The position numbers and the translations under genes were made by a program. From Methanobacteriota archaeon (GTDB lineage Archaea > Thermoplasmatota > Poseidoniia > Poseidoniales > Poseidoniaceae), in contig JABIHC010000082.1 of NCBI GenBank assembly GCA_018649825.1, positions 1 through 40,421 on the forward strand: a stretch of DNA of 40,421 nucleotides, in the 5' to 3' direction. Within the stretch, counting starts at the first letter, position 1, and every line of letters begins with the position of its first letter. Below the pieces are notes generated by a model. It was not told where the DNA came from, made no database searches, and saw only the letters and a list, made by a program, of their open reading frames with translations. Of the stretch, positions 1 through 40,421 are shown one piece after another.

Positions 1-894
1 ATCACCTATCCCTCAATTCCTGAAACAATGTCAATTGATACTGATTTGGCAGTCAAGGCAATATTGAATGAGAAGCCAAGGGTCTGTTATTTCGGCCAAT
101 CCGTTTATCTTTTTCCGAGTGATCTCAAACCAATGATTGCAGCAGCAAGAGAAGTTGGCGCAAGTGTCCAGTACGATGCAGCACATGTGCTTGGGCTCAT
201 TGCAGGAGGGCGATTCCAAGACCCAATTGGCGATGGTGCCGATTTAGTCACTGCCTCAACACACAAAACTTTCCCGGGACCTCAACACGGGGTTATTTTA
301 GGCGGTAAGGACCGTGAATTGCCCAACGGGCGCATGCTCCACAAGACGGTTAGAAGTAGGGTATTCCCCGGAGTTCATTCAAATCACCATTTACACAAAG
401 TTGCAGCATTTGGTGTCAGTCTTGCCGAAGCAATTGAATTCCAAGCAGATTATGCAGATGCTATCATTAGCAATGCTAAGGCTCTTGCCGAGGGACTTTG
501 GTCAAGGGGAATGAAAGTTTTTGCACCTGATCACGGTTTCACAGAATCCCATACCATCTTGGTTGATGTTTCTGAATTTGGAGGAGGTGCTGATGTTAGT
601 TTGCGTTGTGAAGCCCAAGGCCTAGTGATGAACAAGAACATGTTGCCTGGAGATACAAGTGCGGTAAAGCCATCGGGCATTCGCCTTGGTACTCCCGAAA
701 TGACTCGACTTGGGATGGGTACTGATGAAATGGACGAGGTAGCCGACCTCATCTATTTAGCAGCAAAGGACGGGCATGCCGAAGATGTATTGGCAAGGAC
801 AGCAGCGCTGAAATCCCAATTTAGCACAATTCACTATTGCTGGGGAAGCACCCCTAATGCCTATGCTGACCCAATATTCACAACAACTCTGTGA
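1..894 (+). CDS. glyA: Serine hydroxymethyltransferase, 3' part (5' end outside window)
   Basis: The enzyme interconverts serine and glycine with transfer of a one-carbon unit to a folate-type carrier; it is a cytosolic PLP enzyme. The frame is open from base 1 (reading ITYPSIPETM before the Met at 28), so the gene is cut by the window edge and about 297 residues are visible, against roughly 420-440 for the family. The PLP-lysine segment STHKTFPGPQHG and the preceding YDAAHVLGLIAGG with the cofactor-binding Asp/His are clear. The C-terminal small domain, with SGIRLGTPEMT, is complete to the TGA stop. It converges on the next gene with about 140 bases between them that hold no gene. The C1 carrier used by this organism cannot be told from here. 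Confidence 0.9.
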   Translation: MTYPSIPETMSIDTDLAVKAILNEKPRVCYFGQSVYLFPSDLKPMIAAAREVGASVQYDAAHVLGLIAGGRFQDPIGDGADLVTASTHKTFPGPQHGVILGGKDRELPNGRMLHKTVRSRVFPGVHSNHHLHKVAAFGVSLAEAIEFQADYADAIISNAKALAEGLWSRGMKVFAPDHGFTESHTILVDVSEFGGGADVSLRCEAQGLVMNKNMLPGDTSAVKPSGIRLGTPEMTRLGMGTDEMDEVADLIYLAAKDGHAEDVLARTAALKSQFSTIHYCWGSTPNAYADPIFTTTL

Positions 895-1037
895 CCTCCA
901 TTCGGCTACCCGCATTCGCCGAAAGCCAGCGCAATCATTCCAACGCGACTTTTTCATTCAAAGAAAATATTCTGAATTGCTTTTCAAATCCTATTGGCCG
1001 AGGCAGAAGCCTGATGTTTTATTGTTTCAACTGTAGG

Positions 1038-4000
1038 TTATTTCCTTTTCTTTCTTCTTGAAGATTGCTTCTTTTTCTTAGGACTCTCTTCGGAAGAAGG
1101 TTTGCTCTGCATGCCCGTTGGCGGGGGTCCAAATGAAGAAATTGAAGGTTTATTAGTTCTCGAACCCGGGAGTTTTGGTCCACTCGCCTTACTCCCTAAA
1201 GAAACAGGTTTTTCCGAAAGCCTTGAATGATGAGGAATTCCTTTTCTGGCCATATTTATTTCAGAAATAGGAACTCTCTTTTTTGATTTCTCCTTTCTTC
1301 CATGATGCTTATGTGAATCTTTTCTTGCCAAATATTGGCTTCGACCTCGATATGCTGAAGGTCCAATAACGTGTTCCAAATACGAACTGGTAATATCACC
1401 GCTCTTCGGTCGATTAAGCCACCATCCTTCTTTGAGAGGTTTTAGCCTTGGGACTTTATTCTTTTTCATTGTCCTTGCTCTTTTGCTTAATCTCTGTCTT
1501 GTGACCTTATCTGAATCCTTAGGTAATCTTACGACCAGCCATCCTGGCAAACCAAGGTCGTATATTGCACCATTAATTGAAATTAATAATCCAGATAGTA
1601 GCATATGATTTCCAATGGGTATTGAATTAATCGACATTTTCACCTTTCTGCGCTTAAATCTCTTGGCATATGCGATCATTGCTTTTTGGTCGCGATGTTT
1701 GATAACTCTGCGTTGACTTCTCCTAATTCGAAGGTAAAAAATCTGTAATATTGTTAATACCACTGGGACGACTATTGCGGCAGCCTGTGGTCTAAATGTG
1801 CTAATCCAAATTCCCAATACGCCATATAGTGGAACCAAGACAAACCATCTGAAAATAATTCCCAATGTTGAGGGCTTGTAAATAGGCGTGATGGCATGTT
1901 CAACTGCTTCACTAGCGGCAATGAAAACGTTGGCATTTAATGCTTCATCCTCGCCCCTTTTGGCACAAAGAGCAGCAACTGCATTGACAGGTGCCTCATT
2001 GACCCACTTCCTTCTTTCCTTGTCTTTACCGACTGCAATAGAAGTCTCAAATTCATCATCACCAGAGTGAATTCCAAGAATTGCTCCAAGTGCATTTACG
2101 CGAGGGTCGTTTGGATCACTTTCACTTAACTCTGAATGAATACTATTTGCGCTATGCCAATCTCCGGTATCCAATAAACAAAGGGCAGCGGCAATTCTTG
2201 CTTTAACCATTAACGGCTCTTGCTTGATGATTTCGAGTGAAATATCTAGAGCCTCTTCACTACGGCGTTGTGAGCGAAGAAGTGCAACATGACTTAAGCG
2301 AGCAGAAACTGTCAACTTATCTCGATGCATCGTTTTGTCCGGTGGCACAGGCATCCAACTACGCAATCTCTTCATCGTATCAATAATATGGTCAACGCAA
2401 GAGTTGTTTTCCCAATCCCACATGTCATCTTCAGTAACTTGCCCTCTCCAAGGGTCCATCCATTCAGTGACAAATGCAAGAAGTTCCGGTTCATCATAAC
2501 CCTCAGGTTGCTCCAATCCTCGCAATGCTTCTCTGGCCGCATCTAATCTGCGACTGGCAACATGTCCTGCTGCAATAATCATTCTTGCCTCATCATCATC
2601 ACCGCCTTGTTGAGCGAGCAACTTTCTGGCCTCATCAATGGCCGAAGGCCAAAGGCCTCGTAATGCAAGTTCAATCATTTTCGCTCTTGATTTTTCAAGC
2701 CTGACCAACGCTTCATCACCCTCAACAAAGTCTCTGCTAAATCGGCGCAAACGGTCAATATCATCATTACGCGCTGCCTGCTCAATTAAGGTACGCATCC
2801 AATCACCCCCGCCAGACATGATAACACCTTCTCGCCTCTCATCAGGAGATAGGTCGAAGGTCAATTTTGACAAAGAGATAAAGCGGATAATTGAAAGAAG
2901 CCACACAAGAAGGAAAATACCTTGACCAACGGCAATGAAAATCCAAGTGCTTTCAAGGATAATTAGGTCGGTGAATCCTTGATTGACGAGAACTGAGGTA
3001 AAAGGCATCAAATGGCTAAATTCTTTGTAACATATCATTATCAACAACAATACTGTATATCCACTAAAACCGGCAAATGAAAAGTATAACAATTTTGCTT
3101 GCGCCTTATCCTCTGAGCGAATCTCACGCGGAGATGAAAGAGTTACACCTCCTATCCCGCCAAAAGTTTGCCCACCAATGAATAAGTTGCGAGTTAATTC
3201 AAAGATGAAAGCCAATCCAACGATTGCTACATTCATTGAAAGATAGATCGTTAAAGTTGAAGCCAATTGCTTTACAGAAACCCATTTCTCAATCCAATCT
3301 TCATTTAACTGCGCCCATTCATAAATTGAATAGCCAATAATGCCACCAAAATTCAAAATCTCTTCAGCATTATCCGGGTTGTTTAGAAGCACATATGCGA
3401 CCGTCATAATTCCGTTTATTGCAGTGACGGGCATGGTAATCAAGAAAATACATAGGACAAGACCGCTAATACGAGAGCCAAAGGAGGGTGGGTCCGGATT
3501 TATTGGAGTTTGTTGTCCGCGCATAGTACGCCATTTACTAAGCAGCAGCATATTCCAAGAGGCCCCTAATATTCGTCCATAAGCAATAATTGTAGGTGAC
3601 ATAAATACTAACAATGCAAGAACAAGCCAAATCGGCCTTATTCCCCCCTCTGTAGTAATGCCAAACCATAGAGTAAACCCAGTTGCAGTTATCAACGCTA
3701 AAAATGTCCAAGTGCGACGAAAAATTTTGACGAGAACATGAACTCTATCTGAATTACGATACATTTGTTCAATCTGGGCATTGAATGTCTCCCAAGGGCT
3801 TAGTAATATTGGAAATAGTAGTAAGAAACCCATTAGGATGAGGTTCGGTTCGAAATATACAGTTGGATTAAATATTAATTCTGCAATTAATAATAATACC
3901 CCAGTCATCGCCATGAGGTACATTGTAACTGCAAAACCCACGCGAGGCAGGTTAAACAAATCCTTCACATCATCGCGAGTTTTTGTCAATCTGTGAACTT

Positions 4001-4286
4001 CATACAATGAATCATCAATCTCAAAAGCAACTTGTAATGAAGACATTGAGTTGGGAATAATTATTTTCCACATTATTAGTGCAAGGAATAATGATGTCGC
4101 CAAGGGAAAAAGAAGTTCAATATTAAATGAAGATGGGTTGACAATAGTAGTTCCTTCAGCAACTGCGTTAGGCAATGAAAATATAATCAATGCCAAGAGG
4201 GAAAATGCCGAGCACAAAAAGGATACTCTGCACTTGGGTGCTGCGAGGGTTCGGCTTCGCATATATGGCGCTACATCTCTATCCAT
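1038..4286 (-). CDS. Large multi-pass membrane protein with cytosolic TPR-like region, unknown function
   Basis: I do not recognise a named family. The 1,082-residue protein (from the Met at 4286) opens with a signal-like hydrophobic segment ending near SLPNAVAEG. It then has about nine further hydrophobic segments up to about residue 480, alternating with charged loops. Next comes a soluble stretch of roughly 300 residues rich in paired helices (DEARKLLAQQGGDDDEARM and similar), which looks like degenerate TPRs. A hydrophobic hairpin near LVPLYGVLGIWIS follows, and a very basic tail ends in KKKKQSSRRKKRK. The ORF-track start at 4355 would overlap the upstream aminotransferase by 44 bases. 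The Met at 4286 leaves a 25-base gap and starts just before the signal-like segment; the Met at 4262 is another choice. The basic tail could bind nucleic acid or acidic lipid, but that is a guess. Confidence 0.72.
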   Translation of the reverse strand: MDRDVAPYMRSRTLAAPKCRVSFLCSAFSLLALIIFSLPNAVAEGTTIVNPSSFNIELLFPLATSLFLALIMWKIIIPNSMSSLQVAFEIDDSLYEVHRLTKTRDDVKDLFNLPRVGFAVTMYLMAMTGVLLLIAELIFNPTVYFEPNLILMGFLLLFPILLSPWETFNAQIEQMYRNSDRVHVLVKIFRRTWTFLALITATGFTLWFGITTEGGIRPIWLVLALLVFMSPTIIAYGRILGASWNMLLLSKWRTMRGQQTPINPDPPSFGSRISGLVLCIFLITMPVTAINGIMTVAYVLLNNPDNAEEILNFGGIIGYSIYEWAQLNEDWIEKWVSVKQLASTLTIYLSMNVAIVGLAFIFELTRNLFIGGQTFGGIGGVTLSSPREIRSEDKAQAKLLYFSFAGFSGYTVLLLIMICYKEFSHLMPFTSVLVNQGFTDLIILESTWIFIAVGQGIFLLVWLLSIIRFISLSKLTFDLSPDERREGVIMSGGGDWMRTLIEQAARNDDIDRLRRFSRDFVEGDEALVRLEKSRAKMIELALRGLWPSAIDEARKLLAQQGGDDDEARMIIAAGHVASRRLDAAREALRGLEQPEGYDEPELLAFVTEWMDPWRGQVTEDDMWDWENNSCVDHIIDTMKRLRSWMPVPPDKTMHRDKLTVSARLSHVALLRSQRRSEEALDISLEIIKQEPLMVKARIAAALCLLDTGDWHSANSIHSELSESDPNDPRVNALGAILGIHSGDDEFETSIAVGKDKERRKWVNEAPVNAVAALCAKRGEDEALNANVFIAASEAVEHAITPIYKPSTLGIIFRWFVLVPLYGVLGIWISTFRPQAAAIVVPVVLTILQIFYLRIRRSQRRVIKHRDQKAMIAYAKRFKRRKVKMSINSIPIGNHMLLSGLLISINGAIYDLGLPGWLVVRLPKDSDKVTRQRLSKRARTMKKNKVPRLKPLKEGWWLNRPKSGDITSSYLEHVIGPSAYRGRSQYLARKDSHKHHGRKEKSKKRVPISEINMARKGIPHHSRLSEKPVSLGSKASGPKLPGSRTNKPSISSFGPPPTGMQSKPSSEESPKKKKQSSRRKKRK

Positions 4287-4311
4287 AAGAGGGATTCGCC
4301 GACACGATATT

Positions 4312-5517
4312 TTAGCGATGGCGAAGCAAAAATTGTTCAATTCGATCAAAAGCAATGTTCAAAACATCAATATCTGGAAGAAAGACAATCCTAAAATGGC
4401 CCTTCCCAAGTTCGGGACTAAAACCACTCCCATGCACTACCAAAACATGCTCCTCGTGCAGTAAATCTAGAACAAATTGCTTGTCATTATTTGCCCATTT
4501 AGGGTCCTTCAAGCGAACAAACATGTAAAATGCCCCATTTGGTGATTGAACTTCAAGACCATCAATTTTTGATATTCGTTCAATACACAAATCACGCTGA
4601 GTAATCACTTTTTCCGAGTAGGCGTCCATCCACTTTTTGTCCCCTTCAAGTCCGGCAAGGTAACCCATTTGAGCGGGGGTGCTAGCGCAAAGGCGACTTC
4701 TCAATAATCTCTCCAAACCATCTCTCACATTTTCCATATTCCCCTGTGGGTCGTGAATGGCCAAGTAACCAATTCTCCAACCTGGTGCATAGTACACCTT
4801 ACTCACACCATTTAGGGTAATAACTGGTACCGAATTTGAGAGGGAAGCGACTGAGACCTGAGTGCCTGAAAAGTCCAAGCCATCATAAATTTCATCGGCA
4901 ATAATAATGCAATTTGGCCATTTTTCAGCGATTGAAATTAGACTTTTTATTTCCTCTTCGTTGGCAACATTTCCAGTCGGATTATTTGGATTGATCAGTA
5001 CTAATAATCGAACAGAATCATCCATTTTTTCCTCAATATCGGAAAAATCCAATTTCCAACCATCATCACATTTCAATTTATACTCAATTGTGCTTGCACC
5101 ATACATTTGTGGGTAGGCCATATAAGGCGGGTAGTGAGGTCCAGGTGCCAGTACTTTGGTGCCTTCTTCTAGGGTGGAAGCAAAGATAATTTGTAGCGCT
5201 TCGGTGACTCCATGGCATACGTAAACATCATCTTCACTACATTGCCAACCTTTACCGGTTTCATCCTTAGAAATAGCACTGCGGAGTTGTGGGAGTCCAT
5301 ATGAATGTGAGTATCCATTTTCTCCTCTCTCCAAACTTTCTTGAAAAGCCCTAATCATATGAGACGGTGTTTCAAGGCCAGGGTAGGCAATTGGGTCGCC
5401 AATATTCAATTTGATGATATTGTGTCCCTGTTTTTCCAACTCTGTCGCAGGTACTACAACATCACGTATTGCATACTCTATTTGGGCCGCCCGTTGAGCA
5501 ACTGGTATTTGCGCCAT
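4312..5517 (-). CDS. Class I/II pyridoxal-phosphate aminotransferase, AlaA-like
   Basis: This is a fold-type I aminotransferase of 401 residues, probably transferring the amino group between alanine (or a similar amino acid) and 2-oxoglutarate. It reads like the alanine aminotransferase AlaA/AspC group: LNIGDP near the start, the INPNNPTG motif, ADEIYDGL for the PLP pyridine/phenol contacts, NGVSKVYYAPGWRIG with the Schiff-base lysine, and a C-terminal substrate arginine in GHFRIVF. The ORF track begins nine codons earlier at 5541, but MAQIPVAQRA at 5517 matches the usual family N-terminus. It lies 33 bases after the EVE-domain gene on the same strand and is likely co-transcribed with it. Substrate specificity cannot be fixed from motifs. 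Confidence 0.85.
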   Translation of the reverse strand: MAQIPVAQRAAQIEYAIRDVVVPATELEKQGHNIIKLNIGDPIAYPGLETPSHMIRAFQESLERGENGYSHSYGLPQLRSAISKDETGKGWQCSEDDVYVCHGVTEALQIIFASTLEEGTKVLAPGPHYPPYMAYPQMYGASTIEYKLKCDDGWKLDFSDIEEKMDDSVRLLVLINPNNPTGNVANEEEIKSLISIAEKWPNCIIIADEIYDGLDFSGTQVSVASLSNSVPVITLNGVSKVYYAPGWRIGYLAIHDPQGNMENVRDGLERLLRSRLCASTPAQMGYLAGLEGDKKWMDAYSEKVITQRDLCIERISKIDGLEVQSPNGAFYMFVRLKDPKWANNDKQFVLDLLHEEHVLVVHGSGFSPELGKGHFRIVFLPDIDVLNIAFDRIEQFLLRHR

Positions 5518-5550
5518 ACAATAGCGACCCCTATTCCACACATCAACATT

Positions 5551-6024
5551 TCATTTGGAGTCTATGTTCGCTCCACCCATTTCACAGACCACTGCAAAAT
5601 GCTCCTTACTTACGGGCTGAACAGACAATCGCTGACCCTTTGCGAGTAATGGCATCCCCTCAAGTAGCGGGTTCTCTCGCAATTTCGCAAGACTAATGGG
5701 CTGCAATTTCCTCACTGGCTCAATATCCACCATTATCCAGCGAGGTTGCTCTTGTGTAGATTTTGCATCATAATATTTGGATTTAATATCCCAGCAAGTA
5801 AAATCAGGATATCCCTCGGTTTTCACCCTTGCCACTCCCGCGACATGTGGTGGTTTTGTGTTTGAATGATAAAATATTACTAAATCGCCCTTTTTCATTA
5901 AATCACGCATGATATTTCTGGCCTGGTAATTTCTAACTCCATCCCAATGAGTCCAACCATCAATTTCCAATTGATCCCATGGATAAACATCGGGCTCTGA
6001 CTTTACCAACCAATGATTGACCAT
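5551..6024 (-). CDS. EVE-domain protein (PUA/YTH-like fold)
   Basis: The 157-residue protein is essentially one EVE domain. Diagnostic segments are the N-terminal WLVKSEPDVYPWDQL, WDGVRNYQARNIMRD, GDLVIFYHSN and the Pro-rich PPHVAGVARV. The fold is related to PUA and YTH domains. Family members, such as human thymocyte nuclear protein 1, are thought to bind modified bases in nucleic acid; the ligand here is unknown. The length is normal. It sits between the RND transporter gene (38 bases before it) and the aminotransferase gene, with no clear functional link to either. No strong Shine-Dalgarno precedes the ATG. Confidence 0.85.
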   Translation of the reverse strand: MVNHWLVKSEPDVYPWDQLEIDGWTHWDGVRNYQARNIMRDLMKKGDLVIFYHSNTKPPHVAGVARVKTEGYPDFTCWDIKSKYYDAKSTQEQPRWIMVDIEPVRKLQPISLAKLRENPLLEGMPLLAKGQRLSVQPVSKEHFAVVCEMGGANIDSK

Positions 6025-6061
6025 ATTTTGCCCAATCGGCGATAGTCCATGAGGTTAACGC

Positions 6062-9000
6062 TCACCATGCTTCATCTGAAGAATTACTTGTGGGGGTTAC
6101 CATTACCGCATCAATTGCAATTTCGCCACTTCTCTGAGCCTGCATTAGGCCTAATGCTCGCTTCATGGAGTCACTCCCCCCAGTAGTCCCAATTCCCAAT
6201 TTTTCTAGAGTGACAAATATTGCAGGTAATAAGAACAAGGCACTCGCTGCAGCAATCCAAAGCAGAATAATAATTACCGTAATAAACGGTTTAATTTCGG
6301 GAATCGGAATTAAGTATGCGGTAGCAAGTCCAAGTGTGGTGACAGTTGCTGCTTCAAACAAAGACATTCCCGTTGACACGGTGGCCAGCCGTATCGCATC
6401 AATCCCGCCGCCAAGTTCGCGTATACGGTTGGATATGTGTATGGAGAAATCAACGCCCACTCCGACTAAAATAGAACCGATCATCACCGTCACTAGGGAT
6501 AATGAAACATCCTTCACAGCCATCACCAACCATTGCAGCGCAACAGTGGCAACCACCGGCGATGTAGTCCATATGGCAAAACGCAGATCTCGGAATACAA
6601 TCCCAAGAGTAATTAGTGTAAGAATAACTGCAAATGCAAGGGATGACCACTGAGAAGAAACTATCAGTTTATTGACAACAATCGCAACTGCAGCGACACC
6701 GGTTAATTTACCAGATTCGATATTACCGTCAGCATATGTCTGCTCTGAATATTCATTTATTTCCCCAACAGAACCTTGAGTTTCTTTGACTGGTAAGAAA
6801 GGCATATCAACATAAATCAGTGAACGGCCATAATCACCTGAAACGAATAATGAACGAGTTTCATCGGTAAGTGAGTCGTAAAATACATTGAGCAAGAAAA
6901 TCTGGGTTGCCTCATTTCCAGGGACCGAATCCAAGGAGAGTAGAACATTCCAAAAGGTTGCATCTTCCGATTCAGAACGATTGAAAATGATTTCACTTAT
7001 TTCTCGTATTTCATCTGGCATTGGAAGTATATTGAGTATTTCTTCAACTGCTTGATACTGTTCTTCTGTAGAGAAATTCACTTGAACACCGACTGCTTTC
7101 ATTAAGAAAACGACACTTACGCCTGTTGAATATTCAACCGTATTTATTCTCTTTTCCAATTCAGAAATCCCGCGTAAATTACGAAACGGGTCATCGTTTT
7201 CTGTATCATCATCCTGCAAATCGCCAGTGACGTTTCCCTTAACAAGAATCATCCCCACCTGACCGGCATTGAATTCGTTGGAATATTGTTTCATTTTGAT
7301 AACTGCATCCTCGCCCTCCGGCGCCATACCCAAAAGGTCAATGTTTTCTTCGACATTATCTTGACCCCAAGTTGCAGAAACCAAAATAGCTACCATGAAA
7401 ATTGCTATGACTGCGTAGTTCCATTTTATCGGTATGTCAACTGCGACATCAAAGGCTTTCAGAGGGGGGTGACTCGGTTTCTTTAGGTCTAATAGAATCG
7501 TTAAATTAGGCACCATTAGCATAGTCATTACCCAAACTGCGACGATTCCGCCAGATAGGGCAAAACCAATTGTAGCGATTGGGCGCATAGGTGTAAAAGT
7601 AAGTGAAATAAAACCAATAATTGTCGTCACCGCTGATAAGAATACGGCCTTCCCAGTAGATTCAATTGACATACGCATTTTTTCCCGTTTAGAACCCGAT
7701 TCCTCAGCATATCTATTGGTAATGTGTAAGCCATAAGATACGCCAAGTGCCAATAAAATCGGCCCGACAATAATAATCGTCATCGTAACTTCATAGTCAA
7801 TATAGCCTATCATCCCTAAAGTGATAAAGACTGAACATAATGTTGGAAGGCCAGAAATAATTACCACTTTCAATCCCTGAAGTGGATGCCAAGTTCCGGT
7901 CTGCAAAATATCACTATGGAAAACAAAAAGACCGGCAGCGACAAGAATAATCGCAATCGGGAATATTTTCCAAAACAAGGCAAAGGTGAATTCAGTTACA
8001 GTATTAGTAATTGGCACAGGCCCAGTGAGGGTCATGCTAATGTGCAACTCATTTCCATCACAATACATTGGGTCATTAACCTCGCGAATCTCTTCATCGC
8101 AATCCCAATTATTCTCAAGTCCAACCCTCTTCAATTCTGCAGTAGTTTTGTCAATAATTTCTTTCGCTGACTTGTCCTCGCTAACTGCAATGATAATTAC
8201 TGCACGGTCAAGAATCCCATCGGGCTGACCACCACTTCCTTCTATGTCTTGGGCCAATTTATCCATACCTGGTGTAGGTGAGCCATCTTCATCATACAAA
8301 TTATTTATTATTTGATCAATAGTAGTCTGAGACGGAATTGAATAAGAACCCATTACGCCATACACATCTTCAAGGCTTGAATTTGCACCAGAGGCCAAAT
8401 CTCGAGTAAGACAATCGGGGTCATCATCTCCTTGGCACCCCAACTCTCCAACCTCATGAATGAAAGCTTGAGTCACCCGAGCACTAGAAGAATTAACTTC
8501 TTTGATAAGGGTGGAAAGGGATAGAACATAAATCACATCATCACTAGGGTCTGAAATTAGTGGGTTAAGTGTTTTTTCAACTTTGTCGAACTGCTGCAAT
8601 ATCGCCTCATCAGTGATATTTTGGCCTTCGGATTCAACATAAATAATCATAACATTTGTTGACCAGTCCTCCTGAACTTCCTTTATTGCATTTGACACTG
8701 GGTCACCATCTGGCAAGTAAACATCAAGGCTACCATTTACTACCAGTGATTTCTCATTTTTTATCTGCCAAGGCATATCAGATTCTTCGCTTACATCCAT
8801 AAAACCGCTATGCCAAACGAAAAAACTAGTAATAACAAGGCTGATAACTACCATGAATAGTGGAAAGGCAGTGAGAATTCCAGTGTATCCACTTCGCTTG
8901 AACTCCCGACGAAATGCTTGAGGCGCTTCGACAAATCCTTGGGCGGTAGATTTACTGAATTCAATTGGGTCAAACCCCTTTGCAGTTGCAATGATTCGAT

Positions 9001-9094
9001 TTCGCCGTTCAGCAGTTCGTGCTCTACTATGTGACCAGAGGTCTTTCAAACGCTCACCAACACTTGGTTTTCGCTTACCCCCCCCTTCACTCAT
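6062..9094 (-). CDS. RND/MMPL-family transporter with two repeated membrane halves
   Basis: The 1,010-residue inner-membrane protein has the RND pattern. A cytosolic basic N-terminus is followed by TM1 (FPLFMVVISLVITSFFVW) and a large extracytoplasmic loop of about 280 residues. A block of five or six TMs comes next, then a second copy of the same layout. MMPL hallmarks are the TM4 segments LALGVSYGLHITNRY and VGVGVDFSIHISNRIRE, each followed by a TM pair of the sterol-sensing type (TTIIGFISLTFTP). The second half keeps the TM4 Asp expected for proton coupling, while the first half has Ser in its place. Likely substrates in the family are lipids or hydrophobic compounds; nothing here shows which. 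The start is supported by AGGTG five bases before ATG. It is divergent from valS. Confidence 0.88.
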   Translation of the reverse strand: MSEGGGKRKPSVGERLKDLWSHSRARTAERRNRIIATAKGFDPIEFSKSTAQGFVEAPQAFRREFKRSGYTGILTAFPLFMVVISLVITSFFVWHSGFMDVSEESDMPWQIKNEKSLVVNGSLDVYLPDGDPVSNAIKEVQEDWSTNVMIIYVESEGQNITDEAILQQFDKVEKTLNPLISDPSDDVIYVLSLSTLIKEVNSSSARVTQAFIHEVGELGCQGDDDPDCLTRDLASGANSSLEDVYGVMGSYSIPSQTTIDQIINNLYDEDGSPTPGMDKLAQDIEGSGGQPDGILDRAVIIIAVSEDKSAKEIIDKTTAELKRVGLENNWDCDEEIREVNDPMYCDGNELHISMTLTGPVPITNTVTEFTFALFWKIFPIAIILVAAGLFVFHSDILQTGTWHPLQGLKVVIISGLPTLCSVFITLGMIGYIDYEVTMTIIIVGPILLALGVSYGLHITNRYAEESGSKREKMRMSIESTGKAVFLSAVTTIIGFISLTFTPMRPIATIGFALSGGIVAVWVMTMLMVPNLTILLDLKKPSHPPLKAFDVAVDIPIKWNYAVIAIFMVAILVSATWGQDNVEENIDLLGMAPEGEDAVIKMKQYSNEFNAGQVGMILVKGNVTGDLQDDDTENDDPFRNLRGISELEKRINTVEYSTGVSVVFLMKAVGVQVNFSTEEQYQAVEEILNILPMPDEIREISEIIFNRSESEDATFWNVLLSLDSVPGNEATQIFLLNVFYDSLTDETRSLFVSGDYGRSLIYVDMPFLPVKETQGSVGEINEYSEQTYADGNIESGKLTGVAAVAIVVNKLIVSSQWSSLAFAVILTLITLGIVFRDLRFAIWTTSPVVATVALQWLVMAVKDVSLSLVTVMIGSILVGVGVDFSIHISNRIRELGGGIDAIRLATVSTGMSLFEAATVTTLGLATAYLIPIPEIKPFITVIIILLWIAAASALFLLPAIFVTLEKLGIGTTGGSDSMKRALGLMQAQRSGEIAIDAVMVTPTSNSSDEAW

Positions 9095-9247
9095 ACTCGC
9101 ACCTATTCCGGCGTCACATTCCCTCCTTTAACACATAACGCCTGTAGATGCACAACAAGAGCATTTTTTCCATCCAATAATTCACTTCCGTTTACTCTTG
9201 TGAATGTCCATCTAGGTTAAAAATTACAAAGTCTATGTTACTCAGTT

Positions 9248-9280
9248 GGCGGCGGGTTCATATGTTAAATTGATGCCGCC
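9248..9280. promoter_or_regulatory. GC-rich inverted repeat around a TTCATAT box between mmpL and valS
   Basis: GGCGGC at 9248 and GCCGCC at 9275 form a six-base inverted repeat enclosing TTCATATGTTAAA. The TTCATAT core recurs at other promoters in this window (S19e, HutI, Kae1), so I read it as the valS TATA region. The repeat could be an operator, or a coincidence in a GC-rich patch. Confidence 0.35.
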
Positions 9281-9327
9281 CCGAATGGACCTACATTGGT
9301 AAGAATGTCGGGCCGGCGGGATGCACT

Positions 9328-11835
9328 ATGCCCAAACCACGACTCAAAGATAAACGCTGGTCAATTGACCTTGAAAAGAGAATTCAAGAAGAACATTATT
9401 CCGATGCGACATCTTACGATTCACGATACGGTTTTAATCCTGCTAGTGAAAAGGAATTATTTGTCATTGACACCCCTCCTCCATACCCGAGTGGCACATG
9501 GCATATTGGTGCAGTTGCCCAGTATAGTATGATTGATGTGATTGCACGCTCACAGAGATTACTCGGCAAGGAGGTGTACTTTCCTTGGGGTGTTGATCGT
9601 AATGGAATCAACATTGAATTTACAGTCGAGAAGAATACTGGAAGGAAAATGAAGACTTATGACAGAGCAGAATTTCTTGACAAGTGTGCTGAAACTATTG
9701 AGGAGTTTACTCAGGCAATGCGCAAAACCGCCTCTCGAGTTGGCCTCTCCTGTCATTTTGCAAATGAATATCTTACAGATTCCCCCGAATATCGTTCAGT
9801 AACTCAGTCCATTTTCATCGAATTATTTGAAAAAGGCAGTATTGTTGAGGATCTCCGGCCAAATATTTACGACCCGATTGAAGGAACTACTATTGCGGAT
9901 GCCGAGGTTGAGCGCCTGCAACGAAATACCAACTTAGTCGACGTGATTTGGCAAACTGAAAGCGGAGAGAGTCTATCTATATCTACAACTAGACCAGAAT
10001 TAATTTGTGCCTGTGGTGTAGTAGTAGTCCACCCTGATGATGAGAGGTATCAACATTTAGTTGGACAAAAAATTAACCTTCCTGTGGAAGTATCTGGGCG
10101 TGCTGCTCAGGTTGAAATAAGGACTCACCTAAGTGTCAAATCAGAATTTGGCAGTGGTATTCTAATGGTTTGTTCATTCGGAGACCAAAATGATGTTGCT
10201 GTTTTCCGTGAATTAGGATTGACTCCATTTCAGGCAATTGGTTTAGATGGCTGCATGACTGAATTGGCAGGACCCCTTGCTGGTCTAAGTGTAAAGGATG
10301 CCCGCTCACAAGTTATTGAGACTCTTGAAGGGCAAGGGAAAATTGAGAAAATAGAACAACGCATGCAAGAAGTTCCAGTTAGTGAAAGAGGAAAGAATCC
10401 AGTGGAAATTATTCTTCTAAAGGAATGGTATGTCAAGCAAACCGATGTCCAAGACAAGATGCGAAAGAACATTGAAAAAATCAACTTCATTCCGCCTCGA
10501 AATAGACAATTATTGCTCGACTGGATGGATAATATTAGTATTGATTGGCCAATAAGTCGTCGCCGCTGGTACCATACAGAAATTCCTATTTGGTACTCCC
10601 TTGACGAAAGCAAAATAATCGTCCCTCCAAAAGGTGTTTATGTTCAACCTTGGCGCCAACAACCTCCTTCTGGCTCTCGCGTTTTGGACCGAGAAACAAG
10701 ACAAGTATTAGGACAGTGGGATGAACTTTCAAGTTCAATTGGTGAGGTTATTGGTGAGGAAAAGGTATTCGATACCTGGATGGACTCATCTAATTCAAAT
10801 TTGTATGTAAGTGGTTACTCTGACCCCGAAGTTTTCTCGCGTGCATTCCCTACTGCACTCCGTCCTCAGGGCAAAGAAATAGTTCGTACTTGGTTGTATT
10901 ACACCCTCCTAAAGAGCACCTTATTATTTGACAAACCCGGATTCTCCAATGTTTGGATAGATGGTTTAGGAATGGACCCTTGGGGGCGAAAAATGTCCAA
11001 ATCTCTAGGGAATGGAATTGATGCTGATTCAGTATTGGAGTGTGGGGCTGGTGGCAGAACCGGATCTTGGAAGGTCAAAGGGCCTGACAAGACAGTTTCC
11101 CTGAAAGCAAATAAAATTGGTAGTGAATGTTTCCGTTTGTGGAAGGCTTGTGAGGCTCAAGTTGGTGATGATTTCCAAATTAATCCTGAGGAAATTGAAA
11201 AGAAATATTTTGGTGTTTTGACAAAATTGTTCAATGTGGCTCGTTTTGCTTCCCAATTTGATTGCCCCGAAAACCTTGACACCGCTCCTGAAGGCTTACC
11301 GGTTGAGGACCGCTGGATATTGGCCGAATTCTCGCAAATGATGACAACAGTTGCTACCTCTTGGGAATCCGTTGACATTTATTCTGCCGGACATGCTTTG
11401 AAATCTTTCGGCACCGGTATATTACCAAGTCACTGGCTTGAAATGGCGAAAACTCGCCTCTATAGTGATGACAAACATGCAGCGTGGACAATACATCGTA
11501 TAGTTCGTGACTACATGGCAATGTTCAGTCCAATATGCCCCTTCTTTACCCATCACATTAGTACTACCTTGTATGGTTCAAGTGCAGTAGATGTGCGTGA
11601 ATTCCCTGCAATGCCGGTTGAATCATTGGCGACGGGCAGCGACGAAGGCAAGGCGATGTGCAACCTCACTCAGACAATAATTGAATTCAATAGCGACACT
11701 TGGAAGACAAAGAAGGACGCAGGAGTCTCACTGAATCAACCGATTGGCGGAATAATTATCCCAGAAAAACTTGTCAATATTGAAGCAGATGCAGACTTTA
11801 CTGAAATATTAACTTCAATGCATAGCCTTGAGTAA
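9328..11835 (+). CDS. valS: Valyl-tRNA synthetase
   Basis: It charges tRNA-Val with valine and edits mischarged threonine; cytosolic class Ia synthetase of 835 residues, slightly short for the family. The archaeal ValRS signature DTPPPYPSGTWHIG holds the HIGH motif. The editing (CP1) domain is present with STTRPE, and KMSKSLGNG is the KMSKS loop at about residue 556. An anticodon-binding helical domain follows. The context WTWLYY-like segment IVRTWLYYTLL and the DTPPPYPSG signature favour ValRS over IleRS or LeuRS. There is no Shine-Dalgarno at the ATG; the ATG at 9305 is out of frame. The gene converges on dinB with 36 bases between the stops. Confidence 0.92.
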   Translation: MPKPRLKDKRWSIDLEKRIQEEHYSDATSYDSRYGFNPASEKELFVIDTPPPYPSGTWHIGAVAQYSMIDVIARSQRLLGKEVYFPWGVDRNGINIEFTVEKNTGRKMKTYDRAEFLDKCAETIEEFTQAMRKTASRVGLSCHFANEYLTDSPEYRSVTQSIFIELFEKGSIVEDLRPNIYDPIEGTTIADAEVERLQRNTNLVDVIWQTESGESLSISTTRPELICACGVVVVHPDDERYQHLVGQKINLPVEVSGRAAQVEIRTHLSVKSEFGSGILMVCSFGDQNDVAVFRELGLTPFQAIGLDGCMTELAGPLAGLSVKDARSQVIETLEGQGKIEKIEQRMQEVPVSERGKNPVEIILLKEWYVKQTDVQDKMRKNIEKINFIPPRNRQLLLDWMDNISIDWPISRRRWYHTEIPIWYSLDESKIIVPPKGVYVQPWRQQPPSGSRVLDRETRQVLGQWDELSSSIGEVIGEEKVFDTWMDSSNSNLYVSGYSDPEVFSRAFPTALRPQGKEIVRTWLYYTLLKSTLLFDKPGFSNVWIDGLGMDPWGRKMSKSLGNGIDADSVLECGAGGRTGSWKVKGPDKTVSLKANKIGSECFRLWKACEAQVGDDFQINPEEIEKKYFGVLTKLFNVARFASQFDCPENLDTAPEGLPVEDRWILAEFSQMMTTVATSWESVDIYSAGHALKSFGTGILPSHWLEMAKTRLYSDDKHAAWTIHRIVRDYMAMFSPICPFFTHHISTTLYGSSAVDVREFPAMPVESLATGSDEGKAMCNLTQTIIEFNSDTWKTKKDAGVSLNQPIGGIIIPEKLVNIEADADFTEILTSMHSLE

Positions 11836-11871
11836 TGCCATTTTACTTTCTAATCTCCGGCAAGTTAGGTC

Positions 11872-13029
11872 CTATTCACTTTCCTCGCCAACATCGTCAA
11901 GGGTAGATTGCCTATTCGGAGGCGCTTCAAGCCCACCTATTTTGAAACCAATTAGCCTGACTGGCCGTTCAAGGTCAATGTTGGTGGCGAACAATTCACA
12001 GGCTACACGGCGAAATATTTTTTCATCGTCCATAGCAACCATTAGTGATTTTCCATAAGTGTGTGTTTCAAAACCTTTGTAGCGAATTTTGACCTCGCAA
12101 AGTCTCCCTGCAATCTCCATTTCTCTCACTCGCTTGCAAACGCGTCCGATGAGTAATTTCAATCGTGAAAGAATCTCTTCTGAATCTGTAATATCAGTAG
12201 GGAATGTATGCTCTTTGCTAATGCTCTTTCGACTACGCAATACGCTAACTTCGCTTGAACTAGTCCCTTCATAAATGTGAATTATCCATTTAGCAAATCT
12301 CTCACTACTGAAGCGAGTTAGACCAATCTCTCCCAATTCGTATGCATCATCAACAGTTTCTATACCCCATTCTGCCAATCGAGTAGCCGATTTAGGTCCG
12401 ATACCAGGAACTTCTCGGCATTTTCTGCCATTAAAGAAATGTTCAATTTCGTCGGGCATTACTCGGTGAATTCCCATTGGCTTGTTTTCTTCACTACTCA
12501 TTTTTGCAATAATACGCGTAGGACCAATCCCAAAAGATGAACCCAAGGAGACATTATTCATTATTTCATTCTGCAAAGACTTGGCTAATGCTAATGCTTT
12601 ATCCCAGTCTCCCTCGGTTACTGTTGTGACGTCCAAAAAGGCTTCATCCACACTTGTTTGTTCAAATTTGTCCGCTTTTGCTTGAAGGATTTCCATTACT
12701 TTTCGGCTGGCTCTTGAGATTAGCCCTCTTGTACTTTTCATGTACAGGCCAATGCCGATTGGATGGCCAGGGCAGCGACGCCATGCTTCCGAAATGGGCA
12801 TCGCAGAATGAATGCCATATTTCCTTGCGGCATAATTGCAAGTGCTAACAATCCCTCTCGCTCTCCCCCCTTTAGGGTCTGAACCAATGATTAAGGGGAT
12901 CTTAGGGTCAAGTCCATGATGTAAAGTTTCAACTGATGCGAAAAAGGCATCTAGGTCGCAATGAATGATGATTCTTCCTAGAGAGGTGGCGATATTGTTG
13001 CCGTGGCCAGCCAACGCCTCTGCTCTCAT
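11872..13029 (-). CDS. dinB: DNA polymerase IV (Y-family translesion polymerase)
   Basis: A distributive polymerase that copies past damaged bases. The 385-residue protein begins with the catalytic IIIHCDLDAFFASVE and carries the second metal site SVDEAFLDV. The steric/finger motif YAARKYGIHSAMP, a helix-hairpin-helix thumb (CREVPGIGPKSATRLAEWGI) and a little-finger domain are also present. Near the C-terminus RQSTLDDV resembles a PCNA-interacting peptide, but lacks the usual aromatic pair. The ORF-track start at 13059 is a TTG; the ATG at 13029 is preferred, though no Shine-Dalgarno is seen. It lies downstream of the nitroreductase gene on the same strand. Confidence 0.92.
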   Translation of the reverse strand: MRAEALAGHGNNIATSLGRIIIHCDLDAFFASVETLHHGLDPKIPLIIGSDPKGGRARGIVSTCNYAARKYGIHSAMPISEAWRRCPGHPIGIGLYMKSTRGLISRASRKVMEILQAKADKFEQTSVDEAFLDVTTVTEGDWDKALALAKSLQNEIMNNVSLGSSFGIGPTRIIAKMSSEENKPMGIHRVMPDEIEHFFNGRKCREVPGIGPKSATRLAEWGIETVDDAYELGEIGLTRFSSERFAKWIIHIYEGTSSSEVSVLRSRKSISKEHTFPTDITDSEEILSRLKLLIGRVCKRVREMEIAGRLCEVKIRYKGFETHTYGKSLMVAMDDEKIFRRVACELFATNIDLERPVRLIGFKIGGLEAPPNRQSTLDDVGEESE

Positions 13030-13103
13030 GCTGGATAATCCGTGGCGACAGTTATTCAATTAACCTATCTCATTTTTTCTCCTGAAAAATCATAGGAGTT
13101 CAA

Positions 13104-13772
13104 TTATTCAAGGAAAACTGAAATCTCTCCAAGGTCTTTGCGCTCAATATTCGGAACTTTAGCCCCATCCTTTGGATATCCAACTGGTAGTACAAGCATT
13201 GCAGTTTCATGATTTGGCCTCTTTAGAATCTCTCCAAGAAATTTCATTGGAGATGGTGTGTGTGTAAGGGTGCAAAGCCCCATTTGATGTATTGCGGAGA
13301 TGAACATTCCTGCGGCAATACCAACCGATTCTGTCGAATAATAAGTTGGCCCCCATTCTCCATTCTCTCTCAATCTCATTGTCTGCCTAAATAGAACTAC
13401 GACCCAAGGTGCATCAGTAAGGTGTTCTTTTACAAAATCAGTCCCGAGCGGTGCCAAAACTTCCAACCATTCCTCCGGCATCCTTTGTTCGTAGGATTTT
13501 TTCTCCTCTATTTCAGCAGCAGTGCGAATTTTTTTCTTCAATTCATGATTAGAAATGGCCACAAAGGTCCATGGTTGCAGATGAGCACCGCTCGGAGCGG
13601 TGCCAGCACTTCTAATCGCCTGTTCAATCAATTCTTTAGCAACTGGCTGCTTAGAAAAATCCCGCATAGAACGTCGCTTATTCAGCATTTCAAAGAACTC
13701 AAGTGCCCTTTTCCCCATCTCTTCTTTTGGGAATGGGGTGAACTGTAATGGTACAAAGTCGGGCTCATCCAT
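13104..13772 (-). CDS. Nitroreductase-fold flavoprotein, iodotyrosine-deiodinase-like
   Basis: This FMN enzyme of 222 residues belongs to the nitroreductase superfamily. KRRSMRDFS and SGAHLQPWTF are FMN-binding segments and the C-terminus has LVLPVGYP. Compared from memory with mammalian iodotyrosine deiodinase, the active-site lid is conserved in detail. EEKKSYEQRM aligns with the Glu and Tyr that hold the substrate zwitterion, and the Lys of TDFVKEHL lies exactly 21 residues after that Tyr, the same spacing as in human IYD (E157, Y161, K182). The tail VPNIERKDLGEI also matches. I therefore infer reductive dehalogenation of a halotyrosine or a similar reaction. It has no membrane anchor, unlike the mammalian enzyme. 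It is leftward, between dinB and serA. Confidence 0.85.
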   Translation of the reverse strand: MDEPDFVPLQFTPFPKEEMGKRALEFFEMLNKRRSMRDFSKQPVAKELIEQAIRSAGTAPSGAHLQPWTFVAISNHELKKKIRTAAEIEEKKSYEQRMPEEWLEVLAPLGTDFVKEHLTDAPWVVVLFRQTMRLRENGEWGPTYYSTESVGIAAGMFISAIHQMGLCTLTHTPSPMKFLGEILKRPNHETAMLVLPVGYPKDGAKVPNIERKDLGEISVFLE

Positions 13773-13811
13773 ACCATCTTGGAAGTCGTGACGGCGGTTG
13801 AATGTGTCGCA

Positions 13812-14804
13812 TTAAAGTACGCCTTTGTTAACCAGCGTCTTCATTTCTCGCCCAGCGATAGCGTCCATAACTGCCTCGGCAATATCCAACCCCACTCTTC
13901 TTTGTGCTTCCAAAGTGGCTGCTCCGATATGCGGTGTTCCATGGAAATTAGGGTGTTGAAGTAATTGTTGTTGCAAACTTACAGGCTCTTTTTCAAACAC
14001 ATCAAGTGCAACACTTGTCAATTCTCCGCTATTTAATGCATCCAATACCGCCTTTTCATCAACGATTCCACCTCTTGCACAATTTACCACATGGTTACCA
14101 CAGGCAATACCATTTGGTGCTTTACCTGGCATCATTGCGATTCTCTCTGAATTAACTAGGTGATGTGTCTCCTCGCTTAGATTGCAGTGAATTGAAATAT
14201 GGGTGCACATACGGAATATATTGTTGACATTTTGATGAAGCGTAGTATTCATACTTCTTGCAATTTCCTTTGGCAGATAGGGGTCATATGCATGAACTTC
14301 CATCCCTATTGTTTGGGCTACTTTGGCAACACCTTGTGCTATTCTTCCAAAGCCGATTAACCCCAATGCCTTACCTGATAATTCAGTACCCCTCATTTGC
14401 TTTTTCTCCCACTTTCCTTGACGCATGCCCTCGTTCGCAAGCGGGATGTGGCGAATGCAAGAAATTAGGTGCCCAATGGTCAATTCTATCACACTCTGTG
14501 TACTGGCGCGTGGTGCATTAACAACCGCAATTCCGTGCTGTGTAGCAGTGGATAAATCTATGTTGTCAACTCCAACCCCTGCTCTTCCAATTACCTTTAG
14601 TTTTCCTCCCTCTAATGTACTTGCAGAGATTACCTCAGAGGTTAGTTTGGTCGCACTGCGGACAATAATCGCATCAAATTCCTGCAATGCACCGGCAAGC
14701 AAATCATCCTTGTTAATATGTGAAACAACAACTTCATGTCCAGCTTTAGTGAGGACTTCAACGGCTTCTTCAGCCATGCCATCAGTAACTGCAATACGTG
14801 CCAT
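13812..14804 (-). CDS. serA: D-3-phosphoglycerate dehydrogenase, short form without ACT domain
   Basis: It oxidises 3-phosphoglycerate with NAD, the first step of serine synthesis. The 330-residue protein has the 2-hydroxyacid dehydrogenase layout. The substrate domain (IIVRSATKLT) is followed by the GRAGVGVDNID segment and the dinucleotide motif GLIGFGRIAQGVA. Catalytic Arg lies in VNCARGGIVDE, Glu in DVFEKEP, and His in TPHIGAATLEA. It stops right after the second catalytic region, so the regulatory ACT/ASB domains of long SerA are absent. MARIAVTDG at 14804 is the natural N-terminus; the longer ORF start adds a non-homologous leader. Another 2-hydroxyacid dehydrogenase activity cannot be excluded. 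Together with the glyA fragment it gives two serine/glycine genes in the window. Confidence 0.85.
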   Translation of the reverse strand: MARIAVTDGMAEEAVEVLTKAGHEVVVSHINKDDLLAGALQEFDAIIVRSATKLTSEVISASTLEGGKLKVIGRAGVGVDNIDLSTATQHGIAVVNAPRASTQSVIELTIGHLISCIRHIPLANEGMRQGKWEKKQMRGTELSGKALGLIGFGRIAQGVAKVAQTIGMEVHAYDPYLPKEIARSMNTTLHQNVNNIFRMCTHISIHCNLSEETHHLVNSERIAMMPGKAPNGIACGNHVVNCARGGIVDEKAVLDALNSGELTSVALDVFEKEPVSLQQQLLQHPNFHGTPHIGAATLEAQRRVGLDIAEAVMDAIAGREMKTLVNKGVL

Positions 14805-14998
14805 GCTACCTCGTGCAAGCGTGCTAACAATGAATGTTGTGGCGAAAAAACACCCACTCATCTCTACCAACAAACACAGAAAACTAGCCAGCCTATCTTA
14901 TCATTGTTGTCAGATGAGCAGAAAATCAATTATTTCCAATTTAATATTCGTGTAATGCTAGGGGATATTTCTAAGCGAAAAGACCGGTAGCAGTAATT

Positions 14999-16171
14999 GT
15001 GTCCGACACCAATGTCGCTGCGCTATTGTGGTCAATAGCCTTGCTAACTATCCCTCTTTGGATGGCAATTCCAGCGCGAATTATTTGGCGTCATTGGGTT
15101 GGCAGTAAAATACAAGATGAACAATATCGGCAAAAAGTCAAGCAAATCTTAGACGGGGGTTATTCTCTTGAACAATTCCGTGCTTCATTGGACGACGAAA
15201 GGCGCAAATTGCATATTGATCAAAGTAAGGCAAAACTCATTGAAACTGACATATTGTATCCACTTTCAATCACCCACTTCTTACTCCTTCCTGCACTAAT
15301 TGTTAGTCCTTTAGCAATACTTTTGGCTATGCCTTTTCTTCTTTTTGCTCTGCCTATGATAATGTTATTTGAATGGTTATTGATAGACCGTAAAATATTG
15401 ATTAAGGCTATGTCGTTCTTCCAAAAACAGACAAAATGGCAAGTGATTCACATACCTCAACCACGTGTTGATCATTCAAATCTTCAAATCGACTTAATTT
15501 CATTCCACAGAATGCCGAGGGCCTCATTCCTTGGGATGTTTGCATGGCTAATTATTCACTGGGTTGTTCAATCAGAAGTTTGGTGGCTCGAAGTTCTATT
15601 CTTTGGACTCTTATATCTTGGGCTTCTTGCAGTTATCGAAGTTGTAACAACTGCAATGGATTCCGAATTGATATTTGCTGACCCTGCCGGAAGCAGGTTA
15701 ATACCCATTGACAAATGGATAGAGAATTTCATTCGGCCATTAATTGGCGCAGGTCTAATATTCCTATTGTCCCGAAATTTAATGGATGAATCCCGTTCGT
15801 CTGAAGGCGACCCAATTCTATTTTCTCTTCAAGCCCTACTGGTATTGTTTTCAGTAACAATTGTTGGTTTTGGTGTGGAAGTTGGCTTTTCAAGGCGGCG
15901 CGGAGGCAAAGTACGTGAAATATTTTCTCGGCAAGTTGTCTCAATTTTTTCCCCTCTTTCGTATAATTTCACTCGACATAGTGGACGTTTGGAATTACAT
16001 GTTGCATGTTCAATGGAAGAGCGACGCAATTCGAAAGATTCAGAGTTTGATGAACCCCGCAAGCATGTCAATTACACCTTCATTGAGGATTTGCGGTCAA
16101 CTTCACAGGATGGCAAGCCGATTTCCCCCCCGACAATTCCGGATAATTTCTCTTCCTCCAATAAGGAATAA
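14999..16171 (+). CDS. Multi-pass membrane protein of unknown function
   Basis: I do not recognise this 390-residue protein. It starts at a GTG and has a first TM at once (ALLWSIALLTIPLWM). A charged loop of about 60 residues follows, then a long hydrophobic block (LLLPALIVSPLAILLAMPFL), two central TMs (around WWLEVLFFGLLYLGLLAVIE) and two later ones. A hydrophilic tail of about 95 residues with a basic patch (FSRRRGGKVREIF) ends it. No catalytic motif stands out. A TATA-like TTTAATATT lies about 52 bases before the GTG. It is divergent from serA and followed by about 100 bases without a gene before the Fe-S carrier gene ends. Confidence 0.65.
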   Translation: MSDTNVAALLWSIALLTIPLWMAIPARIIWRHWVGSKIQDEQYRQKVKQILDGGYSLEQFRASLDDERRKLHIDQSKAKLIETDILYPLSITHFLLLPALIVSPLAILLAMPFLLFALPMIMLFEWLLIDRKILIKAMSFFQKQTKWQVIHIPQPRVDHSNLQIDLISFHRMPRASFLGMFAWLIIHWVVQSEVWWLEVLFFGLLYLGLLAVIEVVTTAMDSELIFADPAGSRLIPIDKWIENFIRPLIGAGLIFLLSRNLMDESRSSEGDPILFSLQALLVLFSVTIVGFGVEVGFSRRRGGKVREIFSRQVVSIFSPLSYNFTRHSGRLELHVACSMEERRNSKDSEFDEPRKHVNYTFIEDLRSTSQDGKPISPPTIPDNFSSSNKE

Positions 16172-16270
16172 TTATTCCAGTGCCATGAGACGATGCTTGA
16201 ATTGTAAGAGTTGAGACTCAGTGTATTTAGATAATTCAAGGACTAGAAAGAAAATAATTATGGTTATTGC

Positions 16271-16657
16271 TCAACTAAATGACTCCCCACAACCACAGGT
16301 ACGGTCTGCATTTGGGTTATTGATTTTGAAACCGCCACCCATTAATTTATCTTCATAGGCAATTTCAATGCCATTTAGCATATTGGCAAAATTCCGAGGA
16401 ATTAGAACCTCAATGCCTTCGACGATAACAGTCTGGCATATTTCATCAGTTTCCTCGACCAATTGTAATTCATACTTGAAACCAGAACAACCGCCATTTA
16501 ATACTCCAATAAGCAACGAAGAATTCCCTCCCTCCATTGCACCTTCAAGCATTACCTTTGCTTTATTGGTAATTGTTAGATTAATATCAACTAATTCATT
16601 CTCGTTATACACTTCAATAACTGGTTCGGCGGTTGGGCACTGGTCATCAGCAGACAT
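16271..16657 (-). CDS. A-type iron-sulfur cluster carrier (IscA/ErpA/HesB family)
   Basis: This 128-residue protein carries and delivers Fe-S clusters to apo-enzymes. The three conserved cysteines are in place: one in NGGCSGFKY and two in the C-terminal RTCGCGESF. The intervening GGGFKINNPNA is also typical. The first 25 or so residues are an acidic extension beyond the usual 105-110. The ORF track uses a TTG at 16666; the ATG at 16657 (MSADDQ) is more natural. It follows the TPR gene on the same strand after 41 bases. Radical-SAM QueE elsewhere in the window is one kind of client, but that is only context. Confidence 0.88.
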   Translation of the reverse strand: MSADDQCPTAEPVIEVYNENELVDINLTITNKAKVMLEGAMEGGNSSLLIGVLNGGCSGFKYELQLVEETDEICQTVIVEGIEVLIPRNFANMLNGIEIAYEDKLMGGGFKINNPNADRTCGCGESFS

Positions 16658-16698
16658 CGGTATCAATATGGGCTAAAGCCGATGTGCTAAAAACATGT

Positions 16699-19035
16699 CT
16701 AATTCATTTTTTTGGCCTGACGCAACTTTTCCTTCTTTAGTTGTGTACAACGCCTAATTTGTTCCTTTGCGAGTGCTCCCTCATCTTTTGACAATCCTCT
16801 CGGTATTGCTTGCTCATAACACTTCATGGCATCATCAAACCTCTCCATTTCGGCATATGCAGTTCCCATGTTGTAAAGGGTGCGACCTGAGACCGATTGC
16901 GGATTGATCATCATTGCTTGATGATAATTCTCAATTGTTTTCGGATAATCTTCAAGATAATAAAATGCATTTCCTCTAGCATTTAGAATACGAATTACCA
17001 TTTCATCATCATTCTTGAATGAAGGGAGTGCGCGATCAAGGCATGAAAGAGCTTCACGATATTTCTCAGCATGAATTAGGCCCAAGCCCTTGTTATACCA
17101 TTCAATGTCGTTTCCAATTGCAGAAGTTGAAGTTGTATATGTTGGGGAATCGCCAACTACAATTGCAGCATCTAATGCAACCTTAGCTAGGTCCACTTGC
17201 GGATTAGCTTGCACTTCAGGGGTGGGTTCCTCAACTGGGCGTTCAATGGGGAGAAGGAGAGAATTGGCTGCGCTCTCAATAGCCTGATTTTCTTCTTCCA
17301 CTTCCTCCTCACCCCAACTAAGTTCTGCAAAAGCATCAACATTATCTTCTTCAATCTCAGTTTCAATAGTCACAGTAGATGTTGGTTCTGGAACAGGTTC
17401 AGGAGCAATCTCAGGAACAGAAACAGGTTCAGGTGCATATTCTGGCTCAGGTACAGAAACAGGCTCAGGTACAGGCTCAACAACTGGTGTGACTTCACCG
17501 GAGAGAGCATTGGCCTTTTCGCGGCATTTTTGTGCAGTAGTTTCGTCTCCTGCACCATTTAATGCAGATGCTAAACCAAGCCAATAAGAGGCGTTTTCGG
17601 CCTCAATTTGTAAGAGTTCCTTCCATATGGTCACTGCTTCCACATGCTCGCCACATAGGCTCAATGCGTTTGCTCGCATCGGTGAAGATTGAGTAGAAAT
17701 ATGCTTCAATGCACGTTGTGCAAGAGATGGCCCTTCAGGCATTGTTGGAGGGAGATCGGAAATAAATTCTAAGGCGTTGGCTTCTCCCTTGGCCATTTGA
17801 ATTAGAGTTTCAGCAAAGGACAGGGCATCAACGCCTGGCTGATTAGCTTCAATCATCGCTTCCCAAACATCGAGCGCCTCTTCAACCCGTCCACTATCCA
17901 TTAATGTAGTTCGCAAAGATTCAGCGGCCTTCTGATAATTCTGGTCAAGTGAAAAAGCCTTTGAAAAGCAATCAATTGCTTCATCAATTTCACCTTGTCT
18001 CTTATGTAGTGCGCCGATATTATGCCACGCCTTTTGATTTAAATCGTTCAATTTTAATGCATACTTGTAGGATTCAATTGATTTGTCAATATGACCCATT
18101 CGGGCAAGGGCGCCAGCAGAAATATTCCATGCATCATGACTTTTTGCTGCGCTTGAATACAATTCACCCTTTAGCAAATTAAATGCTCCGTCAGCATCTC
18201 CTTGCTTTAGCATAGTTGTTGCGGCTTCAACAAGAGCATCAATATCAACTTCAATGACTTCTGGAACAGGGGAAACCTCAGCAACAGGTTCAGCAACTTC
18301 CTTTGCAACAGGGGCAGGGGAAGGAGTAACCTCGGTAACAGGTACAGCAACTTCCTTTGCAACAGGGGCGGGGGAAGGAGTAACCTCGGCAACAGGGGTA
18401 ATATTCATACCAGCTCTTTCTACAACTTCAATCAGCATTGCATGAGTAGAATAGGTTTTGAGAGCCACTTGTGCCCACTTGCCGGCATCTGCGGTTTCAC
18501 CGAGTCGGTCAAGAATAATCGCAAGGTTTGCGGCGGCAGGTGCGTGATCTTTGTTAACATCAAGTGTAATTGCAAATGATTGGCGGGCTCCATGAATATC
18601 GCCATTTCCTTCCAACAAAACACCGCGATTAAACCAAGCGGTATCACAAGAAGGGTCAACTGCTATTGCCTTGTTAAAAGCAGAAAGAGAGGCGGTGAAA
18701 TCACCCTCGCGGGAAAGAAATTCTCCTTCGTCAATAAGGTCGGTTAATTCATAATTTTCCTCGGCCTCTAAGCCTTCAGTTGGATTCCCTCCATTTTCTT
18801 CTTCAAAGTCCTTATCTGCTTCATCTGATGTTTCACTTTCTTCATTAAAAAATGCTGCTGAAGCCGTATTCATGGCCGCCGTTGCAATATCCTCCATTGT
18901 ATTAGAATTGGTGTCTGGTGAGCCATTTTGTTCAGCGGCATCCTGCTCGTTTGCACTGTCCTTATTAGCGGCAGACGTTTCAACATCACGCACTAATTTA
19001 TGCATGTCAATTTGGGTCGGACCTGCGTCACTCAT
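16699..19035 (-). CDS. Acidic TPR-repeat protein with Pro/Glu-rich repeat linkers
   Basis: A 778-residue soluble protein without signal peptide or membrane segment. It begins with about 100 acidic, disordered-looking residues. At about 110-200 a first TPR block follows (FNRGVLLEGNGDIHGARQSF), then an 18-residue tandem repeat of the type EVTPSPAPVAKEVA. A long TPR array (ISAGALARMGHIDKSIESY, AWHNIGALHKRQGEIDEAI) is next. A second linker has PEPVSVPEPEYAPEPV repeats, and a final TPR block includes ARGNAFYYLEDYPKTIENY. TPRs are scaffolds for protein-protein contact; the partner is unknown. The Met at 19035 is chosen because GGTG lies five bases upstream, whereas the Met at 19050 has no such site. 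It is divergent from the YfgD/ArsC-like gene. Confidence 0.8.
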   Translation of the reverse strand: MSDAGPTQIDMHKLVRDVETSAANKDSANEQDAAEQNGSPDTNSNTMEDIATAAMNTASAAFFNEESETSDEADKDFEEENGGNPTEGLEAEENYELTDLIDEGEFLSREGDFTASLSAFNKAIAVDPSCDTAWFNRGVLLEGNGDIHGARQSFAITLDVNKDHAPAAANLAIILDRLGETADAGKWAQVALKTYSTHAMLIEVVERAGMNITPVAEVTPSPAPVAKEVAVPVTEVTPSPAPVAKEVAEPVAEVSPVPEVIEVDIDALVEAATTMLKQGDADGAFNLLKGELYSSAAKSHDAWNISAGALARMGHIDKSIESYKYALKLNDLNQKAWHNIGALHKRQGEIDEAIDCFSKAFSLDQNYQKAAESLRTTLMDSGRVEEALDVWEAMIEANQPGVDALSFAETLIQMAKGEANALEFISDLPPTMPEGPSLAQRALKHISTQSSPMRANALSLCGEHVEAVTIWKELLQIEAENASYWLGLASALNGAGDETTAQKCREKANALSGEVTPVVEPVPEPVSVPEPEYAPEPVSVPEIAPEPVPEPTSTVTIETEIEEDNVDAFAELSWGEEEVEEENQAIESAANSLLLPIERPVEEPTPEVQANPQVDLAKVALDAAIVVGDSPTYTTSTSAIGNDIEWYNKGLGLIHAEKYREALSCLDRALPSFKNDDEMVIRILNARGNAFYYLEDYPKTIENYHQAMMINPQSVSGRTLYNMGTAYAEMERFDDAMKCYEQAIPRGLSKDEGALAKEQIRRCTQLKKEKLRQAKKMN
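18283..18390. repeat. Tandem 54-bp repeat inside the TPR gene
   Basis: Two consecutive units with period 54 bases (AACAGGT...ACCTCGGT) are almost identical, differing at a few positions, and a degenerate partial third unit flanks them. Each encodes 18 residues of the type EVTPSPAPVAKEVAxPV. The phase keeps the reading frame, so copy number can vary without breaking the protein. Confidence 0.8.
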
Positions 19036-19218
19036 TGGCTCACCGACCATAGACCCTCGCCAATTATGGATAAGTATTACCTGTTGATGGTTATCAAATT
19101 ATTTGACAAATTGATGGAAATAGGGCAAAAGTATTATCAAAATACGTGCAATATTGAAGCAAGGTTAATTTATCCAGCGCAACTGGTTTGATTCATAGCA
19201 AATCATAGAGGTGCCTAA

Positions 19219-19581
19219 ATGCCACGACTTTATCACAACCCAAGTTGCTCAAAATCGCGACAAACTATCAACTTCCTTACCGAAAAAAATGCCAATTTTG
19301 TAGAAGTAAGATACTTAGAAACTCCACCCACTGTTTCTGAATTACTTTCTCTTATCAGTCGTCTCAATACACCCTTACCAACACTAATTAGGACTGGCGA
19401 GGAGGATTTTCAGCGTTCTGGGGTTTCTGTTAATGAACTACTTGACCCGCATGTTGTTGCTAATTTGATAAATGAATACCCCATACTTCTACAACGCCCA
19501 ATTTACGATGATGGTGAAGTTGCAGTAATTGGGCGCCCACCAGAGGACATCTTTTCTTTCTATTCTTCTTCAAATGAATAA
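19219..19581 (+). CDS. ArsC/Spx-family thioredoxin-fold reductase, YfgD-like
   Basis: A 120-residue protein of the arsenate reductase (glutaredoxin-dependent) family. The N-terminal YHNPSCSKSR holds the single catalytic cysteine. VRYLETPPTVSELLSLI, LLQRPIYDDGEVAVIGRPPEDI and overall length match E. coli YfgD closely from memory. Many YfgD-type members have not been shown to reduce arsenate, so a general thiol-reductase role is equally possible. A GAGGTG site lies five bases before the ATG. Its 3' end overlaps the oppositely oriented PqqD-like gene by 22 bases. Confidence 0.85.
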   Translation: MPRLYHNPSCSKSRQTINFLTEKNANFVEVRYLETPPTVSELLSLISRLNTPLPTLIRTGEEDFQRSGVSVNELLDPHVVANLINEYPILLQRPIYDDGEVAVIGRPPEDIFSFYSSSNE

Positions 19582-20024
19582 CTATTCAAATCAATATCAT
19601 CTAGTGTTTGTCCGTCTGGAATTATTCCGGGTCCAATGTGCCACTTTTTTCCAAAAGGTTCCTTCAACATGGCTATTATTCTTAATTGCTGCATTTGCAA
19701 TAGTGCTGCTTCAGTGCGGTGCTTTGCCGGAGCAACTTTTTCATGAAAAGTAATGTCCATTAAGCCAACGATTTCTTCAACACTTCTCGTACCATCTGCC
19801 AATTCCCAAATAACGCTATTCAAATCATCAAGAGGGCGTTTTAATTCCCTTGGCCCCCGAAGTACTTTGCGGATAAGGGACTCGAGGCGGTTGAATTTTT
19901 TCTCAATTCTAAGGGTAACTAATTTGCCGGAAACCCCTCTCTCAAGAGGATGTGGGCCTGGGCTTCCATGTCTCCCCCACCATACTGGGAGGCGAGTTGG
20001 ATATCTAGTGTCCTCATTAGCCAT
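19560..20024 (-). CDS. PqqD-like (RRE-fold) small protein
   Basis: The 154-residue protein has a central region like the PqqD/peptide-recognition winged helix: LDDLNSVIWELADGTRSVEEIVGLM followed by TEAALLQMQQLRIIAML. PqqD-type domains present a peptide to a modifying enzyme, often a radical-SAM protein. No such partner or precursor is nearby, so another winged-helix use is possible. The first 45 residues are basic, with WWGRHGSPGPHP. It is the last gene of the leftward group with the large surface protein and the 56-residue membrane protein, 13 bases after the latter. Confidence 0.6.
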   Translation of the reverse strand: MANEDTRYPTRLPVWWGRHGSPGPHPLERGVSGKLVTLRIEKKFNRLESLIRKVLRGPRELKRPLDDLNSVIWELADGTRSVEEIVGLMDITFHEKVAPAKHRTEAALLQMQQLRIIAMLKEPFGKKWHIGPGIIPDGQTLDDIDLNSYSFEEE

Positions 20025-20037
20025 GAATTAGCCCCAC

Positions 20038-20208
20038 TTAGATGTCCATTTTCCATGTCCATATTAACAATGCGCCCATGGCAATTGACCCAGTAAAAGC
20101 AAAAATACGTAACAGATCAACCCTTTGTGTGAAATTTCGGATGTACCAAGCACCGACTCCGCAAAATGATACTATTGCCAATAGAATATACCATGCAGTT
20201 GGCATCAT
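20038..20208 (-). CDS. Small two-TM membrane protein, unknown
   Basis: A 56-residue protein with two hydrophobic helices (WYILLAIVSFCGVGAWYI and IFAFTGSIAMGALLIWTW) separated by a short basic loop. No family is recognised. The ORF-track start at 20253 lies inside the preceding gene. The tandem ATG codons at 20208/20205 follow GGTGGAG three to six bases upstream and start 22 bases after the upstream stop, so I place the start there. It lies between the large surface protein and the PqqD-like gene, spacing typical of one operon. Confidence 0.65.
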   Translation of the reverse strand: MMPTAWYILLAIVSFCGVGAWYIRNFTQRVDLLRIFAFTGSIAMGALLIWTWKMDI

Positions 20209-20230
20209 TATCTCTCCACCTCTGAATAAT

Positions 20231-23200
20231 CTATAGTGCAGAAAAGGCATCATTTAGAGATTTACTCTCTTGTTCTGGGGCTGACGCAGTTGTTGATTGC
20301 ATTCTATGATATTGTATTTGTTCAGCAGTCCATCCAGAGGCAGCTAACTGTTCATCAGTCCATTGTGGTGCTTGGGTAGCGGGTAAGGTGGCAGGAGTCT
20401 GGTGGGCCGGTTGGATAGGTTGAACAGGTTGGGCTACGGGTTGGTAGGCAGGTTGGACCGGATGGGCTATGGGTTGGTAGGCTGGTTGGACAGGTTGGAC
20501 AGGTTGAGTATTTTCATCTTCCACTTCATCATAATCATCTTCAACAATTGCTCTCCTCTTCTTTGCAAGAATCAATAAGGTGAAAACAACTGAAATAACC
20601 AATACAACTACCACGATTGCCAATGTTTTTGTATCCATATTTATGAAGTCTAAAGCGCCCTTTGCATCATCATTAGAAGTAGTGAAAGTGAAATAATCTT
20701 CTCCACTCATGAGTTCTTCCCCTTCTTGGTTACTGATTATCCATGTGAGTTCTCCATCGTTAATATCGCCGCCATTTAGCAAGGTACACTCAACTACAGA
20801 TGATGTTGGACGCATCCCATCACTTTTGATTAGGGTTATTTCAATGCCGGCATCAATTTGCAAGCCATCGCATTCAAGGGACCAGCCTTGGGGGAATTGA
20901 GGTATTAATTCAAGAGTCTCCAACACACTAGAGTTACTCCAAGCGGTGAAACTAAATTGCATTGCACTTCCAGCCATTACTTGTGAAGTTTCATAATATA
21001 AGTCGAGGGAAACATCTCTCCTTTCATCAGCAATAATCACAACATTTTCATTTAATGTAATGGGTAAATCGTTACCACCATCTCCACCTTCAACAACGAT
21101 GGTAATTGCAATATTAGTATTAATGGGGGTTTCATCTGAAACAATAACTTTCAGTTGCAGGTGGCCAATTCCCCTTGCAGGTTGTGAAATATCAATCCAA
21201 TTGGATTCTGATGTGGAAATACTTGGGTTATCCAAATTGATTAACAATAGTTCTACACCACTTGTTTGAGGCATAGTTTGCAATTGTGCTTTTACTCGTA
21301 AGTTGGGGTCTCCGACATTCCCTACATTGTGAACTTCAAAATCAAGTGCAATTGTTTCTCCCACACGCATATTTATCTGAGTGGTATTAAAATTTCTAAT
21401 TTCAGGGCGCTTTACCTGTGCAGTAAGAGTTGTAATGTATAGTTGATTATTCGCGGGGGTCAAATCAATTCCTCCATCAGAAGGCACTACTAAGATCTGT
21501 AATTCAAGTTCCTCATTTGGCTCCTCATCAGGAGGTAATAGCATCATTATGTCAATTGATGCAGTATCTTCTAATTCATATGACGGAGTTAGACTAATCG
21601 ACCCACTTTGATTTTCTCCATCAACAACTGTCCACCAATCCCAAGATTCCGGCATATTTGGTATGCTTATCTCTGCATTTACCACGCCATTGCCATCATT
21701 TTCAATTTCCACAGAATATGCAGTAGCCACACCTGGTTCAATTATTGCAGGAAAGTAGACTTCTCTAATTACCAAGTCATATTGGGGTGCAATTACAAGG
21801 TTTGTGAAAGCCGTTGCAGTTGCATTTGTATTAGATCTAGTGCTAGTTGCGTATGGAGTGATAATAGGGCCTGGGTCATTTGCCTGACCAGTTGTTGGTG
21901 CACTAACACTGACAGTGAATGTCGCATGTGATGATGGATTTACTGCCATCGAAGAAACACTTGGCTGAGAAACATTCCATGAACGTCCTCCTTGCACCAG
22001 AACACCTACATCAAATACATCTTGCCGTGTAGCATTATTCCAAAGGGTGAATGTAACAGAAGTTGAACCTCCTGGTATTACACTCCAATCAATCCCTGCA
22101 TATACACTTGGGTCAAGACCGACTTCGGCATTACTTACCATTGCTGCTTTGGCCTCAATTATCTTTGAATCAACCCGTGATGGGTCAGTAAAACTATTGA
22201 CATCAAACCAAATTGAACTAGTCAAATCAGGTTCAGCATCAGCGGGAACGCTGATGACGAATTTTACCATTTCCGAACTACCTGCTGAGATAGTAATTGG
22301 TGAGACCTGACTCCAAGATAGCCCCAATGTCCAGCCGCTACGAATGTTTATGTCGCGAACTGAAAGGTCAAATGAATCGGATGCATCGCCAATATTATTT
22401 ACCTCCACAAAGAACTCGCAGGTGCTACCAGGTGCACAAGCAGGAATACTAGTCATTTCTTGAATTTCGGGAATAAAGTCGGGATCAACATTAACAGACA
22501 TTTGCTTGAGGTCGAAATGCGTGGAATATGTGGCACTGGTAATTTTCAAATTGTATTGTGCTGGTCCAATAGTTGCATTTTCACCTGGCTTCAATCGAAC
22601 TCTGATGTTATGACTTTCTCCAGGCAAAACCATTACTCCCGAAAGTGAATTAATACCTCCTCCCGATTCGTGGAGGAAAGAAACATCCCACTCCGAAGGA
22701 AGCCCAGTTACAGTCGGCAAAAATCTATCCGATGCATTTCCATTATTGTGAATAGTAACTAATTGGTCAGTCCAATATCCTCTACGGGCACTTGACTGAT
22801 TATTGGCTCCAATACTCCAATCGAACTCACTCTCAAGGGCTATTTCATCATAATACCATACTAAATCATCAATCCAGTAGCCAATATTTGTTCCACTTGC
22901 ATCGGAGGTGAATTGCATTCTAAATTGGCTTGTAGCATGAAGTTGTCCAACATTCATAGGCATTACTGGTAGTGTTTGAGAACCTACAGTATTTGTATTG
23001 GTATTCCAAGAATTGAGATTTGTATCAATATTTCCTCCAATAATTCCAATTTGTTCCCATTGTCCATCAGCCCTTCTTCCTTGAAATGAAACAATATCGT
23101 TAGCCTCGCCGGCACCGGTGGCAAAGAAGGACAAACCAATAGCGCGAGTTGGATTGGGGTGTCTGTTTGAAAGATCAAAAATTGGAGTGTATAGCGAGGT

Positions 23201-23899
23201 GGTCAGGCCATTTCCATAATTGGAACTTGCGCCATTACCAACATGACAAGACCTTCCTGCCGAAATTGCAGCCTCTGTACTTGAAGACCAACTTGAACCG
23301 ACGGTCCATAGTGAAAGATCATCACAATTATCGTAAATAGAGCCGATGGTCAGATGGCGTGAACGTAAGTCATTTCCAGTATTATCATCGGTTGTGTGTA
23401 ATGTGGTAATGAGCATAGAATGGTTACCTGAGTAGGTTGGGTTCCATGTGAAAGTAATGTCTGCCGATGAGCCAGGATTAATGCTGGCGCTGGAAATTTG
23501 TGTATCCAGCAAAACAAACTCTGAATACTCATCATGTAAAACTTCAATTTGCGTATTAAATGTGCCACTTGGATTCACTCCAATGTTTTCAATCGTAATG
23601 GTTATTTGCAAATCAACCCCCTTCATGCCGTCAATAACAAAGAGCATTTCGGGGCGATTGAAATTGGGGATTGGATGGTTGCTACTGAACATTTTATATT
23701 TATCTTGGTCTGCTGAATTAGGATAATTAAACTTGACATTAATTGGGCGAACATCTATGCCTGATGTGCGTGCTGAAGCATAATTTTCTCCATCTTCATC
23801 ATTCTGTTCATAATACACTATGGTGGGAGCACAGGCGACGAGGATATCCATGATTAATAGGACCGCAACACAAGCGAGAACAGACCTAATTTGTCGCAT
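20231..23899 (-). CDS. Large secreted, C-terminally anchored multi-domain surface protein
   Basis: A 1,222-residue protein with an N-terminal export signal (RSVLACVAVLLIMDILVACAP; LVAC could also be read as a lipobox). Outside the cell there is a Cys-containing beta-rich domain at about residues 190-350 (CDDLSLWTVGSSW ... IGYWIDDLVWYYDE) that resembles MAM/LamG-like jelly-roll modules. Repeated Ig/CARDB-like beta-sandwiches follow (NDGNGVVNAEISI, VHNVGNVGDPNLRVKAQL). A single TM (LAIVVVVLVISVVFTLLIL) with basic stop-transfer KKRR comes at about 1,095. A cytosolic tail of about 120 residues holds Pro/Gln repeats and then WTDEQLAASGWTAEQIQYHR. I infer a surface adhesin or organiser. No catalytic motif is seen. 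Confidence 0.8.
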   Translation of the reverse strand: MRQIRSVLACVAVLLIMDILVACAPTIVYYEQNDEDGENYASARTSGIDVRPINVKFNYPNSADQDKYKMFSSNHPIPNFNRPEMLFVIDGMKGVDLQITITIENIGVNPSGTFNTQIEVLHDEYSEFVLLDTQISSASINPGSSADITFTWNPTYSGNHSMLITTLHTTDDNTGNDLRSRHLTIGSIYDNCDDLSLWTVGSSWSSSTEAAISAGRSCHVGNGASSNYGNGLTTSLYTPIFDLSNRHPNPTRAIGLSFFATGAGEANDIVSFQGRRADGQWEQIGIIGGNIDTNLNSWNTNTNTVGSQTLPVMPMNVGQLHATSQFRMQFTSDASGTNIGYWIDDLVWYYDEIALESEFDWSIGANNQSSARRGYWTDQLVTIHNNGNASDRFLPTVTGLPSEWDVSFLHESGGGINSLSGVMVLPGESHNIRVRLKPGENATIGPAQYNLKITSATYSTHFDLKQMSVNVDPDFIPEIQEMTSIPACAPGSTCEFFVEVNNIGDASDSFDLSVRDINIRSGWTLGLSWSQVSPITISAGSSEMVKFVISVPADAEPDLTSSIWFDVNSFTDPSRVDSKIIEAKAAMVSNAEVGLDPSVYAGIDWSVIPGGSTSVTFTLWNNATRQDVFDVGVLVQGGRSWNVSQPSVSSMAVNPSSHATFTVSVSAPTTGQANDPGPIITPYATSTRSNTNATATAFTNLVIAPQYDLVIREVYFPAIIEPGVATAYSVEIENDGNGVVNAEISIPNMPESWDWWTVVDGENQSGSISLTPSYELEDTASIDIMMLLPPDEEPNEELELQILVVPSDGGIDLTPANNQLYITTLTAQVKRPEIRNFNTTQINMRVGETIALDFEVHNVGNVGDPNLRVKAQLQTMPQTSGVELLLINLDNPSISTSESNWIDISQPARGIGHLQLKVIVSDETPINTNIAITIVVEGGDGGNDLPITLNENVVIIADERRDVSLDLYYETSQVMAGSAMQFSFTAWSNSSVLETLELIPQFPQGWSLECDGLQIDAGIEITLIKSDGMRPTSSVVECTLLNGGDINDGELTWIISNQEGEELMSGEDYFTFTTSNDDAKGALDFINMDTKTLAIVVVVLVISVVFTLLILAKKRRAIVEDDYDEVEDENTQPVQPVQPAYQPIAHPVQPAYQPVAQPVQPIQPAHQTPATLPATQAPQWTDEQLAASGWTAEQIQYHRMQSTTASAPEQESKSLNDAFSAL
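20406..20515. repeat. 33-bp in-frame repeats encoding Pro/Gln-rich tail
   Basis: Units beginning GGGCTACGGG (20431) and GGGCTATGGG (20464) repeat with a 33-base period, flanked by shorter GGTTGGACA units. They encode PVQPAYQPxAx in the cytosolic tail of the surface protein. The period preserves frame. Confidence 0.7.
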
Positions 23900-24027
23900 A
23901 CTGTTTCATTGACTCTAACCAATCTATATGAAATAAACCCTCAAAAGTAATAGAAAATAACTCAAGTTCTTTATTTTCATAACAGATACTTGTCTTCATC
24001 TCAATTAGCCAAATATTAGGCAGGGGA

Positions 24028-24837
24028 TTAATTTACTTCACTTTCAGAGTCAATTTCAGTCTGCAATTCAGCCTTATTTCGCCGAGCATTTGCAGCAAAA
24101 TAGATACTAAATGACGGAACCAAGACCATCGCAAAACAACCAATTACTGCAGCCAATGCCCAAACCAATTCTGTCGCAGGATCTAGTTCAAATTGTTTAA
24201 TTTCACCGAGTTCCTCATTTACAGAAGTAGCGAAAACTTGTGGCTCTTGTGTGTGGTCACCCGGCAGTTGAACGATTACTTGCCAAGTATTATCTCCATG
24301 TTCATACAATACCTCCTCGTTGGCCATAGATCTTGCTTCCTCGAGATCTACCGCTCTTACAGTGCCTCCATCGCGCCTACTCGGGTTATGATGAGTTAAT
24401 CCGAATACTGCTGCCTCTCCTTCAACGACAAGTGCTGAATGACTACCATTTTTGAAACAATATTCTGCACACGAGAATAATTCTGCTTCTGGGTCTCCTA
24501 GGTCAGGATGACTCCAATATCCATCTCCTGTATTTAGCAAGCGAATTTCACCCTCGGCATCAGCATCAAGAAGACTTGCATTAATCCAAGTCAAATTGCT
24601 TCCGTTAGTGGTGAATTCCCAAGTCCAAGCAGTCCACGTCTCACCATCGCGTTGAAATGTATTATTTGAAATCATATTCAAATCCATATCGCTTTCCTGA
24701 CTCTCATTAGAATAGACAAAATATGTACTGTCCACCGTTGCTCCATAAACGGCATAGGAAAGGAAAAAGACAAGTGTGAAAGAGAGCCCTAGGAGCGTGC
24801 GAAGTAAGTTCGGATTTTGTGCCAAAGCCTTGCGCAT
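24028..24837 (-). CDS. Bitopic membrane protein with extracytoplasmic domain, unknown
   Basis: No family is recognised. The 269-residue protein has an N-terminal TM (LLGLSFTLVFFLSYAVYGA) and about 180 residues outside the membrane. That domain is rich in Asn, Thr, Trp and acidic residues and has one closely spaced Cys pair (SCAEYC), which could form a disulfide. A second TM (TELVWALAAVIGCFAMVLV) and a short acidic tail end it. It precedes the large surface-protein gene by 128 bases on the same strand and may be part of the same surface assembly. It is divergent from the S19e operon. Confidence 0.65.
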   Translation of the reverse strand: MRKALAQNPNLLRTLLGLSFTLVFFLSYAVYGATVDSTYFVYSNESQESDMDLNMISNNTFQRDGETWTAWTWEFTTNGSNLTWINASLLDADAEGEIRLLNTGDGYWSHPDLGDPEAELFSCAEYCFKNGSHSALVVEGEAAVFGLTHHNPSRRDGGTVRAVDLEEARSMANEEVLYEHGDNTWQVIVQLPGDHTQEPQVFATSVNEELGEIKQFELDPATELVWALAAVIGCFAMVLVPSFSIYFAANARRNKAELQTEIDSESEVN

Positions 24838-25013
24838 ATTTTGGGCGGGGCGGAGGGTGCATTCAATACTTACCTATCGTAAAAAGCCTAAATGGGATAT
24901 CTCTTTTACCCAATGGCAAGAAAAATCCTCCATTTCCACCCAACAATTACTATCTTCGTAGGAGTAGAATCTCGTCTTAGTGGGCTTTTATTGCTCCCAA
25001 TTGAACCCGACTG

Positions 25014-25023
25014 TTTCATATAC
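25014..25023 (+). promoter_or_regulatory. TATA-like box of the S19e operon
   Basis: TTTCATATAC lies 36-45 bases before the S19e ATG, giving a predicted short leader of about 15 bases. The same TTTCATAT string is found 25 bases before HutI. The rest of the 221-base divergent region (24838-25058) shows no gene. Confidence 0.5.
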
Positions 25024-25058
25024 GGGGAGTCGGTCGGCGAATCGCTTGGTGTGTACGC

Positions 25059-25553
25059 ATGACTACATTTTACGATGTCCCGGCTGGCCTATTACTGCCT
25101 GAGGTTGCTTCAACCTTGTCTTCTGACCACTCTATTGAGTTGCCTGAATGGGCGGTAAGTGTCAAAACGGGCATACACCGCGAAAACCCTCCTGTAAGCG
25201 CTGAATGGTGGCAAACTCGTGCTGCTGCTATCCTTCGCAAGGTTGCCATGAATGGCCCAATAGGGGTAAATCACCTCGCCCAATCCTATGGCGGCAAGGT
25301 TGACCGTGGAGCACAACCAAACCGAGCAAAATCTGGCAGTAGAAAAATTGTTCGCTCAATATTGCAGCAACTCGAAGACGCCGGCTTGGTCGAAAAAGTA
25401 CTTCATCGCGTCATTGAAGATGCTGAAGGAGAAAAGATGGATTTGTACAAGGGCCGCAAGGTTACCGGCGCAGGCCACAAAGTTCTAGATTCAGCCGCTC
25501 GTTCTGTTAAGGAATCAGCAGATAGTTCTTTCCCCGGATTGAATAAATACTGA
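25059..25553 (+). CDS. rps19e: Small-subunit ribosomal protein S19e (eS19)
   Basis: An archaeal/eukaryotic-specific 30S protein needed for late subunit maturation. The 164 residues open with TTFYDVPAGLLLPEVA, the family N-terminus. They keep ELPEWAVSVKTGIHRENPP, WWQTRAAAILRKVA and the winged-helix signature GAQPNRAKSGSRKIVRSILQQLEDAGLVEK. The C-terminus is slightly longer than the usual 145-150. First gene of a rightward translation operon; the PDCD5 gene follows. Confidence 0.95.
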   Translation: MTTFYDVPAGLLLPEVASTLSSDHSIELPEWAVSVKTGIHRENPPVSAEWWQTRAAAILRKVAMNGPIGVNHLAQSYGGKVDRGAQPNRAKSGSRKIVRSILQQLEDAGLVEKVLHRVIEDAEGEKMDLYKGRKVTGAGHKVLDSAARSVKESADSSFPGLNKY

Positions 25554-25575
25554 AGGATGTGAAAAGGTGACCTCA

Positions 25576-25935
25576 ATGTCTGTTGAACAGGATGAGGAGT
25601 TGTTGCGGATTCGCCAACAACGTATTCATGCCTTGAAGCAGCAGGCTGAGTCCCAAGCAATGGACCAACTTCAAGCTGAAGAAAGTGCACAAGTACAAGC
25701 CGCTGAGAAAGATCATCTCAACAAGATGATGCGTACCATTCTTAGCCCCGAAGCACGCTCAAGACTAGCGACAGTTGAACTCGCTTATCCAGAATTAGCA
25801 ATTTCAGTAAAGACCCACCTTACATCCTTACATTCCCAAGGAAGAATCATTATCCCCCTCAATGAATCAACCTTAAAGAAAATCCTTTCCGGCCTGCAAG
25901 AGCAACGCCGTGAACCAACAATTAGAAGAGTGTGA
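25576..25935 (+). CDS. PDCD5-family DNA-binding protein
   Basis: A small helical protein of the PDCD5/TFAR19 family (about 119 residues), known in archaea as a DNA-binding protein of unclear role and commonly next to S19e. The N-terminal long charged helix (ELLRIRQQRIHALKQQ) and the three-helix core with ILSPEARSRLATVELAYPELA are characteristic. The ORF-track start at 25567 is a GTG that is itself part of the AAGGTGA ribosome-binding site; the ATG at 25576 is six bases after that site and is the better start. A TGATTACTT junction leads to L39e. Confidence 0.92.
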   Translation: MSVEQDEELLRIRQQRIHALKQQAESQAMDQLQAEESAQVQAAEKDHLNKMMRTILSPEARSRLATVELAYPELAISVKTHLTSLHSQGRIIIPLNESTLKKILSGLQEQRREPTIRRV

Positions 25936-25941
25936 TTACTT

Positions 25942-26097
25942 ATGGCACGAAATAAACCTACAGCTAAAAAAGCCCGCCTTAACAAGGTCGTTAAGCAAAA
26001 CCGCCGCGTACCTGTTTGGGTAATGCTTAGGACAAACCGCAATGTAACAACTCATGGAAAACGCCATCATTGGCGTCGAAGCAAGTTACAGAGGTAA
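25942..26097 (+). CDS. rpl39e: Large-subunit ribosomal protein L39e (eL39)
   Basis: This 51-residue gene is too short for the ORF track. ATG at 25942 runs to TAA at 26095-26097. The product is very basic and carries the L39e signature [15 protein letters not shown] and the tail [13 protein letters not shown]39e lines the nascent-chain tunnel. It lies 6 bases after the PDCD5 stop and 10 before the L31e start, in the order usual for archaea. Confidence 0.95.
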
Positions 26098-26107
26098 GGT
26101 GTAAAAT

Positions 26108-26383
26108 ATGGGACGTGGAAATATTAGCGAATTAGTGGTACCTCTTCGAGGTGCTTGGAACATTACCCGATACAAGAGAGCACCTCGTGCAATCAAGATT
26201 ATTCGAAACGAAGTAATTCGTCATCTCAAAGTTCAGGAAGATGAGGAGATATACATTGACCCAAGTGTAAACGAACACATTTGGGCAAACGGTATTGAGA
26301 ACCCACCCCGAAAGGTGAGAGTTCAAGTTACTCGCTTTGAGGAAGATGAAATTCCTATTGAGGTAAAACTCGTTGAGGAGTGA
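26108..26383 (+). CDS. rpl31e: Large-subunit ribosomal protein L31e (eL31)
   Basis: A 91-residue protein near the tunnel exit. The segments [32 protein letters not shown] and [26 protein letters not shown] are diagnostic. AAGGTG precedes the ATG by six bases. Its normal companion L39e is directly upstream. Confidence 0.95.
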
Positions 26384-26393
26384 GGTGTTAGTT

Positions 26394-26585
26394 ATGGGAA
26401 ATATTCGACCTTCATTTATTAAAATAAGAGCAATTCGACTTTGTGAAATCTACGGTGATGAATTTACCGATGATTTTGAACACAACAAGAAATTGGTAGA
26501 GCAATACACCGATGTCAGTAACAAGCGCCTACGCAATTGGATTGCAGGCTATGTGACTCGTTACCGCCAACGCCGTGTAGATTGA
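26394..26585 (+). CDS. rps17e: Small-subunit ribosomal protein S17e (eS17)
   Basis: A 63-residue protein, the standard archaeal length. [39 protein letters not shown] and [12 protein letters not shown] match eS17. The ORF-track start (26373) lies inside L31e; GAGGTG six bases before the ATG at 26394 fixes the start. Archaeal S17e genes are often elsewhere, so its place after L31e is a small local feature. Confidence 0.92.
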
Positions 26586-26595
26586 GGTGTCATTA

Positions 26596-26829
26596 ATGCA
26601 ACCGGTCCGAGTGGACTGGAATCGCGTTCCTGTTAGTCTCCATCACGAATCTTTGGATGTATTGAAGAATTTGCTATTACACTTGCGTGATGTATACAAT
26701 TTAACAAAGCGCTCAATCCCAATGCCAGATCGTATCAATGGTGGTTATGTGGCATTTTTATACCAAGCCTGCGACCCACAATGGCTGCTTTCTTGGAACG
26801 AGGAATTCGTTGGTGAAAATAATGGGTGA
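26596..26829 (+). CDS. Small conserved-looking protein of unknown function in ribosomal operon
   Basis: No family is recognised. The 77-residue product has a helical first half (SLHHESLDVLKNLLLHLRDVYNL) and an aromatic second half (YVAFLYQACDPQWLLSWNEEF). It is not basic, so it is unlikely to be a ribosomal protein of the usual kind. GAGGTG lies six bases before the ATG at 26596; the earlier GTG in the ORF track is part of that site. Its last 8 bases overlap the start of trmJ, which supports real translation and coupling. Confidence 0.7.
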   Translation: MQPVRVDWNRVPVSLHHESLDVLKNLLLHLRDVYNLTKRSIPMPDRINGGYVAFLYQACDPQWLLSWNEEFVGENNG

Positions 26830-27694
26830 GCGCCGCGATGTCCCCTTGCCGCAACGAGGGTGGGACCCAATTATCATACTTGTCAAGTCACAACACCCAG
26901 GGAACTTGGGTGCCGTCTGCCGAGCAATGATGAATTACGGTTTCACAAAACTTCGCTTAATTGAGCCTCAATGTGACATTAATTGTGATGAGGCTCGCAA
27001 TAGAGCAAAGCATGCAGGAAGTATCCTTGATGAGGCTGGAATTTTCTCCACTTGGGAAGAAGCAGTGGAGGATTGTAACCTTGTCATTGGCACAAGTGGA
27101 AAGAGAGAATATGGCACCAAGACAGTTTTTCGTCATTTCCTTAACCCGTGGGACGTAGCAGAATTGGGCCCTGAAAACGGCGGTAAAATCGCCATAGTTT
27201 TTGGCGAGGAAGGCATGGGTCTCTCAACCCCCGAGTTAACAAAGTGCGATTTACTAATGACTCTTCCAACTTGGGAGGGATACCCTATTGCTAACTTAAG
27301 CCATGCAGTTAATACTACTCTATATGAGATTCACCGCCACCATATTCTGGTCCAAGGGTCATCTTTGGGAGTTGCAGATCATTTGCAATTGGATAGAACT
27401 ATTTCGCCTGAGATTCGTAAATTATTGCGTCAAGCCATTCGCGAATTTGGCTACTCATTAACTGGTGATGATAGTCGGAAAGAAACTTATTCCACATTAT
27501 TGACTAGAGTAATAATGCGCGGTATGCCACTTGATACTGAGGCTCATCGTCTCCTTGGCGCCTTTGTCGAAGCCACTACTGCAATGCAGAAGCAAGGAGG
27601 TGATGTTGATTGGCAAAAAAAGCGCCGCAAGCGCCTAAATGTCATTGAAGAATCATCAATAAATATTCCCTTTCAAATCTATGAAGAAGAGTAA
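26822..27694 (+). CDS. trmJ: TrmJ-like SPOUT RNA 2'-O-methyltransferase
   Basis: Probably methylates the ribose of nucleotide 32 in tRNA using S-adenosylmethionine, as archaeal and bacterial TrmJ do. The 290-residue protein shows the SpoU/TrmH motifs in order: IILVKSQHPGNLGAVCRAMMNYGF (motif 1), IAIVFGEEGMGLS (motif 2) and LPTWEGYPIANLSHAVNTTLYE (motif 3), which form the knotted cofactor site. A helical C-terminal extension follows, as in TrmJ. The ORF-track start at 26738 is out of place inside the upstream gene; the ATG at 26822 overlaps that gene's stop. rRNA methylation remains possible. Confidence 0.85.
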   Translation: MGERRDVPLPQRGWDPIIILVKSQHPGNLGAVCRAMMNYGFTKLRLIEPQCDINCDEARNRAKHAGSILDEAGIFSTWEEAVEDCNLVIGTSGKREYGTKTVFRHFLNPWDVAELGPENGGKIAIVFGEEGMGLSTPELTKCDLLMTLPTWEGYPIANLSHAVNTTLYEIHRHHILVQGSSLGVADHLQLDRTISPEIRKLLRQAIREFGYSLTGDDSRKETYSTLLTRVIMRGMPLDTEAHRLLGAFVEATTAMQKQGGDVDWQKKRRKRLNVIEESSINIPFQIYEEE

Positions 27695-27736
27695 GTGCAA
27701 CTATAGCACCTTATGACAACAGTAAGTTCGATTTGG

Positions 27737-28186
27737 TTAGGGTTTCCATGTCGCCCATGACTTTGGTGTCTCACGCACATGCATTGCGACTAATTTCAAA
27801 CGATTGCCGTATGATGTCTTGATATGCGGCTCAACTTGTTCAAATGCCCACTTAGCCAAATTCTCAGCAGTAGGAATAAAGGGGACTACAACAGTTCTAT
27901 GCTCATCGCCCATCGCAGCACAAGCGGAAAGACCTTTTTCATCACCAGAATATACAACGAATGCATGATCAACAACATCATGGACATATTGTGCTAGAAT
28001 CGCGCTCACATCTGAGAAATCAATTAGCATCCCTTCTTCTGACACTCCACTTTCAGTCACAATATCTCCTTCAATTTCTGCCTCAAAGCGATACCTGTGC
28101 CCATGCATATGTCGGCATTTGCTCTTATGATTTGGAACACGATGTCCAGTGTCAGTTTCCACATATCTACGAATTATTGTTGTCAT
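27737..28186 (-). CDS. queD: 6-carboxytetrahydropterin synthase QueD
   Basis: It converts dihydroneopterin triphosphate to 6-carboxy-tetrahydropterin, step two of preQ0 synthesis. The 149-residue protein has the QueD-type CxxxHGH motif (CRHMHGH), which combines the catalytic Cys with two zinc His. The upstream zinc His is in TGHRV. The catalytic Asp-His pair is in VVDHAFV, PTAENLAKW is present, and a C-terminal Glu lies in VRETPKSWATW. Together they favour QueD over eukaryotic PTPS. Its ATG overlaps the QueC-MsrB stop as ATGA, with GAGGTG eight bases upstream, so it is translationally coupled. It is the last gene of the preQ0 operon. Confidence 0.93.
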   Translation of the reverse strand: MTTIIRRYVETDTGHRVPNHKSKCRHMHGHRYRFEAEIEGDIVTESGVSEEGMLIDFSDVSAILAQYVHDVVDHAFVVYSGDEKGLSACAAMGDEHRTVVVPFIPTAENLAKWAFEQVEPHIKTSYGNRLKLVAMHVRETPKSWATWKP

Positions 28187-29346
28187 TCTTCCTTCACCTC
28201 TTTTCTTACTAATACTAAATTCAAAGCCGCTGAATTAATGCAATATCTCTCGCCGCCAAACCTTTCCGGTCCATCATCAAATACATGCCCTAGATGTGCA
28301 TTGCATTTATCACACCTCACTTCGGTTCGTACCATTCCTGCTGAGTTGTCTATATTTCGCCTAATTTCTGCATTTTTATCTTCGGAATGGAATGAGGGCC
28401 AACCACAATTTGAATTGAATTTCATTTGTGATGTAAATAACAAATGTCCGCAACAAATACACATATAATCTCCCTCCCTTTCTTCATCCCAATATTTTCC
28501 ACTAAAGGCTGCCTCAGTTCCATTTTCTCTGGTAATACGGTATTGCTCAGTGGACAATTGCTTGAGATATTGTGCATTCTTATGCATGGCCTCTACTTCT
28601 AGAGCCGCAAGTAATACTTCTTCCCAGGAAGTTGAATATTCAACAGGGTCTGCTCTCCCGACTGCGTGGAATGCCAAAATCCTCTCAACATCTGCGCCAC
28701 TTGTTCCACTCGACCTTCCCCATTCATCTGGGTTGTATGAGGTATTTGTGTTAGCAAATACCGTGTCAAAATCAAGTCCAAGGTTTTCAATTGCATCTTC
28801 AGCATCTCTCAATATTGATTCCTTATCTCCAGAAATGTATGGTAGGTTTAGAGAGATTCTATCGCTATCCCAATTTCCTATGGCAAAAGCGTGCTCAAGA
28901 GCCGAGTAAAATTCAGGACGACAATCGGGATAAATCTCATGGTCGCCACTGTGGACTCCAAGGGCAATATCTACCTTTGTATCCTCTCGCAAGGCAACTG
29001 TCAACGCATACCCATATAGGATTGAAGAAAATATGGCATTTCGGTTTGGAACCACTGTCGCTTTCATCTGTTCTTCCTCATAATGTCCTTCGGGAATATC
29101 CTCTCCACCAGTGATGAGTGCACTATGAAATAGGCTCATGGCTGAACTTAAATCTGCAATTTTGTGTTCAACAGAGTAACCATTTGCATTAAGGTAAGCA
29201 ATATTGGCCTGCGCCCTTTGCAATTCTACAATATGCTTTTGTCCATATTCAAATGAAATACATGAGACTTTGAAGCCATCTGCAAGTAAGCGCATCAATA
29301 GGCCAGTGGAATCCATTCCACCACTCAATGCCATAACTGCTCGCAT
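28183..29346 (-). CDS. queC: QueC (7-cyano-7-deazaguanine synthase) fused to MsrB
   Basis: Residues 1 to about 255 are QueC, which turns 7-carboxy-7-deazaguanine, ATP and ammonia into preQ0. The PP-loop LSGGMDSTGLL, VVPNRNAIFSSI and GVHSGDHEIYPDCRPEFY are intact. Residues about 264-382 are a whole MsrB (methionine-R-sulfoxide reductase): CICC at 296-299 and CDKC at 345-348 form its zinc site. NCGWPSFHS and the catalytic Cys 369 in RYCINSAAL follow. The frame is continuous with no stop between the parts. The QueC structural zinc motif, normally C-x(8-9)-C-x2-C-x2-C, reads Ser203, Ser213, Ser216, Asp219 here, although the flanking WGR..G..GADVERI is well conserved. GAGGGG precedes the ATG. QueE is upstream and QueD overlaps downstream. 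Confidence 0.93.
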   Translation of the reverse strand: MRAVMALSGGMDSTGLLMRLLADGFKVSCISFEYGQKHIVELQRAQANIAYLNANGYSVEHKIADLSSAMSLFHSALITGGEDIPEGHYEEEQMKATVVPNRNAIFSSILYGYALTVALREDTKVDIALGVHSGDHEIYPDCRPEFYSALEHAFAIGNWDSDRISLNLPYISGDKESILRDAEDAIENLGLDFDTVFANTNTSYNPDEWGRSSGTSGADVERILAFHAVGRADPVEYSTSWEEVLLAALEVEAMHKNAQYLKQLSTEQYRITRENGTEAAFSGKYWDEEREGDYMCICCGHLLFTSQMKFNSNCGWPSFHSEDKNAEIRRNIDNSAGMVRTEVRCDKCNAHLGHVFDDGPERFGGERYCINSAALNLVLVRKEVKEE

Positions 29347-29417
29347 TTTTCTATCCCCTCAGTCAATACTTCAACGAACAATTAGTTACACGCTAATTTT
29401 GTGAGAATTAGAAAACA

Positions 29418-30095
29418 TTAGTCAACCCCCATCCATTTATGAGTTTGCAGAGATAGGCGCCAATTTTGGTTCATCTTTACTACCTCTTCAACTTCGGCAA
29501 ATTTTCTTCCATTCCACTCTACGTCCTTTGAATGATCATAGCATGGCTGAAGGAGTAAATTATCAAATCCCCTACTTATTTCATCATACATTGAGAGGTC
29601 TTGGCCAACATAAACGCACTTCAATTCATCACCAGTTTTTTGCCTAATCAAAACATTGGGGAATTCCTGATCCTTTGGGGAAATGCAAATCCAATCTAAC
29701 AAACCCTCTGGAATGACAATTGTTCCGTTGCTTTCGCATGAAAGATAGTAACCTCTAGAATGAAATAATCGACTTAGTGGCCATAAGTCATTTAACATCG
29801 GCTCTCCTCCAGTGAAAATGATGTTATTGCAATTATATTTTGAAACCTCTTCAACGATTTGAGCGGCAGTCATTATTGTGAATTTTGTAAAGTCAGTATC
29901 GCACCATTTACAGTGCAGATTACATCCTCCAAAGCGAATAAAAACATGTGGTATCCCTGCCTTAACACCCTCGCCCTGTACACTATGAAATATCTCTACA
30001 ACTGGATATTCTGATTCAATATCCATCTGGGTATTACTTTTTCCTTCGCGAACAATATCGCTTGGAGATTTTACATCTTGGACTTCACCTGACAT
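29418..30095 (-). CDS. queE: 7-carboxy-7-deazaguanine synthase QueE (radical SAM)
   Basis: It rearranges 6-carboxytetrahydropterin into 7-carboxy-7-deazaguanine using a 4Fe-4S cluster and S-adenosylmethionine. The 225-residue protein has IFHSVQGEGVKAG, the cluster motif CNLHCKWC (CxxxCxxC) followed by DTDFTKF, and the SAM-binding FTGGEPM. The C-terminus IQP-like region LLQPCYDHSKD and LSLQTHKWMG complete the family pattern. The first 25 residues are a variable extension; GGAGGG before the ATG supports 30095. A 71-base gap separates it from QueC-MsrB. Confidence 0.92.
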   Translation of the reverse strand: MSGEVQDVKSPSDIVREGKSNTQMDIESEYPVVEIFHSVQGEGVKAGIPHVFIRFGGCNLHCKWCDTDFTKFTIMTAAQIVEEVSKYNCNNIIFTGGEPMLNDLWPLSRLFHSRGYYLSCESNGTIVIPEGLLDWICISPKDQEFPNVLIRQKTGDELKCVYVGQDLSMYDEISRGFDNLLLQPCYDHSKDVEWNGRKFAEVEEVVKMNQNWRLSLQTHKWMGVD

Positions 30096-30144
30096 TTTTT
30101 TCCCTCCAAAGTTCGTTTCCTTTTCGCAGATTCATCTTTGCGGC

Positions 30145-30738
30145 TTAGTTTAGACGGCCATTGCCTATCAATTGAAACAATTCCGCTCTCGCTTCTGGTT
30201 TGTCAAAGAATACTCCACGCATTGCACTGGTAGTCATTATTGCGTTTTGCTTGCGAACACCTCTGCACTGCATGCATCCATGGCTTGCTTCTATGATTAC
30301 TCCAGCTCCAAGTGGTGTCAAATGTTCAACCAAATCATCAGCGATATTCTTGGTAATACGTTCCTGATTCTGCAATCGCCTAGCGTGTAATTCAACCAAT
30401 CTCGCTAATTTGCTAATTCCGACAATCCTATCAGTTGGAATATATGCAACATGTGCTTTTCCTTTGAAGGGTTGTAAATGATGCTCACATGTTGAGTGGA
30501 ATTCAATATCGCGTAATAGGACGATTCCATCGTACCCCTCTCCATTGAATGTGGAGGACAATACAACCGCCGCCTCCTCATTGTAACCAGAGAATATTTC
30601 ATTCCATGACTTTATCACTCTCTCAGGGGTGTCAATTAATCCCTCGCGGTTATATCCATCTCCCTCCAAATAGTGAAGTAATGTGAGCACTGCTTGTTCT
30701 GCTTCTTGTTTTGTTATCATTTTCCTTCCCCCATTCAT
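30145..30738 (-). CDS. folE: GTP cyclohydrolase I, type IA (FolE)
   Basis: It opens GTP to dihydroneopterin triphosphate, the first step of preQ0 (and of bacterial folate) synthesis. The protein is the zinc-dependent bacterial/eukaryotic type. Zinc ligands lie in HSTCEHHLQPF and ASHGCMQCRGV, and PTDRIVGISKLARLVELHARRLQNQERIT is the family core. Two starts are possible. ATG 30738 overlaps the RHH stop as ATGA (197 residues), and ATG 30720 (MITKQEA, 191 residues) has GGGGGAAGG just upstream. Many archaea use a different enzyme (MptA/type IB), so this gene was probably acquired from bacteria, perhaps long ago in the lineage. Confidence 0.92.
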   Translation of the reverse strand: MNGGRKMITKQEAEQAVLTLLHYLEGDGYNREGLIDTPERVIKSWNEIFSGYNEEAAVVLSSTFNGEGYDGIVLLRDIEFHSTCEHHLQPFKGKAHVAYIPTDRIVGISKLARLVELHARRLQNQERITKNIADDLVEHLTPLGAGVIIEASHGCMQCRGVRKQNAIMTTSAMRGVFFDKPEARAELFQLIGNGRLN

Positions 30739-30914
30739 TCATTTGATTTGCCAATTCGTCCTTGGCGCTCATCAATAATGTCCAATTGATCAAGCATTTT
30801 ACGACATGCTGTTCTGATAGCATCTGCTACGCTAATGAATTTATGCTGGTCACCAACATGCTTCTTTAGGTCACTTAGCAATTCGGCAGGTACGTCCAAA
30901 CTGATCTTCGGCAT
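30735..30914 (-). CDS. Small ribbon-helix-helix-type DNA-binding regulator heading the preQ0 operon
   Basis: A 59-residue protein from MPKISLDVP. A short strand (KISLDVP) followed by helix AELLSDLKKHVG and helix SVADAIRTACRKMLDQLD fits the CopG/Arc ribbon-helix-helix layout, which works as a DNA-binding dimer. The ORF-track start at 30974 runs through the operator and is not credible. The ATG at 30914 lies 25 bases from a TATA box, so the transcript is probably leaderless. Its stop overlaps a folE ATG. The location at the head of a biosynthetic operon, right behind palindromes, suggests it represses its own operon. The effector is unknown. Confidence 0.75.
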   Translation of the reverse strand: MPKISLDVPAELLSDLKKHVGDQHKFISVADAIRTACRKMLDQLDIIDERQGRIGKSNE

Positions 30915-30935
30915 GAATGACGGTAAGAACTCGAC

Positions 30936-30987
30936 AATATAAGTATTCGCTGAGTAATACTTAGCGAATACCAAATGAATACTTAGC
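30936..30987 (-). promoter_or_regulatory. Promoter/operator of the preQ0 operon with nested palindromes
   Basis: On the minus strand TTATATT (30936-30942) is a TATA box centred 25 bases before the regulator ATG. Overlapping it is a perfect nine-base inverted repeat, GTATTCGCT (30943-30951) and AGCGAATAC (30963-30971). Nested inside is GCTGAGTA-A-TACTTAGC (30949-30965), one mismatch from perfect. TACTTAGC recurs at 30980-30987, 22 bases away, two helical turns. Binding here would block TBP access. Confidence 0.7.
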
Positions 30988-31003
30988 CATTGTCAATGTG
31001 AGT

Positions 31004-32248
31004 TCAATTGATTGAATCAACAAGATCTTCGCGATTAAATTGCCTACTTGCATAATATGCAGCAAGAAGAGCATAAATTAAACTCGAACCAGCCCACAAA
31101 ATGATGTGCTCAAGGATAATAGTATTAGTGAGAATTTCTCGCAAGGCAAGTAGAACATTTACCACGGGAATCAAGAACCAATATCCTTCAACGCCTTCCA
31201 AATTGATAAATTGAGCAAACATGGCAGGGAATATTATTGCGATAATCATTGGTCCCAAAGTTGAACCGGCTTCTTTGGTGCTGCGACTGCGTACCGCCAA
31301 TGCTAATTGGAAGGCAACTACCATTATGGCAAATAACAGAATAGACATTAACATCAATAATATCGCCGACAAACTAAGTTCTGGAACTCCAAACATATCG
31401 CTGCTGCTGGCGATGAAACCTATTGCAAAGAAGAGTGCACATACTTGCGCTAATACTCCCGTAGCCGAAATCAAAGCAACAGCAATCCACTTGCCGAGTA
31501 ATAATTCAAAGCGGCTAATAGGTGCACAAAGAAGTGCCTCCATGGTGCCTCTTTCTCGCTCTCCAGCAGTCATGTCAATAGATGGTTGCATTGCCGAAGT
31601 AGCAGTCCAAGTAGCAACAATCAAGGGGATAAAGAGAGAAAGTGCGAAACCGGCCTGCTCGCCCTTAGTTGCGACATCTGATGCATCAATATCTCCACCC
31701 CAGCGAATAGGATTTAGAGTGGTGTTTGGATTTAAATCATTTTCCTCAAGAGTCGCTTCAATCAACAGTTCCTCCCAAGTATCCAACGCAGTGACAATTC
31801 GCTTAGTTGCCTCATTAGCCATTTCGTCGGTAGAATCGCGTAATATAGAATAATTCCAGATGGTTGAGTTGTCTTCAACTCCTCCTTCCAAGCGTAGAAT
31901 CGCATTTACTCCATGCTCCCTTACCCTCGAATAATCTGGTCCTGGGTCTGACAAATTGGCAATTCCTGCAGGCAATTCCTCCCAAGTAATATTTGCATTA
32001 TCGCCATCTAAAAATGCCATGAAATCCGTAACTTCACTTTCAGATTGAACTACAATCCGTAATTCAAACTCACTTCTCTCTTCGGCTTGAGATTCAAGAA
32101 GTAAGGGTAGAGCAATGAATAGTAAAGGGAAAATTATCAAGGGGATCAGAATAACTGCGATAAGGGTACGCCAATCTCTAACGAAATCGATTAACTCCTT
32201 GGTGGCTACGGCCCGGACTCTAAACATGCGCCCCTTGAGTTTACTCAT
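31004..32248 (-). CDS. ABC-2 type exporter permease, NatB-like
   Basis: The membrane half of an ABC exporter, 414 residues. TM1 (LIAVILIPLIIFPLLFIALPLLL) is followed by an extracytoplasmic domain of about 150 residues. A cluster of five or six TMs begins near ALSLFIPLIVATWTATSA. The cytosolic coupling helix AGERERGTMEALLCAPISRFELLLGKW is the NatB/YhaP signature. The start at 32248 is chosen because GGAGGTG lies seven bases before it, whereas it is only one base from the ATG at 32254. The gene overlaps the ATPase gene by 8 bases. The substrate is unknown. Confidence 0.87.
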   Translation of the reverse strand: MSKLKGRMFRVRAVATKELIDFVRDWRTLIAVILIPLIIFPLLFIALPLLLESQAEERSEFELRIVVQSESEVTDFMAFLDGDNANITWEELPAGIANLSDPGPDYSRVREHGVNAILRLEGGVEDNSTIWNYSILRDSTDEMANEATKRIVTALDTWEELLIEATLEENDLNPNTTLNPIRWGGDIDASDVATKGEQAGFALSLFIPLIVATWTATSAMQPSIDMTAGERERGTMEALLCAPISRFELLLGKWIAVALISATGVLAQVCALFFAIGFIASSSDMFGVPELSLSAILLMLMSILLFAIMVVAFQLALAVRSRSTKEAGSTLGPMIIAIIFPAMFAQFINLEGVEGYWFLIPVVNVLLALREILTNTIILEHIILWAGSSLIYALLAAYYASRQFNREDLVDSIN

Positions 32249-33089
32249 CTTCATTCACCTCCTCAGGAGTACTCGTATTACTTGGTAGTCTACGGGGAGT
32301 AAGTAATTTACGCCAAATTTTTGCTATCTTCCCTTCTGTGTCAACATCATCGTAAATCCTCGCCGCATCGGCAGTTAGACTTACATAAGCATCTTCCAGA
32401 TTTTCCTCTTTAGTCTGTTCCATAAGTTCATCTGGTGAGCCATCCGCCCTTACTTCTCCATTATGGATGATAATTATTCGATCACAAACTTGTTGTGCTT
32501 CGGCTAAATGATGGGTGCTGTAAATGACAGTGCCTCCTGAATCTCTAACTTGTCCAACGAGCGAACGAACTTCTCTAGCACTAGTTACATCCAAACCTCC
32601 AGTAGGCTCATCCAAGAGAAGAATGTCTGGAGAATGGGCTAGAGCCCTTATTATTGCGGCTTTTTGCCTCATTCCCCGGCTAAAGCCACGAGTTGGTCGT
32701 CCGAGTTCCCCTGTAAATGACAGGGCATCGGCTAATTGAAGTGTTTTTTCCCACGCCACTTCATCCTCTATTCCATGAAGCCTAGTATGGTAACGAATGT
32801 TCTCCCATGCAGTAAGTCGGTGATATAATCCAGTGCCTTCAGGAACAACACCCAAGTGATTTCTCATCTCAACCAAAGGCTGGTCGCCATTTTCTCCATG
32901 GTATACGACGTTTCCATCAGTCGGTTGATATAGCCCACACATCAATCGTAATAGAGTAGTTTTTCCGGCACCATTTCCACCCACTAGACCAACAACATCT
33001 CCTCGATTAAGAGTTAGGTCAACACGGCTTAGTGCCTCAATGTGACCAAAGTGTTTACTCACTCCGTTAAGAGTGAGAAGAGCCGACAA
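32241..33089 (-). CDS. ABC transporter ATP-binding protein, NatA-like
   Basis: It drives the adjacent permease. A Walker A motif GGNGAGKTT, signature FSRGMRQK (the C-loop variant common in NatA/drug exporters), Walker B ILLLDEPTGGLD and the switch His in YSTHHLAEAQ are present. A C-terminal helical extension of about 60 residues follows. The ORF track begins at an ATG inside the upstream gene (33218). I choose the TTG at 33089: AGGTGA formed by the upstream stop lies five bases before it, and the product (282 residues, MSALLTLNGVSKHFG) then begins exactly at the ATPase fold. ATG 33125 is the alternative. Confidence 0.87.
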   Translation of the reverse strand: MSALLTLNGVSKHFGHIEALSRVDLTLNRGDVVGLVGGNGAGKTTLLRLMCGLYQPTDGNVVYHGENGDQPLVEMRNHLGVVPEGTGLYHRLTAWENIRYHTRLHGIEDEVAWEKTLQLADALSFTGELGRPTRGFSRGMRQKAAIIRALAHSPDILLLDEPTGGLDVTSAREVRSLVGQVRDSGGTVIYSTHHLAEAQQVCDRIIIIHNGEVRADGSPDELMEQTKEENLEDAYVSLTADAARIYDDVDTEGKIAKIWRKLLTPRRLPSNTSTPEEVNEDE

Positions 33090-33093
33090 GGAA

Positions 33094-33417
33094 TCACCTG
33101 CTGCGTTTTGAATCAACGGCTTCATCCAGTGTGGGATGCTTCTCTGCAATTCGGTCAGCTCGTGAAAGTTGCTCTCTAAGCATTTGTTGAATTTCCTTTT
33201 GCGAAACCCCCAAATCAATATGAGTTGCTAAATTGTCTAATGCGCCGTGAACGACCCCGGCATCAAGAAAAGCATCATTACTTATTTCGCCCTTGCTTCT
33301 AGCCTCATCTAAGGTATTACAAAGGAATTCAGCCTCTGCTCTTACGGTAACTGCATCAATATGAGCCTCGGCAATTAGACGGTTTAGGCTTGCTCGCATA
33401 AACCTCCGAACATACAT
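33094..33417 (-). CDS. Small helical protein, unknown, upstream of ABC exporter
   Basis: No family is recognised. The 107-residue product (101 from the Met at 33399) is charged and almost wholly helical, with heptad-like spacing in RAEAEFLCNTLDEARSKGEI and SQKEIQQMLREQLSRADRIAEKH. There is no signal or membrane segment. Its TGA provides the ribosome-binding site for the ATPase gene, so the three genes are probably one unit. It may be a cytosolic accessory or regulator of the exporter; that is inferred only from position. Confidence 0.6.
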   Translation of the reverse strand: MYVRRFMRASLNRLIAEAHIDAVTVRAEAEFLCNTLDEARSKGEISNDAFLDAGVVHGALDNLATHIDLGVSQKEIQQMLREQLSRADRIAEKHPTLDEAVDSKRSR

Positions 33418-33532
33418 CCCTTCAAGAGCCTTACCGGCTCAAAAGCAACTGCTAAATCTACCTCTCATCACATGAAAAGTTGACTTTTCTTCTAGAAAAA
33501 CACAGGTGCATATCTTCTTTTTGTAAAAACAT

Positions 33533-33967
33533 CTATCTTTGAGTCAACTCAACTAGTACTCCGCCGGTACTCTTTGGATGGACAAAGGCAATCATTTTCC
33601 CTCCCGCTCCGATTACCGGATTTCGATTGATCAGCATTACTTCATTGTCATGTAAATAATCCAAAATAGCTTGTAGATTTCCCACGCTAAAGCAAATTTG
33701 TTGAACACCTATCCCTTTCTTGGCAATAAATCGCCCAATTGGTGTATCCTCAGAGGTCGGTTCAAGCAACTCAATCTTCGCAGGTCTCCCACTGGCAGTG
33801 GTAAAAAAGCGCGTGGTTACACCTTGTTCGTCAACCAATTCATCTTTCACCCCCTGCTCAAGCCCAAGCAATTGCCAAAACTTACTCGCTTGTTCAAGAT
33901 TTTCACATGCAATGCCAATGTGGTCAACCATCACTGGTCCAACTTTATTTGCTATTTCTTCGTTCAT
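33533..33967 (-). CDS. mce: Methylmalonyl-CoA epimerase (VOC superfamily)
   Basis: It converts (2S)- to (2R)-methylmalonyl-CoA so the mutase can act. The 144-residue protein has the two glyoxalase-like halves: VDHIGIACENLEQASKFWQLLG, the metal ligand Glu in KIELLEP, and the C-terminal VHPKSTGGVLVELTQ with the catalytic/metal Glu. One unusual point is GVQQICFSV, where family members usually read HHIAF; the metal-ligand His is therefore replaced by Gln. GGGTG five bases before the ATG fixes the start. It directly follows the mutase gene (12 bases), which makes the assignment firm. Confidence 0.88.
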   Translation of the reverse strand: MNEEIANKVGPVMVDHIGIACENLEQASKFWQLLGLEQGVKDELVDEQGVTTRFFTTASGRPAKIELLEPTSEDTPIGRFIAKKGIGVQQICFSVGNLQAILDYLHDNEVMLINRNPVIGAGGKMIAFVHPKSTGGVLVELTQR

Positions 33968-33979
33968 TATTTCACCCGC

Positions 33980-35554
33980 TTAAAACCCGCTCGGTGAACG
34001 GTATGTGCCAAAGATTTCCTTCATTGAATTCATCACCTCTCCGAGAGTACAATTATTTCGCACAGCCTCAATGATTAGCGGGAAAATATTTTCCTCACCA
34101 TTTGCACAAGAACTTACTGCAGCTAAGCATTGTTTGACCTTTTCCATATCTCTTGATTTTTTCAAATTAGCCAAATTATCCAACTGCGTTTGTGCTATTG
34201 CCGGATCTAGGGTAAGGGTTTCAGGCCCTTCTCCTTCATCCATTAATCCATGGTTCACTCCGACAATTTTTCTTTCTCCTGATTCTACTTGCTGGAGGTG
34301 TTCCCATGCAGCATCGTGTATTGCCCTCTGCTGGTAGCCATCTTCCATCGCCTTCAGGGCACCGCCATAGGAATCAATTTTTTCAATTTCACTTCTTGCG
34401 AGAGAGTATATTTTTTCGGTCAAATATTCAACATGATGTGAACCTCCGAGTGGATCAACTACATCTGCCGCTCCACTTTCTTCGGCAATTACTTGCTGAG
34501 TTCTAAGGGCCACCGTTGCACTTTTTTCGGTTGGAAGTCCCAACGCTTCATCAAAGGAATTAGTGTGAAGGCTTTGAGTCCCTCCACATACTGCAGCAAG
34601 TGCTTGAATTGTAACTCTAGCAATATTGTTTAATGGTTGTTGGGCGGTTAGTGAAACCCCTGCGACTTGAGTATGGAATCTCAGCATGGAACTCTTTGGG
34701 TTAGTAGGTTTAAAGTGCTCAGTCATCAAATCATGCCACAATTTTCTCGCTGCTCTAAACTTAGCAATTTCCTCAAAAAAGTCATTATGGCAATTAAAGA
34801 AGAATGAGAGACGTGGTGCAAATGAATCAACTTCCAATCCTGCATCAACTGCATATTTAACATATTCAAGAGCATTGGATAATGTGTATGCAACTTCTTG
34901 AACAGCAGTTGAACCTGCTTCTCTAATGTGGTAGCCAGAAATTGAAATTGTATTCCATTGAGGAACGGAGTTTGTGCAGTATTGAAAAATGTCACTAATC
35001 AATCTCATACTGTGGCTAGGTGGGAACACATATGTCCCTCTTGCGATGTATTCCTTGAGAATGTCATTTTGTATTGTACCTCGGATTTCACTTTGCGACA
35101 CGCCCTGTTCCTCAGCAACCACAATATACATGGCTAGCAAGATAATTGCTGGTGAATTAATTGTCATGGATGTGGAAACTTTATCCAAGGGAATATCAGC
35201 AAATAATTGCTGCATATCTGCAACACTATCTATGGCTACCCCTACTTTCCCAATTTCACCTGCAGACAACGCATCGTCACTGTCCATTCCCAATTGAGTG
35301 GGTAGGTCAAAAGCCACAGAGAGTCCTTTTTGCCCTCTATCGAGCAATAGTTTAAAGCGCTCGTTAGTTTGTTTTGCGCTTGAAAACCCAGCGTATTGGC
35401 GCATAGTCCACAAACGCGAACGATACATTGTGGAGTGAATTCCTCTTGTATATGGTGGCTGGCCAGCATTTTCGCTACTAGCATTTTCACCATCTTCTTG
35501 AAAATCAAGTGGAATCTTAATGCCGCTCAATGTTTCCCATTTCTCTTTACGCAA
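33980..35554 (-). CDS. Methylmalonyl-CoA mutase, large (catalytic) subunit
   Basis: It isomerises (R)-methylmalonyl-CoA to succinyl-CoA with adenosylcobalamin. The 524-residue protein holds the TIM-barrel catalytic domain only: RQYAGFSSAKQTN with the active-site Tyr, FDLPTQLGMDSDD, IQNDILKEYIARGTYVFPP, SISGYHIREAGSTAVQE with the catalytic His, and NSFDEALGLPTE. The cobalamin-binding domain (DxHxxG) is absent, as in archaea with a separate small subunit, which is not in this window. The start is a TTG at 35554, five bases after GGAGGTG; the ATG at 35596 would extend through a palindrome. Epimerase follows. Confidence 0.92.
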   Translation of the reverse strand: MRKEKWETLSGIKIPLDFQEDGENASSENAGQPPYTRGIHSTMYRSRLWTMRQYAGFSSAKQTNERFKLLLDRGQKGLSVAFDLPTQLGMDSDDALSAGEIGKVGVAIDSVADMQQLFADIPLDKVSTSMTINSPAIILLAMYIVVAEEQGVSQSEIRGTIQNDILKEYIARGTYVFPPSHSMRLISDIFQYCTNSVPQWNTISISGYHIREAGSTAVQEVAYTLSNALEYVKYAVDAGLEVDSFAPRLSFFFNCHNDFFEEIAKFRAARKLWHDLMTEHFKPTNPKSSMLRFHTQVAGVSLTAQQPLNNIARVTIQALAAVCGGTQSLHTNSFDEALGLPTEKSATVALRTQQVIAEESGAADVVDPLGGSHHVEYLTEKIYSLARSEIEKIDSYGGALKAMEDGYQQRAIHDAAWEHLQQVESGERKIVGVNHGLMDEGEGPETLTLDPAIAQTQLDNLANLKKSRDMEKVKQCLAAVSSCANGEENIFPLIIEAVRNNCTLGEVMNSMKEIFGTYRSPSGF

Positions 35555-35584
35555 AAATACACCTCCCCTGTTGTGCTTGCGAGT

Positions 35585-35598
35585 GAGTGCTAGCACTC
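35585..35598. promoter_or_regulatory. Perfect 14-bp palindrome GAGTGCTAGCACTC
   Basis: The palindrome fills the short space between the FKBP stop and the mutase start. It could be an operator for the mutase/epimerase genes or a small RNA hairpin. No T-run follows on the minus strand, so it is not a simple terminator. Confidence 0.5.
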
Positions 35599-35609
35599 AA
35601 ACTATTGCC

Positions 35610-36113
35610 TCAATGGTGGTGGTGTCCATCGGGGCCGTGTGCATGACCATGAGACAATTCTTCCTCAGATGCCTTTCGGAGTTCGACTACTTCAACATCA
35701 AAGGTAAGCGTTTGTCCGGCTAGGAAGTGATTAAAATCAACTGTTACGGTTTCAGCACCAATGGTAAGAATTCTGAAAGGTGCAGGTTGCCCCTGCATAT
35801 CGGCAACAAGAGTCATTCCTACTTCCAACTTGAACTCATCGTCATCTTCGGGGAATTGCGCCTTGGGTAGTTCCATGACACCATTCTCATCTCTTTCTCC
35901 ATATGCGCGTGCGGGTTCAAGGGTGAATTTCCGTGATTCTCCTTTCTTTGCACCCATGATTTCCTCTTCAAATCCAGGGATCATTTGCATATGCCCAACT
36001 AAGAAAGTCAACGGCTCGCCACCATCACTAGTGTCAAAGACGCTATCGTCTTGTAGAGTTCCGGTATAATGTACGCTCGCAATAATATCTTTTTCAACAA
36101 CTTCGTCTGACAT
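35610..36113 (-). CDS. FKBP-type peptidyl-prolyl isomerase, SlyD-like with His-rich tail
   Basis: A cytosolic folding helper of 167 residues. The FKBP half-domains (VHYTGTLQDDSVFDTS, ITFLVG-type PLTFLVGHMQMIPGFEEEIMGAKKGE) flank an IF insert domain (YGERDENGVMELPKAQF), and FNHFLAGQTLTFDVEVVEL closes the fold, as in SlyD and archaeal FKBPs. The tail HGHAHGPDGHHHH is likely to bind nickel or zinc. The start at 36113 follows AAGGTG by six bases; that site lies at the end of the preceding gene, five bases away. Confidence 0.92.
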   Translation of the reverse strand: MSDEVVEKDIIASVHYTGTLQDDSVFDTSDGGEPLTFLVGHMQMIPGFEEEIMGAKKGESRKFTLEPARAYGERDENGVMELPKAQFPEDDDEFKLEVGMTLVADMQGQPAPFRILTIGAETVTVDFNHFLAGQTLTFDVEVVELRKASEEELSHGHAHGPDGHHHH

Positions 36114-36118
36114 ATTTT

Positions 36119-37108
36119 TCACCTTCTTGTAGTATATGAATATACAAGAGTTTTCAGCTTTGCAGCAATATTTGCAGGCAGAATAAGTTCTGCCTCTTTT
36201 TCCTCAATGAATTCAATAGCAGCATCAATACCAATGCGCTCGCCCTTTGCCCATATTTGACCAATGATATTGGAGCGATGTTCTTCCTCAACTGCTTCAT
36301 TATCAAGAATATCTTTGACTTCATATTTGTATTCCAAATACTTTCGTCGGCTGAGCTTTTTGGATTTCGGTTGCCTGCCGCCGCCTTTCTGATCAGGGCG
36401 GCGTCGGCGTTTTGGTTTGAATGAACCAACTTTTTTGGCAACAGCCTCAATGGATTTCTTAGCCGCACCTTCTAAGTGTGGATTAGCAATAATGGTTTCT
36501 CCTTCTGGTGCAATTACTACTTGCTCAAGGGAAACAGTCGCCTCACTTTCCATAACCTCTAATTGAACCTCAATGGCATTAACCTCTTCTGGTAATTCAG
36601 TTTCGGCGTTATCTTCACTTTGGGGTGTCTCAACAACCTCTTCAATAGACTTCTCATCACTGGAGAGGGGTGCCTCTGGAGTTTCAGGGAGATTTTCCGC
36701 TTCAACTAATGGTACTTCAGCGACCTCTTTTATTTCCTCAATTGGTATTTCTGGAACATCTATTTCACTTGGCTTATCAAGTGCCTCTCGCTTTTCCACT
36801 AGTGCGGCACTTTTCTGCTCTAGTGTTTCTTCCTTGTCTTTTTTGAAAACAGAAGGTGCTGCTTGGGGCTTGATTTGCTTGGTAAGATAAGCAGCAGGTA
36901 CCGCAGGTGCAGCACTTGCTTGTGTCTGTTCAAAGCGCTTTTTCATTTCCGCTGCAGTCGGTTTTCTTTGTGAAGCCGGCTTTGCTTGCTTTGGAGTAGG
37001 TTTGGGGGCAGGTGGACGAGTGGCTTTGGACTTGGATGTCTTTGAGCCACCTGTGAAGATGTTTGACGGGTCTTCGCCGCCACGACGTCTTCTCCCTCTT
37101 CCTCTCAC
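36119..37108 (-). CDS. Basic/acidic disordered protein with conserved-looking C-terminal helical domain, unknown
   Basis: I do not recognise a family. With the GTG at 37108 as start the product has 329 residues. It begins with an Arg/Gly-rich patch (RGRGRRRRGGEDPSNIF), then a Lys/Pro/Ala-rich stretch, then about 130 strongly acidic residues (Glu/Val/Pro). A basic patch (KPKRRRRPDQKGGG) follows, and a compact helical C-terminal domain of about 75 residues (YLEYKYEVKDILDNEAVEEEHRSN). The ORF-track ATG at 37234 would overlap kae1 by 62 bases; GGGAG eight bases before the GTG supports the shorter form. The RGG-like patch hints at RNA binding. It lies between kae1 and the FKBP gene. Confidence 0.65.
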   Translation of the reverse strand: MRGRGRRRRGGEDPSNIFTGGSKTSKSKATRPPAPKPTPKQAKPASQRKPTAAEMKKRFEQTQASAAPAVPAAYLTKQIKPQAAPSVFKKDKEETLEQKSAALVEKREALDKPSEIDVPEIPIEEIKEVAEVPLVEAENLPETPEAPLSSDEKSIEEVVETPQSEDNAETELPEEVNAIEVQLEVMESEATVSLEQVVIAPEGETIIANPHLEGAAKKSIEAVAKKVGSFKPKRRRRPDQKGGGRQPKSKKLSRRKYLEYKYEVKDILDNEAVEEEHRSNIIGQIWAKGERIGIDAAIEFIEEKEAELILPANIAAKLKTLVYSYTTRR

Positions 37109-37172
37109 TATACAGTCTCCCGTATTTTTGTCGTGAAAACGGCCTCTTATAACCACTTGTGCAAGAAAACGA

Positions 37173-38189
37173 TTAACTCCAAGTAATTTCAGCACTGTCA
37201 GTACGCATATATTGATTGATTTTACTATCCTCAATGTTCATTTCATTGCCGCTTATGAGGCGAAGTCGCCCGAGAACTGCAATCATACTTCCATTGTCAA
37301 TACAATATTTTTTTTCAGGAACAAAACACTCGCCATCACGTTGTTCAGCCATCATGGAAGACATATTTCGCAATTTTTGATTACATGCAACACCGCCACC
37401 CAAAAGCAATTCGCTCTTACCTGTGTGAGCAAGTGCTCTTTCAGCAACTTCAACGCATGCAGCAAAAACGTGTTCCTGTAAACTCCAGCAAACAGCATCT
37501 AAGGGCGCTCCCTTTGCAACCATCATCAATGCCGCAGTAAGAACTCCCGAGAATGCAAGATCCATTCCCTGAACTGCATATGGTAAGGAAAAATCGTCAA
37601 GGCTGGAGTTTGGGTTCGCAGTAATCCATCGTAGCGCATTTTTTTCTATCACTGGTCCTCCTGGAAAAGGTATGCCCTGTTCACGGGCAAATTTATCCAA
37701 CATATTTCCAATTCCAATGTCCAAAGTTTCTCCGAGCACTCTGTACTTCCCCTCAAGACGGGCAATGATTTGGGTATTTCCACCAGATACATACAAGAGT
37801 ACTGGGTCACTACAATCACATTCTTGTCTGCCTATTTCGATGTGTGCAACACAGTGATTAACGCCAATCAATGGCACCTCCCAAGCAGTTGATATTGTCC
37901 TTGCAACAGATGCTCCAATACGTAAACAAGGGCCTAAACCTGGACCCTGCGAGAATGCAATTGCTGAAATATCTTCACTTTTCAATGAATGTTTTGCAAA
38001 TAATTGTTCGATTAATGATTGACAATTTTCAGCATGATGATCGGCAGCTTCCCGTGGATGAATCCCCCCCTTTACTGGGCGAACAAATGCCGAAGTAGAA
38101 GGTAAAGGGTTACCCTCGTCGTCACACAATCCAATGGAAAAGGTGTGCGCAGTAGACTCTATTCCGAGCGTGTAAGACATTGGTTTCAT
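37173..38189 (-). CDS. kae1: Kae1, tRNA N6-threonylcarbamoyladenosine synthase subunit
   Basis: The catalytic KEOPS subunit that adds threonylcarbamoyl to A37 of ANN-decoding tRNAs. The 338-residue ASKHA-fold protein has LGIESTAHTFSIGL, the metal-binding HCVAHIEIGR, LYVSGGNTQII, FPGGPVIEK and LLGGGVACNQKLRNM. There is no Bud32 kinase fusion, unlike in some euryarchaea, so Bud32 is elsewhere. Of three in-frame ATGs (38207, 38189, 38180) I favour 38189. It lies about 25 bases from TTCATATG on the minus strand, consistent with a leaderless transcript; 38180 is also reasonable. It is divergent from hutI. Confidence 0.93.
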   Translation of the reverse strand: MKPMSYTLGIESTAHTFSIGLCDDEGNPLPSTSAFVRPVKGGIHPREAADHHAENCQSLIEQLFAKHSLKSEDISAIAFSQGPGLGPCLRIGASVARTISTAWEVPLIGVNHCVAHIEIGRQECDCSDPVLLYVSGGNTQIIARLEGKYRVLGETLDIGIGNMLDKFAREQGIPFPGGPVIEKNALRWITANPNSSLDDFSLPYAVQGMDLAFSGVLTAALMMVAKGAPLDAVCWSLQEHVFAACVEVAERALAHTGKSELLLGGGVACNQKLRNMSSMMAEQRDGECFVPEKKYCIDNGSMIAVLGRLRLISGNEMNIEDSKINQYMRTDSAEITWS

Positions 38190-38217
38190 ATCAACTGACG
38201 AGGGCATAACATATGAA
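38184..38217. promoter_or_regulatory. Symmetrical overlapping promoters of kae1 and hutI
   Basis: TTCATAT (38185-38191) and ATATGAA (38211-38217) form a perfect seven-base inverted repeat. Each arm is a TATA-like box about 25 bases from the start codon on the opposite side, and each arm contains the other gene's start codon. Both transcripts are therefore expected to be leaderless and to compete. Confidence 0.6.
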
Positions 38218-39607
38218 CACTCCCACCCCTGCTTGCATCATGCGCACTCTATTGGTGGGATGCGGTCCCATCGCTCACCTCGCCAAAGGCAAGGGTCCAG
38301 TCTGCGGCGCTGAAATGTCAAATGTGGAAGAATTAGTAAGTCCAAAAGGCATGGGTATTTTGATTGAAAATGGCATTATCTGTCAAATATCAAATGAGCA
38401 AGAATTGCTTGAGGAATATGCTCCCTGGGTAAATAAGGGAAGCATACATTCCCCCACTTCTTCAAGAAATAGGCCGAAATTATCTGAATATACTCAACAG
38501 GACGGTACCCGCATCCTTAATTTAGGCGGCAGTGCAATTATTCCCGGGCTCATTGATTCACATTCCCATCTCCTTTGGGCTGGTGATAGGTCACAGGAAT
38601 CTCAATGGCGCGCACAGGGTAAATCGTATGCTGAAATCGCTCAATTGGGTGGAGGCATAGGGTATACTGTCGCCGAAACCCGTCAGTCATCAAAGCAAGA
38701 TTTGCTAAACCTTGGTATCGACCGATTACAAACTGCTTTGCGAAATGGCACAACAATTCTAGAGGCAAAAAGTGGCTATGGGTTAACAACTGAATCCGAG
38801 TTACTATTACTGGATGCTGCAAATGAATTGCAGAAGATTTCAGGTTTGCCAGCACTTGACCTCACTTGGCTAGGCGCCCATGACACGCCACCAAGTGCTA
38901 TGGATGCCAATCTCTCTAGACAGTCATATGTAGAATCAATCTTAAGCGAACAACTACCACAAGTATTGGAACAAAATATTGCCCGTTCAGCAGATGTTTT
39001 CTGTGAGCCAGGTTGGTTTACAATTGAGGAGACCGCTGAGATACTTACTGCTTCAAAAAAGGGGGGACTTGACCTTCGCATACATGTAGATGAGTTCAAG
39101 GATGGTGGTGGATTGGAGTTGGCAGCAGAAATTGAAGTTACTACTGCTGACCACGCTCATCATTCATCAGACGATGCTAGGCAAAAAGCCCATGATGCTG
39201 GAGTAATGCAAGGTTTTTTACCAGGGACTCCTTATGTCATGGGTGAAGAATCACCTCCATTATTACATTGTCAAAATGAAGGCTGGATGTTTAGTATTGC
39301 TACTGATTATAACCCAAACTGCATGACTTTATCCTTGCCATTTATCGGCTCCTTGGCAGTAAATAGGGGGGGTCTAGATCCATTAGCAGCTCTTGTTGCT
39401 TGTACCCGTAATTCGGGGCATACAATTGCCAATTCTTCTGCAAAACCCCATGGGATGATAGTTGAGGGTGGCATCGCAGATCTAAATATTCTTTCAAGTA
39501 GGCAGTGGCAGTATTGGTGTTTGAGTCCTGGTGATTCGCCCTTTGCTGCAACCATGATTGCAGGCGAATTGCACAAGCACAATTCTATTGGTGGAGTGAC
39601 ACGCTAA
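38213..39607 (+). CDS. hutI: Imidazolonepropionase
   Basis: It hydrolyses imidazolone-5-propionate to N-formimino-glutamate, step three of histidine breakdown. The 464-residue amidohydrolase has the metal site DSHSHLLWAGDRSQE, the substrate segment GGGIGYTV, KSGYGLTTESELLLL, the metal His in IHVDEFKDGGG and ADHAHHSSD, and the metal Asp in IATDYNPNC. The N-terminal 100 residues hold the small beta-domain with an insert (roughly residues 70-95), giving a length above the usual 400-420. No other hut genes are in the window. The start codon lies within a TATA-like element of kae1. Confidence 0.92.
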   Translation: MNTPTPACIMRTLLVGCGPIAHLAKGKGPVCGAEMSNVEELVSPKGMGILIENGIICQISNEQELLEEYAPWVNKGSIHSPTSSRNRPKLSEYTQQDGTRILNLGGSAIIPGLIDSHSHLLWAGDRSQESQWRAQGKSYAEIAQLGGGIGYTVAETRQSSKQDLLNLGIDRLQTALRNGTTILEAKSGYGLTTESELLLLDAANELQKISGLPALDLTWLGAHDTPPSAMDANLSRQSYVESILSEQLPQVLEQNIARSADVFCEPGWFTIEETAEILTASKKGGLDLRIHVDEFKDGGGLELAAEIEVTTADHAHHSSDDARQKAHDAGVMQGFLPGTPYVMGEESPPLLHCQNEGWMFSIATDYNPNCMTLSLPFIGSLAVNRGGLDPLAALVACTRNSGHTIANSSAKPHGMIVEGGIADLNILSSRQWQYWCLSPGDSPFAATMIAGELHKHNSIGGVTR

Positions 39608-39806
39608 ATGGGCATGGTTTGAAAAAACAGTAAATGTAATAAATATAGGCAAATGACGATATTTCAATAAAGGCTCAGGGAAGTGGAAAAATGTACGATG
39701 ATCAAAGTGCGAAACTATCCCCCTCTCTCCCAGTCTGTTTGCAAACACTTCGTTTTCTTCCTTCACTAAACCCATGCATGATGAATGCCATAAATCTAAA
39801 TCTGGA

Positions 39807-39883
39807 TATAAAAATACTCACAATTTATGAAAAAACACCACAAGGGCGCGTGTTAGACTTTTAATGTTATTTCAGGTGATACT
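39807..39883 (+). promoter_or_regulatory. TATA box and ribosome-binding site of the 104-residue gene
   Basis: TATAAAAAT at 39807-39815 is a strong archaeal TATA box, predicting a start near 39835 and a leader of about 50 bases. AGGTG at 39874-39878 is five bases before the ATG at 39884. The rest of the 276-base gap (39608-39806) holds no gene; a ten-base palindrome GTTTGCAAAC sits at 39737. Confidence 0.6.
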
Positions 39884-40198
39884 ATGTTAATGGAAACGAT
39901 TGTATGTTCGGCAAGAAAAGGTAGGGATGTACGGCTATTGCGATTATTAGAATCTCGCCAAGCTTTCAAAAATCGCTGTGAAGGTTGTATGGGTGCCTGG
40001 GTTGCACCAGCATCGGGGCAGAAAGGGATGTTTTTGGTCCAAGCAATATATGTTGATGAGGTTGCATGGAAAAATGCCAACGATCGGGTTATTTCTGAAC
40101 TTGATAGCAAAGATGGAGGAATTGATGTTGAATTTGCAGGTCCTCCGCTCATTGGCATGTTTACAATTGAGGCCGAGCAACTGCCATTCTCTAATTAG
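39884..40198 (+). CDS. Small protein, possibly ABM-like dimeric alpha/beta-barrel
   Basis: A 104-residue soluble protein. The pattern of strand (METIVCSARKG), helix (RDVRLLRLLESRQAFKNRCEG), strand (CMGAWVAPASGQKGMFLVQAIYV), helix (DEVAWKNANDRVISELDSK) and strand (MFTIEAEQL) resembles the antibiotic-biosynthesis-monooxygenase/dimeric ferredoxin-like fold. No catalytic residue is identifiable, so no reaction is assigned. It has its own TATA box and ribosome-binding site and ends at a strong terminator, so it is probably a single-gene unit. Confidence 0.6.
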   Translation: MLMETIVCSARKGRDVRLLRLLESRQAFKNRCEGCMGAWVAPASGQKGMFLVQAIYVDEVAWKNANDRVISELDSKDGGIDVEFAGPPLIGMFTIEAEQLPFSN

Positions 40199-40257
40199 AC
40201 AAAAAAAGAGCCCCCGTTCGGGCGCATAATGATAGTTATGCGCCCTTTGATACTTTT
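40199..40257. terminator. Two-way terminator region
   Basis: GGGCGCATAA (40220-40229), loop TGATAG, TTATGCGCCC (40236-40245) is a perfect ten-base stem followed on the plus strand by TTTGATACTTTTT. On the minus strand the same stem leads into GCCCGAACGGGGGC and a run of seven T. It can serve transcripts from both sides. Confidence 0.75.
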
Positions 40258-40372
40258 TGGCCATTCTGTGAAAACCTTCGATTCGCTAAAATCATCCCAA
40301 GTAGCCTCGCAGTATTGCGTTTATTGACTAATTGGCGAGAAATGAATTTTTCTAATGGCCAGTTTTACCCAT
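40236..40372 (-). pseudogene. Possible small basic gene with a one-base frameshift
   Basis: A 40-codon minus-strand frame ends at TAA 40236-40238 inside the terminator stem and reads like coding sequence (KRNTARLLGMILANRRF). It has no start codon in frame. An ATG at 40372 with GGGTG four bases upstream reads MGKTG and then leaves the frame; one extra base in the GGCC at 40357-40360 would join the two into a 45-residue basic protein. A sequencing error, a decayed gene or chance are all possible. Confidence 0.3.
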
Positions 40373-40421
40373 TTATCACCCTTTGAGCCTAGAGGGGAAG
40401 GGGTGCTAGTTGAGAAGGATG

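Follow-up and report, generated by a model that had tools for sequence, protein, structure and literature searches.

A conserved core promoter box midway between the divergent kae1 and hutI genes of Poseidoniales probably serves both

Poseidoniales (Marine Group II) are abundant archaea of the surface ocean. To our knowledge none of them is in pure culture, and no description of their promoters was found in the literature searched. The window, by which we mean the whole stretch of 40,421 nucleotides analysed here, comes from one of these archaea and contains two divergent genes, kae1 and hutI, whose predicted start codons at 38189 and 38240 are only about 50 bp apart, which raises the question of where the promoters of the two genes lie and whether they are separate at all. 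A sequence-only reading had pointed to an inverted repeat, TTCATAT/ATATGAA, whose arms would act as two mirror-image TATA boxes for leaderless transcripts, each arm containing the start codon of the opposite gene, with the two pre-initiation complexes excluding each other. We compared the locus with its counterparts across the order and analysed the core promoter genome-wide.

The inverted repeat is a chance match

The repeat is present in the window as a perfect 7-bp match, TTCATAT and ATATGAA (38211-38217) being separated by a 19-base spacer, although its span is 38185-38217 and not, as first given, one base longer from 38184. An ATG does lie in each arm: the minus-strand one at 38189 shares the frame of kae1, the plus-strand one at 38213 that of hutI. 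Across the 2.0-Mb draft genome, TTCATAT-N19-ATATGAA with this exact spacing is a single copy. Allowing loops of 10-30 bases, 58 perfect 7-bp inverted repeats were counted in the window, compared with 58-71 in dinucleotide shuffles. Among the 106 loci carrying the box described below, the arms match at 7/7 positions in the window alone and at 6/7 in the sole congener compared, where the left arm is TTCAAAT; no other relative with the box has the repeat at the window's spacing, and the left arm is likewise missing at that spacing from the other loci, including the next genus (L003 and L004). Being no more frequent than chance and not conserved, the repeat was rejected as a functional unit. The left arm is accounted for by kae1 codons or leader. 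Lack of conservation had been named beforehand as grounds for dropping the original proposal; it applies to the repeat, but the box within the right arm is conserved in relatives.

A core promoter box with a central C or G

Five Poseidoniales genomes were analysed, covering the window's own genus, two further genera in its family and one in the second. A de novo motif search found TTSAA(A/W) upstream of genes in three of the five, and in all five the motif is concentrated just upstream of gene starts, the pooled 5' T falling sharply at -30/-29. When all 5-mers at these positions were ranked without bias, TTCAA, TTGAA, and TTCAT came out on top; TTSAW was observed there 93 times versus 17 expected. 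TTSAA is its own reverse complement. The flanks of these boxes carry little information. In f3, an outgroup family from the same class, the TTSAA peak was not seen.

The classical TATA box of leaderless archaeal genes (Haloferax type) is short, AT-rich, and centred near -26. The Poseidoniales element resembles it as a short AT-rich box near -26 of a leaderless start, but differs in its central C/G, which sets it apart from an A/T-only, TTTAWATA-like box, and TTTAWA and TATATA are almost absent upstream of genes in the five genomes. Judged from sequence, TTSAW (TTCAA/TTGAA/TTCAT) is the Poseidoniales core promoter box, in place of the classical TATA box. A G-rich Shine-Dalgarno signal also occurs genome-wide at -12 to -8, and given both this signal and the promoter box peak, the genome appears to use leaderless as well as led mRNAs.

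The words TTTAAA, TTTATA, and TATATA are rare across whole stretches of genomes G000, G001, G004, G017, and G043 (window, L051-L070, L152-L231); in 230 kb of the window's own genome, TTTAAA occurs 22 times versus 161 for TTCAAA and 200 for TTGAAA. Since this rarity mostly follows from that of shorter words, it may be a matter of overall composition and not of false promoters being avoided.

The TATA-binding protein (TBP) was also inspected. The TBP gene of the window's genome (L051, G000:C1, ~6815-7507, minus strand) encodes a protein that matches solved archaeal TBPs and has an insertion of ~50-60 residues within its second repeat. The second TBP match also starts late, at a distance from the first, in the other Poseidoniales examined, whereas the two repeats of the TBP of outgroup f3 lie close together. 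The window's genome has a second, partial TBP-family match (G000:C96:18250-18384, 24.5 bits). The unusual second repeat may go with the changed promoter box.

One box between two starts

Divergent, neighbouring kae1 and hutI genes were found in ~113 distinct loci from both Poseidoniales families, these being the loci where both ends could be read; in the four loci inspected from outgroup f3, the kae1 flanks gave no hutI match. The features of the window's copy are listed in Table 1. The imidazolonepropionase function of the hutI-like protein is likely but not certain, as its TIGR01224 score lies just under the NCBIfam cut-off.

Table 1. Features of the kae1-hutI locus, in window coordinates
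Feature	Position	Strand	Basis or remark
kae1, KEOPS tRNA threonylcarbamoyltransferase subunit	37173..38189	-	TIGR03722 437.6 bits, cut-off 375
Left arm TTCATAT	38185..38191	+	overlaps kae1 ATG 38189 and the next codon; not a conserved element
GAGGG, Shine-Dalgarno-like	38200..38204	+	8 bases before ATG 38213; strongest argument for a start at 38213
GTTCATATGYTATRCCC, conserved block around box	38202..38218	-	own and next genus; L001-L004 aligned by eye
Proposed shared core box, TTCAT on kae1 strand (ATGAA on hutI strand)	38213..38217	-	de novo TTSAW motif; 106/113 loci
In-frame upstream extension MNTPTPACI from ATG 38213	38213..38239	+	probably untranslated
hutI-like imidazolonepropionase, start ATG 38240 (MRTLLVG)	38240..39607	+	TIGR01224 297.0 bits, cut-off 298.15

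The sequence-only reading had assigned the starts to the two ATGs of the repeat arms, which is only in part borne out. HutI begins with M/V-R in most relatives, which matches ATG 38240, and the box is 22-23 bp away. In two close pairs, 5/5 substitutions in the 27 bases 38213-38239 are nonsynonymous, with none at codon position 3, compared with 43/74 at codon position 3 in the next 240 bases. ATG 38213, which lies inside the box, is therefore probably not the hutI start. For kae1, comparison of relatives leaves two candidate starts, ATG 38189, which would put the box at -28, and ATG 38180, which would put it at -37; a further ATG in frame, 38207, is less likely. The congener has TTG at the position of 38189, and the next genus has a counterpart of 38180 only. 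The box distance of kae1 is indeed of the leaderless type, as had been proposed for both genes. Because the hutI start most likely lies 27 bases further downstream than proposed, the same right-arm box could serve hutI from the other side.

A single core box lies midway between the divergent starts in 106 of the 113 loci, six of which count only through the variants TTAGA or TTAAG. In the window, TTCAT stands 28 bp before kae1 ATG 38189 and 23 bp before hutI ATG 38240 (-27 to -23), and its start codon spacing is that of the commonest class of relatives. The distance to the hutI start is 20-25 bp in all 106 and 22 or 23 bp in 100, all starts being predicted and the choice of hutI start having favoured M/V-R codons near the usual box distance. 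From the 5' T of the box to the kae1 start, the distance is mostly 27-31 bp (peak 28-30), and smaller groups of loci have it at 35-37 or 39-41. Shine-Dalgarno-like sequences accompany 9/11 kae1 starts more than 38 bp from the box, while 58/69 of those at 27-31 bp are without one. As many of the ~113 loci are related, which is only partly corrected by using 39 representatives sharing <55% identity, we note that a strict box at offset 21-24 was found in 26 of these 39 versus 0.9 in shuffles. In four loci a second hutI-strand match overlaps the same site. The right arm thus holds what by inference is the kae1 promoter box, as originally suggested, but as the TTSAW element of the lineage and not a classical TATA box, and without a mirror-image partner. 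What the comparison of sequences shows is that the box exists, where it lies and that it is kept across the order.

A probable two-way promoter and its alternatives

We consider it rather probable that one shared TTSAW-type element, 38213-38217, located 23-28 bp from both starts, drives kae1 as well as hutI, and the single box probably starts transcription of both genes, one direction at a time. As the box is nearly palindromic, TBP with TFB would bind it in either orientation. Transcription would begin at or near either start codon, giving leaderless mRNAs or mRNAs with very short leaders. With only one binding site, two initiation complexes could not coexist, and those of kae1 and hutI would exclude each other by occupancy, so that the overlap and mutual exclusion originally proposed would hold, albeit through one box rather than two. 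Some observations fit this reading less well: the hutI 5' T is at -26/-27, a spacing 2-3 bp below the genome-wide mode, the window's ATGAA on the hutI strand is an imperfect TTSAW, and in several genera conservation around the box extends beyond 5 bp, so that a site for a regulator may be included.

We think it unlikely that two separate boxes are used, one per arm, with starts at ATG 38213 for hutI and 38189 for kae1, possibly as a genus-derived state. On the hutI strand the left arm does read TTCAT at -28 from ATG 38213; the congener has TTCAA there, and either sequence is a TTSAW. ATG 38213 is preceded by GAGGG and is kept in the next genus. However, the left arm itself is missing there and elsewhere, the purely nonsynonymous changes in the 27-base extension speak against translation from 38213, a box at -28 does not suit a Shine-Dalgarno-led mRNA, and ATG 38240 of the window still has the box at the 22-23 bp conserved in relatives. 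It also appears improbable that only one of the two genes has the conserved element as its promoter, the other being transcribed from an unrecognised site. The box distance is far more constant to hutI than to kae1, and of the two it is the distance to kae1 that agrees better with the genome-wide mode, but both distances are within promoter range in most loci, ~50 bp would hardly accommodate another promoter, and no separate second kae1 box was found in any of the 106 loci. Many genera of Poseidoniaceae keep a ~20-bp stretch, GGTGAGGGTTGAAGAACAATGGC. Yet it is very doubtful that the block is mainly the operator of a regulator, for example, of histidine degradation, that overlaps the promoter as well, as the sequence outside the five-base core differs between families, this core is the genome-wide promoter motif, and no regulator was identified.

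A shared, two-way promoter has precedents. In Pyrococcus furiosus, single TATA boxes (BRE-TATA-BRE) are transcribed bidirectionally, as shown for one promoter by in vitro transcription, and the divergent start sites are 49-50 bp apart (PMC6640164). As regards a BRE on either side, flanks at kae1-hutI are conserved in some genera only, and the flanks of boxes genome-wide, as noted above, are little informative. It is from this likeness, a pseudo-palindromic box midway between starts ~50 bp apart (codons here), that we infer a shared element, use in either TBP/TFB orientation, and mutual exclusion, with TBP symmetry as the cause in both systems. Unlike the P. furiosus TATA box, the kae1-hutI box is TTSAW, and whereas the second P. 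furiosus RNA studied is mostly antisense and non-functional (PMC6640164), kae1 and hutI are both protein-coding and the arrangement is order-wide. Bacterial bidirectional promoters, described by Warman and colleagues (PMC12825309, PMC10268837), share a -10 element and similarly use a pseudo-symmetric core both ways, with one binding event blocking the other; however, that core is a sigma factor element with starts usually 18 bp apart, compared with ~50 bp for the TBP/TFB-type box here. Data from Escherichia coli caution that competition of this kind has an effect only under strong activation of one direction (PMC12825309), and exclusion between kae1 and hutI may have little effect at low firing rates.

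A broader proposal is offered tentatively, as a possibility that we would not put at even chances: that a self-complementary TTSAAW element replaced TATA in Poseidoniales, perhaps with a changed TBP, and that its kae1-hutI copy is an order-wide, obligate two-way promoter, coupling a tRNA-modification gene to a catabolic one through mutual exclusion. For Poseidoniales, the lineage-wide core box with C/G at its centre, together with its order-wide midway copy, provides a concrete, testable core-promoter rule, and kae1-hutI would be a natural case of a two-way promoter for two coding genes.

In a scan of 191 divergent gene pairs, based on longest-ORF starts and strict TTSAA, a shared TTSAA 20-27 bp from both starts was found in 4, compared with 5 matches in all for 11 control palindromes; the scan is insensitive, since with these settings it missed kae1-hutI itself. 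In the kae1-hutI intergenic regions of two loci, L033 and L035, the box lies within a perfect inverted repeat, TTGATGAATCATCAA.
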